64,000 nucleotides of DNA, from positions 1,488,001 to 1,552,000 of the forward strand of contig NZ_CP010976.1 of NCBI RefSeq assembly GCF_000949425.1, in the 5' to 3' direction. The translations under genes and the position numbers were made by a program. Source of the stretch: Paenibacillus sp. IHBB 10380. GTDB taxonomy: Bacteria > Bacillota > Bacilli > Paenibacillales > Paenibacillaceae. The number at the start of each line of letters is the position of its first letter. Positions within the stretch are counted from its first letter, which is position 1. Under the pieces are notes generated by a model that made no database searches, was not told where the DNA came from, and saw only the letters and a program-made list of their open reading frames with translations. Shown here one piece after another: positions 1 to 64,000 of this stretch.

Positions 1-402
1 CCTTTTGAAATTATAGGAGCACCATTTATCCAACCAGAGCAACTAGCGGATGAAATGAATGGGATGAAGCTACCTGGAGTGTTATTCCGACCGGTATTTT
101 TCAAGCCTACATTTTCTAAACACCAGGGAGAGCTATGCGGCGGCGTGCAGCTGCATGTAACGGATGCTCGTGCCATACACGCTGTGGAGACGGGTGTTAC
201 GCTGATGTATACCATCAGGCAACGCTATGAGGAATTTTCCTTCTTGCCACCGCTGAAGGAAAATGCGAGACCTTTTATTGATTTGTTGTGTGGGGATAAG
301 CTGTACCGTGAGAATTCAGTAGATGTTTCGGCTTTATTAGAGCAATTTCGTGAGGAAAGTCGGGGATTCGCACAGATCAAGCAGGTGTATCATCTGTATT
401 AA
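1..402 (+). CDS. namZ: NamZ-like exo-beta-N-acetylmuramidase (DUF1343), 3' part only
   Basis: The reading frame is open from base 1 to the stop at 400-402, so the gene enters from the left with its start outside the window; 133 C-terminal residues remain. The stretch with PGVLFRPVFFKPTFSKHQGE followed by CGGVQLHVTDARA matches my recollection of the conserved C-terminal half of the DUF1343 family. In Bacillus NamZ (YbbC) removes terminal MurNAc from peptidoglycan fragments outside the cell. The sugar kinase 130 bp downstream fits a MurNAc salvage cluster. Catalytic residues lie upstream and cannot be judged here. The family call is secure; the exact enzyme specificity is inferred from the context. 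Confidence 0.85.
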   Translation, partial: PFEIIGAPFIQPEQLADEMNGMKLPGVLFRPVFFKPTFSKHQGELCGGVQLHVTDARAIHAVETGVTLMYTIRQRYEEFSFLPPLKENARPFIDLLCGDKLYRENSVDVSALLEQFREESRGFAQIKQVYHLY

Positions 403-535
403 CGCAGGGGATGGCATGAATCATCTGCCATGTGCGCGGCAAGTTAATAACCGTTAAGAAGAATGACAAAGATGCGTGCCATTGCATCTTCCCGTATTTT
501 GAGCATCGCAGTGATCATAAGGAGATGATTCATAG

Positions 536-1456
536 ATGAGATACGTTGCAGGATTGGATGGCGGTGGTACAAAAACTGCGGTGACAGTAGCCGATGAGAC
601 TGGACTCGTAGTGCATACTTTTATATCCGGTGCTATTAACTATAATGGACAGGACGAAGCTAGTATTCGTCGTAGTTTCCAAGAGATTTGTGTAACCCTT
701 GCAAAGGTGTGCGGTAGTTTGGATCATTGCGTAATGATCTGCATCGGTGCGGCTGGAGTCAGTAATCCTACGGTCATCTCTCGGATAGAGTCTAATGTCA
801 GAGATTGCGGGTATGAGGGAGGACTGATCATCACTGGAGATCACGAAACGGCTCTTTACGGTGCACAAGATCATTTGCATGGCATGATTCTCATTGCTGG
901 TACCGGGTCGATCTGTTATGGGAAAAATGAATGCGGTCTTTCTCATCGCACGGGTGGTTATGGTCACCTCATTGATGATGAGGGCAGTGGTTACAGTATC
1001 GGTCGGGATATCCTCAAGACTGTGGTTCAGGCGAATGATGGTCGTTTACCTCCAACAGAAATGACGAGGATGGTGTATAAGCAGCTTCGTGTGGAGACGG
1101 TTCAGCAGATCGTTGGTTTTGTGTATGATAAAAGCACCAATAAAAAGGACATCGCTGCTTTGGCTCCTATTTTGACAGATGCCTGTGCGTTGGGAGACGA
1201 AGCAGCTCTGACCATTGCCAGAAAAAGCGCAAGCTCCTTGTTCGAACTGGTGGTTCCTATCGTGGAAAAACTGTCTCTGCAGGAAGGAACCCTTGCTATG
1301 GCGGGCAGCGTTCTACTCAAGGTTACCTTTGTTCAGGACGTTTTTATAAAAATGATGAAACAGCATTATCCCGGGATACAATGTATCATTGCCAAAAAGG
1401 ATGCAGCTAGTGGTGCAGTGCTTATGGCGTTGAACCATTTAAATGAAGTTCATTAG
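536..1456 (+). CDS. murK: N-acetylmuramate/N-acetylglucosamine kinase, BadF/BadG family (MurK-like)
   Basis: A 306-residue ASKHA-fold kinase. The N-terminal phosphate-1 motif DGGGTKT is at residues 8-14 and a second phosphate motif GTGSICYG is near residue 122, both typical of the BadF/BadG/BcrA ATPase and GlcNAc kinase family. The start is ATG at 536 with AAGGAG about 11 nt upstream. It follows a NamZ-like muramidase, and kinases of this type (Clostridium MurK) phosphorylate MurNAc and GlcNAc released from cell-wall fragments in the cytoplasm. MurNAc versus GlcNAc specificity cannot be read from sequence. Plain N-acetylglucosamine kinase is the main alternative. Confidence 0.82.
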   Translation: MRYVAGLDGGGTKTAVTVADETGLVVHTFISGAINYNGQDEASIRRSFQEICVTLAKVCGSLDHCVMICIGAAGVSNPTVISRIESNVRDCGYEGGLIITGDHETALYGAQDHLHGMILIAGTGSICYGKNECGLSHRTGGYGHLIDDEGSGYSIGRDILKTVVQANDGRLPPTEMTRMVYKQLRVETVQQIVGFVYDKSTNKKDIAALAPILTDACALGDEAALTIARKSASSLFELVVPIVEKLSLQEGTLAMAGSVLLKVTFVQDVFIKMMKQHYPGIQCIIAKKDAASGAVLMALNHLNEVH

Positions 1457-1476
1457 ATTCTCTTTGGATATTCATT

Positions 1477-1527
1477 GAAATCATCAAGGTTGCATGACAT
1501 CTATGAGATAGTAACCTTGATGATTTC
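1477..1527. terminator. Bidirectional terminator between murK and the membrane protein gene
   Basis: A perfect 15-bp inverted repeat (GAAATCATCAAGGTT and its complement) encloses a 21-nt loop and sits between two convergent genes. T-rich sequence follows on the plus side. It probably ends the kinase transcript and may serve the opposing gene too. Confidence 0.75.
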
Positions 1528-1543
1528 TTTCATGATTAGCGCA

Positions 1544-2173
1544 TCAATATCTCCTTTTACCGTAATAGTACATGCTGAGAGGCCACCAAAGGATGGCGAA
1601 GATAGGATAGACTGCCCAGATGGTGTTCTCGGTAGAAATAACATTGGTTGTAATGAAAAACAAGCTTGTGAGAACACATGCTACAATGGAGAATTTGAAA
1701 TATTGCTTGTTTTTTTCGAAATAGATTGCTAAAGGCCACCATAATACTAGAAAGGATGGATATATTACCCAAGGATAGTGAGGTGCATAGAATGAATTGA
1801 GCACTGCGTAATAAACAATCGTACACAGACTTCCTATGATGGCTGTTGTAACCGTTGAAGCATATTTCCCTAAATACATAAGAATGGGCCACCAAAGAAG
1901 GGGATAGATAGCAAAAACAAACCATATATGATCCGGACTATTTAACATATTCTCGATGATTAGAAATGAAATGAGGATTAATGAGGTTACGGCTGAGTAG
2001 TGTTTAAGTTTTCCTTTTGTCAAAAAGTAGATTGAGATCGGCCACTGTAGAATAGCAAAGGAAGGATAAATAAACCATATCTGATGAGGTGTAGTATTGT
2101 AATTAATAATGGAAAAAAACAGGATGCTCATCACACTTGCAACGGTAGCAAAACTAGCTTGATGCTTATTCAT
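1544..2173 (-). CDS. Integral membrane protein with four aromatic WWP repeats
   Basis: A 209-residue, nearly all-hydrophobic protein built of four repeats of about 50 residues. Each repeat carries a motif close to IWFxYPxFAxLWWPLxxY followed by a short basic loop and another hydrophobic segment, giving roughly eight membrane segments. The start is ATG at 2173 because AAGGGGG lies 9 nt upstream; a longer frame from 2206 would overlap the upstream gene. It is the third gene of a PadR-led operon, and the second gene ends with one copy of the same motif, so the two proteins share an origin. I do not recognise a named family. A role in the membrane controlled by PadR is inferred only from the operon. 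Confidence 0.8.
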   Translation of the reverse strand: MNKHQASFATVASVMSILFFSIINYNTTPHQIWFIYPSFAILQWPISIYFLTKGKLKHYSAVTSLILISFLIIENMLNSPDHIWFVFAIYPLLWWPILMYLGKYASTVTTAIIGSLCTIVYYAVLNSFYAPHYPWVIYPSFLVLWWPLAIYFEKNKQYFKFSIVACVLTSLFFITTNVISTENTIWAVYPIFAILWWPLSMYYYGKRRY

Positions 2174-2187
2174 TATTTGTATCCCCC

Positions 2188-2592
2188 TTATTTCATTCCT
2201 AACCATTTATAGAACATCGCTAGTGGCCACCATGCTACAGCGAACACAGGATACACGAACCAGATCACATCGGGTGAATAATAAAGATTAATGAATACAA
2301 ACAATGCCGTAATAAGTCCGCTTCCCCAAAGTGAGAATCCTAAATGCAAAGAAAAGCGTTTTTGGTTTCTAAGGGGCAGTGGGTTCGTACCAAGCTCTTT
2401 TTTAATATCCTCAATATCACCAAACTCAACGATGGTCTTATTAATGGCATCTTCCTCGTCTTTACCACTGAACATCAAATCACTTACTTTCTCTTCCAGG
2501 TTCTGAATAATGTCTTGCATCATCAGTTCCTTTTGTTCACTTGCAGGGATATCATTAAATAATTCCTTAACATGATCTTTAATTTTACGCAT
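2188..2592 (-). CDS. HAAS/DUF1700-like membrane protein with one WWP repeat
   Basis: 134 residues. The first 75 or so are a soluble helical domain with the pattern of HAAS/permease-prefix modules that often follow PadR genes (residues around FGDIEDIKKELG). Two membrane segments follow, ending in IWFVYPVFAVAWWPLAMF, the same aromatic repeat found four times in the next gene. The start is ATG at 2592 with GGAGGG 6 nt upstream; its A is the last base of the PadR stop (TAATG), so the two are translationally coupled. The role is unknown. The family knowledge says PadR-HAAS pairs often control membrane or envelope functions. Confidence 0.8.
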   Translation of the reverse strand: MRKIKDHVKELFNDIPASEQKELMMQDIIQNLEEKVSDLMFSGKDEEDAINKTIVEFGDIEDIKKELGTNPLPLRNQKRFSLHLGFSLWGSGLITALFVFINLYYSPDVIWFVYPVFAVAWWPLAMFYKWLGMK

Positions 2593-2918
2593 TACATACC
2601 CTCCATAAAAATATTTATTATTTCCTTGATTTCTTGCCATTCTTCAACAGTTTCTTTGAAATAGGCCTTTCCAAGCTTCGTAATTTTGTAATACCTACGT
2701 TTGCCTCCATGCGAAATGTCTCCGAAATAAGATTCGATTAATTCTCTTCTTTCTAACCTCTGGAATACCGCATATAATGTGGCCTCTTTAATCTGAAAGC
2801 GGTCATTTGTCCGCAAACTGATCTCTTTGGATATTTCATAACCGTATTGATCCTTCTCATATATGAGCCGCAAAATAATAGCATCTAAATGCCCACGAAT
2901 TATGTCACTACGAACCAT
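2592..2918 (-). CDS. PadR family transcriptional regulator
   Basis: A 108-residue winged-helix protein. Residues 1-80 carry the PadR pattern: IIRGHLDAIILRLI, then QYGYEISKEIS, then IKEATLYAVFQRLERRELIESYF and GGKRRYYKIT, which marks the wing. The C-terminal helix is short, as in the PadR-s2 subgroup. AAGGAGG precedes the ATG at 2918. It heads an operon with the two WWP-repeat membrane proteins and is divergent from fabH. Imperfect repeats around 2945-2990 could be its operator, but no clear palindrome is visible. Autoregulation is the family norm and is inferred here. Confidence 0.9.
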   Translation of the reverse strand: MVRSDIIRGHLDAIILRLIYEKDQYGYEISKEISLRTNDRFQIKEATLYAVFQRLERRELIESYFGDISHGGKRRYYKITKLGKAYFKETVEEWQEIKEIINIFMEGM

Positions 2919-3083
2919 TTGCGTCCTCCTTGTTGAAAAAGTATTCTATCTGGTAGAGTAAAATTATCACATATTGCTCTATCTGTCAAAGTAATTTTTG
3001 ACGGTTATTTTTTTGTTTATATTTTAAAAATAGGGGTACTATGGATATGCTGTTAAAATGGACATTTATATGCTATTATAAAT

Positions 3084-3100
3084 ATAGTATCAGGTACTAA
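3084..3100 (+). promoter_or_regulatory. FapR-type operator over the fabH promoter
   Basis: The complementary strand reads TTAGTACCTGATACTAT, close to the 17-bp FapR operator of Bacillus fatty-acid genes. It overlaps a plausible promoter (TGGACA at 3059-3064 and TATAGT at 3083-3088, 18-bp spacer) and lies 31 bp before the fabH start. FapR represses until malonyl-CoA rises, so the gene should follow membrane lipid demand. The match is by eye from remembered consensus. Confidence 0.65.
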
Positions 3101-3131
3101 TACCAGATAATAAATTAGGGGGCGTGAGTAA

Positions 3132-4151
3132 ATGGAGCAATCAAAAGCACGTATCACTGCCATCGGTTCCTATGTACCCGTTAAAAAAATGACGAATTTC
3201 GATTTGGAAAAGTTGGTGGATACCAATGATGAATGGATTGTGCAACGAACGGGGATTAAAGAGCGCCGTATAAGTGAACCTGATCAATATACGAGTGACA
3301 TGTGCGTATCTGCCGCTCAGGATCTCATGCAGAGATATGATAAATCTTTATTTGATGTAGATTTAATCCTTGTGGCGACGACTACGCCAGATTTCATTTT
3401 TCCAAGCGTTGCAGCAATACTTCAAGACAAACTCGGCATTTCTAGTTCGGTAGGAGCCATTGATCTAAGCGCTGCTTGTTCTGGATTTGCTTATGCACTC
3501 CACGTGGCTGAAGGAATGGTGGCTTCTGGATTACATCGAAAAGTCCTCGTGTTTGGCGCGGATACGATGTCTAAAATTACGGATTATACAGATCGTACAA
3601 CCTGTATATTGTTCGGGGATGGCGCTGGGGTCGTTTTGGTAGAAGCAGACCCAGAGCAAACAAGTTTTCTAGCGTACCATCAAGGAACAGAGGGTATCGG
3701 AGGAGCTCACGTATATTTGAAAGGCATGGCTGAGAAGTTGAAAGGTGCAGAAATGAGTAACACTGGAACACTTGTTCAAAATGGAAGAGAGGTATTTCGC
3801 TGGGCTGTTCGAAATGTTCCTGAAGGTGTAAAAGCGATTCTAGAAAAAAGTTCGTATACAACGAATGATGTGGATTGGTTTATTCCTCATAGTGCTAATT
3901 TACGTATCATTGAGCCGATCTGTGAACGCACGGGAATTCCACTTGAACGAACGTTATACAGTTTAGTGAATTTCGGTAATACTTCCGCAGCGACAATACC
4001 ACTTGCTTTGGATCAAGGTATTCGTGATGGGAAGGTAAAGGATGGTGAGTGTATCCTGATTTATGGGTTTGGTGCAGGGCTCACACATGCAGGTCTGTTA
4101 CTTAACTGGAATCCACATCCACAGGTTCATTTACCAGAGTCCGATTTATAA
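3132..4151 (+). CDS. fabH: Beta-ketoacyl-ACP synthase III
   Basis: A 339-residue thiolase-fold enzyme that condenses acyl-CoA with malonyl-ACP to start fatty-acid synthesis in the cytoplasm. The catalytic Cys116 sits in SAACSGFAYAL, the His in FIPHSANLRI and the Asn in NFGNTSAATIPLAL, completing the Cys-His-Asn triad. TNDEWIVQRTGI near residue 31 is the usual N-terminal signature. It stands alone rather than beside fabF, more like the second copy (FabHB/YhfB) of Bacillus. A FapR-type operator covers its promoter. Branched-chain preference is usual in this group but cannot be proven here. The start ATG follows GGGGGCG about 7 nt upstream. Confidence 0.93.
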   Translation: MEQSKARITAIGSYVPVKKMTNFDLEKLVDTNDEWIVQRTGIKERRISEPDQYTSDMCVSAAQDLMQRYDKSLFDVDLILVATTTPDFIFPSVAAILQDKLGISSSVGAIDLSAACSGFAYALHVAEGMVASGLHRKVLVFGADTMSKITDYTDRTTCILFGDGAGVVLVEADPEQTSFLAYHQGTEGIGGAHVYLKGMAEKLKGAEMSNTGTLVQNGREVFRWAVRNVPEGVKAILEKSSYTTNDVDWFIPHSANLRIIEPICERTGIPLERTLYSLVNFGNTSAATIPLALDQGIRDGKVKDGECILIYGFGAGLTHAGLLLNWNPHPQVHLPESDL

Positions 4152-4260
4152 TAGAAGTTAGTTACTTATTGGAATAAGTATTGCTCAGATTGCTTATATG
4201 ATATACACGCTGAACTAATTCTTAATTTCTATATGTTCGAAATCAGATCCAGAACAGATA

Positions 4261-4308
4261 AAACGGATATGGAACTTTTCTATAGAAGGAAAGTTTCATA
4301 TCCGCTTT
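4261..4308. terminator. Bidirectional terminator after fabH
   Basis: Nearly perfect stem of about 18 bp (AAACGGATATGGAACTTT against its complement with single mismatches) around a 12-nt loop, between convergent fabH and the VOC gene. Transcription from both sides would end here. Confidence 0.7.
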
Positions 4309-4327
4309 AGGTATATTGTAAATTGTT

Positions 4328-4762
4328 CTATGTGTTACATGATTGTGTCTCATTATCATAGTTAAACTGCCATTCAATTCCGAACTTATCGGTTACACTG
4401 CCGTAGCATTTGCTCCAGAATGTTTCTTGAAGCTCCATGCCAACCTTACCGCCATCTTTTAGTTTATCAAACAAAGATTTAACATCATCAATGTTTTTAC
4501 TAACGATTGCAAGACTTATGTTGTTTCCTGCAACAAAAGGCATACCAGGGAAAACATCGGAAAACATAACATTACTTCCTTGGATGTTAAGGCGTGAGTG
4601 CATGACTAAATCTTTCGCTTCCTCCGGAAGAGGGAATTCTGGATTAGGTGGTGTTTCTCCAAAGGACATGATTTGGGGTTGACCTGCTCCAAATACTTGT
4701 GCGTAAAACTCTACGGCATCACGACAGTTTCCATTAAAATTAAGGTATACATCGACAGACAT
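4328..4762 (-). CDS. VOC (glyoxalase/PhnB-like) family protein
   Basis: 144 residues of the vicinal oxygen chelate fold in the PhnB/3-demethylubiquinone-like subgroup. The start VDVYLNFNGNCRDAVEFYA, the central VMHSRLNIQGSNVMFSD and the end YGSVTDKFGIEWQFNY are the usual family landmarks. GAAGGAG lies 8 nt upstream of the ATG at 4762. This subgroup is common in Firmicutes, usually with unknown substrate, and often lacks the full metal set of true glyoxalase I. No operon partner is visible. A specific reaction cannot be assigned. Confidence 0.88.
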   Translation of the reverse strand: MSVDVYLNFNGNCRDAVEFYAQVFGAGQPQIMSFGETPPNPEFPLPEEAKDLVMHSRLNIQGSNVMFSDVFPGMPFVAGNNISLAIVSKNIDDVKSLFDKLKDGGKVGMELQETFWSKCYGSVTDKFGIEWQFNYDNETQSCNT

Positions 4763-5010
4763 TTACTTCACTCCTTCGTTATAAGTTGTTAATCAATGAT
4801 AGTATAAAGGGATTTAGGAGCATAAGCAAAATTTCTACCGTTTGCTGCTGGATGCGAGGTAAAAAAGCATATAAGTCTATTCGGCAATTGCATAATGACA
4901 AAAAATACGTTCCGATAAATAAAAAAACCGCATTCTACGCAGATATTAATCGGACTATATTCTTGTCATCTTACATTGTCCTGCTAATTCTTTAATTGCG
5001 TGCCAACGGC

Positions 5011-5051
5011 AAAAACCACGAAGTACAGTTGAGCTGTACTTCGTGGTTTTT
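5011..5051. terminator. Terminator hairpin downstream of LPMO gene 1; remainder of gap empty
   Basis: A perfect 17-bp stem (AAAACCACGAAGTACAG and complement) with a 5-nt loop, flanked by A and T runs so it can act in both directions. It ends the first LPMO transcript on the minus strand. A decayed version of the same hairpin follows LPMO gene 3. The rest of 4763-5108 holds only the promoter area of the VOC gene and no supported gene. Confidence 0.8.
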
Positions 5052-5108
5052 AAATGTAACATTTTGCTTAAAGAAGTCGCATTCTTACGGAAGTTTCATC
5101 TTATGAGA

Positions 5109-6458
5109 CTACTTTAACAACCATAGAGCAGGTACATTCGTAGGCTCCCAACCATTAATCGATGTGTGGGGTTGACGACACTCGTATACAGAACCATTGT
5201 AAGTTACCAACGTACCAGCTGTGTAAGCTGTATTAGCTGTCCAAGCTGGAGTTGCTGACGCTACAGCAGTTGTACCATTGACGGTGCTGACTGTTGATTG
5301 ATTGCCAGCAGCATCGATGGCATACACATTGAACGTATAAGCTGTGGCGGCGCTAAGTCCTGTTACGGTATAATCCGTAGTGGAACTGGATACAGTTGTA
5401 ACCAACGTCGTACCGAGATAAACTTTGTAGCCAGTAACGCCAACATTGTCAGTTGAGGCATTCCACATCAACTGAATAGAAGAGGATGTAGGTGTTCCCA
5501 TAACATGTAAGCCACCAGGTGCTGTCGGTGCTTGTGTATCAACGCCGACAGGAGCATCTGTGGTAACGCTTACAGAATTACTGGCATTGGATACGTTACC
5601 CGCAGCGTCAACCGCCTTAACACTAAAGGTATAGGCAGTATTCGCAGTTAGACCAGATACGGAGTAATTTAATGTTGAACTAGATACAGTTGCAACCAAG
5701 GAAGATCCGTTAAATACTTTGTAGCCTGTAACGGCAACATTATCCGTGGATGCGCTCCAAGCCAAGGAAACGCTAGTGGATGTTTGTCCAGTTGAAGTTA
5801 GAGCTGCTGGAGCGGAAGGAGCTTGGGTATCGACAGGGTTGCTGCCGCTAAAGTTGACATCAATAACATTATAGAAAGCATTTGGAGTATCAGCGATTTC
5901 CCAAACAGCTAGAATGACATGGTATCCAGTGCGCACCGGAACGTTGCACGTGTCCGAGTAGGAGAATGGCGGCTGTGTACCTCCATGGTTCACCGAGCAG
6001 AAGGGAGTTAGGTCGAATGAATCCCGAGTCAGAGCCGCGTTAGGGTTCCAGTTAGCCTTAGTAATATAGTACTTCCAACTTGTTGTCGCATGATTGGCAG
6101 TCAGTTTCCAAGTGAATGTATTTTGTCCAGAAGAGAGGTTGACTTTAGACCAACGAGTAGCGGATTGTTCATCAAGCTCAGGAAAAGCTCCGTTTGCACT
6201 TGCAATCTTTCCGTCTGCTGGTCCTGCAGCAGGGAATCCCTTAGGCGCTTCTAGACTCTGTGGTTCATACATAATCGCACCACAATTCTTGTTTTGTCCA
6301 GTTTTACAGAGTGCTGCTCGGCTAGCAGGTCCTTCAACATAGCCGTGAGAAAAGGATTTTCCCGGGAATAACAACATACAGATCGAAACCAACAACAGGA
6401 CACTACCATAAACTAGGAACTTTGACACACTTGGATTAGAAGTACGAATAGATGACAT
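5109..6458 (-). CDS. Secreted AA10 lytic polysaccharide monooxygenase with two FnIII and a CBM5/12 (LPMO 1)
   Basis: 449 residues. A signal peptide ends at SFS/HGYVEG, so mature residue 1 is His38, the copper-binding N-terminus; the second histidine-brace residue is His123 in [14 protein letters not shown]. The AA10 domain runs to about residue 215, FnIII modules lie at about 215-305 and 308-398, and a chitin-binding CBM5/12 with [14 protein letters not shown] and W residues closes the protein. AA10 enzymes cut crystalline chitin or cellulose oxidatively; the CBM and the GbpA-like architecture favour chitin. Its N-terminal half is almost identical to LPMO 3 while the two middle and C-terminal modules differ more. 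GGAGGAATAAT precedes the ATG. Confidence 0.94.
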
Positions 6459-6656
6459 TTATTATTCCTCCTTTAATTTTGAAAAATGCCTTGCGAACAA
6501 ATGATTACATTTAAACCTGAACGTTCCGTATCAGAATACAACCCCTTTCTGTTGTGTAAAGTATTTATATAAACTCTTGAAGAGTCCATATATAGACATG
6601 GATGAAAGATTGAGTAGAAAGCTAGAATGACAAAATGAAGTAGTTTATCATTTATA

Positions 6657-6671
6657 TGTAAGTGCTTTCAA
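6657..6671 (-). promoter_or_regulatory. cre-like CcpA site upstream of LPMO 1; promoter block conserved among the three LPMO genes
   Basis: The minus strand reads TTGAAAGCACTTACA, one mismatch from the CcpA cre consensus WTGNAANCGNWNNCW, about 200 bp before the start. The leader between here and the gene contains blocks (ATTTATATAAACTC and CATATATAGACATG on the plus strand) that recur before LPMO 2 and 3, so the three promoters are duplicated too. The rest of 6459-7076 is A+T-rich and holds no gene. Confidence 0.5.
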
Positions 6672-7076
6672 AAAGAGGGATTAAGTGGGGGAAGATTGTA
6701 ATGTAGTAGAGGCTTTCTGTTGGTTATGATATCTAATAGATGATTATAAGTATTTAACTAAATTTCTTCTGTAATAATAATTCATATAACATAAGAATAA
6801 TTATATACATAAAAAGGTAATTTGGAAACTTTTTTTTGGAAAAATTTTAAATTTATTTAACTAGAATGATAGGGAAAGTAGGGGACGATTATGATATCAA
6901 TATGGAGGAAAAGGTAGTCTCTGAATACGAGTTACCGAATGTGAACTAGAGATATTTTATGAACTATACAAGAAATTTTATAAATATAAATGGAAATCAT
7001 ATTTTGAAAAATGGTGGAAAATAATTACTGGGGTGTCCCCGTTTTACTACCCGTGAATCACTGAGTAGAAACAGTA

Positions 7077-7119
7077 ACACAACCATGAGGTCCAGTTGCA
7101 TTGTACCTCATGGTTGTGT
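7077..7119. terminator. Terminator-like hairpin downstream of LPMO 2
   Basis: Perfect 15-bp stem (ACACAACCATGAGGT and complement) with a 13-nt loop, 60 bp beyond the LPMO 2 stop. The T tract on the minus strand is poor, so it may protect the 3' end rather than terminate strongly. Confidence 0.55.
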
Positions 7120-7178
7120 GCGTACATTTAACATCTCAGATAAAGAAGAAGCACGGTTACGGAATGGTGTTTACATGA

Positions 7179-8519
7179 TTACTTCAACAGCCATAGCGCA
7201 GGTACATTAGCAGGCTCCCAACCCGTTAATGATGTGTGGGGTTGACGACATTCGTACACAGAACCATTGTAGGTTACCAGCGTACCGGTTGTGTAAGCTG
7301 TATTAGCTGCCCAAGCCGGATTTGCTGGCGCTACAGCGGTTGTACCATTTACAGTGCTGGCAACGGATTGATTACCTGCAGCATCGATGGCATATACATT
7401 GAATGTGTATGCTGTGGCTGCGCTAAGGCCCGTTACGATATAATCCGTAGTGGACCCGGATACGGTTGTCACTAACGCCGTTCCGCGATAAACTTTGTAG
7501 CCTGTAACGCCAACATTGTCAGTTGAGGCGTTCCACACTAACTGAATAGTAGAGGAAGTAGGGGGTCCCATAAGCTGTAAGCCGCCAGGTGCTGTTGGTG
7601 CTTGCGTATCGACGGGAACAGGAGGATTTGTGGTAACGCTAATAGAATTACTAGCATTGGAGACGTTGCCCGCAGCGTCAATCGCCTTGACACTAAAGGT
7701 ATAGGCAGTACTTGCAGTTAGTCCAGATACAGAGTAATTTAATGTGGAGCTGGATACGGTAGAGACCAAGGAAGATCCGTTAAATACTTGGTACCCTGTT
7801 ACACCAACATTATCCGTGGATGCGTTCCAAGCTAAGGAAACGCTGGTGGATGTTTGTCCAGTTGAAGTTAGAGCTGCTGGCACGGAAGGTGCTTGGGTAT
7901 CGACAGGGTTGCTGCCGCTAAAGTTGACATCAATGACATTATAGAAGGCGTTTGCAGTATCTGCGATTTCCCACACAGCCAAGATGACGTGGTATCCACT
8001 GCGTGCGGGCACGTTACATGTGTCCGAGTAGGTGAATGGTGGCCGTAAACCGCCGTAGTTCACTGAACAGAAAGGAGTCAGATCAAATGAACTCCGAGTC
8101 AGAGCAGCGTTAGGATTCCAATTGGCCTTAGTGATATAGTATTTCCAGCTTGTTGTAGCATGAGATGCTGTCAGTTTCCAATTGAATGTATTCTGTCCGG
8201 CAGAGATGTTGACTTTAGTCCAACGTGTAGCCGATTGTTCATCAAGCTTAGGAAAAGCTCCGTTTGCACTCGCAATCTTCCCGTCTGCTGGTCCCGCTGC
8301 AGGGAACCCCTTAGGCGCTTCTAGACTTTGCGGTTCATAAATAATCGCTCCACAGTCCGTGTTTTGTCCAGATTTACAAAGTGCTGCTCGGCTAGCAGGT
8401 CCTTCAATGTAACCGTGAGAGAAGGATTTCGCAGGGAATAACATCATGAACAGTGAAAGTAACAACATAACAGCTAGAAACTTTGCAACAGGTGAATGAG
8501 AAATACGAATAGATGACAT
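7179..8519 (-). CDS. Secreted AA10 lytic polysaccharide monooxygenase with two FnIII and a CBM5/12 (LPMO 2)
   Basis: 446 residues with the same architecture as its two neighbours: signal peptide ending SFS/HGYIEG, mature His35, second brace His120 in [16 protein letters not shown]10 to about residue 212, two FnIII modules and a terminal CBM5/12. It is the most divergent of the three (for example [16 protein letters not shown] where the others have [16 protein letters not shown]), which suggests an older duplication. Copper and the N-terminal His are needed for activity by family knowledge. It acts outside the cell on chitin or similar crystalline glycan. GAGGAAGG lies just upstream of the ATG at 8519. 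Confidence 0.94.
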
Positions 8520-8759
8520 TTTAACCTTCCTCCTTCAATTTGAAAAGTGTTTTGCAAACGAAGTATTTCATTGTATACCCGAACATTTCGTCTCCAAATA
8601 CAACCCCTCTCTTTTTTGACATATTTATATAAACTCAAATAGAGTTCATATATAAACATAGATGAAAGGTAAGAGTAAAAAACGAGATGAAAAAATGAAG
8701 TAGTTCATCAAAACATGGATTAAAATATTTTCAGGTAGGTGTTTGTAGAAAACAATTAC

Positions 8760-8774
8760 AGGTAGGTGTTTCAA
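8760..8774 (-). promoter_or_regulatory. Degenerate cre-like site upstream of LPMO 2
   Basis: The minus strand reads TTGAAACACCTACCT at the same relative place as the cre-like sites of LPMO 1 and 3, but the central CG is lost. The 13-bp word CAGGTAGGTGTTT occurs twice here (8732 and 8759), a local duplication. CcpA control of this copy may be weaker. Nothing else is visible in 8520-9018. Confidence 0.3.
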
Positions 8775-9018
8775 AAAAAAGGGGAGTAAGAGTAAGCACG
8801 GAAAGGATTGCAATAGCGGAAGAGTTTACTGTTCGTTAATGAGTAGTAGTTGATAATAAATATTTGACTAAATTTATTATATATTAATAACTAATATAAG
8901 ATTAGAGTAATTATATACATAAAAAGGTAATTTGTAAACTGATTTTTGCGGAAATCTCAAATTTGTTAAATAGAATCATAGGAATGGTAGGGTGTACACT
9001 TCAGAGTATGAAGGAAAA

Positions 9019-9058
9019 TAAAAACCACGAAGTACAGTTGTGCTATACCTCGTGGTCT
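9019..9058. terminator. Imperfect terminator hairpin downstream of LPMO 3
   Basis: This is a mutated version of the hairpin after LPMO 1: the left arm AAAACCACGAAGTA is intact and the right arm has several changes (TATACCTCGTGGTCTT). It supports duplication of the entire transcription unit including its 3' end. Confidence 0.55.
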
Positions 9059-9074
9059 TGTGCTTATTTCATGA

Positions 9075-10424
9075 TTACTTCAACAACCATAGAGCAGGTG
9101 CATTGGTTGGTTCCCAACCTGCTAAGGAAGTATGAACTTGACGACATTCATATACAGACCCGTTATAGGTTACAAGTGTACCGACTGCATAAGCTGTATT
9201 TAATGCCCAATCCGGGGTAGAGGATGCCGTAGCAGTTGTACCACTTACAGTGCTGGCAACGGATTGATTAGCTGCTGCATCGATAGCATACACATTGAAC
9301 GTATATGCTGTGCCAGCACTAAGTCCTGTTATGGTATAATCCGTTGTAGAACCGGATACAGTTGTAACTAACGTTGTTCCGTTATAAATGTGGTATCCTG
9401 TAACACCAACATTGTCAGTAGAGGCATTCCACATCAACTGAAGGCTAGAGGATGTAGGTTTTCCCATAACGTGTAAGCCACTAGGTGCTGTCGGTGCTTG
9501 TGTATCAACGCCGACAAGAGCATCTGTGGTAGCGCTTACAGAATTACTGGCATTGGAGACGTTACCCGCAGCGTCAACCGCCTTAACACTAAAGGTATAG
9601 GCAGTATTCGCAGTTAGACCAGATACGGAGTAATTTAATGTTGAACTAGATACAGTAGCGACCAAGGAAGATCCGTTAAATACTTTGTAGCCTGTTACAG
9701 CAACATCATCCGTGGATGCGTTCCAAGCCAAGGAAACGCTAGTGGATGTTTGTCCAGTTGAAGTTAGAGCTGCTGGAGCGGAAGGAGCTTGGGTATCGAC
9801 AGGGTTGCTGCCGCTAAAGTTGACATCAATAACATTATAGAAAGCATTTGGAGTATCAGCGATTTCCCAAACAGCTAGAATGACATGGTATCCAGTGCGC
9901 ACCGGAACGTTGCACGTATCCGAGTAGGAGAATGGTGGCTGTGTACCTCCATGGTTCACCGAGCAGAAGGGAGTTAGGTCGAATGAATCCCGAGTCAGAG
10001 CCGCGTTAGGGTTCCAGTTAGCCTTAGTAATATAGTACTTCCAACTTGTTGTCGCATGATTGGCAGTCAGTTTCCAAGTGAATGTATTTTGTCCAGAAGA
10101 GAGGTTGACTTTAGACCAACGAGTAGCGGATTGTTCATCAAGCTCAGGAAAAGCTCCGTTTGCACTTGCAATCTTTCCGTCTGCTGGTCCTGCAGCAGGG
10201 AATCCCTTAGGCGCTTCCAGACTTTGCGGTTCATATTCTATGGGTCCACAATCCGTGTTTAGTCCAGTTTTACAGAGTGCTGCTCGGCTAGCAGGTCCTT
10301 CAACATAGCCGTGAGAAAAAGATTTTGCCGGGAATAACAACATACAGATCGAAACCAACAACAGGACACTACCATAAACTAGGAACCTTGGCACACTTGG
10401 ATTAGAAGTACGAATAGATGACAT
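9075..10424 (-). CDS. Secreted AA10 lytic polysaccharide monooxygenase with two FnIII and a CBM5/12 (LPMO 3)
   Basis: 449 residues; signal peptide, mature His38, second brace His123, AA10 domain, two FnIII modules and CBM5/12 as in LPMO 1. Residues from about 75 to 310 are almost identical to LPMO 1 at DNA level, whereas the short stretch just after the signal peptide ([14 protein letters not shown]) shares bases with LPMO 2, and the second FnIII and CBM differ. That mosaic points to gene conversion among the tandem copies. The likely role is extracellular chitin oxidation alongside the other two. Start ATG 10424 has AGGAGGATTA upstream. Confidence 0.94.
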
Positions 10425-10648
10425 TGATTAATCCTCCTTTAATTTAAAAAAACTTTGCGAAAGAACTATTTCAGCTAAATCCGAACGTTTTATTTCAAAT
10501 TACAACTCCCTTCTGTGGTTAAACGTATTTATATAAACTCACGAAGAGCCATATATAGACATGTATGAAACGTAGGAATAAAAAGAGAGTATGAATAAAC
10601 ATGGTGTAGTGGTAGTTTGTCAGAAGATTCGTGAAGTAATTGATTTTA

Positions 10649-10663
10649 TGGTAGCGCTTTCAA
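10649..10663 (-). promoter_or_regulatory. cre site (CcpA) upstream of LPMO 3
   Basis: The minus strand reads TTGAAAGCGCTACCA, matching every fixed position of the cre consensus WTGNAANCGNWNNCW. It is about 225 bp before the LPMO 3 start, in the same place as weaker versions before LPMO 1 and 2. Carbon catabolite repression of the LPMO set is the natural reading. No gene is visible in 10664-10990. Confidence 0.6.
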
Positions 10664-10991
10664 TAAGAGGGGGTAAAGATAGGAAAGAATTAAATAGTGG
10701 TAGATTTTTTAGTAAATTCATTAAATGTTAACAATTTGTACAACTTGAAATTTATTATATACAATATAAGGTAGTCTGTAAACTACCAATTTTATTACGC
10801 TAGAATCATAGAAAATGTATTAATATTATCCAATCAAGCAGTAACTGAAAGTCATTTATCAAGGATATAGTTGGGAAAATGAAGGGAGTTACAATAGTCG
10901 AACGTATGATTATCATCTATATTTCATGTTCTAGTCTTGAAAAAGTTTTAAATATGTGTATAATGGATTGAAATTGTATAAATTAAATGTT

Positions 10992-11118
10992 TTCTAGGGT
11001 TCCGCAACAAGTCTGTTGGTCTGGTCCGAGAGAAAACTCACAGCTTTTTGCTGTGTCACGGAAGGATAAAAGCCTGGGAGAAACTGTTTAACAGTTTTCT
11101 TTTGGGCTTTTTTTTCTT
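10992..11118 (+). promoter_or_regulatory. Guanidine-I (ykkC) riboswitch with terminator
   Basis: The leader carries the landmark ykkC sequences: CTAGGGTTCCG, then GGTCTGGTCCGAGAGAAAAC, then CACGGAAGGATAAAAGCC and GGGAGA. An expression-platform hairpin overlaps the last aptamer segment (AAAGCC ... GGGCTTT with an inner AAACTGTT/AACAGTTT stem) and is followed by a run of eight or more Ts, so free guanidine should favour antitermination. The two genes behind it are SMR exporters, the classical targets of this RNA, which makes the call firm. Confidence 0.93.
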
Positions 11119-11148
11119 TTTTGAAAATAAAATTGGAGGTGTCTTTGA

Positions 11149-11490
11149 GTGAACACAAACTGGATTAAAGTATTTGTTGCCGCCTTTTTTGAAGTTTTTT
11201 GGGTGATTGGCTTAAAACACGCAAATGACTTTTGGACTTGGACAGGGACAGTGATCTGTATTATCATCAGCTTCTATTTAATGATTATGGCTGGAAGGAA
11301 GCTTCCGGTGGGGACTGTATATGCAGTCTTTGTAGGAATGGGTACAGCAGGAACTGTCCTTTCCGAAGTCCTATTCTTTGGAGAATCATTCGTAGTAAGT
11401 AAAATACTTTTGATTTTACTTTTATTAGCAGGTGTAATAGGTTTGAAATTAGTTACAAAAGACAAAGCTCAGGAAGGAGCTGAGTCCTAA
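11149..11490 (+). CDS. gdnC: Guanidinium exporter subunit, SMR family (YkkC/GdnC-like)
   Basis: 113 residues with four membrane helices. The SMR core is clear: [21 protein letters not shown] with the essential membrane Glu at residue 15, then [25 protein letters not shown]. The start is GTG at 11149 with GGAGGT 8 nt upstream. It is one half of a paired-SMR heterodimer with the next gene, with which it overlaps (TAATG). The upstream guanidine-I riboswitch says the substrate is guanidinium rather than quaternary drugs. Transport is by proton exchange across the cytoplasmic membrane, by family knowledge. Confidence 0.92.
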
Positions 11491-11804
11491 TGGCATGGGT
11501 TTCTTTAATCTTAGCAGGGATATTTGAAATGTTGGGTGTTTCGTTGATAAATAAATTCCATAAGGATCGTAATTGGCAATCCTTAGTTCTGTTAATTCTC
11601 GGATTTGGGGCAAGCTTTCTATTCCTTGCATATTCAATGAAAACACTTCCTATGGGGACAACTTATGCCATTTGGACAGGAATAGGTGCGTCTGGTGGAG
11701 CAATATTAGGAATGCTCTTATATGGTGAATCAAAAGACTGGAGAAGAATTGTTTTTATAGCCATGGTTTTAGGTGCAGCAGTAGGGTTGAAACTCGTCTC
11801 GTAA
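11490..11804 (+). CDS. gdnD: Guanidinium exporter subunit, SMR family (YkkD/GdnD-like)
   Basis: 104 residues, four membrane helices, the partner of the preceding gene. [20 protein letters not shown] carries the membrane Glu at residue 13 and TLPMGTTYAIWTGIGASGG is the helix-2/3 signature. Translation is coupled to gdnC through a TAATG overlap, with AAGGAG inside the gdnC end. The product joins GdnC as a heterodimeric guanidinium/proton exchanger. Length and topology are normal for the family. Confidence 0.92.
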   Translation: MAWVSLILAGIFEMLGVSLINKFHKDRNWQSLVLLILGFGASFLFLAYSMKTLPMGTTYAIWTGIGASGGAILGMLLYGESKDWRRIVFIAMVLGAAVGLKLVS

Positions 11805-11907
11805 AAGCTGGTATTTAAGAATATTTTGAGGGTACCGAAGACTTTGGATTTGTTGATGTTAAAATTTTTGCAGCACGTATGCTTCGGGAACACAAGGCAT
11901 CATACAT

Positions 11908-11960
11908 GAAGAAAAACCTGAGAAATCCAGTTCTTCCTGGATATTCTCAGGTTTTTCTTC
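11908..11960. terminator. Bidirectional terminator after gdnCD
   Basis: Long hairpin with arms GAAGAAAAACCTGAGAA and its complement plus an inner ATCCAG/CTGGAT stem and a TTCTTC loop; A and T runs flank both sides. It lies between convergent gdnD and the small secreted protein gene. Confidence 0.8.
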
Positions 11961-11986
11961 ATTTCATTCTAGTACTACTCACGAAA

Positions 11987-12349
11987 TTAGTTGATATATA
12001 ATGACGCATACGAAGAGTATACTCCGTTCAAGATCGTATTAAGGGTATACATGTATCGTTTACTCGAATCCAGAGATCCGTAATTGTAGGTTGTTGTTCC
12101 CGCAGACACAATTGTACTGTGCACTTGTTTATTAGTGGTTCTGTTAACTAAGATAATCCGAATGCTAGTATAAGGAGTCGTGGGATTCGTCCATTCAATG
12201 CCGCCGTTCGCCTTCAAATGAAGGTTTGTGACAGGGTCCGGCATCACAGTGGCTGAGGCGATGGGCACAAGCGTAAACAACATAAGGAAACATAAAACCA
12301 GAATACGGAAAGCCGAGCGTTTGGGCTTGCTTTTCAATGAAATCATCAT
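11987..12349 (-). CDS. Small secreted protein with a single FnIII-like domain
   Basis: 120 residues. A basic start and the hydrophobic stretch AFRILVLCFLMLFTLVPIASA form a signal peptide. The 80-residue mature part (PDPVTNLHLKANGGIEWTNP, later TTYNYGSLDSSKRYMYTL) has the strand pattern of one fibronectin type III module and nothing else. Three ATG codons are in tandem; GGAGG is 7 nt before the second, at 12349, which I chose. The product is probably exported as a free FnIII-like domain; partner unknown. It does not resemble the FnIII modules of the LPMOs closely. Confidence 0.75.
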   Translation of the reverse strand: MMISLKSKPKRSAFRILVLCFLMLFTLVPIASATVMPDPVTNLHLKANGGIEWTNPTTPYTSIRIILVNRTTNKQVHSTIVSAGTTTYNYGSLDSSKRYMYTLNTILNGVYSSYASLYIN

Positions 12350-12642
12350 CATTATTCCTCCTTATTATTAGTTAATCTACGTCCCCTACCTATATTATCA
12401 TATTATTGTTAATTTTGGTATAATATTGTTGGAATATGTACTTGTTATTAGAACAGATGCATATACAAAAAGGGAGAGGTTGAAGTAGCCCCAGCTTGGT
12501 ATTCACTTTGGTGAGGGTCATTAACTTGCATTTTTTCATGAGACTTATAATGAAATGATTGAAAAAGGGAGACCTAGAGCTAGCAATCTTACTTGCTGGT
12601 TTAGCATCTTATACTTAATTCCCCCCCCCTTTAAAGTTTTTT

Positions 12643-14463
12643 TTAAAGAAGCCCAGTATCCACTGCCTTCTGCACCGCTTCTTCTCGATTGCGCACGTCC
12701 AATTTAAGATATACAGATGAGGCATAATTCCTCACAGTTCCGTCAGACAAGTATAATTTTGAAGCGATCGTTTTATAACGTAGTCCTTGGGCTACCAATT
12801 GTAAAATTTCTAATTCACGCGGAGTTAGCCCGTAAGTGTCCAATGTCTCCGTCTCCACAAATGGTACTTCCGTTTCCTTCTGGGGAATTTCAAGGTCTTC
12901 AAACAATTTTGATGACATATCTTGAGCGATTATCGCTCCCCCCCGATGGATGAGGCGAATCGTTTCCGCCAATTCGCGCGGCTCCATAGACTTCAACAAA
13001 TAGCCGTCCGCTCCACTTCGCAGTACTTCAATGGCTTTTTCTTTTTCTTGAAATGTAGTTAGAATTAGCACGTGAATGTCTGGCCATTTTTGTTTGATTA
13101 TTTTTGTTGCTGAAACACCATCCATATTAGGCATGTCCAAATCCATAAGTACCACTTGCGGCTGCACCTGCTCGCACATAGTCACAGCTTGCTGGCCATC
13201 CTCAGCCATTCCAACCACTTGTAGATCTCGTTGTCCTTCTAAAAGGGTGCGGAGGCTTTCCCGAATGAACGGTTGATCGTCAACAAGGAGTAACCGAATG
13301 ACTTCGTCAGGTAGCTCCACTTGCCTTGGCAATGTGCAGGTGACGACTGTTCCTTCGCCTAGTTCGGAGTAGACAGATATTTGCCCTTGGAGATTAAAAG
13401 CTCGTTCTTTCATGGCCGTCAATCCGAAGCCTTCCTGCAAATACTCGGCCCCGAGACCATTATCCTGCACTTCTAGTCGCGTTTGCTGCTGTTCAAATTG
13501 CAAGGACACTACAATTTCTGTAGCTTGCCCATGACGCACCGCATTGGTTAACGATTCTTGCAAGCAGCGATAAAAGGTTATCTGGGCCTGTCTTGGTATT
13601 GGACATTCTTCCCCCATGGATCTAAAGCGAACGTTGACGTTGGAGTTTGTCTGAAACTCGTCTATGAGTTGCTTTAATGCCTCGATTAATGGCAGTCTGT
13701 CTTGCGGTGAATCCATTTGATGTACATAACCTCTGACTTCATCTATGCTCTTACGCGCCAAGTGTAGCAAAGAATCGAGCTTATCTTGGCCTACGCTTGT
13801 AAATAATTCAAGTCGTAATGTTTCCATACCCATGATGATAGACGTATATGAATGTCCTATCGTATCGTGAAGGTCTTTGGAGAGGCGGTTTCGCTCTTCG
13901 AGGATCGTTACGCGTTCAATTTGGGATACATACTGTTCTAATACGGTATTCTGGTCGCGAATAATTTCATTTTGCCGATGATTGACGACGAGTAGATGAA
14001 AGGCAAAACCTAACGCATAAGCCAATCCTGTGTGCACAATTATTAACCAAGGCGTACTCTGGCGTGAGACCACACTGATCAATATTGGAATAATAAGGAT
14101 GGTAATAGGACCCGACCAACGATATGATTTTTGGGCACTATTCGCTGCGATCATGAATGCAGGCATCAAAAAGGAAAGATAAGCTTCAGGAAATAAAAAA
14201 CTCAGATACAAACTTATTCCACCGGTAAGGATCATTTCCGTAACGAGATAATATTTATAGTTGAGTAGCAAACAAAACCAAGGCACAGAAAAAGCGATGA
14301 TTTCCCAAGAAATTGCTCCCCACAAAGGTAGCGTCAGTCCTCCTTGAAATTCCACCATAGCTAGAATGAGGGAAACAGAGAATATAAGTCTAAATAATAG
14401 CAAAATCCAGTCATACCAGAACCACTGCTTGACCATATCAAACAAGTCAGTCACCTCTTTCAA
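12643..14463 (-). CDS. Membrane sensor kinase fused to a NarL-type response regulator
   Basis: 606 residues that read as two proteins in one. Residues 1-165 hold five or six membrane segments; a coiled stretch leads to a HisKA_3 domain with phospho-acceptor His199 in RLSKDLHDTIGHS; the ATPase has its N box at ESLTNAVRHG and G box at DNGLGAE (334-340). After the kinase end at about residue 380 a receiver follows without a break (LLLVDDQPFIRESL, phospho-acceptor Asp441 in LMDLDMPNMDG) and then a LuxR-type HTH (LTPRELEILQLVAQG). In relatives these are separate kinase and regulator genes. The sensor-domain gene upstream is in the same operon. Tethering the DNA-binding output to a membrane kinase is unusual. 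Confidence 0.88.
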   Translation of the reverse strand: MKEVTDLFDMVKQWFWYDWILLLFRLIFSVSLILAMVEFQGGLTLPLWGAISWEIIAFSVPWFCLLLNYKYYLVTEMILTGGISLYLSFLFPEAYLSFLMPAFMIAANSAQKSYRWSGPITILIIPILISVVSRQSTPWLIIVHTGLAYALGFAFHLLVVNHRQNEIIRDQNTVLEQYVSQIERVTILEERNRLSKDLHDTIGHSYTSIIMGMETLRLELFTSVGQDKLDSLLHLARKSIDEVRGYVHQMDSPQDRLPLIEALKQLIDEFQTNSNVNVRFRSMGEECPIPRQAQITFYRCLQESLTNAVRHGQATEIVVSLQFEQQQTRLEVQDNGLGAEYLQEGFGLTAMKERAFNLQGQISVYSELGEGTVVTCTLPRQVELPDEVIRLLLVDDQPFIRESLRTLLEGQRDLQVVGMAEDGQQAVTMCEQVQPQVVLMDLDMPNMDGVSATKIIKQKWPDIHVLILTTFQEKEKAIEVLRSGADGYLLKSMEPRELAETIRLIHRGGAIIAQDMSSKLFEDLEIPQKETEVPFVETETLDTYGLTPRELEILQLVAQGLRYKTIASKLYLSDGTVRNYASSVYLKLDVRNREEAVQKAVDTGLL

Positions 14464-14556
14464 ACTTCAACCTAATGAACCCTAACTATTATAGAACAAA
14501 CTCTCCCCACATGCACTTAACATTATTGTGCCTATGCATGGAGGGATTTAAGCAGG

Positions 14557-15144
14557 TTATCCTTTAATCGCTTTGATCATAAGACGAGTATAACTTCCAC
14601 TCATTCGTACGACCCAATTTCCGAGCCAAGATCCAATGACCCCAAGAATAAGACCGAAAACAACCATAAGTAACGACTTTGGTAATGTATCTATTGGTAT
14701 ATTCATGAAGTGAACCCCTCCGAATGGAATCAGAAAAGGACTCAAAATGAGTGTCAAAGGCACGATGTACAAGACAACTGTACCGATGAGACACGCAACC
14801 CCAATAACAAATTTCTGCATCAACCAAAGAATCGCTCTCCAGTTACGAGGATCAAGAAGTTCTTCTTTAGCTTGCATCCAAAGCGGACCTTCAATTGGTT
14901 CTTTCCCTTCGTATGGCTCTATGGAGATATCTGTATAAATCTTCGTTTGAATACGTTCATACCGTACGAATGTTTGCGTAGTACGCATTACATAGGTTAG
15001 CAACGGAATCCCTATTAATGTAAAAGACATGCTTACACCAAACGTTAGGCTAACTAAGTAAAAACAAAAGTAAAACAATCCCGTAGTGAAAGTAAGTAAC
15101 AAGAAGATCACATTTTGTATGTTGCGTACGAGCCGGTTTTTCAA
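14557..15144 (-). CDS. Stand-alone membrane sensor-domain protein
   Basis: 195 residues with four membrane segments, arranged as a pair near the N-terminus (IFLLLTFTTGLFYFCFYLVSLTF region) and a pair near the C-terminus, separated by a loop with ERIQTKIYTDI. This matches the 'putative sensor' domain that is usually fused to the N-terminus of DesK-type kinases. The start is TTG at 15144 with AGGAGGTG 8 nt upstream. It is 93 bp upstream of the kinase/regulator fusion on the same strand, so it probably supplies sensing for it. The signal is unknown. Confidence 0.78.
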   Translation of the reverse strand: MKNRLVRNIQNVIFLLLTFTTGLFYFCFYLVSLTFGVSMSFTLIGIPLLTYVMRTTQTFVRYERIQTKIYTDISIEPYEGKEPIEGPLWMQAKEELLDPRNWRAILWLMQKFVIGVACLIGTVVLYIVPLTLILSPFLIPFGGVHFMNIPIDTLPKSLLMVVFGLILGVIGSWLGNWVVRMSGSYTRLMIKAIKG

Positions 15145-15439
15145 ATTTATTACACCTCCTATGATTGTTGTGCCTCTTTAATCGTCTGTAGTTTAATCCA
15201 CCTACCCTTATGATTGCTAGTGTCAAAATGTCATATGACAGGTATTCAAGACAATTTGAAGACAGAATACAAAGAGGTGACAGAAGGTAACTTGTTAGGA
15301 TGACAACCATTTTGTGATACTGAGAAAGTGTTATCCATTCAATACACAAGCTGGAAGGGGGAACCGTAAACAGTCTTTAACCCGTATCAGAATGAGATCA
15401 ACAAAAAATACTAATAACCATTTAAAGGAGAATAAAGCT

Positions 15440-17434
15440 ATGAAAAAAAGGACTCTTAATCTCTCTCTCGCGGCTCTACTATTATCTTCAACAGTATTTA
15501 CAACTTTTACAGCGCTGGAAGCCAGTGCAGCACCTAACAAAACCGTATCTAAGCAAACAACTAAGGTAAGCTCGAAAGGCCCTATAAATTCAAAAGAAAT
15601 TCAGGCGTTCATAGATCCTGTGTTTGCGGAAAAAATGAAGAAATACAATGTGAACGGGTCTAATTTTGTAGTCGTCAAAGACGGCAAAGTGCTCGTAAAT
15701 AAAGGGTATGGCTATGCCGATAAGGAAAAGAAAACACTTGTAGATAAAGATACCGTTTTCCAAATCGCTTCCGTTTCGAAGACATTTACCGCCTTAGCGG
15801 CCTTGCAGCTTGCAGAAAAAGGAAAGATCGATCTCAATCATGATATTAATGAGTATCTTGGTGGCATGAAAGTACCTAATAAAACGAATAAATCGTTAAC
15901 CATGTACGATATGCTAACCTACACAACTGGATTTGATTATCCGGATAAAGCACTCTATGTTGCACCTGAGTATGTGAATCAGGACATTCCAATGAAAGAG
16001 TTTATGACAGAGCATATGCCAACAGTCGTTCGAACGCCTGGAGAAGCTTATACCTACGACAATTTTGCTTTTCTACTTGCTGGTTATGCCATACAGACCG
16101 TAAGTGGTATGCCGTTCCCACAGTATATGGAAAAGAATGTGTTCAAGCCTTTAGGGATGAACTCCACTAGCTCTCGTTTCACTCCTAAGCTTCTATCCAA
16201 AATGGCCACACACTATGATCCAGATGGCAAACCTCATCCGGCATTTGGACATGCGCCAACAGATGGGGGCCAGGGTAGTATCCTTTCAACAGGAGATGAC
16301 ATGGCCAAGTATTTGATCATGTTTCAACAGCAGGGGACAGTTGGAGGGAAGAAAATCATTAGCAAGAAAACAGCAAAGCAGATGCAAACCTACTCGGTGT
16401 TTGCCGACAAATCGATTCCTATGACGACCGTTGGTGGATTTGAAGGCTATCGTAATGATCTCATGAATGGTCATCATGTCGTCCTCAAGGGAGGCAACAT
16501 GCCTGGTCATCAATCTTTGGTCGTATTATTACCAGAGAAAAATACCGCTTTTTACATGTCCTACAACAATGATACGATGATGAGTTTAGAAGTTTATGAA
16601 GCCTTTATGGATCACTATTTCCCTGACGAGAGAGTCCCAGAGAAACAGACTTACATCCCACTGAGTGAGTCAGACGCGACTAAATACGTTGGATCTTATC
16701 AGAACACCCGATTTTTTTTCTTGAAAGCTAACTTTACATATGCAGATGGGAAGCTGCTTATGGAGACAGGAGCTAGCGGCAAACATACGTTGAAAATGAT
16801 TAATCCGCTATTGTTTGAAGATGAATCTGGTAACAAACTGGCTTTTAAGAAAGATCATAAAGGTCAGGTAGAATACTTCTATTACACGAACCCCAATTCC
16901 TTAGATTTTGGTTCTGATGCCCGTAAGGTTCATCCGAAGCCAGCGTTCGCAGATGTACCTAATGACAGCGTCTATAAAACCTACATCAACAATCTGCATT
17001 CTCTTGATGTTATAAGCGCTAAATCTGGCAACCTCTTCGAGCCACGCGGCACAATGACCCAAGGCGAGTTTATGGATGTCGCTATTCTTGCCCACGGATG
17101 GGCTTTTCTTGAGGATAACAAAGAGAAGATAGTGTCCGGTGTACCTGGATTTGATCGTAATGCCCCAATTACAAGACAAATCGCAGCGGTTATGATTCAA
17201 AATCTAAAACAAGCCGAACCCGCAACCGATATCAAGCTGACGGGTGACACGGATCCTTGGGCGGTTAAAGCGATCACCGCACTAGTTTCTCAAGGTATTG
17301 TAGATCCAGATACAAAAGTAAAAGCGGATGGTTCCGTCGATTTCCGCTCTAAACAACCTTTACTTCGTCAAGAAGCTAGTGCTTTACTTGATCTTGCATT
17401 TGGATACTATACGTTGCCGATCAAGACCAAATAA
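15440..17434 (+). CDS. SLH-anchored class C beta-lactamase-like serine hydrolase
   Basis: 664 residues. A signal peptide ends near residue 30 (ALEASA/A). The serine hydrolase domain has Ser121-Val-Ser-Lys124 (SxxK), Tyr216-Asp-Asn218 (YxN) and a KGG-type third motif in VVLKGGNMPGH, as in penicillin-binding-protein-like esterases and D-aminopeptidases. A beta-rich domain follows at about 445-535. The last 130 residues (PAFADVPNDSVYKTYINNLH, later ITRQIAAVMI and PLLRQEASALLD) are S-layer-homology repeats, so it is held on the cell wall. The ATG at 15440 has AAAGGAG 10 nt upstream; a longer in-frame start at 15314 lacks a signal peptide at its end. Substrate unknown. Confidence 0.88.
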   Translation: MKKRTLNLSLAALLLSSTVFTTFTALEASAAPNKTVSKQTTKVSSKGPINSKEIQAFIDPVFAEKMKKYNVNGSNFVVVKDGKVLVNKGYGYADKEKKTLVDKDTVFQIASVSKTFTALAALQLAEKGKIDLNHDINEYLGGMKVPNKTNKSLTMYDMLTYTTGFDYPDKALYVAPEYVNQDIPMKEFMTEHMPTVVRTPGEAYTYDNFAFLLAGYAIQTVSGMPFPQYMEKNVFKPLGMNSTSSRFTPKLLSKMATHYDPDGKPHPAFGHAPTDGGQGSILSTGDDMAKYLIMFQQQGTVGGKKIISKKTAKQMQTYSVFADKSIPMTTVGGFEGYRNDLMNGHHVVLKGGNMPGHQSLVVLLPEKNTAFYMSYNNDTMMSLEVYEAFMDHYFPDERVPEKQTYIPLSESDATKYVGSYQNTRFFFLKANFTYADGKLLMETGASGKHTLKMINPLLFEDESGNKLAFKKDHKGQVEYFYYTNPNSLDFGSDARKVHPKPAFADVPNDSVYKTYINNLHSLDVISAKSGNLFEPRGTMTQGEFMDVAILAHGWAFLEDNKEKIVSGVPGFDRNAPITRQIAAVMIQNLKQAEPATDIKLTGDTDPWAVKAITALVSQGIVDPDTKVKADGSVDFRSKQPLLRQEASALLDLAFGYYTLPIKTK

Positions 17435-17445
17435 TCCTATTTAAC

Positions 17446-17513
17446 AAAACACCTCGTAGTTTCATGAACACAGAGGACTCCTCTATGTTATGACTTCTAC
17501 GGGGTGTTTTTTT
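17446..17513 (+). terminator. Terminator after the SLH hydrolase
   Basis: Arms AAAACACCTCGTAG and CTACGGGGTGTTTT with an inner AGAGGACTCCTCT hairpin, followed by a T run. Confidence 0.85.
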
Positions 17514-17721
17514 AATGTAAAGCGTTGTTGGAGTTAGGGGGAGATATATGAAAAGTCATTGTGTATATATGAAGACTCTTATAACATAGTAGATGGTATG
17601 AAAATACACATGGAACCTTAACTGGAAAATAAAAACTAACATTCATGACAATGATTTATCATTATATTTTTTTGAAGAGGGCCCTGATAATGTCTTTGAA
17701 AATCCTCAATGGGAGGTTAAT

Positions 17722-18333
17722 ATGCAAATTATCAATTTGCTAATTAGTGCAATTTTACAAGTAATACTATTCTCAATTATCCCCTTTGTTTGGTGGTTAA
17801 CTTGTGGTAGAAAAGAACTTGGATTTTTTAAATGGTTAGGCTTAAAAAAACCTATTGTTAAAAACAAAATTAAATATACAATAACTTTTGTATGTTCAAT
17901 TATTCTTTTGTCGATCCCATCATTTTTAATTTTTCCACTTTTCATAGATAAATCTACGATGGCTACATCCCAATTTTCCGGACAAGGATTGTCTGCATTA
18001 ATTCCAGTTTTGATATATGCTTTTTTTCAAACAGGCTTTTCTGAAGAATTGTTGTTCAGAGGTTTGTTGACCAAAAGGCTGGTACATAAGTTTGGCTTTC
18101 AAGTAGGTAATATGGTACAAGGTTTACTGTTTGGGCTTATGCATGGAATGATATTTATATCAACAGCAGGATTACTGGGTGCAATCATTATTATTTTACT
18201 TACAGGTACAGTAGGTTGGTTAATGGGCTGGATTAATGAAAAACAATCAGAGGGCTCTATCATCTCAAGTTGGTTACTTCATGGTTGTGCCAATACTTTA
18301 GCATCCATTATAGTGATGTTTAACATTCTTTAG
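17722..18333 (+). CDS. CPBP family intramembrane metalloprotease (Abi/CAAX-like)
   Basis: 203 residues with about five to six membrane segments. The three catalytic motifs are present: Glu108-Glu109 with Arg113 in SEELLFRG, the His in GLLFGLMHGM, and the second His in SWLLHGCAN. GGGAGG lies 5 nt upstream of the ATG. Members cleave prenylated or bacteriocin-related peptides or act as scaffolds; in Gram-positives some serve in bacteriocin immunity. No bacteriocin gene is adjacent, so the substrate is unknown. Confidence 0.87.
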   Translation: MQIINLLISAILQVILFSIIPFVWWLTCGRKELGFFKWLGLKKPIVKNKIKYTITFVCSIILLSIPSFLIFPLFIDKSTMATSQFSGQGLSALIPVLIYAFFQTGFSEELLFRGLLTKRLVHKFGFQVGNMVQGLLFGLMHGMIFISTAGLLGAIIIILLTGTVGWLMGWINEKQSEGSIISSWLLHGCANTLASIIVMFNIL

Positions 18334-18390
18334 ATATATGAACCGTATATACGTTTAAAAACGCAATTTAGGCGTTTCTGCGGACAGATC

Positions 18391-18422
18391 AAAAACGGAG
18401 CGACTAGATGCTCCGTTTTTTT
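18391..18422 (+). terminator. Terminator after the CPBP protease; remainder of 18334-18800 has no gene
   Basis: Perfect stem AAAAACGGAGC/GCTCCGTTTTT with an 8-nt loop and seven Ts. The 378 bp beyond it are A+T-rich leader for the collagen-like gene; I looked for a sigma-K promoter (CATA with a spaced TA) and saw only weak candidates. Confidence 0.85.
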
Positions 18423-18800
18423 GCTTTGCGAATCTCTTGCGGACTTAAGAAGGGCAGAATTTTTCTTTGAATATGTCATTTATCGCATTATACACAAAAT
18501 AATACGGTATCGTTAGCCATAGCCTGAACACTCTTTTTTTAAGTGTCTAATCTATGAGTACCCGTTTAGACTTTTGGAAGGCAACTGGTGCTTTATTTTT
18601 TTGTGCGCTAATAAATTATTCATTTAAGGTTGAAGTAAAGGCTTAAGTACAAGCGATAGTAGTGGGAAATCCATTTACTAGTAATAGAGATGGCATATGG
18701 AGGTATTGAGTAAAATCAATGTCTGTAAGAGTGTAGTGCAAATGTTAGCCTTTATATAGTTTTTGTTGATAGAAAGATTGGGGAAAGGAAGGGCTAATAT

Positions 18801-20147
18801 ATGAGTTATAGCAGCTCGAAATCTAACAGGGAAATCTTAGAATGCTCATTTAGTGATTGTTCATGTTCCGGCACTTTAAGCTGTAACGGAATTCCGCATA
18901 AGAAAGGTCCAACCGGTCCAACAGGAGCAACAGGAGCAACAGGAGTAGCAGGAGCAACGGGAGTAGCAGGGGCAACAGGAGCAACAGGAGCAACAGGAGC
19001 AACAGGAGCAACGGGAGTAACAGGAGTAGCAGGAGCAACGGGAGTAGCCGGGGCAACGGGAGCAACAGGAGTAGCAGGAGCAACGGGAGTAGCCGGGGCA
19101 ACGGGAGCAACAGGAGCAACGGGAGTAACAGGAGCAACGGGAGCAACAGGAGCAACAGGAGTAGCAGGAGTAGCAGGAGCAACGGGAGTAGCAGGGGCAA
19201 CAGGAGCAACAGGAGCAACAGGAGTAGCAGGAGCAACGGGAGTAACAGGAGTAGCAGGAGCAACGGGAGTAGCCGGGGCAACGGGAGCAACAGGAGTAGC
19301 AGGAGCAACGGGAGTAGCCGGGGCAACAGGAGTAACGGGAGCAACGGGAATAACGGGAGTAACAGGAATAACGGGAGCAACAGGAATAACGGGAGCAACG
19401 GGAGTAGCAGGAGCAACAGGAGCAACAGGAGCAACAGGAGCAACGGGAGTAACAGGAGTAGCAGGAGCAACAGGAGTAGCAGGAGCAACGGGAGTAGCCG
19501 GGGCAACGGGAGTAACAGGAGCAACGGGAGCAACAGGAGTAGCAGGAGCAACGGGAGTAGCAGGAGCAACGGGAGCAACGGGAGTAACAGGAGCAACAGG
19601 AGCAACGGGAGCAACGGGAGTAGCAGGAGTAGCCGGGGCAACGGGAGCAACAGGGCCCAATTTTGCTGCAGAAGGATTTTCGGCGTTCTTGTCTACTCTT
19701 ACCATATCCGCTAGTACCCAACTTACTAATTGGTCTATAGCGAATCCTAATTATGGAAGTGCCAATTTTAATCAAGTGACTGGAAATTTCACAGTTCCTG
19801 TTACTGGAAGGTACTCCATTTTAGCAACAATAAATTATTCCACGACGGCTGCTCTTGGCGTAAGTCTGGGTGCCGGAATAAATCCTTATTTTATTGCCCA
19901 AAGAACATCGCCTACAATCACTGGTCTGGTGAGTGGTCTTTTCCCTATATTAAATGTTAATATTGCATTGCTTTTGACATTAAGAGCTGTTCTCGGAAAT
20001 GGAGTTGTAACTTTGGCAGGAGAGTTTACACTCTCAGCAGGTGATGTTATTGGGCTGTTCTATAATGCGAACGGACTGACAGTCTCAATTAACATAGGTA
20101 GCAGTACTGTGAATGGAGTAGTTTGGTCCATGCATGAAATAACTTAA
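18801..20147 (+). CDS. BclA-like collagen-repeat spore surface protein
   Basis: 448 residues in three parts. Residues 1-35 are a short Cys-containing leader ([17 protein letters not shown]). Residues 36-287 are 84 uninterrupted Gly-X-Y triplets, almost all GAT, GVA, GVT or GIT, starting GPTGPTGAT and ending GPN; threonine in the third position is typical of O-glycosylated exosporium collagens. Residues 288-448 form a beta-rich C-terminal domain like the trimeric tip of BclA. Family knowledge: such proteins trimerise as hair-like filaments on spores. The next genes encode endospore-appendage-type subunits. GGAAAGGAAGGG precedes the ATG. The DNA repeat of about 9-45 bp units is prone to length change. 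Confidence 0.9.
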
Positions 20148-20298
20148 ACTTCATTAATAAGACTTATTGTTGAATTTTCTCTTATAGGCACCCTAACCTC
20201 TTTTGAAATAAATCTTGATAATGTATAACCATGTGCTGGATAGATTCATTTAATAGCAAGTAAGTATTTGAATAAGCGTTTTTGAAAGAGGGGGGAGA

Positions 20299-20907
20299 AT
20301 GCTGAAAAGGAGAAGTTGTTCAAGGAAAGAAGCCTTATTAACATTGATGATAGTTCTCGTGTTGCATTCCTCCTATATTCAGAAAAAAAAACGAAAAATC
20401 AAATGTATGATAAAGAAAAAGCGTTCTGGAAATCGAGAGCGAACGAGGAGATTCTCTCCCGTATTTCCGTGTCCTCCAAAGCCTTGTCACAGACAAAGAT
20501 CAGAGCCAAGGCGATGCACCATTCCACATTGTATACATCCTGCAGATCCTGCAAAGCATCCTTCCAAATTCGTTGTAGAAAAAGATTGCTGTGGAAATAT
20601 ATTAATCCAAGGAAAGCAGCTTGGATTTCAAATATGGGAGATTGATGTAGAATCAAATATCAATGTGGCACAGATTAGCATTTATTCTAATTCAATGAGC
20701 ACAGATGCTTTAGAGGTAGAAATTGATGGTGCAGAAAGGAAGTATATGTATGTACCTCCGGGCAGTACAACCAATTTTATAGGGCAGGGCATCAAGTCAA
20801 TAAAAATTTCTTCACAAGGTAATGAGTTGACGTATGTGGAAGGGAGATATGTCATTTCAACTACCTTTCAATTACAAGCTAATTCCGCTTTAGTTAATGA
20901 ACAATAA
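20299..20907 (+). CDS. Spore-surface protein with basic N-terminus and Ena-like beta domain
   Basis: 202 residues. The first 70 are strongly basic with Cys-Pro pairs (PVFPCPPKPCHRQR, then CTIPHCIHPADP). From about 95 a beta-sandwich-like domain starts at KDCCGNILIQGKQ and ends with the segment YVPPGSTTNF, then a hydrophobic strand, then GRYVISTTFQL. That order resembles the DUF3992 subunits downstream (CC pair first; VIPAGGSSSF near the end; EFCITVRYSL last), although sequence identity is low. Position between a collagen-like gene and two Ena-type genes supports a role in linking or capping spore appendages. The start at 20299 has AGAGGGGGGAGA just upstream. Function is inferred, not recognised. 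Confidence 0.7.
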   Translation: MLKRRSCSRKEALLTLMIVLVLHSSYIQKKKRKIKCMIKKKRSGNRERTRRFSPVFPCPPKPCHRQRSEPRRCTIPHCIHPADPAKHPSKFVVEKDCCGNILIQGKQLGFQIWEIDVESNINVAQISIYSNSMSTDALEVEIDGAERKYMYVPPGSTTNFIGQGIKSIKISSQGNELTYVEGRYVISTTFQLQANSALVNEQ

Positions 20908-20910
20908 GAA

Positions 20911-20940
20911 AGGTGGTTCTTCAGAAAGGAAGAACCACCT
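20911..20940. terminator. Bidirectional terminator between the Ena-like gene and the S-Ena operon
   Basis: Perfect 12-bp stem AGGTGGTTCTTC/GAAGAACCACCT with a 6-nt loop between convergent genes. Confidence 0.8.
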
Positions 20941-20959
20941 AATTATTAGACTAATCGTT

Positions 20960-21295
20960 TTAAAGGCTGTAACGCACTGTGATACAGAATTCGCCTTGTG
21001 CTGCTGCTGTCGCTGTTAATGAAATGGTATCAAATCGTGCTACAGTGAATGATGAGCTTCCTCCTGCTGGAATAACAATTGTTTGAATGGCAGCAACGAT
21101 TCCCGTCTTGAAAAAGTTTACCGTCAAAGACCCAGTGCCGGTTTCAAACTTAACATACCCTGTACCACTGATAATTTGTGATATGTTGTCAGAATAAATG
21201 GTTTGAGTACCTGCTGCAGCTAATTGCCAATTCGTGCATACTTTATCTTGCACAATGATTTTATCCGAGCAACAACTAAGTGCTGAATTACACAT
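20960..21295 (-). CDS. S-type endospore appendage subunit (DUF3992), shorter copy
   Basis: 111 residues. The N-terminal connector has a Cys at position 2 and the CC pair in SALSCCSDKIIVQDKVC, then a jelly-roll-like body with NISQIISGTGYVKFETGTG, VIPAGGSSSFTVARFDTISL and the closing EFCITVRYSL. This closely follows the Ena1A/Ena1B subunits of Bacillus cereus, which polymerise on the spore surface through disulphides between the N-terminal connector cysteines and the body of neighbouring subunits. AAGGAGGG lies 10 nt before the ATG. It is the second gene of a two-gene operon, 27 bp after the larger copy. Confidence 0.88.
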   Translation of the reverse strand: MCNSALSCCSDKIIVQDKVCTNWQLAAAGTQTIYSDNISQIISGTGYVKFETGTGSLTVNFFKTGIVAAIQTIVIPAGGSSSFTVARFDTISLTATAAAQGEFCITVRYSL

Positions 21296-21322
21296 ATACG
21301 TGTAGCCCTCCTTTAAATCTTC

Positions 21323-21682
21323 TTATTGGACAGGGTAACGAGTCGTTATACAGAACTCGCCTTGATAAGTACCTGGTGTCGCTGCTGGTAGCGTTATTTG
21401 TATAACGCTGAAGCGTCGGTACGTAAAAGCTAGACTTGTTCCAGGTGTAAGTGTAATTGGAGCAGGATTAATAGCAGCTCCTGTACTGTCAATAGCTGCT
21501 GGTCCGATGTCATATTGCAAATATCCCGTACCCACTATATTTTGATTAATGTTATTCGTAAAGGTAACAACTAGAACATCAGCCGCGACAACAGTGCCAC
21601 TCCATGGTGTACATACTTTATCCTGAACAAAGTTCTTATCATTACAACAAGTTAAAGCGGATACAGCGGTATTACATGCCAT
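21323..21682 (-). CDS. S-type endospore appendage subunit (DUF3992), longer copy
   Basis: 119 residues; the first gene of the Ena pair. CNTAVSALTCCNDKNFVQDK gives the connector cysteines, the body has NINQNIVGTGYLQYDIGP, and the end is GEFCITTRYPVQ. The insertion IDSTGAAINPAPITL in the middle makes it longer than its partner. Two non-identical subunits in one operon is how Ena1A and Ena1B are arranged in B. cereus, where both are needed for fibres. AGGAG lies 10 nt before the ATG. Expression in the mother cell late in sporulation is expected from the family, but no confident sigma-K promoter was seen. Confidence 0.88.
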   Translation of the reverse strand: MACNTAVSALTCCNDKNFVQDKVCTPWSGTVVAADVLVVTFTNNINQNIVGTGYLQYDIGPAAIDSTGAAINPAPITLTPGTSLAFTYRRFSVIQITLPAATPGTYQGEFCITTRYPVQ

Positions 21683-21830
21683 AGCTAAATAGCTCCTATT
21701 GGAATTTCTAAACTATTAAATGCAGGCAGGAACCTGCTCGCTTGGACATCTGCCTGATCATCAAATATTTATTAAATTTTTGTATATAGCGAAATCCTAT
21801 TAATAAAGTTAGAATTGACGAATAGGTTGT

Positions 21831-22159
21831 AGGAGCTACGGCATGATGAGAGACAAAAGTCTAATCGTTTGATAGATGAAAATCACCGTATCTACTTCAA
21901 CGAAAATAATGCTTGGATTCATCAAAAATTTCTCGTTAAAAAAATTAATGAAATGACTCCATACTTGTCCCGAATATTGGATGAGGGAACTAAAGAAGGA
22001 TTTTTTAAAGTTGAACATGCACAAGAAACTGCTGAATTTTTACTAACCGCAGTTAATTTCATGTTAGATCCAGGTATCTTCGAGTTGGAGGATAGTAAGC
22101 TGGAAGAAAAAAAGAATGTGGTGAAAAATATAGTTAAAAATGTAGTGATAAAAGACTGA
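21831..22159 (+). pseudogene. TetR-family regulator, C-terminal remnant
   Basis: The open frame encodes about 108 residues beginning ELRHDERQKSNRLIDENHRI and continuing through FLVKKINEMTPYLSRILDEG and KVEHAQETAEFLLTAVNFML, the ligand-binding half of a TetR regulator. The DNA-binding HTH is absent: the frame is closed by a stop at 21830 and the sequence upstream is the Ena promoter region. No ribosome binding site or credible start is present. It is a truncated gene without function as a repressor. Confidence 0.75.
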
Positions 22160-22241
22160 TTACATCAAAGTCGGGTAAATAAGCAATACAATCCCGTCAA
22201 GGGATTAATACTACGTTAGTGTTTGGAGGTTCTACAGAGGA

Positions 22242-22945
22242 ATGAATATAACTACACAATTAATTAGACCTTTCCCTTCTTATGAAGAAGTATTTTATGA
22301 TGATCTTGAAAATCACCGAAAGCATCTTTTACTAAAGAAGATATGGTAGGTTTTAATGTTATTGATGGAAAATACAAATTTGAGGCAGACTGGAATTACT
22401 TTATCCTCAATCAAAAACAGCAGTTAGAAAAGACCCGTGAGAATTTGAAAGCCGACGGAGACAAAAAACATTTGAGAATGCTTAGGGATTTAGCAGAGTT
22501 GAATGACTTGGAGAAAGCATATTTATTGAATGAAAAGGATTATCAAATCCGAAAGGAATTCTTTCATCAAAATAACATGATCTACTCTTATTCCAGTTTT
22601 GGTGATGATTTATTATCAACAGAAGCATTATTACGTGATTTTGAAGAAAAACAGTCTAGTGGTTGGGGACTTGAGTTTCCTGAAGTAAATGGTATTTTAG
22701 ATGATGTAGCTTTCATGTCTGATAAGGCTCAGGAGTTTATGAAGGAAGAGGATGAGTCCTTAGAAGACATGCTCAAGTTCGAACAGACCAATCTCAGCAA
22801 TGTTCCCAAAAATATGAATGGCGAAGTGTTTACATATGTTGGCTCATTGACTGGTTATTATTTTCAAGCGTATGGAGCCGATTGTGCGTATTTATTTTAT
22901 GACAAGGATTTAGGAAAAGCTGTAATGTGTTTTGAATATACTTGA
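22242..22945 (+). pseudogene. Uncharacterised protein gene with a frameshift near 22310
   Basis: An ATG at 22242 with GAGG upstream starts a frame that runs RPFPSYEEVFYDDLEN and stops at 22349. A second frame, open from 22310, continues as KSPKASFTKEDMVGFNVIDG and on to 22945 for some 200 residues. Adding one A to the AAAA run at 22309-22312 would join them as DDLEKSPKASFTKEDMVG, so a one-base loss split an originally about 234-residue protein. The larger part is helical and acidic (EKTRENLKADGDKKHLRML). I do not recognise a family; the neighbouring SMI1/KNR4 gene suggests an orphan immunity protein. A sequencing error in the A run is possible. Confidence 0.6.
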
Positions 22946-22988
22946 TGCGAGATTTAGTAAAAAACAGATATTCATGGGGGACTTTATA

Positions 22989-23519
22989 ATGTGGGATAAT
23001 GTCTTTGAAGATGCGTTCGAAAAAAATCAAGGAGCAGGTCATGACGAAGTAACGGATTTTCTAAAGACGTGGAATGTTCAATTGTCTGAGCTAGAGATTC
23101 AGGAAATGAAGAGCAGACAGGTGCAATATAATCAATACATAACATTCGATCCATCTCTCTGGGATTTTCCGCAGAGGCAGCTTCCTTGTAGTTATATTGA
23201 ATTCATACAATACTCAAATGGTGGAGAATTTCAAACCGGAGATCGATATTTTCAATATTTTAGTATAAAAGAGTTTAGAGAGTATAATCTAGCATATGAA
23301 TTTCCTGAGTACATGAAGTTTGCTGTTTCTTTTGGTATGGATGGTTGTGGTAATCATTATATTTTTGATATGAGAGAAGATATGAAAAACAACGAATATC
23401 CAATCCTTGTAGCTCATTCAGGATATTTAGACTACGAAGGCAGTGTACAAGTAGCTGATTCGTTTTTGGAACTCTGTAAGGGTAGAACGTCAATGGATGA
23501 TGAAATGGATAAATGTTGA
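22989..23519 (+). CDS. SMI1/KNR4 family (SUKH) protein, likely orphan immunity protein
   Basis: 176 residues. The core PCSYIEFIQYSNGGEFQTG followed by FQYFSIKEFREYN and later ISFGMDGCGNHY-like sequence (VSFGMDGCGNHYIFDM) is the SUKH fold landmark. GGGGG lies 8 nt before the ATG at 22989, which I prefer to the ATG at 22974. SUKH proteins often neutralise toxins of Rhs, WapA or LXG type delivered by neighbours; no toxin gene is nearby, so it would be an orphan. It sits directly after the frameshifted gene and may form an immunity bank with it. Confidence 0.8.
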   Translation: MWDNVFEDAFEKNQGAGHDEVTDFLKTWNVQLSELEIQEMKSRQVQYNQYITFDPSLWDFPQRQLPCSYIEFIQYSNGGEFQTGDRYFQYFSIKEFREYNLAYEFPEYMKFAVSFGMDGCGNHYIFDMREDMKNNEYPILVAHSGYLDYEGSVQVADSFLELCKGRTSMDDEMDKC

Positions 23520-23691
23520 ACCATATCTCCTAAGCCTCAGGCCGGGGATTGGGAACTGTCGCAAGGGTGGTTTATAACTTCATTTTAATTAAGTTTTTGA
23601 GCCTGGACCACCAATGCTAGATTGCTGATTACGAGTCTCTTCTAGGATTTTTCAAAATCATCAGATGCTATGAATATACCGCCTGATAATT

Positions 23692-23710
23692 GACAATGAT
23701 TATCGTTATC
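23692..23710 (+). promoter_or_regulatory. Fur box upstream of the AraC regulator
   Basis: GACAATGATTATCGTTATC matches the 19-bp Fur consensus at about 16 positions and contains TGACAATGATTATCG, 13 of 15 to the 7-1-7 motif. It precedes the iron-locus regulator, so iron repression is expected. The box also shows that a start codon at 23690 would lie inside the operator, favouring a later start. Confidence 0.75.
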
Positions 23711-23791
23711 GAATATCATCATAGTGAATTGCAAAGGGATTTACTGCTGAATAATAGGTTCAGCATGTTGTCAAACGGGGGAGAAGAAATA

Positions 23792-25774
23792 GTGAACTGG
23801 GAAGAGTATATCCAAATGTGGGACAATGCATCGATTCAGCTGGTGGATATTCGCCAACTTGTGATAAGTAGCCGGGGGAAGCAGCAATATCTTCTCCCGG
23901 CCAGTGGTTTTATATATGTAGTGCAAGGACAAGGCACCATTTGGCTGGATGGTGATATGCATATATTTGAACGGTTTTATCTACTGCATGCAGGAAAAGG
24001 AAGCAGTATAAGCATCGAGGTTGGACAAGATGAAGTCACGTACTATTACATTTTATATAGAGGTAGCATGTCCGCCAAAGCTAGTAAGGAAATCCTGAAG
24101 ATCTATCACATGAACAACCCTTTTCAGCTTCAGTATGCTTGCCGGCCTCTTGCTCCGGTCATTTTATATCGTCACGTGGATTCAATGTATGAGGAATGGA
24201 ATCAGAGACAGATTCTGGAACGTTTTCATGTGAAAATCCGGTTTTATCAGTTCGTACATACACTTGTCCAGCAGCTTCAGCATCAGGGAGTTGCTTCAAA
24301 GGAAACCGATATGGTAGAACAGATCATTCAGTACATTCACGAACATTTCAATGAGTCTATTTCTCTTGAGTCATTGGCAGAGCTATGGAATTACAGCATT
24401 CAATATTTATCGAGGCAGTTCAAACGCCGTACGGGGAGAAGCCCTATCGAATATGTGATTCAGGCGCGGATGGCTAGAGCGAAGGAATTAATGATTCGGA
24501 CGGATGCCACTGCACAGGAGATTGCTGCAAGCGTAGGTTATAGTGATGTTTTTTATTTTACACGTCTATTCAAGAAGCAGGTCGGGATGACGCCAGGTCA
24601 ATACAAAAAGAAAGTGAAGGAGAGCCCAGGCGGTTCAGATAGTCCATGGGAAGGGTTCGTATCCTCCATGGGCAAGAATGCTTCTTCTTGTTATATTATT
24701 GATGATAATCATTATCAATTGAAAGCAGAAGGAGACAGGCAGATGTTGAAAGGAACAAGATCGAAGATAGCGTTAACGCTGATGTTATGTTTTACACTGA
24801 TACTTGCAGGTTGCACGAATGGGAACTCCAGTCGAAATAATAACCAGGGCTCAGCAGGTGGAAATTTAAAGCAAGGGGCGGAATCTACTCAAAATACGTC
24901 TTCTAATCAGGCGAAAGATGATACGAGCATGCGGAAATTATCAACAGTCATAGGGGAAATTAATGTTCCAGCACATCCCAAACGTGTTGTTGTTGACTGG
25001 GATCTAGGACCTGTTTTAGCTGTAGGGGTAACTCCGGTTGGGGCGTCCAGTACACAAATGAACTTTGCTGAATTTCTAAAGCCGTATTTATCTGACACGG
25101 TTCAAGATATTGGTTTAGAAGGGAGTATTTCCTTGGAGAAGGTATTGGATTTGTCTCCGGATGTGATTATTACTTGGAATAAGGATGATTATGAAAATTA
25201 CTCCAAAATTGCGCCGACCGTCGTGTTTGACACAAGTCAGTACTCAACAATTCAGGAAGAAATTACGGCCATGGGCGATATTCTAGGTCGACAAGAAGAA
25301 GCTGAAAAATGGATTGAAGATTTTGAAATACGTACGGAAGCTGCCCGCAATAAAATCAAAAATGCAATTCCAAAAGATGCAACTATCTCTATTGTGGATT
25401 ATGTTACTGTAGATAAATTTTTGATGGTGATTGGCAATTCAGGTGAACGAGGAGGTAGAGCGGCTTACGATATTCTGGGTCTGAACCCTACCCCAAAAGT
25501 AAAAAGTGAAATCATTGACAAAAAGGCGGGCCGTGTTGAAGTATCTTGGGAGACTGTAAACGATTATGTAGGCGATTACGTCATTGTGCTTAAAGTTGAT
25601 GGTAAAGAGCCACCCAAGCTGCCAGTAACATGGACATCCTTGGATGCTGTTAAAAATCACCATGTGATTGAGATTGAAATGAAGAAATATTTTGCGGCAG
25701 ATTCATTCTCATCTCTTTTACAAGCGGAAGATATTGCCGACAAGATCACGAAACTGGCTGCGACTGCTAAATGA
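23792..25774 (+). CDS. AraC-family iron regulator reading in frame into a siderophore-binding lipoprotein
   Basis: One frame of about 660 residues with no stop between two recognisable proteins. The first part has a cupin-like N-terminal domain (YLLPASGFIYVVQGQGTIWL) and two AraC helix-turn-helix motifs (SLESLAELWNYSIQYLSRQF and QEIAASVGYSDVFYFTRLFK) ending at GMTPGQYKKK, about 24622. The frame continues through 40 codons of linker, crossing a perfect Fur box, into a lipoprotein with signal peptide and lipobox. I chose GTG 23792, which has GGGGGA 9 nt upstream; ATG 23765 is an alternative. The regulator probably makes both a read-through fusion and allows separate translation from 24743. Loss of the original stop codon is the simplest explanation. 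Confidence 0.75.
   Translation: MNWEEYIQMWDNASIQLVDIRQLVISSRGKQQYLLPASGFIYVVQGQGTIWLDGDMHIFERFYLLHAGKGSSISIEVGQDEVTYYYILYRGSMSAKASKEILKIYHMNNPFQLQYACRPLAPVILYRHVDSMYEEWNQRQILERFHVKIRFYQFVHTLVQQLQHQGVASKETDMVEQIIQYIHEHFNESISLESLAELWNYSIQYLSRQFKRRTGRSPIEYVIQARMARAKELMIRTDATAQEIAASVGYSDVFYFTRLFKKQVGMTPGQYKKKVKESPGGSDSPWEGFVSSMGKNASSCYIIDDNHYQLKAEGDRQMLKGTRSKIALTLMLCFTLILAGCTNGNSSRNNNQGSAGGNLKQGAESTQNTSSNQAKDDTSMRKLSTVIGEINVPAHPKRVVVDWDLGPVLAVGVTPVGASSTQMNFAEFLKPYLSDTVQDIGLEGSISLEKVLDLSPDVIITWNKDDYENYSKIAPTVVFDTSQYSTIQEEITAMGDILGRQEEAEKWIEDFEIRTEAARNKIKNAIPKDATISIVDYVTVDKFLMVIGNSGERGGRAAYDILGLNPTPKVKSEIIDKKAGRVEVSWETVNDYVGDYVIVLKVDGKEPPKLPVTWTSLDAVKNHHVIEIEMKKYFAADSFSSLLQAEDIADKITKLAATAK
24703..24717 (+). 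promoter_or_regulatory. Perfect Fur box inside the regulator-lipoprotein frame
   Basis: TGATAATCATTATCA is a perfect 7-1-7 Fur palindrome. It lies in the linker of the continuous frame, 25 bp before the lipoprotein start at 24743, which shows that this region still works as a promoter/operator for the lipoprotein gene. Confidence 0.85.
24743..25774 (+). CDS. Iron-siderophore ABC transporter substrate-binding lipoprotein
   Basis: 343 residues when started at ATG 24743, which has AGAAGGAG 8 nt upstream and a Fur box just before it. The signal peptide ALTLMLCFTLILAGC ends in a lipobox (LAGC), followed by a Ser/Asn/Gln-rich linker and a FepB/FeuA-type binding domain: VPAHPKRVVVDWDLGPVLAVGVTPVG region, SLEKVLDLSPDVIITW, then the C-terminal lobe. 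It captures a ferric siderophore at the outer face of the membrane. No permease or ATPase gene is in this window, so it must use components encoded elsewhere. It is in frame with the upstream AraC gene. Confidence 0.9.
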   Translation: MLKGTRSKIALTLMLCFTLILAGCTNGNSSRNNNQGSAGGNLKQGAESTQNTSSNQAKDDTSMRKLSTVIGEINVPAHPKRVVVDWDLGPVLAVGVTPVGASSTQMNFAEFLKPYLSDTVQDIGLEGSISLEKVLDLSPDVIITWNKDDYENYSKIAPTVVFDTSQYSTIQEEITAMGDILGRQEEAEKWIEDFEIRTEAARNKIKNAIPKDATISIVDYVTVDKFLMVIGNSGERGGRAAYDILGLNPTPKVKSEIIDKKAGRVEVSWETVNDYVGDYVIVLKVDGKEPPKLPVTWTSLDAVKNHHVIEIEMKKYFAADSFSSLLQAEDIADKITKLAATAK

Positions 25775-25928
25775 TCAATTTTTGTGCGATTTTTGCAATG
25801 GATATGTGTTGGAGGAATTCGCTTCTTTAGTTATCAATAATTTGGACACAAAGGTCTATTAAGCTTCTGATATAACAATAGTATAATGAAATAGACTATT
25901 CATTTCAGAGAATGCAGGTGGACGAGTG

Positions 25929-26465
25929 ATGAAGTATTGTTATGCTTGTGGAACGGAATTACATTCCAAGGAATGTGAAGGAGAGGGCCTGATCCCGTAT
26001 TGTGATTCATGTCAGGTGTTTCGCTTTCCTATCTTTAGTACGGCGATTAGTACAGCAGTGCTGAACAAAGAACGGAATAAGGTACTGTTGATAAGGCAAT
26101 ATAATATGAAGGATTACATCTTGTTGGCTGGTTACGTTAATCGCGGGGAATCAGCGGAAGAGACGCTGATCCGTGAGGTGAAGGAAGAGGTAGGACTGCA
26201 TGTGGATGAATACAAGTACATGCGAAGCCTGTATTTCGAACGTTCCAATACGCTGATGTTAAATTACGTCTCTGTGGTATATGATGAGACACTTATGCAA
26301 ATTAATCAGGAAGTTGAGCATGCTGAGTGGTTTACTTTTGATGAAGCCAGAAATGTTATTATGAAAGAAAGCTTGGCGGAGTCTTTTTTACTGACTATTC
26401 TTGAACAGGCTGAAGCAGATGACTTTGGGCGGCTAGACGGATTGATTAAAGAAAACATAAATTAA
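25929..26465 (+). CDS. NUDIX hydrolase with N-terminal zinc ribbon (NudC-like)
   Basis: 178 residues. CYACGTELHSKECEGEG and a second pair in YCDSCQ form a four-cysteine zinc ribbon at residues 3-32. The Nudix box is complete, with the G(x5)E(x7)REVKEEVGL spacing beginning at GYVNRGES near residue 76. The family hydrolyses NADH-like or other nucleoside diphosphate compounds, and zinc-ribbon members are usually called NADH pyrophosphatase. AGGTGG lies 7 nt before the ATG at 25929. It stands alone; the exact substrate is unproven. Confidence 0.88.
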   Translation: MKYCYACGTELHSKECEGEGLIPYCDSCQVFRFPIFSTAISTAVLNKERNKVLLIRQYNMKDYILLAGYVNRGESAEETLIREVKEEVGLHVDEYKYMRSLYFERSNTLMLNYVSVVYDETLMQINQEVEHAEWFTFDEARNVIMKESLAESFLLTILEQAEADDFGRLDGLIKENIN

Positions 26466-26573
26466 AGAAATTCTTTTTCAAACTAACCGGGTGCTTTAAT
26501 TGAATAATATAGGACGATTTTATTGTGGTAAAGCTTAAATGTTGTTGTAGTAAATGAGGTTATATGTAATTTA

Positions 26574-26617
26574 AAAAGGGATAGATAAGGCAGGTTTATC
26601 TGCTTTATCTATCCTTT
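26574..26617 (+). terminator. Terminator after the NUDIX gene
   Basis: Stem AAAGGGATAGATAAGGCAG against CTGCTTTATCTATCCTTTT with a 5-6 nt loop and trailing T/C run. Confidence 0.8.
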
Positions 26618-26620
26618 TCT

Positions 26621-26722
26621 TTTACTTTACATAATGCTCAACATAACCTAGTAGATTGGTATCCATGGGGAGAGGAGACCTTTGCGAAGGCAGTAGCAGA
26701 GAATAAGTCCGTGTTCTTATCT
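26621..26722 (+). pseudogene. Relic of a YyaL/DUF255 thioredoxin-domain gene, N-terminal part
   Basis: The frame from 26621 reads [19 protein letters not shown] then [12 protein letters not shown], matching the N-terminal landmark of DUF255 proteins ([16 protein letters not shown] then ENKPIFLS). After 26722 the similarity is lost and a stop follows at 26771. There is no start codon or binding site. The rest of 26773-26960 (about 190 bp) contains no supported gene. A second fragment of the same family lies at 36447. Confidence 0.65.
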
Positions 26723-26960
26723 TGGACATGCTGTATAGTATCACGAGAAAGATTAGGTGCTGCTGGACTTTGAGCAGGGTACCTACATTGATAGGATGTC
26801 GTGTGAATCACTTTATAATGGTGGCTTCTGCTGTATGTATTGGCGGGAGTCTTTTTGTTCGCAAGAATGAGTTCAGCAACCATCACATTCACATGGAAAT
26901 TGCGATGAGAAAAATTGTGAGCTAAAATGTTTTTAGCTAGTACGAGGGCGGTGAGATTGC

Positions 26961-28601
26961 TTGGTTGATATAGAAAAGAACTTTAAACATAAAGAATATG
27001 CATCACTCGAAGGTATGTGCTTCAAGCTTCGAGAAATTGAGCATATCAAGAACCAAGCAAATGATTGGGAATTAAGGCTTCAGTTTATCGAATCCCACAT
27101 GATTCTTGTTGCGGCAAGCGGTCAAGGCTGGCTAACGATTGATGGGCAATTCACCGAACTTCGACAAGGCAGCGTTTACGTGTGTACGCCCGGTCAACTC
27201 GTCGAAGCAGCCGTGCACACCTTTGATGAACGGGGATTTTACCATATGCGATTCGATGTTATGGATGATGAGGGATCTTCAGTCCATTCGATGCAGATTA
27301 TTAAGAGGAACAGCCCGTTTCCGGCAAAAGGGGAAGTTATCGTTACGTCTCCGGTTTCTGTTAATGCTTTGTGCGACACCATTTGCCAATACTTGCAGGA
27401 CGAGGATCGTTTAAAACGGTTTCGCGGTCAAATTCTCTTTCAAGAACTGCTGCATACCATCCTGCAAGATGCCCATCTTGTACAAGAGAATGATTCGGAA
27501 ACGGCCCTAGAATACGTTAAAGGCTATATCGAGCAGCATTTTCAACAAGAGCTGACGATCGATCATTTGGCCAAGGTGGCGGGAATCAGTACCCGTCATT
27601 TTATGCGATTATTTAAAAAAAGGTATGGCTGCAGCGCGATCGATTATTTGGCAGTTTTCCGAATTGAGCAGGCACAACAGCTGATGAGGTCGGGTGGGCA
27701 AAATCGTCTTCGGGATATTGCACGACATGTAGGTTACCATGATGATATTTATTTTCGGCGCAAATTTAAACAGGTATCGGGTGTGCCTCCAGCGGCATTT
27801 ATGAAGAACAGCAGGAAAAAAATAGTCGCTTACGATTTCTCCAACATTGGACAACTTATTGCGCTTCAAATTAATCCTTGCGCCGCACCAGCCGATCACC
27901 CATGGACTGATTATTACAAGCGAAAGTATCAAATGGATTCCGTGCTGCCGCTAAGTTCAAATCAATGGATAAAGAGAGAAGAAATTCGACTTGCTGAACC
28001 CGATTTCATTATTGGTATCGACAATCTGGTACCTCCCGAGGAACAGGACATGCTGAGGGAAATCGCACCTACATTTTTTGTGCCCTGGGTGAAGAACGAT
28101 TGGCGTATGCATTTGCGCTTAATTGGGCAATTTCTGGACAAGACAGTAGAAGCGGAGACTTGGCTTGGAAAATATGATCGAAAAGCCCTTTTTGTAAGAG
28201 AGCAGGTGAAACACGTATTCAAGGATGACAGTCTCCTCATTCTGAGAATCACCGGTGATCGTTACAATGTTTTGGGTAATAGAAGTCTGGGCACGGTGTT
28301 TTACGATGATCTGCATGTTGTGCCCGTGCGAGGCGTCGATCTTTTGAGGCCGGATCAGCAGGTAACGCCGGATCAGCTAGCGGATTTTGATCCGGATCGT
28401 TTATTGCTCATCGTAGATGAGGGCATTCTATCACAATTAAGCTGGCGAACACTCATGAACTCTAAGCTATGGAGTGATCTGAAAGCCGTCAGGAACAGCC
28501 GGGTGGACTTCCTCCCCTCATATCCTTGGGTAGAATATACGGCTTTCACCCATGAGCTTATGCTGGATGAAGTGTTAAAGATTTGGCGGGATCGTGCATA
28601 A
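26961..28601 (+). CDS. Btr-type AraC regulator with a substrate-binding-protein domain
   Basis: 546 residues. A cupin-like N-terminal domain is followed by two AraC HTH motifs (TIDHLAKVAGISTRHFMRLF and RDIARHVGYHDDIYFRRKFK) to about residue 278. The remaining 265 residues (KKIVAYDFSNIGQLIALQI, then REEIRLAEPDFIIGIDN and SKLWSDLKAVRNSRVDFLP) match the FepB/FeuA-type binding fold without a signal peptide. This is the layout of Bacillus Btr, which senses a ferric siderophore in the cytoplasm and activates uptake genes. The start is TTG at 26961, with GAGGGCGGTGAG upstream. The target is probably the lipoprotein gene that follows. Confidence 0.9.
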   Translation: MVDIEKNFKHKEYASLEGMCFKLREIEHIKNQANDWELRLQFIESHMILVAASGQGWLTIDGQFTELRQGSVYVCTPGQLVEAAVHTFDERGFYHMRFDVMDDEGSSVHSMQIIKRNSPFPAKGEVIVTSPVSVNALCDTICQYLQDEDRLKRFRGQILFQELLHTILQDAHLVQENDSETALEYVKGYIEQHFQQELTIDHLAKVAGISTRHFMRLFKKRYGCSAIDYLAVFRIEQAQQLMRSGGQNRLRDIARHVGYHDDIYFRRKFKQVSGVPPAAFMKNSRKKIVAYDFSNIGQLIALQINPCAAPADHPWTDYYKRKYQMDSVLPLSSNQWIKREEIRLAEPDFIIGIDNLVPPEEQDMLREIAPTFFVPWVKNDWRMHLRLIGQFLDKTVEAETWLGKYDRKALFVREQVKHVFKDDSLLILRITGDRYNVLGNRSLGTVFYDDLHVVPVRGVDLLRPDQQVTPDQLADFDPDRLLLIVDEGILSQLSWRTLMNSKLWSDLKAVRNSRVDFLPSYPWVEYTAFTHELMLDEVLKIWRDRA

Positions 28602-28659
28602 AAAAATGTCGCTATCGTCAATATTTCCAAATTAAAAATTCATCTATACTCCTAATATA

Positions 28660-28674
28660 TGATAATGATAATCA
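28660..28674 (+). promoter_or_regulatory. Fur box upstream of the second binding lipoprotein
   Basis: TGATAATGATAATCA differs at one base from the 7-1-7 Fur motif and is extended by further A+T half-sites. It is 55 bp before the start of the substrate-binding gene. Confidence 0.8.
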
Positions 28675-28729
28675 ATTTTAATTAGAGGTTGTCATAAATA
28701 AATCAAATTATCGGGAGGATCATCAAAGA

Positions 28730-29701
28730 ATGAAGCAGCAACGAAGTTTGATCACAGGGTTAATTATCGTATTGTTAGTCATGTTAAGTACTGCTTGTGG
28801 AACCGATAATGCCGGAAATACAGCTGGGAACTCTGGAAAAACGAGTGAAGGAGCAACTGCTGAACAGCGTGTTATTACAACTTTAAAGGGAGACATTAGT
28901 ACTCCAACAGAGCCGAAGAGGGTCATTGGACTTTCGGTTGTCTACCCGGAGTTGTTATATGCACTTGGCGTTACACCTATTGCGGTGCAAAACTATCATC
29001 CGGATTTCCCATCCTATTTAAAGGAACCGTTTAAAGATACACTGAAGATGGGAGTTGCCCAAGTACCTAATTTTGAAGAAATTCTGGCTTCTGAGCCGGA
29101 TTTAATTATTGCCCCTACGTGGTGGTCCGATAAAGATTATGCTCAGCTTTCCAAAATCGCACCAACTGTGCTTTTGCCGCAGCGGGATGATTGGCGTGAT
29201 GAGTTACGGGATATTGGCGAGGTTCTAGGCAAAGTTGAACAGGCTAAAAAGGTCATTCAAGATTTGCAAACGAAAGAAGCTGAAGCCAAGGAGAAACTCC
29301 AATCTTTAGTTGGTGACGAGTCAGTCATGTACATGATGATTATGGCGAAGGAGATCGTTATTTACGGAGAAAATAGTGATCGGGGAAACTTCATCCATAA
29401 GAAGCTAGGTCTAAAGCCGATTAAAGATTATCCACAAGGTGAGTTAAGCCGTTCAATTTCATTGGAAAAAATACCGGAATATAATCCTGACCATATTATT
29501 TTGCAGTTAGATGATGAGTCCAGCGAAGAAGTTCGGAATAGATCTGAGGAAATGATGAATAGCTCTTTGTGGAAAAACATGACAGCCGTGAAGAAAAATC
29601 AGGTTCACATCATGGGAGGAAAGGAATGGTTTAGTCTTGGCATGTCTCCACTGGCAGACCTTAATGCTATTGACGACATTGTTCATGCTTTTGAAAAATA
29701 G
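28730..29701 (+). CDS. Iron-siderophore ABC transporter substrate-binding lipoprotein
   Basis: 323 residues. Signal peptide GLIIVLLVMLSTAC with the lipobox STAC, then a FeuA/FepB-type binding protein (TEPKRVIGLSVVYPELLYAL, NFEEILASEPDLIIAPTWW, and SLEKIPEYNPDHIILQL in the second lobe). GGGAGG precedes the ATG by about 11 nt. It follows the Btr-type regulator and a Fur box and is followed by an FhuF-type reductase gene, so it probably brings a ferric siderophore to a permease encoded elsewhere. It is not closely similar to the lipoprotein at 24743, suggesting a different ligand. Confidence 0.92.
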   Translation: MKQQRSLITGLIIVLLVMLSTACGTDNAGNTAGNSGKTSEGATAEQRVITTLKGDISTPTEPKRVIGLSVVYPELLYALGVTPIAVQNYHPDFPSYLKEPFKDTLKMGVAQVPNFEEILASEPDLIIAPTWWSDKDYAQLSKIAPTVLLPQRDDWRDELRDIGEVLGKVEQAKKVIQDLQTKEAEAKEKLQSLVGDESVMYMMIMAKEIVIYGENSDRGNFIHKKLGLKPIKDYPQGELSRSISLEKIPEYNPDHIILQLDDESSEEVRNRSEEMMNSSLWKNMTAVKKNQVHIMGGKEWFSLGMSPLADLNAIDDIVHAFEK

Positions 29702-29725
29702 ACAATAATAATGGGAGGGTATGCA

Positions 29726-30511
29726 GTGGGCACAGTTGATTTTCAACAATTGGAAGAGAAATTTTTCCTTACTTTGAATAAGCTCGAAAACATCGTGCTT
29801 ACCATCCCTGCATTGGATCTATTAAAAGTTGAAAATATGAAGCACTTAATCGACACATACGGCACGCTCATTAAAGCTAGAGAACGTTCTACAGCGGCAG
29901 CTTTTTTTATTAGCTGGTATGCTGGGGTATGCGGTGCGATGCAGTACATGCTGTATCGGGGCGACGAGTTGCTTTTGGATTTGTCATTATCTAATTTATC
30001 CGTACAATTATATGCAGGTGACCACTATCCGCTTTTTTCATTTAAAATCAACGAAGCGCGATTTAGCCAAGTTCCGATAATGGACCGTGATGATGGGTAC
30101 AAGAAATCGCTTGATTCCTTTTACAGGGAACAGGTAACGCCTGTAATCCAAATTTTGTCCCAACTGGCCCAAATAAACGTTATTCCATTATGGGGACAGA
30201 TCGTTAATGCGTTATATGCTCAAATGGAAGAAGAGTTGATCGAAGCATCTGATGAAAAAAGTAGAACCAGGATCATTTATTATTTCAAATTGCTCACACA
30301 CGATGTCGATGCTAGTGCGTTCGCACTCCGGAAAAACCCGTTTGATATTAAACCAAACTTCATTCAACACCCCAATATCCCTGACCAAAAAATGCTAATG
30401 AAAACTGCTTGTTGCTTGGCTTATTGCTTGGATAGCGAATTTGGCTACTGCTACGCATGTCCACGATTAAAAGAAAAGGATCGGGCATTAATGAGAGCGA
30501 ATGAACGTTAA
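29726..30511 (+). CDS. FhuF-like ferric siderophore reductase
   Basis: 261 residues. The C-terminus has four cysteines arranged CC-x11-C-x2-C (TACCLAYCLDSEFGYCYACP), close to the CC-x10-C-x2-C [2Fe-2S] site of FhuF-type reductases; a fifth Cys lies in between. The body is the helical IucA/IucC-related fold with FFISWYAGVCGAMQYML and LSVQLYAGDHYPLFSF. It releases iron in the cytoplasm by reducing the imported ferric siderophore. GTG 29726 was chosen because GGGAGG is 7 nt upstream; the ATG at 29711 overlaps that site. It directly follows the binding-lipoprotein gene by 24 bp. Confidence 0.85.
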   Translation: MGTVDFQQLEEKFFLTLNKLENIVLTIPALDLLKVENMKHLIDTYGTLIKARERSTAAAFFISWYAGVCGAMQYMLYRGDELLLDLSLSNLSVQLYAGDHYPLFSFKINEARFSQVPIMDRDDGYKKSLDSFYREQVTPVIQILSQLAQINVIPLWGQIVNALYAQMEEELIEASDEKSRTRIIYYFKLLTHDVDASAFALRKNPFDIKPNFIQHPNIPDQKMLMKTACCLAYCLDSEFGYCYACPRLKEKDRALMRANER

Positions 30512-30916
30512 TTTATAGATTGAAGTTTGTAAGCTAACTCAGGGATTGAGGCGTGCCTGTTAGAAAAGGTGATTCACGCTAGTGGGATACACATAGAGTG
30601 TATGAGTCGGATACCCAGTACATTGAAGGTTTCTCCCCATACAAGATCCGGAAAGGATCTCTGCACCTTTTAGCAGAGGTCTATTTGTGTAGCAGCATGT
30701 GAAAATATCATTTATTAGAATCTATACAATTTTGCTTCTACTGGCTGCCTCCCCTAGGTAGGATTTTTTATTTTTAATTGATTAGTAGTTACTTAAATAC
30801 TTCCATTTTATAGTATGATAAGACTATAGCTCATAGGGGTCTATCTGAAAAACATGAAAAAAGAATATAACCTATGGCATGAAATAGGAATTTATTTTTT
30901 TTGAGGAGGTTTAAAA
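30512..30916. other. Intergenic stretch with small hairpins only
   Basis: No coding frame is supported in these 405 bp. Two short adjacent hairpins at 30644-30678 (AGATCC/GGATCT and CTCTGC/GCAGAG) could end the iron operon but lack a convincing T run. AGGAGG at about 30903 belongs to the small gene that follows. Confidence 0.4.
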
Positions 30917-31176
30917 ATGAAGTTTTGTCTTAATCATAGTGACACTAATTTTATTGCGCTAGTCAATGCAGATAAATATAACACATTTGTAGATGAAGAT
31001 TGGGAATTAGGATTGAATTGAAGAATGGGTTGTATAAGGTAGAAATTGTTCAATTTTATAATGCCGATAATGACGAACATATTGGTGGCGATAAAATAAA
31101 TATGTTAATGAATTTTAATGAGATATCAAATTTTGGAGCTAATGCAGATAAAGTAATTTGGTGTAGCTATATTTAA
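30917..31176 (+). pseudogene. Small uncharacterised gene split by a one-base frameshift
   Basis: ATG 30917 with GAGGAGG upstream starts MKFCLNHSDTNFIALVNADK and stops early after WELGLN. A +1 frame picks up at once (LKNGLYKVEIVQFYNADND, then INMLMNFNEISNF and KVIWCSYI) and ends at 31176. Adding one T at about 31018 gives a continuous protein of 86 residues. The N-terminus-to-stop composition is coherent across the break, so it was one gene. I do not recognise the family; it resembles small immunity-type proteins only in size and composition. Confidence 0.55.
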
Positions 31177-31273
31177 ATTAAGAGGGTACTGTGATATCAC
31201 TGGTCTTTCGCCCCTCGGCCATCCAGAAACATTACGAATACATATTTTTAGATGATGATAAGGAGATGAGAGC

Positions 31274-34200
31274 ATGACAACAAATACTACAGCGGAACAA
31301 ATCCTCATTATCGAGTACGACCCTTCCTACGCTGGGGCGCTCGCTGATATGTGGAACCGCAGCAACGAAAGTTGGGGAGGCGGCACGAACCAGAGAACGG
31401 AGGACACTGTGCGCCGGGAGATGGAAATTTCGTCCAATCTCTATGCGTTTCTCGCCGTCGATGGCAAGGAGGTTGTCGGCTTTTGTAGTTTCGCGCACTA
31501 CCGCCAAGACGAAGGGGCCTTGTATGTACCGCTGTTGAATGTGCGACCCGATTATCACGGCTACAAGGTCGGCCGCAATCTGATTTTGAACGCGGTTCGC
31601 AAAACAGTCGAAGCGGGTTGGCCGCGGCTCGATCTGTTCACATGGGCGGGCAACACCAAAGCTGTGCCGATGTACAAGAAATGCGGGTTCTTCTGGGAAA
31701 AAAATGATGATTCCGTCCACCTGATGAACTTCATTCCGACCATCTTGCAAACCGAAGCGCTCGCCCCTTATTTCGAGGAGCTGGATTGGTACGCAGACAG
31801 CACCCGCGAGCTCGTCATTGAGCCGGATGGTCGCCGGGAGCGCGGCTTCGATTTCTTTGATTACACCTGGGGTAAGGGAGATCTCTCCGTGCGAGCAGAA
31901 TTCGAAAAGACCGGTCGTGGGCTAACCGCTCTCGACACGCCAGACTATGCAATCTCCACCGAGATCGACGATCATGATCTTGTGTTCGGTTCCGCCTACA
32001 AAGTTCGCTATCGCATCAAGAACTGCTCGGCTTCCGAACTGGCGATTGAGATCAAGGGCCAGGACGACAAGAGTATCCGTTTTGCTCTGGCTGCTGCACA
32101 AAAGATCGCTCCGGGAGAAACAGTCATTGTGGAGGGGGAATTCGAGCTTGACCCGGTCCGGGAGGAGCAGAATGACAAGAAGACCCATCCCGTTGTCATG
32201 AGCCAATGGGTTATTGGTGGCAAGCGGGCCGAATTCCGCATGGGCATCGCTCCGAAATTCCCGGTCAAGATGAAGATGGCGCTGCCAGCCAAGGCACTTT
32301 ATCCGGGCATTCCGGCTGAGCTGTATCTGAACGTGGAGAACAATTTTGCCTCGGAAGCGGAGTTCGCTTTTGAATGGCCGGAGGATGAATGCGTGGAATG
32401 GGCCGAGCGTGCAGTACGCTTCACAGTTCCGGCTAAGGGCAAAGCATCTGTCCCGGTACCCTTCACCTTGCGGTCCTACGGACTTTACTCGCGTGAGGTT
32501 GAGGTGACGGCTGTTCCAGCCGAGAAGAAGGCAATTTCCTTCACAAGCAAGTTGTCTTTTCTGATGAAGGGAACTCAAGGTCGTTACGGAGGGGAAGACG
32601 GGGAACAGTGGGTCGCCGTGAACGGCGCATTCTCCCTCCATCTGGGCAAGCTCGATAATAACATGTGGATCGATTATCCTGGCTCCCACCACAGTTTCTG
32701 GTGGAACTATCCGAAGCTGGGTAAGCCGTTTGCGGAAGAATTCTCCAAGAAGCAGGCCAAAGAAGTGACGATCTACCCGGAAGGGGAGAGCCAGGTTCTC
32801 GAAGCCCTCTACGAATCGGAGGACTTTCCCGGCCTGCAGATGAAGTCGGTGGCTAAGCTGTTCGCAAGCGGCATCGTCGAATTTCATCACGAAATCTGTA
32901 ACACCAGTAGCAAAGGGCTGGAAGAGAATGTGTATCTGCTGACGAATTTCGGTTTCTTCGGTAACCGGCTCATCCTGCCGTACCAGGGCCATTATGTGGA
33001 TATGGGCGACGCTTACTCTGGCGATCCGGATCATTGGGACAGCGCCCAAATCACGGAGAACTGGCTGTTCTGCAAGGAAGAAAACGTCGCTTGCGGTATC
33101 TGCTGGGATCCTTCCTTGAAGCTGCTTCGCCCGGAATACCCGCTTGGGCTGGAGCATGATCTTGGCCGAATTTCCGCCGGAGCCGTCGTGCGGACGAAGC
33201 CGACCGTGTTTGCTCTGAACACCTTCGCCAAGTGGTGGGATTTCCGCTCCTTCGCCCGGAAACTGCGGAACCCGGTTGTACCGGTGCTGGACAATCATCT
33301 CGAACTGGCGCTTGGCGGCGGCAATCCGTTCGTGGCGGGGTCGCTGAATGCGGAGCTAATCGAACGAAAGATGGTTCCGCTCGCCGGGAGCCTCGAACTG
33401 TATGTGCAAAATGGTGGGGAACCGGAGCGGAAGGCCGCCGACATCGAGTTGCGCCGAGAGCAGGACCTGCACTCCGCGCACGTTGAGTTCTCTCCTGAGG
33501 AAAAGAAAGACCCGGATAACGGCGAATCCGGTTGGAAGATCCGGGCCGTCTATCGCGGTGAGGATCGGGTTCAGGAGCGGTCGGCTCTTTGGTTCCCTCG
33601 TACAGAAGCAAGTGTCATTTGTGAGATAGAGGAAGGTGCGGCAGGTCCCGTGTACACGGTGAGCAACGGAGTTCTCTCGATAGCGGCTGCCCCCGGCTTC
33701 GGCAGCGTCGTGCATTCCCTGAAGCACCAAGGCGAAGAATGGCTAGACAGCTCCTATCCGGAAGCGGTCCCGCGTTCCTGGTGGAATCCCTGGTATGGAG
33801 GACTCGGTGTGGACATCTCCGGCATGAGTGGCTTTAGCCGACAGCAGGAGCAGAGAAGTGCGACTTGGGCGGAGCGGAGTGATATGCACGGCAACATCTG
33901 GAAGGGACTCCGAATGACGACTGTCATCGAAAAGCAGGAAGCGAATCGGGGGATCACGATACACCAGCATTACCTTATGCTGCCCGGTGTCCCTGTTCTC
34001 TGTGTGCTGCATTCGGTGACCAACGAAAGTGGCATGGTTCTGCCGCATTATTCACTCACTGACGATAATTTCTTCAAGCCTTCACCTGTCTTCTCCGAAG
34101 GATGGATGGAAATCCCCGGAGAAGGAAAATTCCTTCTCGGAAAGCTGGAAGCCCATCTTCATTCCAAGGGACTCTTGCGAATCGGTGCGGTTTCTCGTCA

Positions 34201-34444
34201 GAACATGCTGCATGTAGTGAATAGTTGTCACAATCAGAGCGCTTCGGCGTATGTGAACAACAAAGTGTTCAGTCAAGATGTGCATCACCATCTTTCACTT
34301 CTGAATGGGGAAACCGTCTGGACACAGCAGACCTTTCTGATCTTGGGTCGAATGGCTCTGAATCCGGAGGATGTTCGTGACCTTCTGAAGCTTACCTTTG
34401 CCAGCCCTACCGACAAAAAGGAGACCTTATATGCCGATCATTGA
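31274..34444 (+). CDS. Large GNAT acetyltransferase fusion with a beta-rich C-terminal region
   Basis: 1056 residues. Residues 1-160 are a GNAT domain: VDGKEVVGFCSF, then VRPDYHGYKVGRNLILNAVR (acetyl-CoA loop) and AVPMYKKCGFFWEKND. The following 900 residues are beta-rich, with Ig-like stretches at about 230-430 and then a region (YPGSHHSFWWNYPKLGKPF, later SWWNPWYGGLGVDISGM and VLHSVTNESG) reminiscent of galactose-mutarotase-like folds of carbohydrate enzymes. AAGGAG lies 8 nt before the ATG. It overlaps the amidohydrolase gene by 14 bp, so they act together. Base composition is clearly richer in G+C than the surroundings, suggesting transfer. The substrate is unknown; glycan or amino-sugar acylation is a guess. 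Confidence 0.78.
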   Translation: MTTNTTAEQILIIEYDPSYAGALADMWNRSNESWGGGTNQRTEDTVRREMEISSNLYAFLAVDGKEVVGFCSFAHYRQDEGALYVPLLNVRPDYHGYKVGRNLILNAVRKTVEAGWPRLDLFTWAGNTKAVPMYKKCGFFWEKNDDSVHLMNFIPTILQTEALAPYFEELDWYADSTRELVIEPDGRRERGFDFFDYTWGKGDLSVRAEFEKTGRGLTALDTPDYAISTEIDDHDLVFGSAYKVRYRIKNCSASELAIEIKGQDDKSIRFALAAAQKIAPGETVIVEGEFELDPVREEQNDKKTHPVVMSQWVIGGKRAEFRMGIAPKFPVKMKMALPAKALYPGIPAELYLNVENNFASEAEFAFEWPEDECVEWAERAVRFTVPAKGKASVPVPFTLRSYGLYSREVEVTAVPAEKKAISFTSKLSFLMKGTQGRYGGEDGEQWVAVNGAFSLHLGKLDNNMWIDYPGSHHSFWWNYPKLGKPFAEEFSKKQAKEVTIYPEGESQVLEALYESEDFPGLQMKSVAKLFASGIVEFHHEICNTSSKGLEENVYLLTNFGFFGNRLILPYQGHYVDMGDAYSGDPDHWDSAQITENWLFCKEENVACGICWDPSLKLLRPEYPLGLEHDLGRISAGAVVRTKPTVFALNTFAKWWDFRSFARKLRNPVVPVLDNHLELALGGGNPFVAGSLNAELIERKMVPLAGSLELYVQNGGEPERKAADIELRREQDLHSAHVEFSPEEKKDPDNGESGWKIRAVYRGEDRVQERSALWFPRTEASVICEIEEGAAGPVYTVSNGVLSIAAAPGFGSVVHSLKHQGEEWLDSSYPEAVPRSWWNPWYGGLGVDISGMSGFSRQQEQRSATWAERSDMHGNIWKGLRMTTVIEKQEANRGITIHQHYLMLPGVPVLCVLHSVTNESGMVLPHYSLTDDNFFKPSPVFSEGWMEIPGEGKFLLGKLEAHLHSKGLLRIGAVSRQNMLHVVNSCHNQSASAYVNNKVFSQDVHHHLSLLNGETVWTQQTFLILGRMALNPEDVRDLLKLTFASPTDKKETLYADH

Positions 34445-35306
34445 CATTCATATTCATCTGTCGGACATCGACAGCTTTCATCAAACAGCGATTGATCATT
34501 CCAAAGTCGATTACACCGCCGCCGGCCTCAAGGCGGAGTTTGACAAGAACGACGTCATTCTCGGCATTGGAATGGGCGTCACGGAGCAGACGAAGGGAGC
34601 TTTTCCCGATTCCAGTTCACCCAATCCGATGGGCCTTGACTTGGAAGACAGCGTTCCGCCGTTCTTAATGGAATGCGTCGGCATCAATCCGAACATGCTC
34701 ACCGGCAAACATGCTCTGGAGGAGCTGGACCGGATCGAAGCGCGGCTGCAAGCTCCCGAGGTGGCGGGAATCAAGCTGTATGCCGGGTACTATCATCATT
34801 ACGTCCATGACAAAATCTACACACCGATATATGAGTTGGCTGCCAAGTACGGCATGCCCGTGGTGATTCATACCGGCGATACTTACTCGATGAACGGATT
34901 GCTTAAGTATTCGCATCCGCTTACCGTAGATGAATTGGCTTACCAGCAGCGCGGCGTGAACTTCATGATCTGCCATCTGGGCGATCCCTGGGTGATGGAC
35001 GCCGCCGAAGTGGTGGCCAAGAACCCTAACGTCTACGCTGATTTGTCCGGCCTTGTCGTCGGTGATCGGCCCCATTTTGAACGGTTCATGAACGAACCGC
35101 TGTTCATGGACCATTTTCGCCGGGCGCTGGTGTACAGTGATCATTACGAGAAAATGTTGTTCGGAACCGACTGGCCGCTCGCGCCGATCGACCTGTATGC
35201 GGAATTCGTCCGCCGTCTCGTGCCGGAGCAGCATCATGAGAAGGTGTTCTACCAGAATGCCTTTGGGCTGTTTCCGCGCATCCGGCAGCGGATCGCGGCG
35301 CTTTGA
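34431..35306 (+). CDS. Amidohydrolase-2 family metal-dependent hydrolase
   Basis: 291 residues of a TIM-barrel hydrolase. The first metal motif HIHL is at residues 7-10 of MPIIDIHIHLSD, a Lys/His set follows in GIKLYAGYYHHY and PVVIHTGDT, then FMICHLGDPW and the closing Asp in MLFGTDWPLAP. This is the ACMSD/amidohydrolase-2 pattern (decarboxylase or hydrolase of small ring or ester substrates). ATG 34431 has AAGGAG 8 nt upstream and overlaps the GNAT gene end. It shares the high G+C of its partner. The reaction is not predictable from sequence. Confidence 0.87.
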   Translation: MPIIDIHIHLSDIDSFHQTAIDHSKVDYTAAGLKAEFDKNDVILGIGMGVTEQTKGAFPDSSSPNPMGLDLEDSVPPFLMECVGINPNMLTGKHALEELDRIEARLQAPEVAGIKLYAGYYHHYVHDKIYTPIYELAAKYGMPVVIHTGDTYSMNGLLKYSHPLTVDELAYQQRGVNFMICHLGDPWVMDAAEVVAKNPNVYADLSGLVVGDRPHFERFMNEPLFMDHFRRALVYSDHYEKMLFGTDWPLAPIDLYAEFVRRLVPEQHHEKVFYQNAFGLFPRIRQRIAAL

Positions 35307-35361
35307 GACCATCGGCGACAGCACAGCTAGCGCAATAAAGCGCAAGAGAATGAATCATAAG

Positions 35362-35407
35362 AAAACAAGCCATCCCCGTAGATAAAGCGAAGGGGATGGC
35401 TTGTTTT
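35362..35407 (+). terminator. Terminator after the GNAT-amidohydrolase operon; 35408-35867 holds no supported gene
   Basis: Stem AAAACAAGCCATCCCC/GGGGATGGCTTGTTTT with a 14-nt loop and six Ts. The 460 bp beyond are A+T-rich. I found only short, non-homologous frames there. Confidence 0.88.
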
Positions 35408-35867
35408 TTGGTCAAAGTATAACAGCTTATAAGGCTTGCAAAGTCGATATAATTGCAACACTTGCCCATTTGTAGTAATAGCAATAAGCTTTATTTCCGT
35501 TGGATTTCGCTCCGAGCCGACTTGATGGGAGTTACACGACAAGCCGCTAATGTATGTGTTGGAAGATTGTTGGAAATTACGATGGAAGATGGTTCATAGC
35601 TTATAGAACGTAGTTGGAAAGGACACGGATCCAGCAAGCGCTCTATCTATTGTGTCCACAAGGCTTGTGGTGTGTTTATGGGGAAAGAATTGGTGATGCG
35701 ACGTGGACTAATGTCAAATCTACTATACAACGATGGCATCGGGTTTGAATTCTTTCATATCAATATCTATGTTATAATTTTCCTGTTGATTTTCATATTA
35801 AACTAACAATAGGTCCCATGAAGCTGGTATTTAGGATGGTCGATAACAATTTAAGGAGTTGTTTATT

Positions 35868-36368
35868 TTGAATAGAAGATTTAAGGGGATTTATTTGGCT
35901 ATGGTATTGATATTATCTTTGTCCTTAGTGTCTTGTTCCAATAACGATGGGTCGAAAGTTGCTAGTGTGCAAGAAATAGAAGGTTTAGGAACATCTATAC
36001 TTCCAACAGACTCGCAAGTTGATGCCCAAGAAATAAAAGATGATAAGACTATTTCCTCTAACAATGGTTCATTCATAAACAGTCAACAATTGGGAACTAC
36101 TGCATTTGAGAATTCATTCGGATGTTCTCCAGGTAATGGTAAAACCTTAAATGTATATGTTAAAAATAACAATAAGTCTGGAACCGTAATATTCAAAGTA
36201 CTTAAGGATAACCAAGACTTTGAATATGTTGATGTTAGCGCTAGTAAAGGCGTATCAAGAACATTTACAATGACTGATGGCAGTGGTATGTCTGGGGATT
36301 GGAAAGTCTATGTAACTACTAGGGATGGACACTCTATCGACATAAATGTAAAAGCTGGACAATACTAG
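35868..36368 (+). CDS. Small lipoprotein of unknown function
   Basis: 166 residues. Signal peptide GIYLAMVLILSLSLVSC with lipobox LVSC, a low-complexity Ser/Asp/Glu linker, then a beta-rich domain of about 90 residues with NSFGCSPGNGKTLNVYVKN, TVIFKVLKDN and SGDWKVYVTTRDG. TTG 35868 is chosen since AAGGAG is 9 nt upstream; an earlier TTG at 35859 abuts the ribosome site. It is held on the outer membrane face. The domain resembles a small carbohydrate- or ligand-binding beta-sandwich, but I cannot name it. Confidence 0.75.
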   Translation: MNRRFKGIYLAMVLILSLSLVSCSNNDGSKVASVQEIEGLGTSILPTDSQVDAQEIKDDKTISSNNGSFINSQQLGTTAFENSFGCSPGNGKTLNVYVKNNNKSGTVIFKVLKDNQDFEYVDVSASKGVSRTFTMTDGSGMSGDWKVYVTTRDGHSIDINVKAGQY

Positions 36369-36446
36369 ATAAATAAATAACTGTTAGTAAGGGGCTATAT
36401 CAAAATGAGGCATCCCCTGCGGTTGAGCTAATTGTGGTTCTGTCGA

Positions 36447-36491
36447 AATAAGCCTATTTTCTTATCTATCGGCTATTCAACCTGTCATTGG
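36447..36491 (+). pseudogene. Relic of a YyaL/DUF255 thioredoxin-domain gene, active-site part
   Basis: Fifteen codons read NKPIFLSIGYSTCHW, exactly the conserved thioredoxin-like active-site start of DUF255 proteins, then diverge (WDVRVNQ). No start, ribosome site or further homology is visible. Together with the relic at 26621 it covers adjacent parts of the same domain. Confidence 0.6.
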
Positions 36492-36520
36492 TGGGATGTT
36501 CGCGTGAATCAATTATTAAA

Positions 36521-36556
36521 GAAGCTTCCCCCGTACTTGAGCCGGGGGAGCTTCTG
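36521..36556 (+). terminator. Terminator-like hairpin in the gap before the sensor kinase
   Basis: Arms GAAGCTTCCCCCG and CGGGGGAGCTTC with a 7-9 nt loop, followed within 12 nt by eight Ts. It would end any transcript coming from the lipoprotein gene. Confidence 0.65.
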
Positions 36557-36619
36557 TGTTTAACTTTTTTTTAGTTTTCGTACCACTGTTGTTAAAAAAA
36601 GTTTAATGTTAGACTGAGG

Positions 36620-36696
36620 AGTGTTATTAAGCCAACGGGAAAATTAGTGGCAAAGGGTAATTCCCTTTGCGTGAAGAATAGCTAATTAATAACACT
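36620..36696. repeat. Nested inverted-repeat element
   Basis: An outer perfect 11-bp inverted repeat (AGTGTTATTAA with TTAATAACACT) encloses an inner hairpin with 8-bp arms GCAAAGGG/CCCTTTGC and a 5-nt loop. Neither is followed by a T run, and no coding frame crosses the 77 bp. It could be a structured leader, small RNA or the ends of a tiny insertion. Other than this, the relic and the terminator, 36369-36912 holds no gene. Confidence 0.5.
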
Positions 36697-36912
36697 ATTA
36701 AAGTTTAAAAAATTAGCTGGTATAAGTAAGCCATCAATAAAACATATAGGGAGTAAACGATGTCTACATTATAAAGACTGTTTTGCCCGAATAACTAGTG
36801 ATAAGTCATTTGAGACTATATGATATAAATGGTTATATGCATAGTGATAGATTTATAAGAAAGGCTCAATAAATATCTACTTTAACTGGATTAATGGCTG
36901 GTGGTGTAAAGA

Positions 36913-38238
36913 ATGTTTCATATCATTATGGTTATTCAAATATTTAGCTTCTTTTGTATTTTTCAATCCATTTCACGTTATCCATTTACAATCAGAGAAA
37001 TAACAATTTGGTTAGTGGTATTTCTAATGATTGGATGGGTTTCCACTTATTTTATCGGCGTATGGGGGGCCGTTACGCTATTTGGTTGTTTTATTGGCAT
37101 ATCCTACTATAAAAATCATAAGACTTTGACCGCTTTAGGTGTGTTTTACGGTGCCTATGCTTTGGTCATGAATTCATTTTTAGGTTATCTCGCAGCAGAT
37201 CCGATGACATGGTTCGTTGAATTCATCTTTAGACAATCATCAGCCAATATTGAATATCTTCCGTATCTTTTTACGGCTATGGCACCGCCTATCATCAATG
37301 AAATCGGGCTTAGAGGTGTACGTCACTATTTTCCGCAGCTCAACAAGGATCTCATACAGGAATCCAGTAAAGTCATTCTTTTTCCGGTGATTGTTCTATT
37401 CATAATCATTATAGTTTCGGTCTATCCGATTCTATCTATTGGCAATCGAACGGGGGATTATAGTTCCTTCCATAGAACAATACTTTTAGGCATGTGGTTG
37501 CTATTTATTATTGCTTTGTTATATATGCAGTTTCAATACAATCATATTCGAAAAAGGGAAATTGAAAAGGCCAAAAGTGAGCAATTGGAGCAATTAAAGG
37601 ATTACGCAGCACAGCTCGAAAAAATCTATGATGAATTCAGGGGTTTTCGTCATGACTATGCGAATATCCTATTGACGCTGGAGGATGGGATCTATAGGGA
37701 AGATTGGGATCAAGTCAAACACGTCTATGAAAACACGGTTAAGCCGACGGGGCAATTGATGCGGAAGAATGAATACAGCTTTGTGAAACTAAGGAACCTT
37801 CATGTCTCAGAGGTTAAAAGTATCTTGGCAGCCAAAATCATTATGGCTCAACAAATGAAAATAGATGTTACGTTAGAAATCGAAGAACCGATTCATGCGA
37901 TTCAGATGGAATTGATTTCTTTTACCCGGATTCTTTCTATTTTATTAGATAATGCGATTGAAGCAGCGGCGAAGACGGAAGAACCCAAGCTTTGGATTGT
38001 GTTATTGGAAGATGCTATGGTTCAACGAATTATAATAGAAAACAGTAACGAAGAGAAAGTCAATTTACGGAGGCTGGAAGAACGCGGATACTCCTCCAAA
38101 GGTAAGGGACGTGGCCTTGGTTTATATAATGTACAGCAAATCTTAAAAGAAAATAAATATGCTTCACTAGAAACAGAAGCCCACTCTCATCTATTCTCAC
38201 AAACGCTAATCTTAAGAAAGACTGGAGAACGGGAATGA
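36913..38238 (+). CDS. GHKL sensor histidine kinase, AgrC-like
   Basis: 441 residues. About six membrane segments lie in residues 1-205, then a coiled stretch and a dimerisation helix with phospho-acceptor His247 in FRGFRHDYANILLTL. The ATPase is of the GHKL/HATPase_c_5 type (LDNAIEAAAKTEEPKLWIV and SSKGKGRGLGLYNVQQIL). This is the kinase type that partners LytTR regulators, including peptide quorum sensors. It overlaps the regulator gene by ATGA. No signal-peptide gene or AgrB-like processor is present nearby. The ribosome site (GGTGGTG) is moderate. Confidence 0.9.
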   Translation: MFHIIMVIQIFSFFCIFQSISRYPFTIREITIWLVVFLMIGWVSTYFIGVWGAVTLFGCFIGISYYKNHKTLTALGVFYGAYALVMNSFLGYLAADPMTWFVEFIFRQSSANIEYLPYLFTAMAPPIINEIGLRGVRHYFPQLNKDLIQESSKVILFPVIVLFIIIIVSVYPILSIGNRTGDYSSFHRTILLGMWLLFIIALLYMQFQYNHIRKREIEKAKSEQLEQLKDYAAQLEKIYDEFRGFRHDYANILLTLEDGIYREDWDQVKHVYENTVKPTGQLMRKNEYSFVKLRNLHVSEVKSILAAKIIMAQQMKIDVTLEIEEPIHAIQMELISFTRILSILLDNAIEAAAKTEEPKLWIVLLEDAMVQRIIIENSNEEKVNLRRLEERGYSSKGKGRGLGLYNVQQILKENKYASLETEAHSHLFSQTLILRKTGERE

Positions 38239-38972
38239 ATATTTTTATATTAGAGGATCATTTGATCCAGCAGCAACGTTTAGAACGAATCATTAAAACA
38301 TTGTCGTTAAAGCATCAGATTCGTTACCGAAATCTAATTTCGACCGCCAAACCTGACCATTTATTATCGCAAATTGAACAAGTGGCCAATCATCAATTGT
38401 ACTTTCTGGACTTGGAGATCAAAAACGAGAAGCATACGGGGCTCGCTGTGGCGAAGGAGATCAGAAAAAAAGATCCCTATGGCACGATTGTTTTTGTCAC
38501 CACACATTCCGAGTTAGCACCCAAAACCTTTGCCTATCGGGTGGCTGCTTTAGATTTTATTGAAAAGGATTTACCAGAAGAAGAATTTATTCAAAAAGTT
38601 GAAGCGTGTCTATTAATTGCCGATGAGCGCAGAACCATTCCGGTAAGTCCCGATCTTTTTTCTTTTGAGAATAAATACACCAGCTTTCAAATTCCCTTTT
38701 CAGATATTCTGTATTTCGAGACCATTGAAATCGCACATAAAATAAGATTAATTACGAAATCTAAAGTACTTGATTTTTATGCCGAATTGCATGAAATTGC
38801 GGAATCTGATGAACGCCTCTTCCGTTGCCATCGCGCATTTGTTGTGAATTTAGCCAATATTAGATCCATAGATAAAAAGAACAAGCTTGTCTTGTTCGAC
38901 CATGATGAAAGTTGTTCCGTGTCAAGAAGACTGCAAAAGGAAACCATTGAAAAGATGGAAGCATTAAGATGA
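38235..38972 (+). CDS. LytTR response regulator, AgrA-like
   Basis: 245 residues. The receiver has acidic ED at 7-8 (IFILEDHL), phospho-acceptor Asp59 in YFLDLEIKNEKHTG and Thr in FVTTHSELA. From about residue 140 a LytTR DNA-binding domain follows (ILYFETIEIAHKIRLIT, later FRCHRAFVVNLANIRSID). It is translationally coupled to the kinase. The expected target is the ABC transporter operon that starts 270 bp downstream beyond a terminator. Confidence 0.93.
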   Translation: MNIFILEDHLIQQQRLERIIKTLSLKHQIRYRNLISTAKPDHLLSQIEQVANHQLYFLDLEIKNEKHTGLAVAKEIRKKDPYGTIVFVTTHSELAPKTFAYRVAALDFIEKDLPEEEFIQKVEACLLIADERRTIPVSPDLFSFENKYTSFQIPFSDILYFETIEIAHKIRLITKSKVLDFYAELHEIAESDERLFRCHRAFVVNLANIRSIDKKNKLVLFDHDESCSVSRRLQKETIEKMEALR

Positions 38973-39028
38973 AAAGAGTTTCCTAATGATCGTTCCTGAG
39001 AATTTAGGGTATACATGTTACATATGAA

Positions 39029-39072
39029 GTGCTAGTAGCTATGTCTTCCATGGCTGCTGGCGCTTCTTTTTT
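39029..39072 (+). terminator. Strong terminator after the two-component genes
   Basis: A 15-bp stem (GTGCTAGTAGCTATG with CATGGCTGCTGGCGC, using G-U pairs) with a 5-nt loop and then TTCTTTTTTTT. It separates the regulatory genes from the transporter genes, which therefore need their own promoter in 39073-39244. Confidence 0.8.
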
Positions 39073-39244
39073 TTGGCTCAAAAGAGTACCGTTTATGAAG
39101 GTTAAAGGACTGTTGGTGATATTGCTATCTGGAATCTAACTCAAAAGCCTTATGCTAGGAATGCAGCAGGAGGCAAGGCCACACTTAATAGGTTAAGTGG
39201 TCTGCAATTGCCAAAACTAGAGCGGAAATAAGGAGCGAACAGTC

Positions 39245-39970
39245 ATGGAAACAATGATCCAAATCAATCAATTATCCAAAGCCTATAAAGGTACCGAAAT
39301 CGTGTCGAATGTCACCATGCATATTGAAAAAGGGGAGATTTACGGGTTCTTAGGACCGAATGGTGCAGGGAAGACCACAATCATGAAGATGATTCTGAAT
39401 TTGGTGAAGCCCACATCAGGTGAGATCCGGATCAGCAATCAACTTGTATCCCATACGTCTTATCAATATTTAGAAAATATCGGCAGTATCATTGAATACC
39501 CCGTTTTTTATGAGCGCCTAACCGCTGTTGAAAACTTAAAGCTTCATTGTAAATACGTTGGGTATGCTGGTGAGAATCGAATTCAAGAAGTGTTAGAAAC
39601 CGTGGGCTTAAAAGGCGTGGAACATAAAAAAGTGCATGAATTTTCATTAGGCATGAAACAACGTTTGGGAATTGCCAGAGCCATTATGACCAAGCCGCCC
39701 CTTTTGATTTTGGATGAGCCGATTAATGGGCTGGACCCGGTAGGAATTAAAGATATTCGAATGCTGTTACTGAAGCTAAAGAATGAGTACGGTGTAACGA
39801 TTTTAGTATCCAGCCATATTGTTTCGGAGATTGAATCGATTGCGGATACGATCGGCATTATCCATCATGGAACCTTATTGAAGGAAGTGAAGATGGCTGA
39901 AATCCGAAAAGAAAGTAATTTAGAAGAGTACTTCCTAAATATTATTCAAGGAGGCAGACAACATGTTTAA
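39245..39970 (+). CDS. BcrA-type ABC transporter ATP-binding protein
   Basis: 241 residues: Walker A GPNGAGKTT near residue 38, signature FSLGMKQRLGIARA, Walker B LLILDEPINGLDP, and the H loop SSHIVSE. The family is that of bacitracin/lantibiotic resistance (BcrA, LanF). AAGGAGCG precedes the ATG. It overlaps the permease gene by 8 bp and lies downstream of an AgrC/LytTR-type pair, so self-protection against a peptide antibiotic or export of one is likely. No antibiotic synthesis genes are seen. Confidence 0.92.
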   Translation: METMIQINQLSKAYKGTEIVSNVTMHIEKGEIYGFLGPNGAGKTTIMKMILNLVKPTSGEIRISNQLVSHTSYQYLENIGSIIEYPVFYERLTAVENLKLHCKYVGYAGENRIQEVLETVGLKGVEHKKVHEFSLGMKQRLGIARAIMTKPPLLILDEPINGLDPVGIKDIRMLLLKLKNEYGVTILVSSHIVSEIESIADTIGIIHHGTLLKEVKMAEIRKESNLEEYFLNIIQGGRQHV

Positions 39971-40667
39971 ACTAATAAAAATAGAATGGAATAAAAATAA
40001 CCTAGCAGGATATGGGATAAAGGCTCTGATTTGTATGGTTTTTATTTTTGGAATGGTGGGAGGAATGGCTTTAATGTCAAATGCTCAAAATGAACCTATG
40101 TTTTTAGATTTTACAGCCTTTATGTCACTGGCCAATATCTTTATTCGTATTACCTTTGTCGTTTTTTCAGCCATCATTATTTCTAGGTTAGTGATTGATG
40201 AATATAAGAATAAAACCATTCAATTGCTATTTACTTATCCCATACAACGCAAAAAAGTGATTCAAGCAAAGTTAATGATTGTTCTTGGTTTCTGTTTCTT
40301 CAGTGTCGTGATTTCCACCTTAATCATTGAAGTATTGACAATCTTATTAAATCCGTCAGTTCATTTTTTCGAAACGCCAGCGTCGATGGGAGAATTGTTG
40401 GTTACTATTCCATCCATCTTAATCGCTTCAGCTATGACAGCTGGCTTAAGTCTTATTCCTTTGTCTTTCGGCATGCGTAAAAAGTCTACTGCCACAACAA
40501 TTACGAGTTCAGTGATCATAGGAACACTGCTAAATGCTACGGTTTCTGATGGAAGCAGTTCAGTAACTATGTTTCAATTTATAGTCGTACCTACAGTTTT
40601 CTGTTTGTTTGGTCTAGCTGTAGCTTATCTATCGTATCGAAAAATTGACAGAATAGATGTTGCATAA
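39963..40667 (+). CDS. ABC-2 type permease, BcrB-like
   Basis: 234 residues with six membrane segments. The order of hydrophobic stretches and the loop VIDEYKNKTIQLLFTYPIQRKKVIQAKL are typical of permeases paired with BcrA-type ATPases. It starts inside the end of the ATPase gene with GGAGG upstream. Together they form a four-part exporter of peptide antibiotics or a flippase-like complex in the cytoplasmic membrane. Confidence 0.88.
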   Translation: MFKLIKIEWNKNNLAGYGIKALICMVFIFGMVGGMALMSNAQNEPMFLDFTAFMSLANIFIRITFVVFSAIIISRLVIDEYKNKTIQLLFTYPIQRKKVIQAKLMIVLGFCFFSVVISTLIIEVLTILLNPSVHFFETPASMGELLVTIPSILIASAMTAGLSLIPLSFGMRKKSTATTITSSVIIGTLLNATVSDGSSSVTMFQFIVVPTVFCLFGLAVAYLSYRKIDRIDVA

Positions 40668-40712
40668 TCAATTAAACTTCTACAAATTTTTAACTAGAAA
40701 AGAGAGGTAATC

Positions 40713-41471
40713 ATGAAAACAAATAAGTGGATTTGGCTAGTTATGATAGTTGGTTTGGTGGGAGTACTTTTTATGACTTCGCAATTTGGATCTAAAAAGT
40801 TGGAGATAACAGAACACATCTCATCGGAAGAAGTTCAAAGCATTGAAATCATGAATGATTCATGGGATATTGAAGTGAAAGAATCAATAGACAATCAGGT
40901 TTATGTAGACATTACGGGCAAGCAGAAGGATAAGAAGAAAGCTCCTGTTGTAGTGACTCATAAAGATAATCAATTAATCATTCAACAACATAAACAAATT
41001 GGTGGGGCCTTCTCGGCCTTTACTTTTGAGAAAGAGGGAACCATCACGATTTTAATTCCAAAAAATACAGTAGAACAAGTTACATTGATAAATAATGAAG
41101 GAGATCTCAATATTCAAACGTTAGCAACCCAAAAGCTAACGCTTCAAAATCAAGCGGGTAATGTAAAATTCAATCAAGTTGAAGCATCAGTTTTGAATGT
41201 TTTTTCTAAAAATGGCGAAATAGTTATAAAGAGGGTAGATGAAAAAGGTGAAATGAACGTTGAAACAGAAACGGGTGATATTCAAGTTGCTTATCAAAAT
41301 GCGCCATCCAGCTTGAAAGTAGCAGTGGAAAATGCTAAAGGAGATACAACGGTTAACTTGGCGAATCTCTCAACTACGAAAAATACAGACGCGGAAGTAC
41401 ATGGAACCATTGGCGCTGGGGAGAATTCATTACATGTCAAAAGTTATTCTGGAAGCATTGGTATTAAATAA
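40713..41471 (+). CDS. DUF4097 family protein with N-terminal anchor
   Basis: 252 residues. One membrane helix at residues 5-22 and then a right-handed beta-solenoid-like domain with repeating strands (TEHISSEEVQSIEIMNDSWD, TILIPKNTVEQVTLINNEG, NVETETGDIQV, NSLHVKSYSGSIGIK) as in the DUF4097 adhesin-like family. AAGAGAGG lies before the ATG. In Firmicutes these proteins often follow BcrAB-type or PadR-HAAS genes and are suspected of envelope sensing or anti-sigma-like roles. It is the last gene of the transporter operon. Confidence 0.85.
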   Translation: MKTNKWIWLVMIVGLVGVLFMTSQFGSKKLEITEHISSEEVQSIEIMNDSWDIEVKESIDNQVYVDITGKQKDKKKAPVVVTHKDNQLIIQQHKQIGGAFSAFTFEKEGTITILIPKNTVEQVTLINNEGDLNIQTLATQKLTLQNQAGNVKFNQVEASVLNVFSKNGEIVIKRVDEKGEMNVETETGDIQVAYQNAPSSLKVAVENAKGDTTVNLANLSTTKNTDAEVHGTIGAGENSLHVKSYSGSIGIK

Positions 41472-41530
41472 AAGAGAGACTGCTCAGAAGTCACCAAAAG
41501 CGACATAAGGCAGTCCCCAAACTCTAGAAA

Positions 41531-42337
41531 CTAGTCTATAATTTTTTGTAAGCTTTCTGCTCTTTGTTTAACATCATTAATGGCTGTTTTGATATTACTA
41601 GTAAGATTCTCTATTTCTGCACTTAAATCATTAAGTTCACTTACAGCAAAAATATTTGCTTCCAATACAAGAGAATTTGAAGATACAATCAAGGATTTTT
41701 GACTATCTATATACGATTTTTTTGTATCCAGTGCTTCCTTATATTTTTTCAAAGATTCAGTATAGGCGTTGTGTTGATTTGAATATTGAGCTGGTGGTTC
41801 TAATCCCTCCAAATCAATAATGTCCGTATTTGCACTAGCACTTAGGTCTTCTAATTCTTTAGTGGTTTCATTCACATCCTCAAAAGTATTCATCAATACT
41901 ACAAATTTATTAGACTTGCTCATTAAGTTTTCATTAACTTTCACATGATAATTCAGAATGTTTAGTGTAGAATCATCTAATTTATTTAAATAATCTATCT
42001 GCTTGCTAAACAATTTTAATTTTTCGTCAGAATATTCTTTTAAAAGTAGCACATCTTTTGACAATTTAGACAATGTCTCTGTTCCTTCATTCAATTCTGA
42101 AAGTTTTGAATGAGCTTCAATTTTATAAATGTTATTTTCTTTGATTTTAGAAATATAGCTCTCATATTCCTTACTATTTCCATCTTTTAGCTTCTCAATA
42201 TCTGTACTAAATTTAGAAAAGTTTTTAGCCTCAAAGGCTTTATCTGCATCTGATGTTACCTCTTGAATATTGATAGAACTACAGGCTGTTAATAAAACAA
42301 AAACAAGCCCTAATAATATGCTCTTCGATGATTTCAT
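41531..42337 (-). CDS. Helical lipoprotein of unknown function
   Basis: 268 residues. Signal peptide GLVFVLLTAC with Cys19 as lipidation site, and then almost continuous amphipathic helices with heptad character (NIYKIEAHSKLSELNEGTET, LVLEANIFAVSELNDLSAEI). GGGGG is 6 nt before the ATG. It is convergent to the DUF4097 gene. The product should sit on the outer face of the membrane as a coiled-coil bundle. No family is recognised. Confidence 0.78.
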   Translation of the reverse strand: MKSSKSILLGLVFVLLTACSSINIQEVTSDADKAFEAKNFSKFSTDIEKLKDGNSKEYESYISKIKENNIYKIEAHSKLSELNEGTETLSKLSKDVLLLKEYSDEKLKLFSKQIDYLNKLDDSTLNILNYHVKVNENLMSKSNKFVVLMNTFEDVNETTKELEDLSASANTDIIDLEGLEPPAQYSNQHNAYTESLKKYKEALDTKKSYIDSQKSLIVSSNSLVLEANIFAVSELNDLSAEIENLTSNIKTAINDVKQRAESLQKIID

Positions 42338-42479
42338 GATTATCCCCCATCTGTAATATATTCGATCATTTTACCAATAGATGAAATATATAACAATGAA
42401 GATAATGGGAAATATTAAACCTCCTGATTAAAAATAGATTAATGTCGAATGCATAGTTTTCCTGCGATTACCCAAGAAA

Positions 42480-42767
42480 TTAAAAATAACTGGACAAGCT
42501 ATTGGTGCAGATGCAGGCTGTTATGACTCTACTAATACAAATTTGATAAATATTTTAGAGGTGAACAACCGAAATATTACTGTGATGGAGTACTTTAAAT
42601 TACTAGCTACAATCGCTGGTAATGATGCAACGATAACCGGCAATCTTCGATCAACCTTTAGTGATGTAACCTTGGATGGAGTAGCTAAAACTCCAGTGAA
42701 AGACGCGGTGGATTACGCTACAATATCGATAAGTGGAAATAGTGCGACTATCATTGTAAAAAAGTAA
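42480..42767 (+). pseudogene. Coding remnant without a start (C-terminal part of an exported protein?)
   Basis: The frame reads LKITGQAIGADAGCYDSTNTN then NRNITVMEYFKLLATIAGND and TFSDVTLDGVAKTPVKDAV, closing with ISISGNSATIIVKK at the stop 42765-42767. It looks like a real domain, but there is no ATG or ribosome site before it; the first in-frame TTG/GTG codons (42543, 42561) lack a site. A short protein from 42561 cannot be excluded. Probably the tail of a deleted secreted protein. Confidence 0.45.
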
Positions 42768-42787
42768 ATAGAGTGTTTGCCGCCTTC

Positions 42788-42831
42788 AAAGCCGCACTTG
42801 CTTAATATGCAAAGTGTGGTCTTTATTTTTT
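42788..42831 (+). terminator. Terminator
   Basis: Arms AAAGCCGCACTTGC and GCAAAGTGTGGTCTTT with one mismatch and G-U pairing, followed by ATTTTTT. It follows the coding remnant at 42767. Confidence 0.65.
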
Positions 42832-42923
42832 GCTGAATTTATTGATTTTTATAACTTTTTGTAAATAATAATCGTTTAATATGTGAAGATAAATTTTATT
42901 GGATATGAAGGAGGAGGATGTAA

Positions 42924-44066
42924 ATGAATAGAAAGAAAAATATCTTATGTTTAATGGCGTTCACTTTATTGCTGCTTCAATTCCCTTTTAAAACTGACGC
43001 AGCAAGCTCATCCGTTAAGGCGATAGTCGAGTTGGGGGAATCTAAACGACTATCTGAATTAAAAGATCCACTAATTATCACTGATGGAAGAGTATTGGTT
43101 CCGATTCGTGAAGTTGGAGATTTATTAAGTTTAAAGGTATTCTGGGATCAGAAAACAAAAACTGCAGAACTGTATGGTGTAAAAAAGGAAATTAGTTTGA
43201 AATTAGGTAGCAAAACCGCTTATGTTAATAAGAAAAATGTTACACTTGATGTTCCAGCAAAAGTGGTCAATGGTAAGACATACATTCCGCTAAGATTTGT
43301 GGCTGAATCTTTAAATGAGAAAGTACAGTGGGATTCAAAGGGAAAAGTGCTATCTATCCCTAACACCTATGCCATGGGAATGGATGGAAATATTACATTT
43401 TGGTTGAATAGAAAGAGTGGAGAGCTTTATCAGGGCATAGGAAAAGAAGCCGCTTCTAAAATTGGGGAATTAGAAATAAGAGTAGAGGAATTAAGAAAAC
43501 TAAAAGTAGAGCGTTTATCTGATACAACATTTTATATCAAATTATACGAAGCAGTGGGAACATCAGCGGTTGTTAAAAGATCTGGACAAGTATTTGTAGT
43601 AAATGGAAAGGTATCTAAAGAAGCACAATATTCTTTTTTGGGATATTACCCTGACACGAATATAGAACAGTCTCAAGGCAATGTATTGCTGACGGACGGT
43701 AAGAAAGCGGAATTTTGGAATAGCAAGGGCAATGTTGTATTTTCTTATGATTTGACAGAACTTGTTGGAAAAGATGAGATTTATATGATTGAACATCACG
43801 CAAAAGAGTATATGGTATTGAGGGAATACACGACACAGCATCTTATTCTTTATGATTTTATAAAGAAGAAGGCTATTTATGTTCATGAGGTAATTTCATT
43901 AACACCATATGAACAACAATATTTAAAGGAAATTGCACTGGACAGAATGGGTGATCAAGATCCGGAACACATTATTCATTTTGTTAAAGAGGATAAAGGT
44001 GTTTTGATGTTTGAATATAAAAGCAAAGAAACAGAAAAAATCAATACTTACAAATACAAATTATAG
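42924..44066 (+). CDS. Secreted protein with copper amine oxidase N-terminal (stalk) domain
   Basis: 380 residues. A signal peptide ends near TDA/ASS at residue 26. Residues 35-145 carry the duplicated copper-amine-oxidase-N motif (DGRVLVPIREVGDLLSLKVF and NGKTYIPLRFVAESLNEKV), a common wall-associated stalk module in Paenibacillus. The remaining 230 residues are beta-rich with spaced aromatic strands (SFLGYYPDTNIEQ, KAEFWNSKGNVVFSYDL), suggesting a propeller-like body. GGAGGAGG is 7 nt before the ATG. The function is unknown; it acts outside the cell. Confidence 0.82.
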   Translation: MNRKKNILCLMAFTLLLLQFPFKTDAASSSVKAIVELGESKRLSELKDPLIITDGRVLVPIREVGDLLSLKVFWDQKTKTAELYGVKKEISLKLGSKTAYVNKKNVTLDVPAKVVNGKTYIPLRFVAESLNEKVQWDSKGKVLSIPNTYAMGMDGNITFWLNRKSGELYQGIGKEAASKIGELEIRVEELRKLKVERLSDTTFYIKLYEAVGTSAVVKRSGQVFVVNGKVSKEAQYSFLGYYPDTNIEQSQGNVLLTDGKKAEFWNSKGNVVFSYDLTELVGKDEIYMIEHHAKEYMVLREYTTQHLILYDFIKKKAIYVHEVISLTPYEQQYLKEIALDRMGDQDPEHIIHFVKEDKGVLMFEYKSKETEKINTYKYKL

Positions 44067-44163
44067 ATGAAAAATGGTCGTAGAATCTGTTAATAACCTA
44101 CTGTCTTATCTTATGAAATACGTCTGTTGCAATATAGGAAGTTATGATACTAAAAGGTAACGG

Positions 44164-44214
44164 AAGCACCGTCCACTAATCGCGTAATTGTGGTTTTTGA
44201 ACGGTGCTTTTTTT
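44164..44214 (+). terminator. Terminator after the stalk-domain protein
   Basis: Arms AAGCACCGT and ACGGTGCTT with a 28-nt loop, followed by a run of Ts. The remaining 120 bp up to 44336 show no gene. Confidence 0.7.
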
Positions 44215-44336
44215 GTTTTATTTTGGAAAGGGGGAAAGGCATGGTTCCTGTTAAAATAAATTGTAAAACAATGTGGTATCCACCTTCTATTCCTTATTTT
44301 GTACTTACCTATGGGACATGGGATTAAATGTTTTAA

Positions 44337-44387
44337 TTGTCACGATTCCGTGACAATGGTATTATTTTCATATTAAGATACCATTAC
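44337..44387. promoter_or_regulatory. Two inverted repeats in front of the TelA-module operon
   Basis: TTGTCACGATTCCGTGACAA (44337-44356) is a perfect 8-bp inverted repeat with a 4-nt centre. Overlapping its end, AATGGTAT ... ATACCATT (44355-44387) forms a second repeat with a 16-nt spacer. They lie 25-75 bp before the first gene and look like regulator sites over a promoter. Confidence 0.5.
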
Positions 44388-44410
44388 TTGGAACATGGAT
44401 GGAGGAATTT

Positions 44411-44995
44411 ATGGGGCATCTATTGTGTTTTCAGGTCATTTTATCGAATGGGGAAAGACTGTGGCCCGCATCTATTTTTCCTGCCCGGGACGAGATCATG
44501 CCGTTAAAGGATTTACAAATGGTTCGTAAACTGCTGGAACGAGATGGAAAAGTAATCATTTCTGTTATTGCTTACGATGTTCAAGGGGAAAGGTTGCAAG
44601 GGCATAGACAGGTATTTGCGAAAGATGAGCTCTCTATGATTCAAGGTCCCATTTCATCTTTTCCTCCGTATGGCATCAGCGTCAATGAAGTATTCGGTTT
44701 ATCTGAAGCGGCTCGACTGTGGGGAATTGAAGGCGGGGGAGCGACAATTCGTAAAGCTCTAGAGCGCGGTGAGTTTAGTCCAAGTGAGATTCGTAAATCG
44801 GATGGGATATTGCTTGTTACTTTTTCTGGAATGCAACGTAGATACAATGCAGTGATGAAAAACCAGTGGATGGAGATACATACTTATTTCGTTCAAGAAG
44901 GAGTAATCCTAGATGTACCTGAGAACCTTCATAGATCATATAACAACTCATTATCGACCATTTCACGACGCCATCGCAAGGCATCAGAAATCTAA
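44411..44995 (+). CDS. HTH-domain protein, first gene of the TelA/VWA module
   Basis: 194 residues. The first 85 are a beta-rich unknown domain (HLLCFQVILSNGERLWPAS, VISVIAYDVQGERLQGHRQV). Residues 95-160 contain an HTH-like unit, VNEVFGLSEAARLWGIEGGG then TIRKALERGEFSPSEIRKSD, similar to HTH modules that recognise conditional start sites in Firmicutes. ATG 44411 has GGAGG 5 nt upstream; the longer start at 44399 would place that site inside the frame. It lies 52 bp before the membrane protein gene and may regulate the operon through the palindromes upstream. Confidence 0.7.
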   Translation: MGHLLCFQVILSNGERLWPASIFPARDEIMPLKDLQMVRKLLERDGKVIISVIAYDVQGERLQGHRQVFAKDELSMIQGPISSFPPYGISVNEVFGLSEAARLWGIEGGGATIRKALERGEFSPSEIRKSDGILLVTFSGMQRRYNAVMKNQWMEIHTYFVQEGVILDVPENLHRSYNNSLSTISRRHRKASEI

Positions 44996-45047
44996 TACAC
45001 CCGCGTTCATTTTAACTTGTCCTGTAATATTTGCAGAGGAGGATTGA

Positions 45048-45788
45048 ATGTTGTCTAGCACAAATATGATCAAATTATTAGGTCTTATGCTTATCGTAGC
45101 TGTAGTTAACATCCTCGTACTCTCACCTGGGTTCATAGGCGTACAAATCGGAACAAGCGCCCTCTCAACAGCAACGGGTGTTACATTACTATTTGCCAGC
45201 GTATGGGCTCTTGTAACCGGAATCTATCAGCTATTGTTCAAGAAACCCGTTATTATTCCTGTGAAAGAAATCAAAACGTACGAAGAATATGTCGAAAATC
45301 TATCTCGATATCGATATGTAAAAGGAATTGAAAGCGATATAAGTTTGGCCTTAGAACAAATGGAACGAATGCAAAAGAGGAAGAGTACCTTGATCCAAGT
45401 TCTGAAGCAGCGATTTGAAGAGACAGAGATGAGTTTTAAGAAGTTCGCATCCGTATCCCAAGAAGTTGAGAATCTATTCTACCAGAACATCAGGAGTATA
45501 TTGAACATCCTTTGTGTCTTTGACGGAACCGAGTTCGATCGTGTTATCCATCGCAAGTCATCCGGTTTTTCCACAGAACTTCTCCAGAAAAAAGCAAAAG
45601 TATATAACGACTACCTCTCATCCGTGAAAAGCTCACTTTCGAATAATGAGGAAATTTTATTAAAGCTCGATAGACTTCTATTAGAGATATCCAGCTTAGA
45701 CAATATTGAACCCGGTGATATTGAACAACTATCTTGCATGCAGGAATTGGACGCATTAATCAAGCAAACCAAATACTATAAATCGTGA
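45048..45788 (+). CDS. XpaC-like membrane coiled-coil protein
   Basis: 246 residues. Two membrane helices at about 8-28 and 38-62 (LLGLMLIVAVVNILVLSPGF and LLFASVWALVTGIYQLLF) precede a long helical cytoplasmic part with heptads (EQMERMQKRKSTLIQVLKQR, ELLQKKAKVYNDYLSSV). That layout is shared with XpaC proteins, which are coded beside TelA proteins in Bacillus; sequence identity could not be checked. GGAGGA is 6 nt before the ATG. It is the second of four genes ending in telA. The role may be to scaffold TelA at the membrane. Confidence 0.72.
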   Translation: MLSSTNMIKLLGLMLIVAVVNILVLSPGFIGVQIGTSALSTATGVTLLFASVWALVTGIYQLLFKKPVIIPVKEIKTYEEYVENLSRYRYVKGIESDISLALEQMERMQKRKSTLIQVLKQRFEETEMSFKKFASVSQEVENLFYQNIRSILNILCVFDGTEFDRVIHRKSSGFSTELLQKKAKVYNDYLSSVKSSLSNNEEILLKLDRLLLEISSLDNIEPGDIEQLSCMQELDALIKQTKYYKS

Positions 45789-45800
45789 GAGGTGCAGCGA

Positions 45801-47486
45801 ATGACTGGAAAGAGTAAGTTTCTATTATCTGTCTTTATTTTGGTTGTCGTATTTATCCTTATCTATCTAGGGGTGAACTTTACCTCGAACTTGGGGAAAA
45901 CAAAATCGCAGGTTACTACAGAAGACGCAGGGAAGCAGCTTAACAAGCTTTACTCTAACATATCCGTGACGACCGAAACGCCTGTAAAAGGTCAGATCGA
46001 TATTAATCCAGCGGATGTTGGCGAGACATTGCCGGATATATCGAAGTTTCCCATCACAGTGAATAACACGACCAATCAATTTGTGGAGATATTCTCTTCA
46101 ACGGAGAAGTCTGGAACAGGAATGGATAGTTGGCTAGCGGATGTTGCAACAGAATTTAATAATGCGAATATCCAAGTGAATGGGAAGTCTGCTTCCGTTA
46201 AAATTCGTAATATTGCCTCCGGTACGGCTGCTGATTATATTAAATCCGGTAAATATATACCTGATGCCTATACACCTTCGAACGAGTTATGGGGCGAAAT
46301 GGTAAAGGCGAGCGGGGTTAAAACACAGCTTGTATCCAAGCGACTTGTAGGAAACGTTCCTGGTATTGTTATTTCGAAATCCAAACACGATGCATTAGTA
46401 GCTTCTTACGGATCTGTAAATGTCAAAACCGTGACGGAAGCGATCGCAAATAATGAGTTCAGCATGGGCTATACGGATCCTTTTGCAAGCTCAACAGGCT
46501 TAAACTTCCTAGTGACGGCGCTCAGTACGTTTGACAGTTCGAATATTCTTAGTGATAAAGCCGTTCAAGGATTTGAGAAATTCCAAGCGAATGTCCCTTT
46601 TCTTGCTTCGACAACGATTCAAATGCGCGATGCAGCTAAATCGGGTATGTTAGATGGATTTGTGTTGGAATATCAAACCTATCTCAACACGGCTGACTTA
46701 AAAAGCGGGTACATATTTAGCCCCTTTGGTATGAGACACGACAGTCCACTGTATGCACTAGGTGATCTCCCGAAGGACAAATTAGATGTGATTAAGAAAT
46801 TTACTGAATTTGTGACGCAAGATAAATATCAAAAAATGGCTCAAGAAAAAGGATTTAATGAGCTAAACGACTATAAATCTGAACTCGCTGTCGTGGACGG
46901 TGGCCTTCTTTCATCCGCACAGAGAATATGGAAAGAAAAGAAAAACGGAAGTAAACCGATTGCAGCTGTTTTTGTAACAGATGTTTCAGGCAGTATGGCG
47001 GGTGAACCCATAAATCGTTTAAAAGAATCGTTGCTTAAAGGACAAAAATATTTGGGGAAAGACAATAGCATCGGTCTTGTGTCTTACTCCAATGATGTAA
47101 CCATTAATTTACCGATTCAAAAGTACGACACGACACAGCAATCCATGTTCGTTGGTGCTGTAAATAGCCTACAAGCGGATGGAGGTACGGCCACATTTGA
47201 CGGCATTATTGTTGCATTAAAAATGCTTCAAGATGAGAAAGCCGTCAATCCATCGATGAAGCCAATGATTTTCGTTCTGAGTGATGGCGAGACCAATCTT
47301 GGTTACTCCCTCAAAGATATCAAAGATCTCGTCGCAACCTACAAAGTTCCGATTTACACCATCGGCTATAATGCAGATATTGAAGCGTTGCAGAGCATCT
47401 CGAGTATTAATGAAGCAGCAAGTATTAATGCAGATACAGATGATGTTGTCTATAAAATAGCGAACTTGTTTAACGTCCAAATGTAA
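45801..47486 (+). CDS. Membrane-anchored protein with periplasmic-binding-like and VWA domains
   Basis: 561 residues. One N-terminal membrane helix (FLLSVFILVVVFILIYLGV) leads to an outside part. Residues 75-360 resemble a substrate-binding-protein fold (SSTEKSGTGMDSWLADVATE, GYTDPFASSTGLNFLVTAL, ESQ-type hinge region with FSPFGMRHDSPLY). Residues 390-560 are a von Willebrand A domain with a complete MIDAS: DVSGSM, then a Thr in GGTATFDG and the Asp in VLSDGET. GAGAGGTG is 6 nt before ATG 45801. SBP-VWA fusions occur in Ter/TelA stress systems. It probably senses or binds something at the surface. Confidence 0.85.
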   Translation: MTGKSKFLLSVFILVVVFILIYLGVNFTSNLGKTKSQVTTEDAGKQLNKLYSNISVTTETPVKGQIDINPADVGETLPDISKFPITVNNTTNQFVEIFSSTEKSGTGMDSWLADVATEFNNANIQVNGKSASVKIRNIASGTAADYIKSGKYIPDAYTPSNELWGEMVKASGVKTQLVSKRLVGNVPGIVISKSKHDALVASYGSVNVKTVTEAIANNEFSMGYTDPFASSTGLNFLVTALSTFDSSNILSDKAVQGFEKFQANVPFLASTTIQMRDAAKSGMLDGFVLEYQTYLNTADLKSGYIFSPFGMRHDSPLYALGDLPKDKLDVIKKFTEFVTQDKYQKMAQEKGFNELNDYKSELAVVDGGLLSSAQRIWKEKKNGSKPIAAVFVTDVSGSMAGEPINRLKESLLKGQKYLGKDNSIGLVSYSNDVTINLPIQKYDTTQQSMFVGAVNSLQADGGTATFDGIIVALKMLQDEKAVNPSMKPMIFVLSDGETNLGYSLKDIKDLVATYKVPIYTIGYNADIEALQSISSINEAASINADTDDVVYKIANLFNVQM

Positions 47487-47509
47487 CTCTAATCTAAAGG
47501 AGGATCTCT

Positions 47510-48649
47510 ATGTCATTTTCGATGGAAGTCGTAAGTCCGGAAGAAATTCAAGCTGCAATTGAGCAAGAGGTTAAACCCGTTCCCGAAGAAGTTGCCAAAC
47601 TTCAAGCGTTGGCTGATTCCAATGTCGCATCCATCATGTCTTTAGATCTTGATTCGCTTGAGAAGAGGAAAGAAATTTTGCAATCGATGGACACGTTCGG
47701 TATGAATACGATGAGAACATCCTCAGGTAAAAATAATTTACTGCAGGTTTCGGTCGGGAACCTTTCCAAAACGGGAGACGAGGGTGGTCAAGTAGCGAAG
47801 GGATTAACGGAATTGCATATGCAATTAAAGGATCTGGACCCGAGCGTCATCGACTTTACGAAAACAGGATTCTTAGGCAAGCTATTTAATCCGTTACGCG
47901 CGTATTTCCTGAAGTATCAAAAAGCTGACACGGTGATTGCGGATATCGTCGTCTCCCTAGATAAAGGGAAAACAACCCTGAAGAATGACAATACGACACT
48001 CGAGATTGAACAACAAGCGCTGCGCGACTTGACCAAAAAGCTTCAAAAAGAAATCGAGCTCGGTACATTGATGGACACATCCATTGAATCGCAGATCGAA
48101 GCGGCTAAGGCACGAAATGAAGATCCAGACAAAATTCGCTTCATTACCGAAGAGGTCTTGTTCCCACTTCGTCAACGGGTGATGGATATGCAACAAATGA
48201 TGGTCGTCAATCAACAAGGGATTATGGCGATTGAAGTGGTCACCCGCAACAACAAAGAATTGATTCGAGGCGTGGACAGAGCTAAAAACGTGACAATTTC
48301 AGCCTTGAAAATTTCTGTAACGGTAGCTAGTGCACTCTACAATCAAAAGATCGTTCTTAAGAAAATTGAGCTTTTAAATCAAACGACGAATGAGCTGATC
48401 GCTGGAACTTCCAGGATGCTGAAAGACCAAGGGGCTCAAATTCATAAGCAATCGCTAGAAGCCAATATCTCTGTAGAGACCTTGAAACAAGCGTTCACCG
48501 ATGTATTATCCGCGCTGGATTCCATCAGTACCTACAAACAGGAAGCACTTCCTAAGATGCGCGAAACGATCGACCAGTTCAGGGAATTAGCGGATAATGG
48601 TGAACAGCAAATCCAGCGTTTAGAAAAGGGACACAAACTGGGGTTGTGA
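47510..48649 (+). CDS. telA: TelA family toxic anion resistance protein
   Basis: 379 residues, cytoplasmic and almost all helical, typical length for the TelA/KlaA family (YceH and YaaN in Bacillus). Landmarks are GFLGKLFNPLRAYFLKYQKA, DKGKTTLKNDNTTLEIEQQAL, and the conserved C-terminal part with NNKELIRGVDRAKNVTISAL and TNELIAGTSRML. AAAGGAGG is 6 nt before the ATG, and the VWA gene ends 23 bp earlier. The family is tied to tellurite, phage and antibiotic or envelope-stress resistance, with unknown biochemistry. Confidence 0.9.
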   Translation: MSFSMEVVSPEEIQAAIEQEVKPVPEEVAKLQALADSNVASIMSLDLDSLEKRKEILQSMDTFGMNTMRTSSGKNNLLQVSVGNLSKTGDEGGQVAKGLTELHMQLKDLDPSVIDFTKTGFLGKLFNPLRAYFLKYQKADTVIADIVVSLDKGKTTLKNDNTTLEIEQQALRDLTKKLQKEIELGTLMDTSIESQIEAAKARNEDPDKIRFITEEVLFPLRQRVMDMQQMMVVNQQGIMAIEVVTRNNKELIRGVDRAKNVTISALKISVTVASALYNQKIVLKKIELLNQTTNELIAGTSRMLKDQGAQIHKQSLEANISVETLKQAFTDVLSALDSISTYKQEALPKMRETIDQFRELADNGEQQIQRLEKGHKLGL

Positions 48650-48674
48650 TTATCTATTTACAACACCAATATTG

Positions 48675-48742
48675 GTCAACACTTACGCTAAACAGATAGT
48701 TTCCCCTTTCGGGGAAACCCGTAAACGAGGGTTTATACAAAA
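48675..48742 (+). repeat. Dispersed 68-bp element, copy A
   Basis: Begins GTCAAC, includes ACGCTAA, the hairpin TTTCCCCTTTCGGGGAAA and CCCGTAAACGAGGGTTTATACAA-type sequence, ending in AAAA. A second copy in the same orientation lies at 50752. The sequence on the complementary strand of copy B resembles IS256-family ends as I recall them. No transposase is present. Confidence 0.5.
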
Positions 48743-48785
48743 ATGACCAACCTAAGAATGAATCCTTGGGTTGGTCATTTTTGTA
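48739..48785. terminator. Bidirectional terminator after telA
   Basis: Arms AAAAATGACCAACCTAAG and CCTTGGGTTGGTCATTTTT around a 7-nt loop, between convergent telA and the hydrolase gene. It overlaps the end of repeat copy A by four bases. Confidence 0.85.
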
Positions 48786-48845
48786 TTTTTATGCAATATT
48801 TATCATGATTCTTTAACGAAAAAATCAATATTTAGCCCTTTTTGT

Positions 48846-49958
48846 TTATAGGAATTTCTTCATTTCATTAAATGCTAACTCCCTATGACCTGCCTGACAG
48901 TGTTGTTCACCACCAGTTTCTTTCGTAAATACTTTAGTTGTAATTGAAGCAGCATTACTTAATTCTTGTTGAATTTGTGGCAGTCGGCTAATGGGTACGT
49001 ATTGATCATCTTGTCCAGCTAATAAAAGAACATCTTGATTAATGAATGGTCCAATTCCGTGCATCGTGTATTTTTCAAAATTTTTAAATAGATCAAATGG
49101 CGTTGATTCACCTGTGTTTTCCATCCCTTTGGTAAGTTTCCAGCTTAAATCCATATTATTAGCCATCATCTTTTCAAGTAAAGAATTAGTTTTATCTACT
49201 TCATTATTGTCAACCAGCTGCATAATACCAATATAAGTTTCTTCTGGCATACGATTTTTTAATGCATCTAAACCACTATAGAAAATGTCAAAGGCAATTA
49301 CTTTATCTATTCTCTTTTCGAAAGCTGCAGCACGCATAGCTAGATATCCTCCCCAAGAAGCACCTAAAATGCTTACACGATCCAATTTGAAATAATCAAT
49401 CACAGTTGATATTGGTTTTTCCCAGTTGTGAATGAGTTTAAGACCGTTTTTTAAGGCAGTTCCTTGGCCTGGACCATCAAATACTATAATATTATAATCA
49501 ATACCTTTGATAAATTTCATCATTTTAAGCATCTCTTCCATGTAAGAATCATAACCACCAAAGACTAGTAATGTTTTTTTAGCGTCAGGTGTCAATAATT
49601 TTACAGCAGGAAGATAGGAGTCTTCATAGGGAATTTGGAAGGATTCATAATCAAATTCATTGAATCCTTTATAGAAAGTTTCTCTATATTTTTGATACAT
49701 TTTTTCTTTATTTGGGTCTGTAGGTGCAACATAAAATTCTGCAGCTTGATAGTAGACGGAAGCCAAGTCATAGTCCTTGCTATCTTCACGTTTCTTTGCA
49801 AAATCAAGCCAAGTTTCATACCAGCTATTTGCATCCTCTAGTCTCGGAATCATTAGTTCCAAGTCAGCCTGTGCTCGATTATCTTCTTGATAATAATCAT
49901 TTATAAAACGATTAATCTGAAGATTAAATTGTTCATCATTAACATATTGTTTAAACAT
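48846..49958 (-). CDS. Alpha/beta hydrolase, FrsA/esterase-like
   Basis: 370 residues. A helical N-terminal 110 residues precede the hydrolase core. The nucleophile elbow is GASWGGYLAMRAA, the oxyanion-side strand is LLVFGGYDSYMEEML, and an acidic/His pair appears in LLLAGQDDQYVPISR and EQHCQAGHRELAF. This is a soluble intracellular serine hydrolase. AGGAGG is close before the ATG at 49958. It is divergent from a TetR gene that probably represses it. Substrate unknown. Confidence 0.87.
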   Translation of the reverse strand: MFKQYVNDEQFNLQINRFINDYYQEDNRAQADLELMIPRLEDANSWYETWLDFAKKREDSKDYDLASVYYQAAEFYVAPTDPNKEKMYQKYRETFYKGFNEFDYESFQIPYEDSYLPAVKLLTPDAKKTLLVFGGYDSYMEEMLKMMKFIKGIDYNIIVFDGPGQGTALKNGLKLIHNWEKPISTVIDYFKLDRVSILGASWGGYLAMRAAAFEKRIDKVIAFDIFYSGLDALKNRMPEETYIGIMQLVDNNEVDKTNSLLEKMMANNMDLSWKLTKGMENTGESTPFDLFKNFEKYTMHGIGPFINQDVLLLAGQDDQYVPISRLPQIQQELSNAASITTKVFTKETGGEQHCQAGHRELAFNEMKKFL

Positions 49959-50103
49959 ATTTATTCCTCCTTTTAGTTGTGTCTGTGCTTACTATAAAGC
50001 ATCGTTATTAACTAAAAAATAAGTAATATTGTACAAAGTGTACGATATCTTACATGTTATATATGAAGTGTTCGAAAACTTACAAATAAGGAGGAATTGG
50101 TTA

Positions 50104-50679
50104 ATGAATGAAGATATCAGAATTTATAAAACCAAAATAGCTATTGAACGAGGATTCATTGAATTACTCAAACATAATGATTTTAAAGATATTACGATCA
50201 AAAAAATTTGTGATCAATCTCTTATAGGACGTTCTACTTTTTATAGTCACTATTTGGATAAGTACGACTTGTTAGAAAAAATTGTTAAACAGTATGCTTC
50301 TGATTTTAAATATGAGATTGAACAGCGTTTTGATTCAATGGATGATGGTAAGGTGGCCAATGCCATAGAACTTGTAACAGATAATATGATTGAACATAAG
50401 TTCGAGATTTCAACATTGTTAGCAGTTCATGTAGTATCAGCTGATTTACGTAAAGAATTTGAAGGAATTTTGTTTAGTACTTGCTTAGAGTATTTAAATC
50501 AGCAGATTTCTTCAAGTTCTATCGCATTGGAATATTTAGCAGAATTATATGCCGCTAACTCAATGGTGTTTCTTCATTGGGTTTTGAAAAATGGTAAAGA
50601 TACTAATATAATTTTTCTTTCAAATCAAATACAAGAATATATTTTTAACCAGTTAAAGTCTAACTTGTATAAGGATTAA
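50104..50679 (+). CDS. TetR/AcrR-family regulator
   Basis: 191 residues. The HTH is at about residues 25-50 (DITIKKICDQSLIGRSTFYS then HYLDKYDLLEKIV). The C-terminal domain is all-helical and typical in length. ATG 50104 has AAGGAGG 8 nt upstream; the long upstream extension to 50029 lacks coding character. It is divergent from the hydrolase gene, and the shared region holds GTACAAAGTGTAC (50031-50043), a candidate operator. Control of the hydrolase by a small molecule is the usual arrangement. Confidence 0.88.
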   Translation: MNEDIRIYKTKIAIERGFIELLKHNDFKDITIKKICDQSLIGRSTFYSHYLDKYDLLEKIVKQYASDFKYEIEQRFDSMDDGKVANAIELVTDNMIEHKFEISTLLAVHVVSADLRKEFEGILFSTCLEYLNQQISSSSIALEYLAELYAANSMVFLHWVLKNGKDTNIIFLSNQIQEYIFNQLKSNLYKD

Positions 50680-50751
50680 TTTATAGTAAAGGCGAAACGG
50701 AAAAAGCAAGAAAACGGTGGTCAGCAAGTACGGAGAACAGGAAATCATGGT

Positions 50752-50818
50752 GTCAACGCTAACGCTAAGTAGGCGCTTTTCCCATCGGGGAAACCCGTAT
50801 GCGAGAGTTTACACAAAA
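50752..50818 (+). repeat. Dispersed 68-bp element, copy B
   Basis: Shares with copy A the order GTCAAC, ACGCTAA, CGGGGAAACCCGTA, CGAG and GTTTA(T/C)AC, followed by AAAA; roughly three of four bases match. The two direct copies flank the hydrolase-TetR pair. Outside this element, 50680-51093 shows no gene. Confidence 0.5.
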
Positions 50819-51093
50819 TCTTGACAGTCCCGTTACTAGCCTGGCGGAGACAGAGAATATACCGACTGCAGCGGCTGTCAAAAAGAGTCCTTTGATAATG
50901 TTCTAAAATAGATATTTATAGTAAGCTGGACTAATGATAAGATCCATATTTTATCGGGAACTTTTGCGGCTTTTATTTACGCTAACTTTTGATCATCGAT
51001 GCCTAAATGAATGCTAATATTAGCCGAATTCTAACCAATGGGGTACCGTAGTATGAGTAAGATTATATTGACCAAAGGAGAAATAAAAGCCTT

Positions 51094-51759
51094 ATGAATC
51101 TATTCGTCGTCGGGGATGTACATGGCTGCTTTCATACGTTTAAAGGGCTTCTTGACCAGCATTGGAATCCTGATAAGGAGCGCCTTGTCCAACTAGGGGA
51201 TTTAATCGATCGTGGAAACGATACGCCGGGAACGCTCCTTTTGGCTAAGGAACTAAAAAAGCGGTATGGTGCGAACGCTGTTTTTCTCATGGGTAACCAT
51301 GAATACGAGTTTTCACAGCATATAGAGAATGGTCCTAACGAATATTGGCTTCCGCAATGTGGCTTTGCAACGCTAGATCAGCTTAGGTCCGCTAACATGG
51401 GACTGCAGGAGGTAGCAGAATGGATCAGTGAGCTTCCTCTCGTCTGGGAGAATGAGCATGTAATGATAAGCCATGCTGGTATTGCAGATCAGGTAGAGTT
51501 CCCATTCGAAGAAGGAAATGAGATAGGAGTGCTTTGGAATCGCACACCGTTGAAAAATATTGGTAGACTTCAAATTATCGGCCACACCCCTTGCAAGTCT
51601 GGCCGGCCTGAGTATGAGGAGACGTCCCATTCGTGGAATATTGATACCGGAGCTTACCGGAAAGTCGCAATGAGTGCTATTCGAGTCACCACACTAGGTG
51701 AAGTGCTCGAGATTGTTCAGTTTAATGTCGATCCAAGAGATGTGAGTGAAAACGATTAA
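51094..51759 (+). CDS. PPP-type metallophosphoesterase (serine/threonine phosphatase-like)
   Basis: 221 residues with all metal motifs: GDVHG at 7-11, GDLIDRG at about 37-43, GNHEYE near 70, and later His residues in MISHAG and IIGHTP. This is the bacterial PPP family related to Bacillus PrpE and bis-nucleoside tetraphosphatases. AAAGGAG is 13 nt before the ATG, a little far. It is monocistronic. Whether it dephosphorylates proteins or Ap4A cannot be told from sequence. Confidence 0.9.
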   Translation: MNLFVVGDVHGCFHTFKGLLDQHWNPDKERLVQLGDLIDRGNDTPGTLLLAKELKKRYGANAVFLMGNHEYEFSQHIENGPNEYWLPQCGFATLDQLRSANMGLQEVAEWISELPLVWENEHVMISHAGIADQVEFPFEEGNEIGVLWNRTPLKNIGRLQIIGHTPCKSGRPEYEETSHSWNIDTGAYRKVAMSAIRVTTLGEVLEIVQFNVDPRDVSEND

Positions 51760-52032
51760 GATCGCGTAATGACTATGTCTACTGCAGTAACGCTTCAAAG
51801 TCGACACGAAGAGATACCAAAGTTGGTTCAACCGGGTGAACAGAAACGTAAATCATATTGCTTATGTACGTCCTCTTTAGGCGGTAACCCTGAAGACAGC
51901 GATCAATTATAAAGTATTTCCAGATTATAGTATGAAGCTGAAACTGCTGCGTACTTTATACATTTATACCTTTGGGAAATCTGCTGAAATACTTAAAGAA
52001 GTCAGAGCTTGTACTCGTACAAAGTAATATAA

Positions 52033-52079
52033 AAAAACAAGTCGGAGCGCATGTTGGGCAGCGCTCTGGCTTGTTTTTA
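52033..52079 (+). terminator. Terminator in the gap after the phosphatase gene
   Basis: Arms AAAAACAAGTCGGAGCGC and GCGCTCTGGCTTGTTTTT with two mismatches. Between the phosphatase and this hairpin, 51760-52032 has scattered coding-like words (for example FPDYSMKLKLLRTLYIYTF before a stop near 52025) but no complete gene. Confidence 0.75.
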
Positions 52080-52149
52080 TTTGTGAAGTTTCATCCTACT
52101 CATGAGTAAGATGAATTCACTCTTGCTATAATTAGTAATTAGAGATATA

Positions 52150-52183
52150 TTATTAATTAAATAACTGATCATTTAATTAATAA
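52150..52183. promoter_or_regulatory. Palindromic operator of the TetR-hydrolase operon
   Basis: A perfect 13-bp inverted repeat, TTATTAATTAAAT and its complement, with an 8-nt centre (AACTGATC). It ends 24 bp before the TetR start and is the natural binding site for that repressor. Confidence 0.7.
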
Positions 52184-52207
52184 TAATTAAATCTACAGAG
52201 AGTGGGA

Positions 52208-52843
52208 ATGAACTTGGCAAGACCAATCAATGAAGAAAAAAGACAGGAGCGGCGTAGTTGTATCCTAAAAGAAGCCGTTGTCCTGTTCGCAGAAAATGGA
52301 TATTCTAATACCACAACGGCTCTCATTGCGCAGAGTGTGGGAGTGACTGCTGGAACCATTTTTCAATATTTCCCTAACAAAGAAGCTTTATTCTACGCCG
52401 CTGTCCTCGAGCCGCTTGCTGATATTCAGGTGAAATGGCTTGCTTGTCTAAAAGAAGAGGGAACGCCGGGCGTATTAATTAAGAACATGGTAGAAGAACA
52501 ATTCAATCATATCTACTTCTATACAAGTGAATTGCGTCTTGTTCAATATGTCCTAGGACAACGGATAAGATTTCCTGAACTTACACAGATGGTCCTTGAA
52601 AGTACAAAAGTAATGACAGATACTATCGAATGCGTCTATGCCAAGGGACAGTTAATGGGAGAATTCAACAAAAACTTTTCACCAGCTATGATCTCTCGTG
52701 CCTATATCTCTTTCTTAAATGGGGTAGGCTTAACTCTTGGAGAAAGTATTATTCATCACCCCGAGTGGGGAAATTTGAAGGAGCATGCCTTATATTTGTT
52801 CGCACCCATACAACCTAAAGAAAAACTGGAGGAGTCTGAATGA
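52208..52843 (+). CDS. TetR/AcrR-family regulator
   Basis: 211 residues. The HTH is at about 25-50 (NTTTALIAQSVGVTAGTIFQ then YFPNKEALFYAAV). ATG 52208 is preceded by AGAGAGTGGGA; GTG 52202 is an alternative. It overlaps the following hydrolase gene by ATGA, forming one operon, and the large palindrome just upstream should be its own operator. The effector is unknown. Confidence 0.9.
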   Translation: MNLARPINEEKRQERRSCILKEAVVLFAENGYSNTTTALIAQSVGVTAGTIFQYFPNKEALFYAAVLEPLADIQVKWLACLKEEGTPGVLIKNMVEEQFNHIYFYTSELRLVQYVLGQRIRFPELTQMVLESTKVMTDTIECVYAKGQLMGEFNKNFSPAMISRAYISFLNGVGLTLGESIIHHPEWGNLKEHALYLFAPIQPKEKLEESE

Positions 52844-53817
52844 GTCAAACATCATTACAACCCGATCTGACATTTAACGTTCGTGTGAAAAAACGGAAGA
52901 AAATTTTATGGAGCCTAGGGATCGTACTTTTGCTTGTGATCGCTCTTGTATTTTTTATATCTCATAAAGTAGTAGACACCTTGTTACACCACCCTAGAGA
53001 CACTGATGTCAGCTACGGATTGAATATCGATAAAACTCCCTACGAAGAGGTCGAGTTCAAGAGTTTGAAAAATGATAATACGATTAGAGGTACCTTCTTT
53101 CCTGTAAGTGGCCTTTCTGATAAAGAAAGTAATAAAACGATTATTGTCGTCCATGGATATACGAGCAATCGTTTAGTCAAAGGGCGGACCCAAAAGTTAG
53201 TAGAGCATTTCGTTCCGAAAGGCTATAATGTATTGGCATTTGACCTCAGCTCGCAAGGTAATTCCGATGGTGATTTGATTACACTGGGCCTCAATGAAAA
53301 ATACGATTTGCTAGGAGCTGTAAGCTATTTAAAATCCAGAGACCATACGGGTGATAACATTGGAGTTATCGGCTTTTCAATGGGTGCTGCTACTTCTTTG
53401 CTAGCCACAAGTGAAAGTGATGACATCAAAGCCGTAATTGCGGATAGTCCTTTTCGTAATGCTGGTCTATTTCTGAGAGAGGGTTTGCCCTTCTTTTCAG
53501 GTTTACCTGCGTTTCCATTCAGTTATACATCGACATGGATGGCAAATTGGGTCTTTAAGGTTGATCTTGATTCCATATCTCCTATGGATGCGGTAAAAAA
53601 GATGCAAGACAAGCCAGTTATGCTCATTCATGGTACTGGAGATCAGCAAATTAGTTATAAAAATACAGAAGCAATTTTTGAGTCATTAAAAGATGACCCA
53701 TATGCAGAAGTATGGTACCCGCATAATACGGAGCATATCGATGCCATCAATCATTACCCCACTGAATATTTCCAAAGAGTAGATCGCTTTATGGATAAGT
53801 ATATAGGAAAAGAGTAG
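52840..53817 (+). CDS. Membrane-anchored alpha/beta hydrolase
   Basis: 325 residues. One N-terminal membrane helix (ILWSLGIVLLLVIALVFFIS) places the enzyme on the outer face. The fold landmarks are IIVVHGYTSNRLVKGRTQKL, the nucleophile elbow GFSMGAATSLL, the acid strand MLIHGTGDQQISY and the His in HNTEHIDAINHYP, as in YqkD-type hydrolases. It is translationally coupled to a TetR gene. Substrate unknown; lipid or peptide ester cleavage is possible. Confidence 0.88.
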   Translation: MSQTSLQPDLTFNVRVKKRKKILWSLGIVLLLVIALVFFISHKVVDTLLHHPRDTDVSYGLNIDKTPYEEVEFKSLKNDNTIRGTFFPVSGLSDKESNKTIIVVHGYTSNRLVKGRTQKLVEHFVPKGYNVLAFDLSSQGNSDGDLITLGLNEKYDLLGAVSYLKSRDHTGDNIGVIGFSMGAATSLLATSESDDIKAVIADSPFRNAGLFLREGLPFFSGLPAFPFSYTSTWMANWVFKVDLDSISPMDAVKKMQDKPVMLIHGTGDQQISYKNTEAIFESLKDDPYAEVWYPHNTEHIDAINHYPTEYFQRVDRFMDKYIGKE

Positions 53818-53827
53818 AAACGACATG

Positions 53828-53866
53828 AAAGCCGGTGTTCCTTATAGTAGGGGAAAACCGGCTTTT
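53828..53866 (+). terminator. Terminator after the anchored hydrolase
   Basis: Arms AAAGCCGGT and ACCGGCTTTT around a 20-nt loop. The remaining 54-bp-plus gap up to 54085 holds no gene. Confidence 0.7.
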
Positions 53867-54085
53867 CTGCTGCCACTTAATTTTGAGAGCAATAAACAAT
53901 AAATGTATAACCTCCGAGTAGCTTATTTCTTAGGTGTTTTTTTAGTGTCTATAAAATGGGGGCTTGAACCAAAAGGACTAAACAACGTTGCTCTTTTTAT
54001 TTTTATCAGGTTGCAAAAACTACTACTGAATTGCAGATTGGTTGCAATGAAATAATGACTTTATGTGAACGGTAAGTTTCTCGCA

Positions 54086-54379
54086 TTAAAGTAAAAAAGC
54101 CATAACAAACTGCCAGAGTAAAAAGGGAACTGGAGACCAAGCTAATCTTGCCAAATCAACTATCTGTTTCTGATCAACGCTTACTCCGAGATCGAAATGA
54201 GTCAACATGGGGAACTCGTCTTGTACACTAGGTTGGTCCAATCCATATTTCTCAGTCAACCTGTTCGTAGTTTCGCTGTTAATTGAGGAGATTCCGATAG
54301 CATCTACATGGACGTTTGCGCCTACTGTTGTAATAAGCAATAAGAGTACTACAAGAATAACAGTCTTTTTGTTGAGCAT
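54086..54379 (-). CDS. Small exported protein of unknown function
   Basis: 97 residues. The N-terminus MLNKKTVILVVLLLLITTVG with a likely cleavage after VDA is a signal peptide; the end is hydrophobic (WSPVPFLLWQFVMAFLL), possibly a membrane anchor. The middle is polar. AGAAGGAG is 8 nt before the ATG. No family is recognised. It could be a small surface peptide precursor or membrane regulator. Confidence 0.65.
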   Translation of the reverse strand: MLNKKTVILVVLLLLITTVGANVHVDAIGISSINSETTNRLTEKYGLDQPSVQDEFPMLTHFDLGVSVDQKQIVDLARLAWSPVPFLLWQFVMAFLL

Positions 54380-54452
54380 TATGTATCTCCTTCTTATACA
54401 GATTAAACTTTATCTAGTTTATTCTAACCCAAGAACCCCGTGTAGTCATTAA

Positions 54453-54491
54453 CAGGAGCGTGAGAAGTCATGCGCTCCTGCTTGTTTTTTT
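54453..54491 (+). terminator. Terminator hairpin with no obvious upstream gene
   Basis: Perfect arms CAGGAGCG/CGCTCCTG with a 12-nt loop and a T run pointing right. No plus-strand gene precedes it within 600 bp. It may serve the minus-strand small gene's leader or be the remnant of a deleted gene. The rest of 54492-54760 is without a gene. Confidence 0.6.
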
Positions 54492-54760
54492 GGTAAGTGT
54501 CCTTCCTATCTTGTGTAGAATGATGGACTTTGAGGAGAGGTGTGTCCATTTTAGCCTCGATTCGGGTGGTTCAGCTCATGATCTCGGCAACATGTTCATG
54601 ATATTGCCTTAACGCTTTGCTTGATGGTTGATTGAAATCATATACTCACATTTCTTCATAGCAAACAATACTAAATATTTACAGTTGATCATTACAAAAA
54701 GGAGAGAAGGTGATTGAGAGAAATGGATGGAATAGCATAGCTTATGGAGTGCTTTCGACA

Positions 54761-55570
54761 TTACTTTTGTGATGTCGATTCAATGACTGGACAGAATCCA
54801 GGATTCGTTAAACATAACAATTGGGTGAATTTCGGTTGGAGTTTGGAGAGCTCTGTGAAATAGCTTCCGATAATGTGATTGAGGTTAACTGATCCATTTT
54901 GAAAAGACAGCGACGAGAGGGTTTGGACATGACTGTAATAGTACTTTTTTTCCCGCTTGGGCAGCTTGTAGATAGATGGTGGAGCATGTGTTACGACGTC
55001 AAAGGGATTAGCAATACGGTAGCTGTTCCGAACATACTTTGTAAAAGTTTTCGTGAAGGTCGGATCGCCTACACGTGGGGACCCATATGTAAACAAGTTG
55101 GGTGAGATGTAACTAGTATTGGCTGCAATATCAATAGCACATAATGTCGCGAGTGCTGCACCAAGGCTATGACCTGTAATGTATAATGTCTTGTCGGGAG
55201 ACAATCTAGAGAGTGCGAAGGTAATCTTACTACGAGCTGAGGAATAGATGTCTGTGAAGCCGCGATGTGTAAGACAGTCTTCCTTAATATATTTGAATCT
55301 CTTTTGTGAGGCGATGATGTTAGATATCCAATTGGTCGTCGAGCTAGTTCCCCGAAAGGCAATAATAATTTCTTGCGGAGACTCCAGAATAAACCCGAAG
55401 CGTTCCCATACGTTGCTGATGGATTTCGCTTGAATAGTATCACTGACCGAATAATTCAATGGAACGACGAACGAACCGTCCGTATTTGTAAATTGTGCAT
55501 AGGTCTGTCCGCAGATTGCAGCTAGAAAGATAGCCCATTGCTCTTGTTCATTATTGTTACCCACGTTCAC
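54761..55570 (-). CDS. Lipase, class 3 family
   Basis: 269 residues. The nucleophile elbow GHSLGAALATLCA with the catalytic Ser, the upstream IIIAFRGTSSTTNWISNI strand, and the Asp in SPRVGDPTF plus the His in YYYSHVQTL or LNHIIG are typical of fungal-type class 3 lipases. The start is GTG at 55570 with AGGGCGGGG just upstream; a second GTG at 55564 is possible. There is no signal peptide, so it may be cytoplasmic or exported by another path. Triglyceride or phospholipid ester cleavage is expected. Confidence 0.87.
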   Translation of the reverse strand: MNVGNNNEQEQWAIFLAAICGQTYAQFTNTDGSFVVPLNYSVSDTIQAKSISNVWERFGFILESPQEIIIAFRGTSSTTNWISNIIASQKRFKYIKEDCLTHRGFTDIYSSARSKITFALSRLSPDKTLYITGHSLGAALATLCAIDIAANTSYISPNLFTYGSPRVGDPTFTKTFTKYVRNSYRIANPFDVVTHAPPSIYKLPKREKKYYYSHVQTLSSLSFQNGSVNLNHIIGSYFTELSKLQPKFTQLLCLTNPGFCPVIESTSQK

Positions 55571-55651
55571 CCCGCCCTTCTCTCCTACACTATATTAGTG
55601 GGATGAAGGAGAGATTCCTATATTGTGCGAGACCGTGTGTTAATGAATTAC

Positions 55652-55701
55652 GGAACATGGTACTGTGCGAAGGATTGAGGTAAAGATTGTTCTGAATAAA
55701 T
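55652..55701 (+). repeat. 50-bp perfect direct repeat, left copy
   Basis: Identical over 50 bp to 56949-56998, beginning GGAACATGGTACTG. In frame it reads EHGTVRRIEVKIVLNK, which looks like the tail of a serine recombinase. The two copies flank the Xre-DUF2178 cassette. Confidence 0.85.
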
Positions 55702-55868
55702 CAAAAAATCATTTATAGGGAAATGTCATCATGAGGTTAGGGACATCTCTAGTTGCGCAGTAATTATCTATATTGAGACTATATACTTTTGAATTGAAAA
55801 AAAGTAATTATCATCAATTTAGAAGATAATAGTGGAGATAAATAAACAGATTAGTTTCATCTAACTGT

Positions 55869-55916
55869 GAAAGCGAGCGGTTTCTTTCTTTAAGGGAAGA
55901 TTTCGTTCGCTTTTTT
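55869..55916 (+). terminator. Terminator between the left repeat and the Xre cassette
   Basis: Arms AAAGCGAGCG and CGTTCGCTTT, T run following. The remainder of 55571-56087 carries no supported gene. Confidence 0.6.
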
Positions 55917-56087
55917 ATATCAGTTTTTTTCATAATTTGATTGAGAACGCTAATCGGAGTCGCTGTCTGGATTTATGCAAAATGCTCATATAAACGTCAA
56001 AGAGATAAGCATCAACATACTTAAAGCTTTTTTGGAGATTCCAACGTAAATATCATCGGATTATTTTTCTGGAACATTATCCTTTTA

Positions 56088-56139
56088 TTGACAATATGTA
56101 ACTAGTTGGTTACAATATAAATGTAACTAACTGATTACA
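56088..56139 (+). promoter_or_regulatory. Sigma-A promoter with two Xre operators
   Basis: TTGACA at 56088-56093 and TACAAT at 56111-56116, with a 17-bp spacer. Overlapping them are two 18-bp palindromes: TGTAACTAGTTGGTTACA (56097-56114) and TGTAACTAACTGATTACA (56122-56139). The layout is that of a tightly autorepressed gene. Confidence 0.8.
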
Positions 56140-56160
56140 TATAGAAAGGAGCCTGTTACA

Positions 56161-56370
56161 TTGATTAAAAATCGTATTAAAGTTTTGAGAGCTGAACGTG
56201 ACTGGACACAAGCTGATTTGGCAGAACATGTTGGGATTTCACGACAAGCAGTCATATCCATTGAGAAATATAAATATACACCTTCGTTAGAGTTAGCTTT
56301 CAAAATTGCGAAGGCATTTAATGTATCCATTAATGAAGTATTTGTACCTGAGGAGGATGAAGAAAAATGA
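56161..56370 (+). CDS. Xre-family repressor, short
   Basis: 69 residues, a single HTH_3 domain (LRAERDWTQADLAEHVGISR and PSLELAFKIAKAFNVSINEV). TTG 56161 has AAAGGAG 9 nt upstream. It overlaps the next gene by four bases. A strong promoter with two palindromes lies before it, so it represses itself. Xre plus small membrane protein pairs of this kind are common; the membrane partner is DUF2178-like. Confidence 0.9.
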   Translation: MIKNRIKVLRAERDWTQADLAEHVGISRQAVISIEKYKYTPSLELAFKIAKAFNVSINEVFVPEEDEEK

Positions 56371-56690
56371 GTTATCAATTTGTAATGTTAGCGGTGTCGA
56401 TTGTATTAGGTATATGTGCTATTTCCCTTCGATGCTTCAAAGCTATAAAAACAACGAAATACAAAAATGATGAACGTTGGCAACTGGTTCAGAATAAGGC
56501 GAACCATGTGGTAATGCTATACAATAGTACACTTGGTATCATAATTTGCATTGGATTTGTTATTACAATATTCGTTGATAGTCAATTTACAATGCCTCTT
56601 AATAGAGTGCTACAGTATTTGCTACTTGCAATTCTTTTACGAGACACAATTGAACTATTTGCTTTACATTATTTTGATAAAGTTTTATAG
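56367..56690 (+). CDS. DUF2178-like small membrane protein
   Basis: 107 residues. Membrane segments are at about 5-22, 50-68 and 80-97, with the charged loop KTTKYKNDERWQLVQNKANH, the typical DUF2178 landmark. It starts inside the Xre stop (ATGA). Function unknown; the pair may form a simple regulator with a membrane partner. Confidence 0.8.
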   Translation: MSYQFVMLAVSIVLGICAISLRCFKAIKTTKYKNDERWQLVQNKANHVVMLYNSTLGIIICIGFVITIFVDSQFTMPLNRVLQYLLLAILLRDTIELFALHYFDKVL

Positions 56691-56819
56691 GGTTGTACTT
56701 ACTCTAAACCAGGTTAATGATGTATCTCCAAATCAAAGACATTTTCTATACTTCATTGTAGAACTAATAGAAAAACCTGTAGTTTCTGTTTCTTAGTAAT
56801 GGAACTAAATCTCCCCAAA

Positions 56820-56876
56820 AGACTGCCCTTTAGGGCAGTCTCAGGCTGTCGAGAAAGTCTCGACAGCCTTCTTTAT
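56820..56876 (+). terminator. Double-hairpin terminator after the Xre pair
   Basis: Two adjacent perfect hairpins, AGACTGCCC/GGGCAGTCT and GGCTGTCGAGA/TCTCGACAGCC, followed by TTCTTTAT. Confidence 0.8.
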
Positions 56877-56948
56877 ATTTCATAAATTTAAGACGACACC
56901 GCGTTAATGTTATATATTATAGGTACCTATTTATAGAACGGATGGTAG

Positions 56949-56998
56949 GGAACATGGTACTGTGCGAAGGATTGAGGTAAAGATTGTTCTGAATAAAT
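56949..56998 (+). repeat. 50-bp perfect direct repeat, right copy
   Basis: Identical to 55652-55701. The frame before it reads YRTDGREHGTVRRIEVKIV, so this copy keeps a little more of the presumed recombinase C-terminus, and it runs on as LNKFKESSHEG. Confidence 0.85.
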
Positions 56999-57085
56999 TC
57001 AAAGAGAGTAGCCATGAGGGCTGCTTTATTTGTTTTATGATGCGTAGACCAGATTTTATCTCTAGTATATAATTTCCAAGTGAGG

Positions 57086-57256
57086 ATGGTGAGCACAATA
57101 AAACATCTCTTTAAGATCCAAGCTATCGTTCAACTCTACAACGAGAAGTTATACAATGACTACCTCAGAAGAGGATGTACACCTTTTTCAACGGAACATA
57201 AGATTAAAGGTGCTGAATTCGATAAATTGTTGTCGTATTGGAACCTTAGAATCTAG
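57086..57256 (+). CDS. Small uncharacterised protein
   Basis: 56 residues beginning MVSTIKHLFKIQAIVQLYNE and ending EFDKLLSYWNLRI. The composition is that of a real helical protein. GTGAGG touches the ATG; the next codon, GTG at 57089, has slightly better spacing, so the start is uncertain. It follows the right 50-bp repeat and precedes a nitroreductase gene. It may be a fragment of a longer gene. Confidence 0.45.
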   Translation: MVSTIKHLFKIQAIVQLYNEKLYNDYLRRGCTPFSTEHKIKGAEFDKLLSYWNLRI

Positions 57257-57362
57257 TTTGAGATAATGAATAGATAGGGAGTTTCTAAACACGCCAAACA
57301 AATAAATATTTGGATAGCTGGTGAAGCGTGAGAAGTGATTAATGAATGAAGGAGTTCATAAA

Positions 57363-58040
57363 ATGAGTGATCTAGAGGTTAAGAAAAATGAAATTCTATC
57401 GTCATTTCGATTTCGACATGCAACTAAAGAATTTGATCCTACTAAGAAAATAAGTGATGCTGACTTTCATTATATATTGGAGACAGGTCGTTTATCACCA
57501 AGCTCGTATGGCTTTGAACCATGGAAATTTGTTATTGTGCAAAATCAGGACATTCGTGCCAAGCTTGCTGAACATGCATCAGGCGCCAAAAAGCAGTTAC
57601 CAACAGCGAGTCATTTTATGATTATTCTGTCGAGATTACCTAAAGATATGGTTGCAAGCTCTGATTATATTAAAGGAATGATGGAGAATGTCCAGAAGCT
57701 GTCACCCGAAACTGCACAGGGGAAGCAGACAACCTATGATCATTTTTTGAAAATAGGTTTTGCAATTGAAGATGAGCCCAGAGTTATGTTCGAATGGGCC
57801 TGCCGTCAAACTTATATTGCATTAGGTAACATGATGAATGCTGCCGCTTTGATTGGCATTGATTCTTGCCCAATTGAAGGTTTTAACAGAGAGAAAATCA
57901 GCGAAGTATTAGTTGCAGAAGGGATTATGGACCTCGAACATTTTGGTATTTCTGTTATGGCTGCTTTTGGCTATAGGTTACATGACCCATCTGAAAAGAC
58001 ACGTCAATCTGCGCAGCAAGTCATTGAGTGGGTGGAATAA
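57363..58040 (+). CDS. NAD(P)H nitroreductase family protein
   Basis: 225 residues. FMN-binding landmarks are FRFRHATKEFDPTKKI near residue 15, SPSSYGFEPWKFVIV and the C-terminal FGYRLHDPSEKTRQ. The family reduces nitro compounds or quinones with NAD(P)H in the cytoplasm. ATG 57363 has AAGGAG 8 nt upstream; an earlier ATG at 57342 has none. It stands alone among mobile debris. A weak terminator hairpin lies at 58119-58164 (AAAGCGT/ACGCTTT). Confidence 0.9.
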   Translation: MSDLEVKKNEILSSFRFRHATKEFDPTKKISDADFHYILETGRLSPSSYGFEPWKFVIVQNQDIRAKLAEHASGAKKQLPTASHFMIILSRLPKDMVASSDYIKGMMENVQKLSPETAQGKQTTYDHFLKIGFAIEDEPRVMFEWACRQTYIALGNMMNAAALIGIDSCPIEGFNREKISEVLVAEGIMDLEHFGISVMAAFGYRLHDPSEKTRQSAQQVIEWVE

Positions 58041-58228
58041 CGGTGAAGGGGAGAACTCCCAAATAAATATCACAAGCATATGTGCTCTGAAAATAGCTAT
58101 TGCAATCAACCCAAAGGAAAAGCGTCAGTAGTGATTTAATATAAACACTAACGCTTTCTTTGTCTTGAGAAAGATATTAAATTACTTTGGCCTTCAGAAT
58201 GAACTACAGCTCTGTCCGATTGACCAAA

Positions 58229-58969
58229 CATCAATAGATGCTTAAAGGCGGAGGAGAACCTCCGTACTGACAGTACTCGGGAAGAAAAGCGGTTCAAAGA
58301 GTTGATTGCAAATATCTCACATGATCTACGAACGCCGTTTACGGCGATTAAGGGGTATCGGCAGCTTATAGCTAAGAAGGAGTTGTCGGACGATCAGCGG
58401 CACAAGCTGCAAATCGCCTAAAAGCAGCCGATGAACTGGGTGTTTTGATCGAGCACTTCTTCGAGTATTCCTATCATGTGCACGCGGAGCCGGAGCCTAA
58501 TCTGGAGCGAATCAATCTGACGAACCTTGTCACGGAGTGCCTTGCAGAATCCATTGCGGATTTTGAAGAAAAGAATTTAGCGGTGCATATTGAAGAAACT
58601 GTGCCGGTGTTTGCTTGTGCCGATAAAGAAATGGTCATACGAATTATTCAAAACCTGATCCGCAACTGTGTCGCGCATTCCGATGGAGATATAGAGGTAC
58701 AAATATGGACTACGCAAAATGCGGTCATATCGTTTAGAAATCACGTGAAAAATGCTTCTGAACTGGATGTTAACTGGATTTTTGAGCGTTTTTATACTGC
58801 CAATAAAGCAAAGAGCAGAACCACAGGTCTAGGGTTGTCCATTGTCAGGTTTCTAGCCGAGCAGTTAGGCGGCAGCACAAGTGCGTCCATAGAAGACGGA
58901 TTCCTAAAGATAAAAGTTGAACTTCCGGATGCTAATGCCGATTGTAATCCAGCAGCCTTTGAAGACTAA
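58229..58969 (+). pseudogene. Sensor histidine kinase, truncated and frameshifted
   Basis: The first frame reads LKAEENLRTDSTREEKRFKE then LIANISHDLRTPFTAIKGYR, a dimerisation domain with its phospho-acceptor His. It stops at TAA near 58420. One base over, the frame KAADELGVLIEHFFEYSYHV continues and includes the N box NLIRNCVAHSDGD, then TTGLGLSIVRFLAEQLGG to the stop at 58969. A one-base indel around 58415-58420 broke the gene, and the N-terminal sensor half is missing. No partner regulator is nearby. Confidence 0.82.
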
Positions 58970-59109
58970 TATGTATGGTCAATATAGTATGAGAATTGGG
59001 AACATTTAAAAGCCAAAATATCCGAGCCCCTTAACAAATATCATAACGGACTAGAAGTGCCTGGATTATGGCATCTATTTTGCCGAGGCTTGTTACTTAA
59101 CATATGAAC

Positions 59110-59154
59110 AAAAGAATAAAGCTCCTGTGACTAATCACGGAGCTTTATTCTTTT
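59110..59154. terminator. Bidirectional terminator
   Basis: Long arms AAAAGAATAAAGCTCC and GGAGCTTTATTCTTTT with inner GTGA/TCAC and a 4-nt loop. It ends the minus-strand Xre gene. Confidence 0.85.
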
Positions 59155-59161
59155 GTGAAGG

Positions 59162-59386
59162 TTATTCTTTTTTACCTGTGGAACGCTTAGGGTTGTCCGT
59201 TTGACCAAGAATATAGTCAACGCTTACCTTGTGGAAACCGGCTAATTTAATTAACACAACACTTGGTACATCCAAATTCCCATTTTCATAGCGGGAGTAG
59301 GTTGTTTGTGAGATATTTAAAAACTCAGCCATCTTTTGTTGTGTTAAATCCTTGTCTTCGCGTAGATCGCGAATTCTCTTATACAC
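59162..59386 (-). CDS. Xre-family repressor, phage-like
   Basis: 74 residues, one HTH_3 domain (RIRDLREDKDLTQQKMAEFL, SQTTYSRYENGNLDVPSVV) with a short basic tail. The start is GTG at 59386; the ribosome site (GGTGATGAG) is weak. It is divergent from the DUF6809 gene with an inverted repeat between, a typical phage or element immunity pair. Confidence 0.88.
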   Translation of the reverse strand: MYKRIRDLREDKDLTQQKMAEFLNISQTTYSRYENGNLDVPSVVLIKLAGFHKVSVDYILGQTDNPKRSTGKKE

Positions 59387-59413
59387 TGCTCATCACCCAT
59401 GCTAAGTTTACTT

Positions 59414-59455
59414 TATGCGAAAACTGCATATTGATTTTTATGCGGTTTTCGCATA
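59414..59455. promoter_or_regulatory. Divergent operator with inverted repeat
   Basis: TATGCGAAAAC (59414) and GTTTTCGCATA (59445) form an inverted repeat of 11 bp; a GCATA/TATGC pair lies between. It sits between divergent Xre and DUF6809 genes and probably binds the Xre protein. Confidence 0.6.
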
Positions 59456-59499
59456 GAATTTATGCATGCAGAAAAAAACACTATGTATGGGGAGGTAGT

Positions 59500-59787
59500 A
59501 TGAAGAGTATCTTGGAGGAAATATATTACGGGAACTGGCGCCCAGATGAATCAATAAAGTCTACCGATCACAGATCCCAGCAGATTAATCAGAAAGTCAG
59601 CGACTCCATGACAGACTATAATAAGAATTTATCAAAACATGATTTTGAACAACTTGAAAAGTTATTAGACTGGATAGGCGAGTTGAATTCCATGCACGCG
59701 GCAGCAGCGTTCACCCACGGCTATCGAACGGGAGCTTTAATGATGATTGAAGTATTTAGTGGAGAGAAGGAATCTACTCATGAGTAG
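59500..59787 (+). CDS. DUF6809 family protein
   Basis: 95 residues. MKSILEEIYYGNWRPDESIK at the start and AAAFTHGYRTGALMMIEVFSG at the end follow the DUF6809 pattern found in prophages and mobile elements, usually next to small Xre genes. GGAGG is 6 nt before the ATG. Function unknown. The 240 bp that follow have no supported gene. Confidence 0.8.
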   Translation: MKSILEEIYYGNWRPDESIKSTDHRSQQINQKVSDSMTDYNKNLSKHDFEQLEKLLDWIGELNSMHAAAAFTHGYRTGALMMIEVFSGEKESTHE

Positions 59788-60022
59788 GTAGTAAAACTTG
59801 TGATGTTAAAATTGGTAAATGCAGAAGATACTCTGGCATTTCGAAGTCAAGCTGTATATTGGTCGTCATGGACATTGACCGAGAAATGCGGATGGCAGCA
59901 AGTGTGAACAGAAGGGCAAGGTACTGGACGAAGACTTTTTCAATGTTTAATTTGACTAGATCATCTAAATAGACCCGAACATTATGTGGGTTATTGAATT
60001 GCACAGTCATGGTTACAACTAT

Positions 60023-60351
60023 ACAAAGGTCATAAATAAATTGAAGGAACAGGAATTACAAAAGAAGAAGCGGGCATTGGATAAGCTGCATGAATCATAT
60101 GAAGAAGATATTATTACGAAGCAGGTGTTTATGGAACGGAAGGTGTGGTTCGGGCGAAGCAAATAAAGAAGTTGGAAGAAGAGCTGAATGATTTGCGGAA
60201 AGTGATAGTAGACGAAGTGGATTATCCGACGACGGAGCAGATAGTTGAGCGGGTTGGGTAGCTTAGGGAGCTTTGGAGCACCGCGTTAACTTGCGAAGAA
60301 AAGGAATGGGCGTTGAAGACGTTGGTGGAGTTGACGGTTTGTTATAGGTGA
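60023..60351 (+). pseudogene. Large serine recombinase, C-terminal remnant
   Basis: The frame INKLKEQELQKKKRALDKLH, ESYEEDIITKQVFMERKV shifts by one base near 60150 and continues as QIKKLEEELNDLRKVIVDEV and DYPTTEQIVERVG, then after an in-frame stop CEEKEWALKTLVELTVCYR. This is the coiled-coil and tail region of large serine recombinases. The catalytic and zinc regions are gone. The element it served has been lost or rearranged. The gap 60352-60680 holds no gene. Confidence 0.75.
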
Positions 60352-60680
60352 AAATTAAGAGCAGTATAGTAAGGGGCTGAGTTGATACTCAGCCCTTTTT
60401 TATGGTTTTTCTAACATGAGATTTTTTTGAAAATTTTTTATACCCCTATCTTAGTGCAAGCGACGTAGTATTTTGTGAAGCAAGCTTCAGTAAATTGTTT
60501 GGGAAAAAGGGATAACCAGGAAATTGTCGAAATTAGTATTAAAGTCTCACAAATTTAGTATGAAAGTTACAGGTGGTAGAGGAATCAACTTCTTGAGGGG
60601 CCTATGGTCTGTACAGGTACAATTCTTTCTAATTTCTTACGCATCAGAAATTATTAAAGCACTTTAGGGGGATTAATTAA

Positions 60681-62702
60681 ATGCAAATATCAAAGTTATG
60701 TCTAAAGAACTTCAGAAGCTTTGGTGACAGCGGAACAACAATAAGCTTGAATAAACTTTCTGGTTTCGTAGGAGAAAACTCTTCAGGTAAAACTGCATTA
60801 ATACATGGTTTAGTTAAGCTTTTTGGAGTATCCTCACATGATCGTGCGTTAGAAAAATCAGACTTTCATATTCCCGTTCAAACTACAATAGAGTCGATAA
60901 AGGAACATTGGTTATCAATTGAAGCTCGAATAGATTTCCCTGAATTAGTAGATAGCTCTGGAGATAGTCAAAGTAAAAATAGTTTACCACCATTTTTTAA
61001 TCAACTCGTGGTTCGTTCAACTGCCGAGGCACCTTATCTACGTGTGAGATTAATTGCTAAATGGACTGCTGGTAATACTCCTGAAGGAGAAATTGAACAA
61101 AAGTTGTACTTCGTAACTGTAGCCGAAGGAATTGATGAATCAGATGAGGATTTGGTACCTGTTACTCCACATCAACGTTCAGCAATACAAGTCATTTACG
61201 TACCAGCAGTAAGAGAGCCATCCATACAACTTAAAAATGCTTCGGGTACAATTCTTTGGAGAATTTTAAATAACATCTCATGGCCAGATGATATTGACGA
61301 CACCATAAAAATAAAAATGGAGCCTGTGAACGAATTATTCGATGGGATAGATGGGGTTGCTCAGATAAGAAGTGTTATTGGTGAAGAATGGAAGAAATAT
61401 CATAAGGATGTTCGATATCAAGATGCTAAATTACAGTTTAACAGTTCAACATTAGCTTCAATATTAAAAAAGATTGAGGTGTCATTTTCTCCAACTCATG
61501 ATTTGGGTGAATATAGTGTCGATAAACTTGGGGATGGACTTAGGTCTTTGTTCTATCTATCGTTGGTGTCATCGTTACTGGAAGCCGAGATAAAAATTAC
61601 TGGCAAGTCAAATGCCTCTCTGACTCTCCTTGCTGTAGAAGAACCAGAAAATCATATATCGCCACACTTACTTGGTAGAGTTATGGAAAATTTAAAGGAT
61701 ATTTCAAAAAAGGAAAATGCACAAGTTGTATTAACATCACATAGTGCTTCAATAATCAAGCGAGTTGACCCAGAAAATTTAGCCCATCTGAGAATTGATC
61801 AAACTAGTTTCACGACAATTGTGAAGAAGATTGTTCTGCCTAGTAAGACATCAGATGCATACACATATATTAAAGAAGCCGTGAGAGCCTATCCCGAAAT
61901 ATATTTTTCGAGATTGGTCATTTTGGGCGAAGGTGATTCAGAAGAGATTGTTATTCCGAGAATATTGGAGATAAACGAATTATATCCTGATGATTATGGA
62001 ATATCGATCGTACCACTTGGAGGAAGACATGTTAATCACATGTGGAAACTTCTTAATGAGTTAGATATTCCACATATTACTTTATTAGACCTTGATCGTG
62101 AACGAGGTGGCGGTGGGTGGGGCAGGATTAAATATGCAATCAATCAGTTATTGTTAAACGGCCGAGTGCGTGATGAATTATTAACAGTATGGTATCCAGA
62201 AGGTGATGGTTTTAGAGAAGATATCCTTACTGAAAATCAACTTGAAATTTTTGAAAAAAATCCGATGACTCCTGAGTGGATAAAATCGATGAATGATTTT
62301 TGGCTGCCAAGATTAATGGAGGACAAATATAATGTTTTCTATTCAGCACCACTGGATTTAGACTTTCTTATGTTGGAAACATTCCCTGATGCCTATAAAA
62401 AAACAGTGCCTAGAGGCCCTAGTATCCCGAGTCGTGCTGATGACCTTCAGAATTACAACAAAAAAATAAAAGGTGGCATTATTGCTGCATTAAAAAATGA
62501 AAAATCAACTGGCTATACTTATACAGAAAAACAACATGAACTTATGGTTTGGTATAACACGTTGTTTCTCGGTAGAAGCAAGCCAAGTACCCATATTGAA
62601 GCTTTATTAAAAATAGATGATGATGACTTACTTATTTTTATGCCCGAAGTTTTTACCAAGCTTGTTGAGAGAGTAAAGGAATTACTTGAAAGGAATGTAT
62701 AG
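60681..62702 (+). CDS. gajA: Gabija-type OLD-family nuclease with ATPase and TOPRIM domains (GajA-like)
   Basis: 673 residues. An SMC-like ATPase with Walker A GENSSGKT at 31-38 (after CLKNFRSFGD), signature region LGDGLRSLFYLSLVSSLLEA and Walker B LLAVEEPENHISP with the H loop VVLTSHSASI. A TOPRIM nuclease follows: Glu417 in LGEGDSEE and Asp470-Leu-Asp472 in LLDLDRE. This is the OLD class 2 architecture, which occurs beside a UvrD-like helicase in Gabija defence. The next gene, 5 bp downstream, is such a helicase. The protein is somewhat longer than the classic GajA. GGGGG about 12 nt upstream is the ribosome site. It should cut DNA of invading phage when nucleotides run low. Confidence 0.9.
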   Translation: MQISKLCLKNFRSFGDSGTTISLNKLSGFVGENSSGKTALIHGLVKLFGVSSHDRALEKSDFHIPVQTTIESIKEHWLSIEARIDFPELVDSSGDSQSKNSLPPFFNQLVVRSTAEAPYLRVRLIAKWTAGNTPEGEIEQKLYFVTVAEGIDESDEDLVPVTPHQRSAIQVIYVPAVREPSIQLKNASGTILWRILNNISWPDDIDDTIKIKMEPVNELFDGIDGVAQIRSVIGEEWKKYHKDVRYQDAKLQFNSSTLASILKKIEVSFSPTHDLGEYSVDKLGDGLRSLFYLSLVSSLLEAEIKITGKSNASLTLLAVEEPENHISPHLLGRVMENLKDISKKENAQVVLTSHSASIIKRVDPENLAHLRIDQTSFTTIVKKIVLPSKTSDAYTYIKEAVRAYPEIYFSRLVILGEGDSEEIVIPRILEINELYPDDYGISIVPLGGRHVNHMWKLLNELDIPHITLLDLDRERGGGGWGRIKYAINQLLLNGRVRDELLTVWYPEGDGFREDILTENQLEIFEKNPMTPEWIKSMNDFWLPRLMEDKYNVFYSAPLDLDFLMLETFPDAYKKTVPRGPSIPSRADDLQNYNKKIKGGIIAALKNEKSTGYTYTEKQHELMVWYNTLFLGRSKPSTHIEALLKIDDDDLLIFMPEVFTKLVERVKELLERNV

Positions 62703-62707
62703 AACTT

Positions 62708-64000
62708 ATGTCATATATTAGTCCGGAAAACTGGAGTCCAGCAGATAGATTCACATTAGAACCGGCTGCAGAAATAGCGGTTAAAGCTGAGATGAATAAT
62801 CTTATTTTGGCTGGTCCAGGTGCGGGGAAAACGGAGCTACTTGCACAACGCGCTTGTTATCTGCTGCAAACAAATTTATGTCCATCACCTCAGAAAATAT
62901 TGGCGATTAGTTTTAAAACAGACGCTGCAGAAAACTTGAAAAAAAGGGTAGAGTTAAGGTGTGGTAAGGAACTTGCGTCGAGATTTGAATCAAGAACATT
63001 TGATTCATTTGCTAAGCAACTTCTAGACCGCTTTAGATTAGGAATCCCAGAAGCCTATCGACCAGAGAAAGATTACAACATAGTATTTTCTCAAAGAGAA
63101 GTACAAGATATTGTCACCAGCTATATACAAGAGCGACATCCTAATCGTCCTAATTGGCAACAGGAAATTAATTTTAGTATTTTATTTAGACGCTTGTCTG
63201 AGGATAGATTGCCTATTTATGAAGATGGGGAAGACATCTATACTTGGATTTTAGTAAGGCTCTGGGATATTCTGGTTCATGGAAGAGAAGGGCTTTCAAG
63301 CACATTAACGTTTCCCATGATATCAAAACTTGGAGATTATTTACTACAACATAATCTTTTAATTAAAAAGGCGCTTCAGATGACTTATAGTCATGTTTTT
63401 CTAGATGAATTCCAAGATACGACCTATCTCCAATATGAGTTAGTTAAGACGACCTTTTTAGGAACTTCTTCAATACTGACAAGTGTAGGGGACGATAAAC
63501 AGCGAATCATGGGATGGGCTGGGGCACTCTCGGATTCTTTTGAACAGTTCAAACGTGACTTCAATGCAGGTCAAATTGAGCTGACTCAAAACCACAGGTC
63601 TGCACCCAGACTTATTGAAATTCAGAACGTTTTGGCAAAAATAATAAATGAAAATTCGACTGACGCTAGCGTTTCAAGTTCACACAGTGAGCAAGAAGGG
63701 AAATGTGAAGTTTGGAATTTCCAGACTCATATTGATGAAGCTATTTTTGTAGCTTCAAATATCGTAAAAAGAATTCAGCATGAGGATATAACTCCCCGAG
63801 ACATTTGTATAATTGTAAAGCAACAAGAACAAGTATATGCAAGAGCAGTAATTGAAGAACTTGGACGACAAGGAGTTCACGCTAGAATTGAAAAGGAATA
63901 CCAAGATTTGCTTGCGGAAGAGTGTGTGCAACTAATCGTTGATTTTTTTAAACTGGCAACAATGGAAAAAACTCATGAGTCATGGGTACGGGTATCAGAA
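62708..64000 (+). CDS. gajB: UvrD/Rep-like helicase of the Gabija system (GajB-like), cut by window end
   Basis: 431 codons to the window edge without a stop. Helicase motifs: motif I GPGAGKTELL near residue 37, motif II FLDEFQDT, motif III VGDDKQRIMGWAGA and motif IV region QNHRSAPRLIEIQ, all of the UvrD/PcrA superfamily 1 type. ATG 62708 has AAAGGAA about 11 nt upstream and follows the nuclease stop by 5 bp. In Gabija, GajB binds GajA and senses DNA ends. The C-terminal motifs lie beyond base 64000. Confidence 0.9.
   Translation, partial: MSYISPENWSPADRFTLEPAAEIAVKAEMNNLILAGPGAGKTELLAQRACYLLQTNLCPSPQKILAISFKTDAAENLKKRVELRCGKELASRFESRTFDSFAKQLLDRFRLGIPEAYRPEKDYNIVFSQREVQDIVTSYIQERHPNRPNWQQEINFSILFRRLSEDRLPIYEDGEDIYTWILVRLWDILVHGREGLSSTLTFPMISKLGDYLLQHNLLIKKALQMTYSHVFLDEFQDTTYLQYELVKTTFLGTSSILTSVGDDKQRIMGWAGALSDSFEQFKRDFNAGQIELTQNHRSAPRLIEIQNVLAKIINENSTDASVSSSHSEQEGKCEVWNFQTHIDEAIFVASNIVKRIQHEDITPRDICIIVKQQEQVYARAVIEELGRQGVHARIEKEYQDLLAEECVQLIVDFFKLATMEKTHESWVRVSE

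Follow-up and report, generated by a model that had tools for sequence, protein, structure and literature searches.

The stalk of the S-type endospore appendage (S-ENA) is wired by disulfides that run from Cys10 and Cys11 of subunit i to Cys109 of subunit i−9 and Cys24 of subunit i−10 (PMC8619143). The fibre is polar, with its connectors pointing toward the spore, and on Bacillus paranthracis spores it is held at its base by Ena1C, a nonameric ring (PMC12921279). In that account, Cys142 of Ena1C is the equivalent of stalk Cys109 and is needed for anchoring, Cys148–Cys154 bonds close the ring, and the ena1C gene is orientated opposite enaB. Docking of Ena1C to the coat is described with a Cys/Pro-rich N-terminal linker. 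S-ENA clusters were held to be unique to the B. cereus group by a 2021 review (PMC8619143).

Collagen-like proteins form the tips of two other appendage types, L-BclA on L-ENA and F-BclA on F-ENA (PMC11952670, PMC12921279). F-ENA also has F-Anchor, marked by an exosporium leader and a fibre-type domain (PMC11952670). The genes of the S-ENA tip fibrillae were called unidentified in 2026 (PMC12921279). One candidate from B. thuringiensis, AGE80398.1, is put forward in a 2025 preprint (PMC11952670), and a suggestion cited in PMC12628813 is that L-BclA makes up some S-ENA tip fibrillae. Already known are S-ENA itself, Ena1C and the collagen tips of the L and F types; the new element is a set of 40 distinct S-ENA loci, of which 39 have next to them a collagen gene or the C-terminal domain of one. 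Our literature search, in which the original S-ENA and L-ENA results were represented through later papers, turned up no description of an S-ENA cassette linked to a collagen gene.

Results

Layout of the locus

The window, the 64,000-nucleotide stretch of DNA analysed as a whole, covers contig 1 positions 1,488,001–1,552,000 of the 5.79-Mb genome of a soil bacterium of the Paenibacillaceae. Four genes fill window positions 18801–21682, two on the plus strand facing two short ones on the minus strand (Table 1). An earlier note, made from the sequence alone, had proposed this four-gene locus in this order, with 84 Gly-X-Y triplets in the collagen-like protein and a two-gene operon of S-Ena subunits. 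All of this was borne out: the four ORFs are present, the triplets are those of Table 1, and both short ORFs match PF13157 (Enas, formerly DUF3992; cut-off 22 bits) and are separated by 27 bp.

Table 1. Features of the appendage locus, in window coordinates
Feature	Position	Strand	Remarks
Collagen-like protein, 448 aa	18801..20147	+	PF01391, 133.9 bits; candidate S-ENA tip fibrillum
N-terminal cysteine motif of collagen-like protein	18858..18890	+	11 residues, shortly before the repeats
84 Gly-X-Y triplets of collagen-like protein	18906..19661	+	Residues 36–287, unbroken
C-terminal domain of collagen-like protein, 161 aa	19662..20144	+	C1q/TNF-like by weak model
EnaC-like protein, 202 aa	20299..20907	+	PF13157, 35.8 bits; Ena1C (9t3p) by profile and fold
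CC pair of EnaC-like protein	20587..20592	+	Residues 97–98; matches place of stalk connector CC
EnaB, predicted S-ENA stalk subunit, 111 aa	20960..21295	-	PF13157, 113.1 bits; nearest solved relative Ena1B (7a02), E 1.3e-31
EnaA, predicted S-ENA stalk subunit, 119 aa	21323..21682	-	PF13157, 103.8 bits; nearest solved relative Ena2A (9i0y), E 1.8e-48

Two further ORFs of the window were recorded. A 96-aa ORF at 21869–22159 matches the C-terminal domain of a TetR-type regulator only (PF21303) and is possibly a gene remnant. A 1056-aa ORF at 31274–34444, with an acetyltransferase domain in residues 27–139 only, lies in a GC-rich stretch (57% at window 32001–34000, against about 40% around it).

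EnaA and EnaB are almost certainly S-ENA stalk subunits, as judged from their PF13157 matches, their solved relatives and the retention of the wiring cysteines. The connector CC pair and the acceptors Cys24 and Cys109 all align in both window proteins; across the EnaA and EnaB ORFs, the CC pair is kept in 72 of 73, Cys24 in 73 of 73 and Cys109 in 72 of 73. An F-ENA identity was rejected, as none of the four proteins had a DUF4183 match at E ≤ 10.

Recurrence and linkage of the four genes

The 65 loci compared (L039–L103) reduce to 46 distinct ones. Six were set aside, L063, L065, L066 and L067 as other DUF3992 types and L068 and L069 as paralogous places in the window's genome, which leaves 40 S-type loci with the window included, 36 from Paenibacillaceae and 4 from Gottfriedia/Bacillus. 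With the window EnaA as query (E ≤ 1e-8), 3 of 100 genomes of the genus matched, one of these with another DUF3992 type, as did 30 of 394 genomes of the family, four of these with other DUF3992 types; the stalk profile (E ≤ 1e-10) matched 4 of 398 genomes of the class, and the window's own genome is one of the matches in each of the three counts. The remaining three class matches carry divergent DUF3992 genes (one, two and one); in the 19–20 kb examined around each, collagen ORFs of 12 or more triplets were absent. A scan of named genomes with two peptide patterns gave 33 loci, including Paenibacillus, Cohnella, Thermobacillus, Gottfriedia and two Bacillus strains; it returned no B. cereus group record, so the comparison covers other groups.

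The EnaC-like gene is present at 38 of the 40 S-type loci, the exceptions being L097, at a contig end, and L099, with a broken enaA. A single stalk gene takes the place of two at three loci (L091, L092 and L103). The collagen gene or its C-terminal domain is absent at L099 only. Of the 39 copies, 35 appear as ORFs in the comparison of loci and four are short, cut or differently spaced (L045, L074, L071 and L077, the last being the same locus as L039); the L071 copy has about three triplets before the C-terminal domain. Among the 34 loci with both ORFs, 29 are arranged as in the window, four have all genes on one strand and one has the collagen gene reversed. At L056 collagen gene and enaC lie together, with the stalk genes 4 kb away.

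We compared 36 loci, chosen for having EnaC-like and stalk genes, gene by gene. One collagen family occurs in 28 of them. The next commonest neighbour family, whose start in our reading resembles an ABC transporter, is found in 19 of the 36 at a median of 7.8 kb, so the four genes are constant in an otherwise variable neighbourhood. Since the set recurs at 40 distinct S-type loci and no other family nearby is nearly as constant, the locus is not a chance assembly. These counts support the earlier proposal that the locus encodes an S-ENA fibre together with a collagen-like partner, and does so outside the B. cereus group.

The same linkage bears on whether the collagen-like protein is simply an ordinary BclA-like nap protein. 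Collagen-like genes are common, with matches in 12 of 12 genomes searched, and the window's collagen C-terminal domain is found in many other collagens. Yet the gene stands alongside ENA genes at nearly every S-type locus despite rearrangement, and its N-terminal motif is absent from the other collagen ORFs sampled (see below). A nap protein lying nearby is thus very improbable, and we rejected it on linkage.

A sigma-K-like scan (CATANNNT) gave hits upstream of collagen, enaC and enaA in 7 of 29, 4 of 34 and 10 of 33 regions, with 7.2, 9.4 and 11.8 expected, which is no enrichment.

Several of the loci set aside have features of their own. At L068:9113–10116 (window's genome, contig 1 at about 3,723,100–3,724,100) two further PF13157 proteins are encoded divergently, scoring 37 and 39 bits; the first has 157 aa and a strongly basic N-terminus, the second 125 aa, and the pair may represent a second appendage type. 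L069:9856–10476 (window's genome, contig 1 at about 2,270,500) is a lone EnaC-like paralogue of 206 aa whose domain ends early, and the whole-genome search gives a stop within the match. L063:9278–13439 holds three tandem DUF3992 subunits of another type together with a collagen that has an LYCC N-terminus and a C-terminal domain belonging to the window's family.

The EnaC-like protein

The earlier note had given the 202-residue protein a CC pair, a PPGSTTNF string, a basic Cys/Pro N-terminus and a final EFC-like strand. The first three are all there, but the last strand is wrong: it reads EGRYV, and no cysteine lies C-terminal to the CC pair. The likeness to DUF3992 that the note drew was upheld by the PF13157 match and by structure prediction, which gave a DUF3992 fold, and no unrelated fold turned up. 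A single-sequence search found Ena1C (9t3p) weakly (E 1.2e-4), and with a 16-sequence profile Ena1C was the sole match at E ≤ 0.01 (E 3.4e-14). The AlphaFold2 model, built from 33 sequences, is confident across most of the β domain, with block means below 70 for residues 1–90. Foldseek ranked Ena1C first for this model (E 1.4e-10, target TM 0.84), followed by ENA stalk subunits. Homologues of the 202-residue protein that carry a species name come from Paenibacillus, and databases already label such proteins S-Ena type endospore appendage.

The protein thus resembles the Ena1C ring in fold, in profile match, in its Cys/Pro-rich N-terminal linker and in its gene, which faces enaB. The linker, 96 residues with 6 Cys, 10 Pro and 27 Lys/Arg, is longer and more basic than that of Ena1C. 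In contrast to Ena1C, the protein has no equivalent of Cys142, Cys148 or Cys154, the Cys142 position being occupied by a valine (GRYV), and it carries a CC pair that Ena1C lacks. For this reason we use the name Ena1C-like and stop short of assigning the protein to Ena1C itself.

This inversion prevails in the family. Among 38 EnaC-like members, 33 have the CC pair without the acceptor cysteine, three have both, two have the acceptor only and none has neither; the CC pair is therefore found in 36 and an equivalent of Ena1C Cys142 in five. In its aligned part, Ena1C has the acceptor and lacks the CC pair. Among the members with a CC pair are the EnaC-like proteins of L045 and L083, the latter being the same locus as L046.

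Where the protein sits on the fibre is uncertain because its cysteines are inverted relative to Ena1C at 33 of 38 loci. We favour the base over the tip because profile and predicted fold are both nearest Ena1C. Base anchoring is the likeliest role on homology, gene orientation and linker type, and from sequence and model the protein is probably the base anchor. The main rival places the protein at the far end of the fibre, as a distal connector. It would be a donor-type ring, bonded by its CC pairs to acceptors left free on the final stalk turn, and the collagen fibrillae would be mounted on it, with the base held in some other way. The prevailing CC-without-acceptor pattern, the reverse of Ena1C, would suit such a ring, and so would the position of the gene, which adjoins the collagen gene and at L056 lies with it away from the stalk genes. 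However, sequence and fold are nearest a base anchor, the Cys/Pro-rich N-terminal linker is of the kind described for coat docking of Ena1C, and the few members with both cysteine types or the acceptor alone indicate a graded change. We consider a distal connector unlikely. The earlier note had suggested that the 202-residue protein may be the connector between fibre and tip; as stated, this is unsupported, the nearest solved relative being the base anchor Ena1C.

The N-terminus and C-terminal domain of the collagen-like protein

If its 84 triplets form a triple helix rising 0.28 nm per residue (PMC11952670), the window collagen would be about 71 nm long; predicted lengths for complete ORFs of relatives are mostly 23 to 154 nm. 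The model of the C-terminal domain is weak (pLDDT 66), with TNF-family and C1q domains as best Foldseek matches, and C1q (PF00386) is precomputed for many homologues. By C-terminal sequence the collagens split into one group of 27 and another of 9, both behind the same conserved N-terminal motif; the L067 and L103 collagens probably enter the second group through repeat residues.

Of the 37 readable collagens at ENA loci, 34 have that motif, which is of the LSC[N/D]G type, against none of 35 other collagen ORFs; the pattern was drawn up after the ENA collagens had been viewed. The control ORFs were sampled from 12 of these genomes, in 29 stretches chosen among the matches listed. The motif is also absent from all 120 proteins listed among the 223 that match the C-terminal domain; these are mostly members of one near-identical family. 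It is conserved and, within our sample, specific. At other DUF3992-type loci the collagen N-termini read LYCC or FACC (L063 and L067), and no collagen was shown at L065 or L066. The window's genome also has, on contig 1 at about 2,728,500–2,744,500, a cluster of three collagen-like reading frames, all of them long (1091, 1784 and 1245 aa); two of their N-termini were read, both without the ENA-type motif.

No exosporium-leader family was found on the window protein among NCBIfam matches at E ≤ 10, a search in which HMMER filters may miss short weak matches. When collagen residues 1–45 were used to search for homologues, none of 80 candidates reached E ≤ 0.001. On a connector score built from 47 stalk connector peptides, 34 ENA collagens ranked above 34 controls (p 9.5e-10). 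When each was compared with shuffled versions of itself, only 6 of the 34 reached p < 0.05, with a median p of 0.16 and 0.39 for the window. On this own-composition control, the collagen N-terminus does not stand out as a mimic of the stalk connector.

Discussion

On balance we read the locus as a self-contained S-type endospore-appendage cassette, with a stalk of EnaA and EnaB, a C-like anchor ring and a collagen tip fibrillum. EnaA and EnaB would polymerise into a disulfide-linked helical stalk, as their homologues do, and the EnaC-like ring, by analogy with Ena1C, would use its basic Cys/Pro-rich linker to fasten the base of the stalk to the spore. The collagen protein would trimerise through its C1q-like head and make up the tip fibrillae, at the fibre end away from the spore. 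Since the connectors point toward the spore, the final helical turn at that end would keep its acceptor cysteines free, and about nine at position 109 and ten at position 24 are to be expected. The LSC[N/D]G-type peptide may bond these acceptors as an incoming stalk subunit would. With three N-termini to each collagen trimer, there would be room for about three trimers; the reported numbers of fibrillae per fibre are 4–6, 3–4 and 1–3.

In related bacteria this set is likewise accompanied by a collagen gene, a good tip candidate for that reason, and the collagen protein is, as far as its sequence tells, quite probably the S-ENA tip. Its linkage at 39 of 40 loci is kept through rearrangement (29, 4 and 1 of 34), the N-terminal motif separates ENA collagens from controls, and two C-terminal groups share that motif. 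The lack of an exosporium-leader match and the precedent of L-BclA and F-BclA argue the same way. The reading is weakened by the shuffle control, since the collagen N-terminus resembles the stalk connector no more than its own residues rearranged. We also count against it the missing Cys142, Cys148 and Cys154 equivalents of the EnaC-like protein, the single cysteine (LSCN) of the window collagen in place of the CC pair reported for L-BclA, and the lack of sigma-K-like promoter enrichment.

Alternatively, the collagen protein could lie at the fibre base and help EnaC couple stalk to spore, in a position like that of F-Anchor in F-ENA. Its gene adjoins enaC at nearly all loci, and L056, where the two stay together away from the stalk genes, fits a base role equally. 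But the two marks of F-Anchor are wanting, as there is neither an exosporium-leader match nor an ENA-type C-terminal domain, and the L063 and L067 collagens lie 2–3 kb from other DUF3992 stalk types in stretches where an EnaC-like match is absent. This makes a base position improbable. It is also rather unlikely that the third DUF3992 protein of Paenibacillaceae changed from a base acceptor ring into a distal donor ring, one that caps the stalk by bonding its CC pairs to free acceptors on the last turn and carries the collagen fibrillae; the fibre would then be attached to the spore by something else. With EnaC-like as the favoured base ring, the cassette points to an anchor with altered bonding chemistry.

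S-ENA extends beyond the B. cereus group, and at 39 of 40 loci, mostly from Paenibacillus and Cohnella, the collagen gene belongs to the S-ENA cluster. The question of the tip can therefore be tested by single gene deletions.

Among described collagens, AGE80398.1, compared here by its published description only, is likewise collagen-like with a C1q end, a cysteine-rich N-terminus and no exosporium leader; it was found through similarity to L-BclA, and linkage to S-ENA genes is unmentioned in the passage describing it. With L-BclA and F-BclA the window collagen shares a collagen stalk, a C1q-like end (by weak model), a cysteine-rich or docking N-terminus and fibre genes nearby. Unlike them, it is tied to S-type stalk genes, and its LSC[N/D]G motif differs from the CC of L-BclA and the hydrophobic hook of F-BclA. 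The ena1ABC and ena2ABC clusters of the B. cereus group resemble the window cassette in their tandem pair of PF13157 stalk genes, in a third PF13157 gene facing them and in identical wiring cysteines of the stalk subunits. The window cassette differs from these clusters in lying outside the B. cereus group, in a third protein without the Ena1C cysteines and in including a collagen gene.
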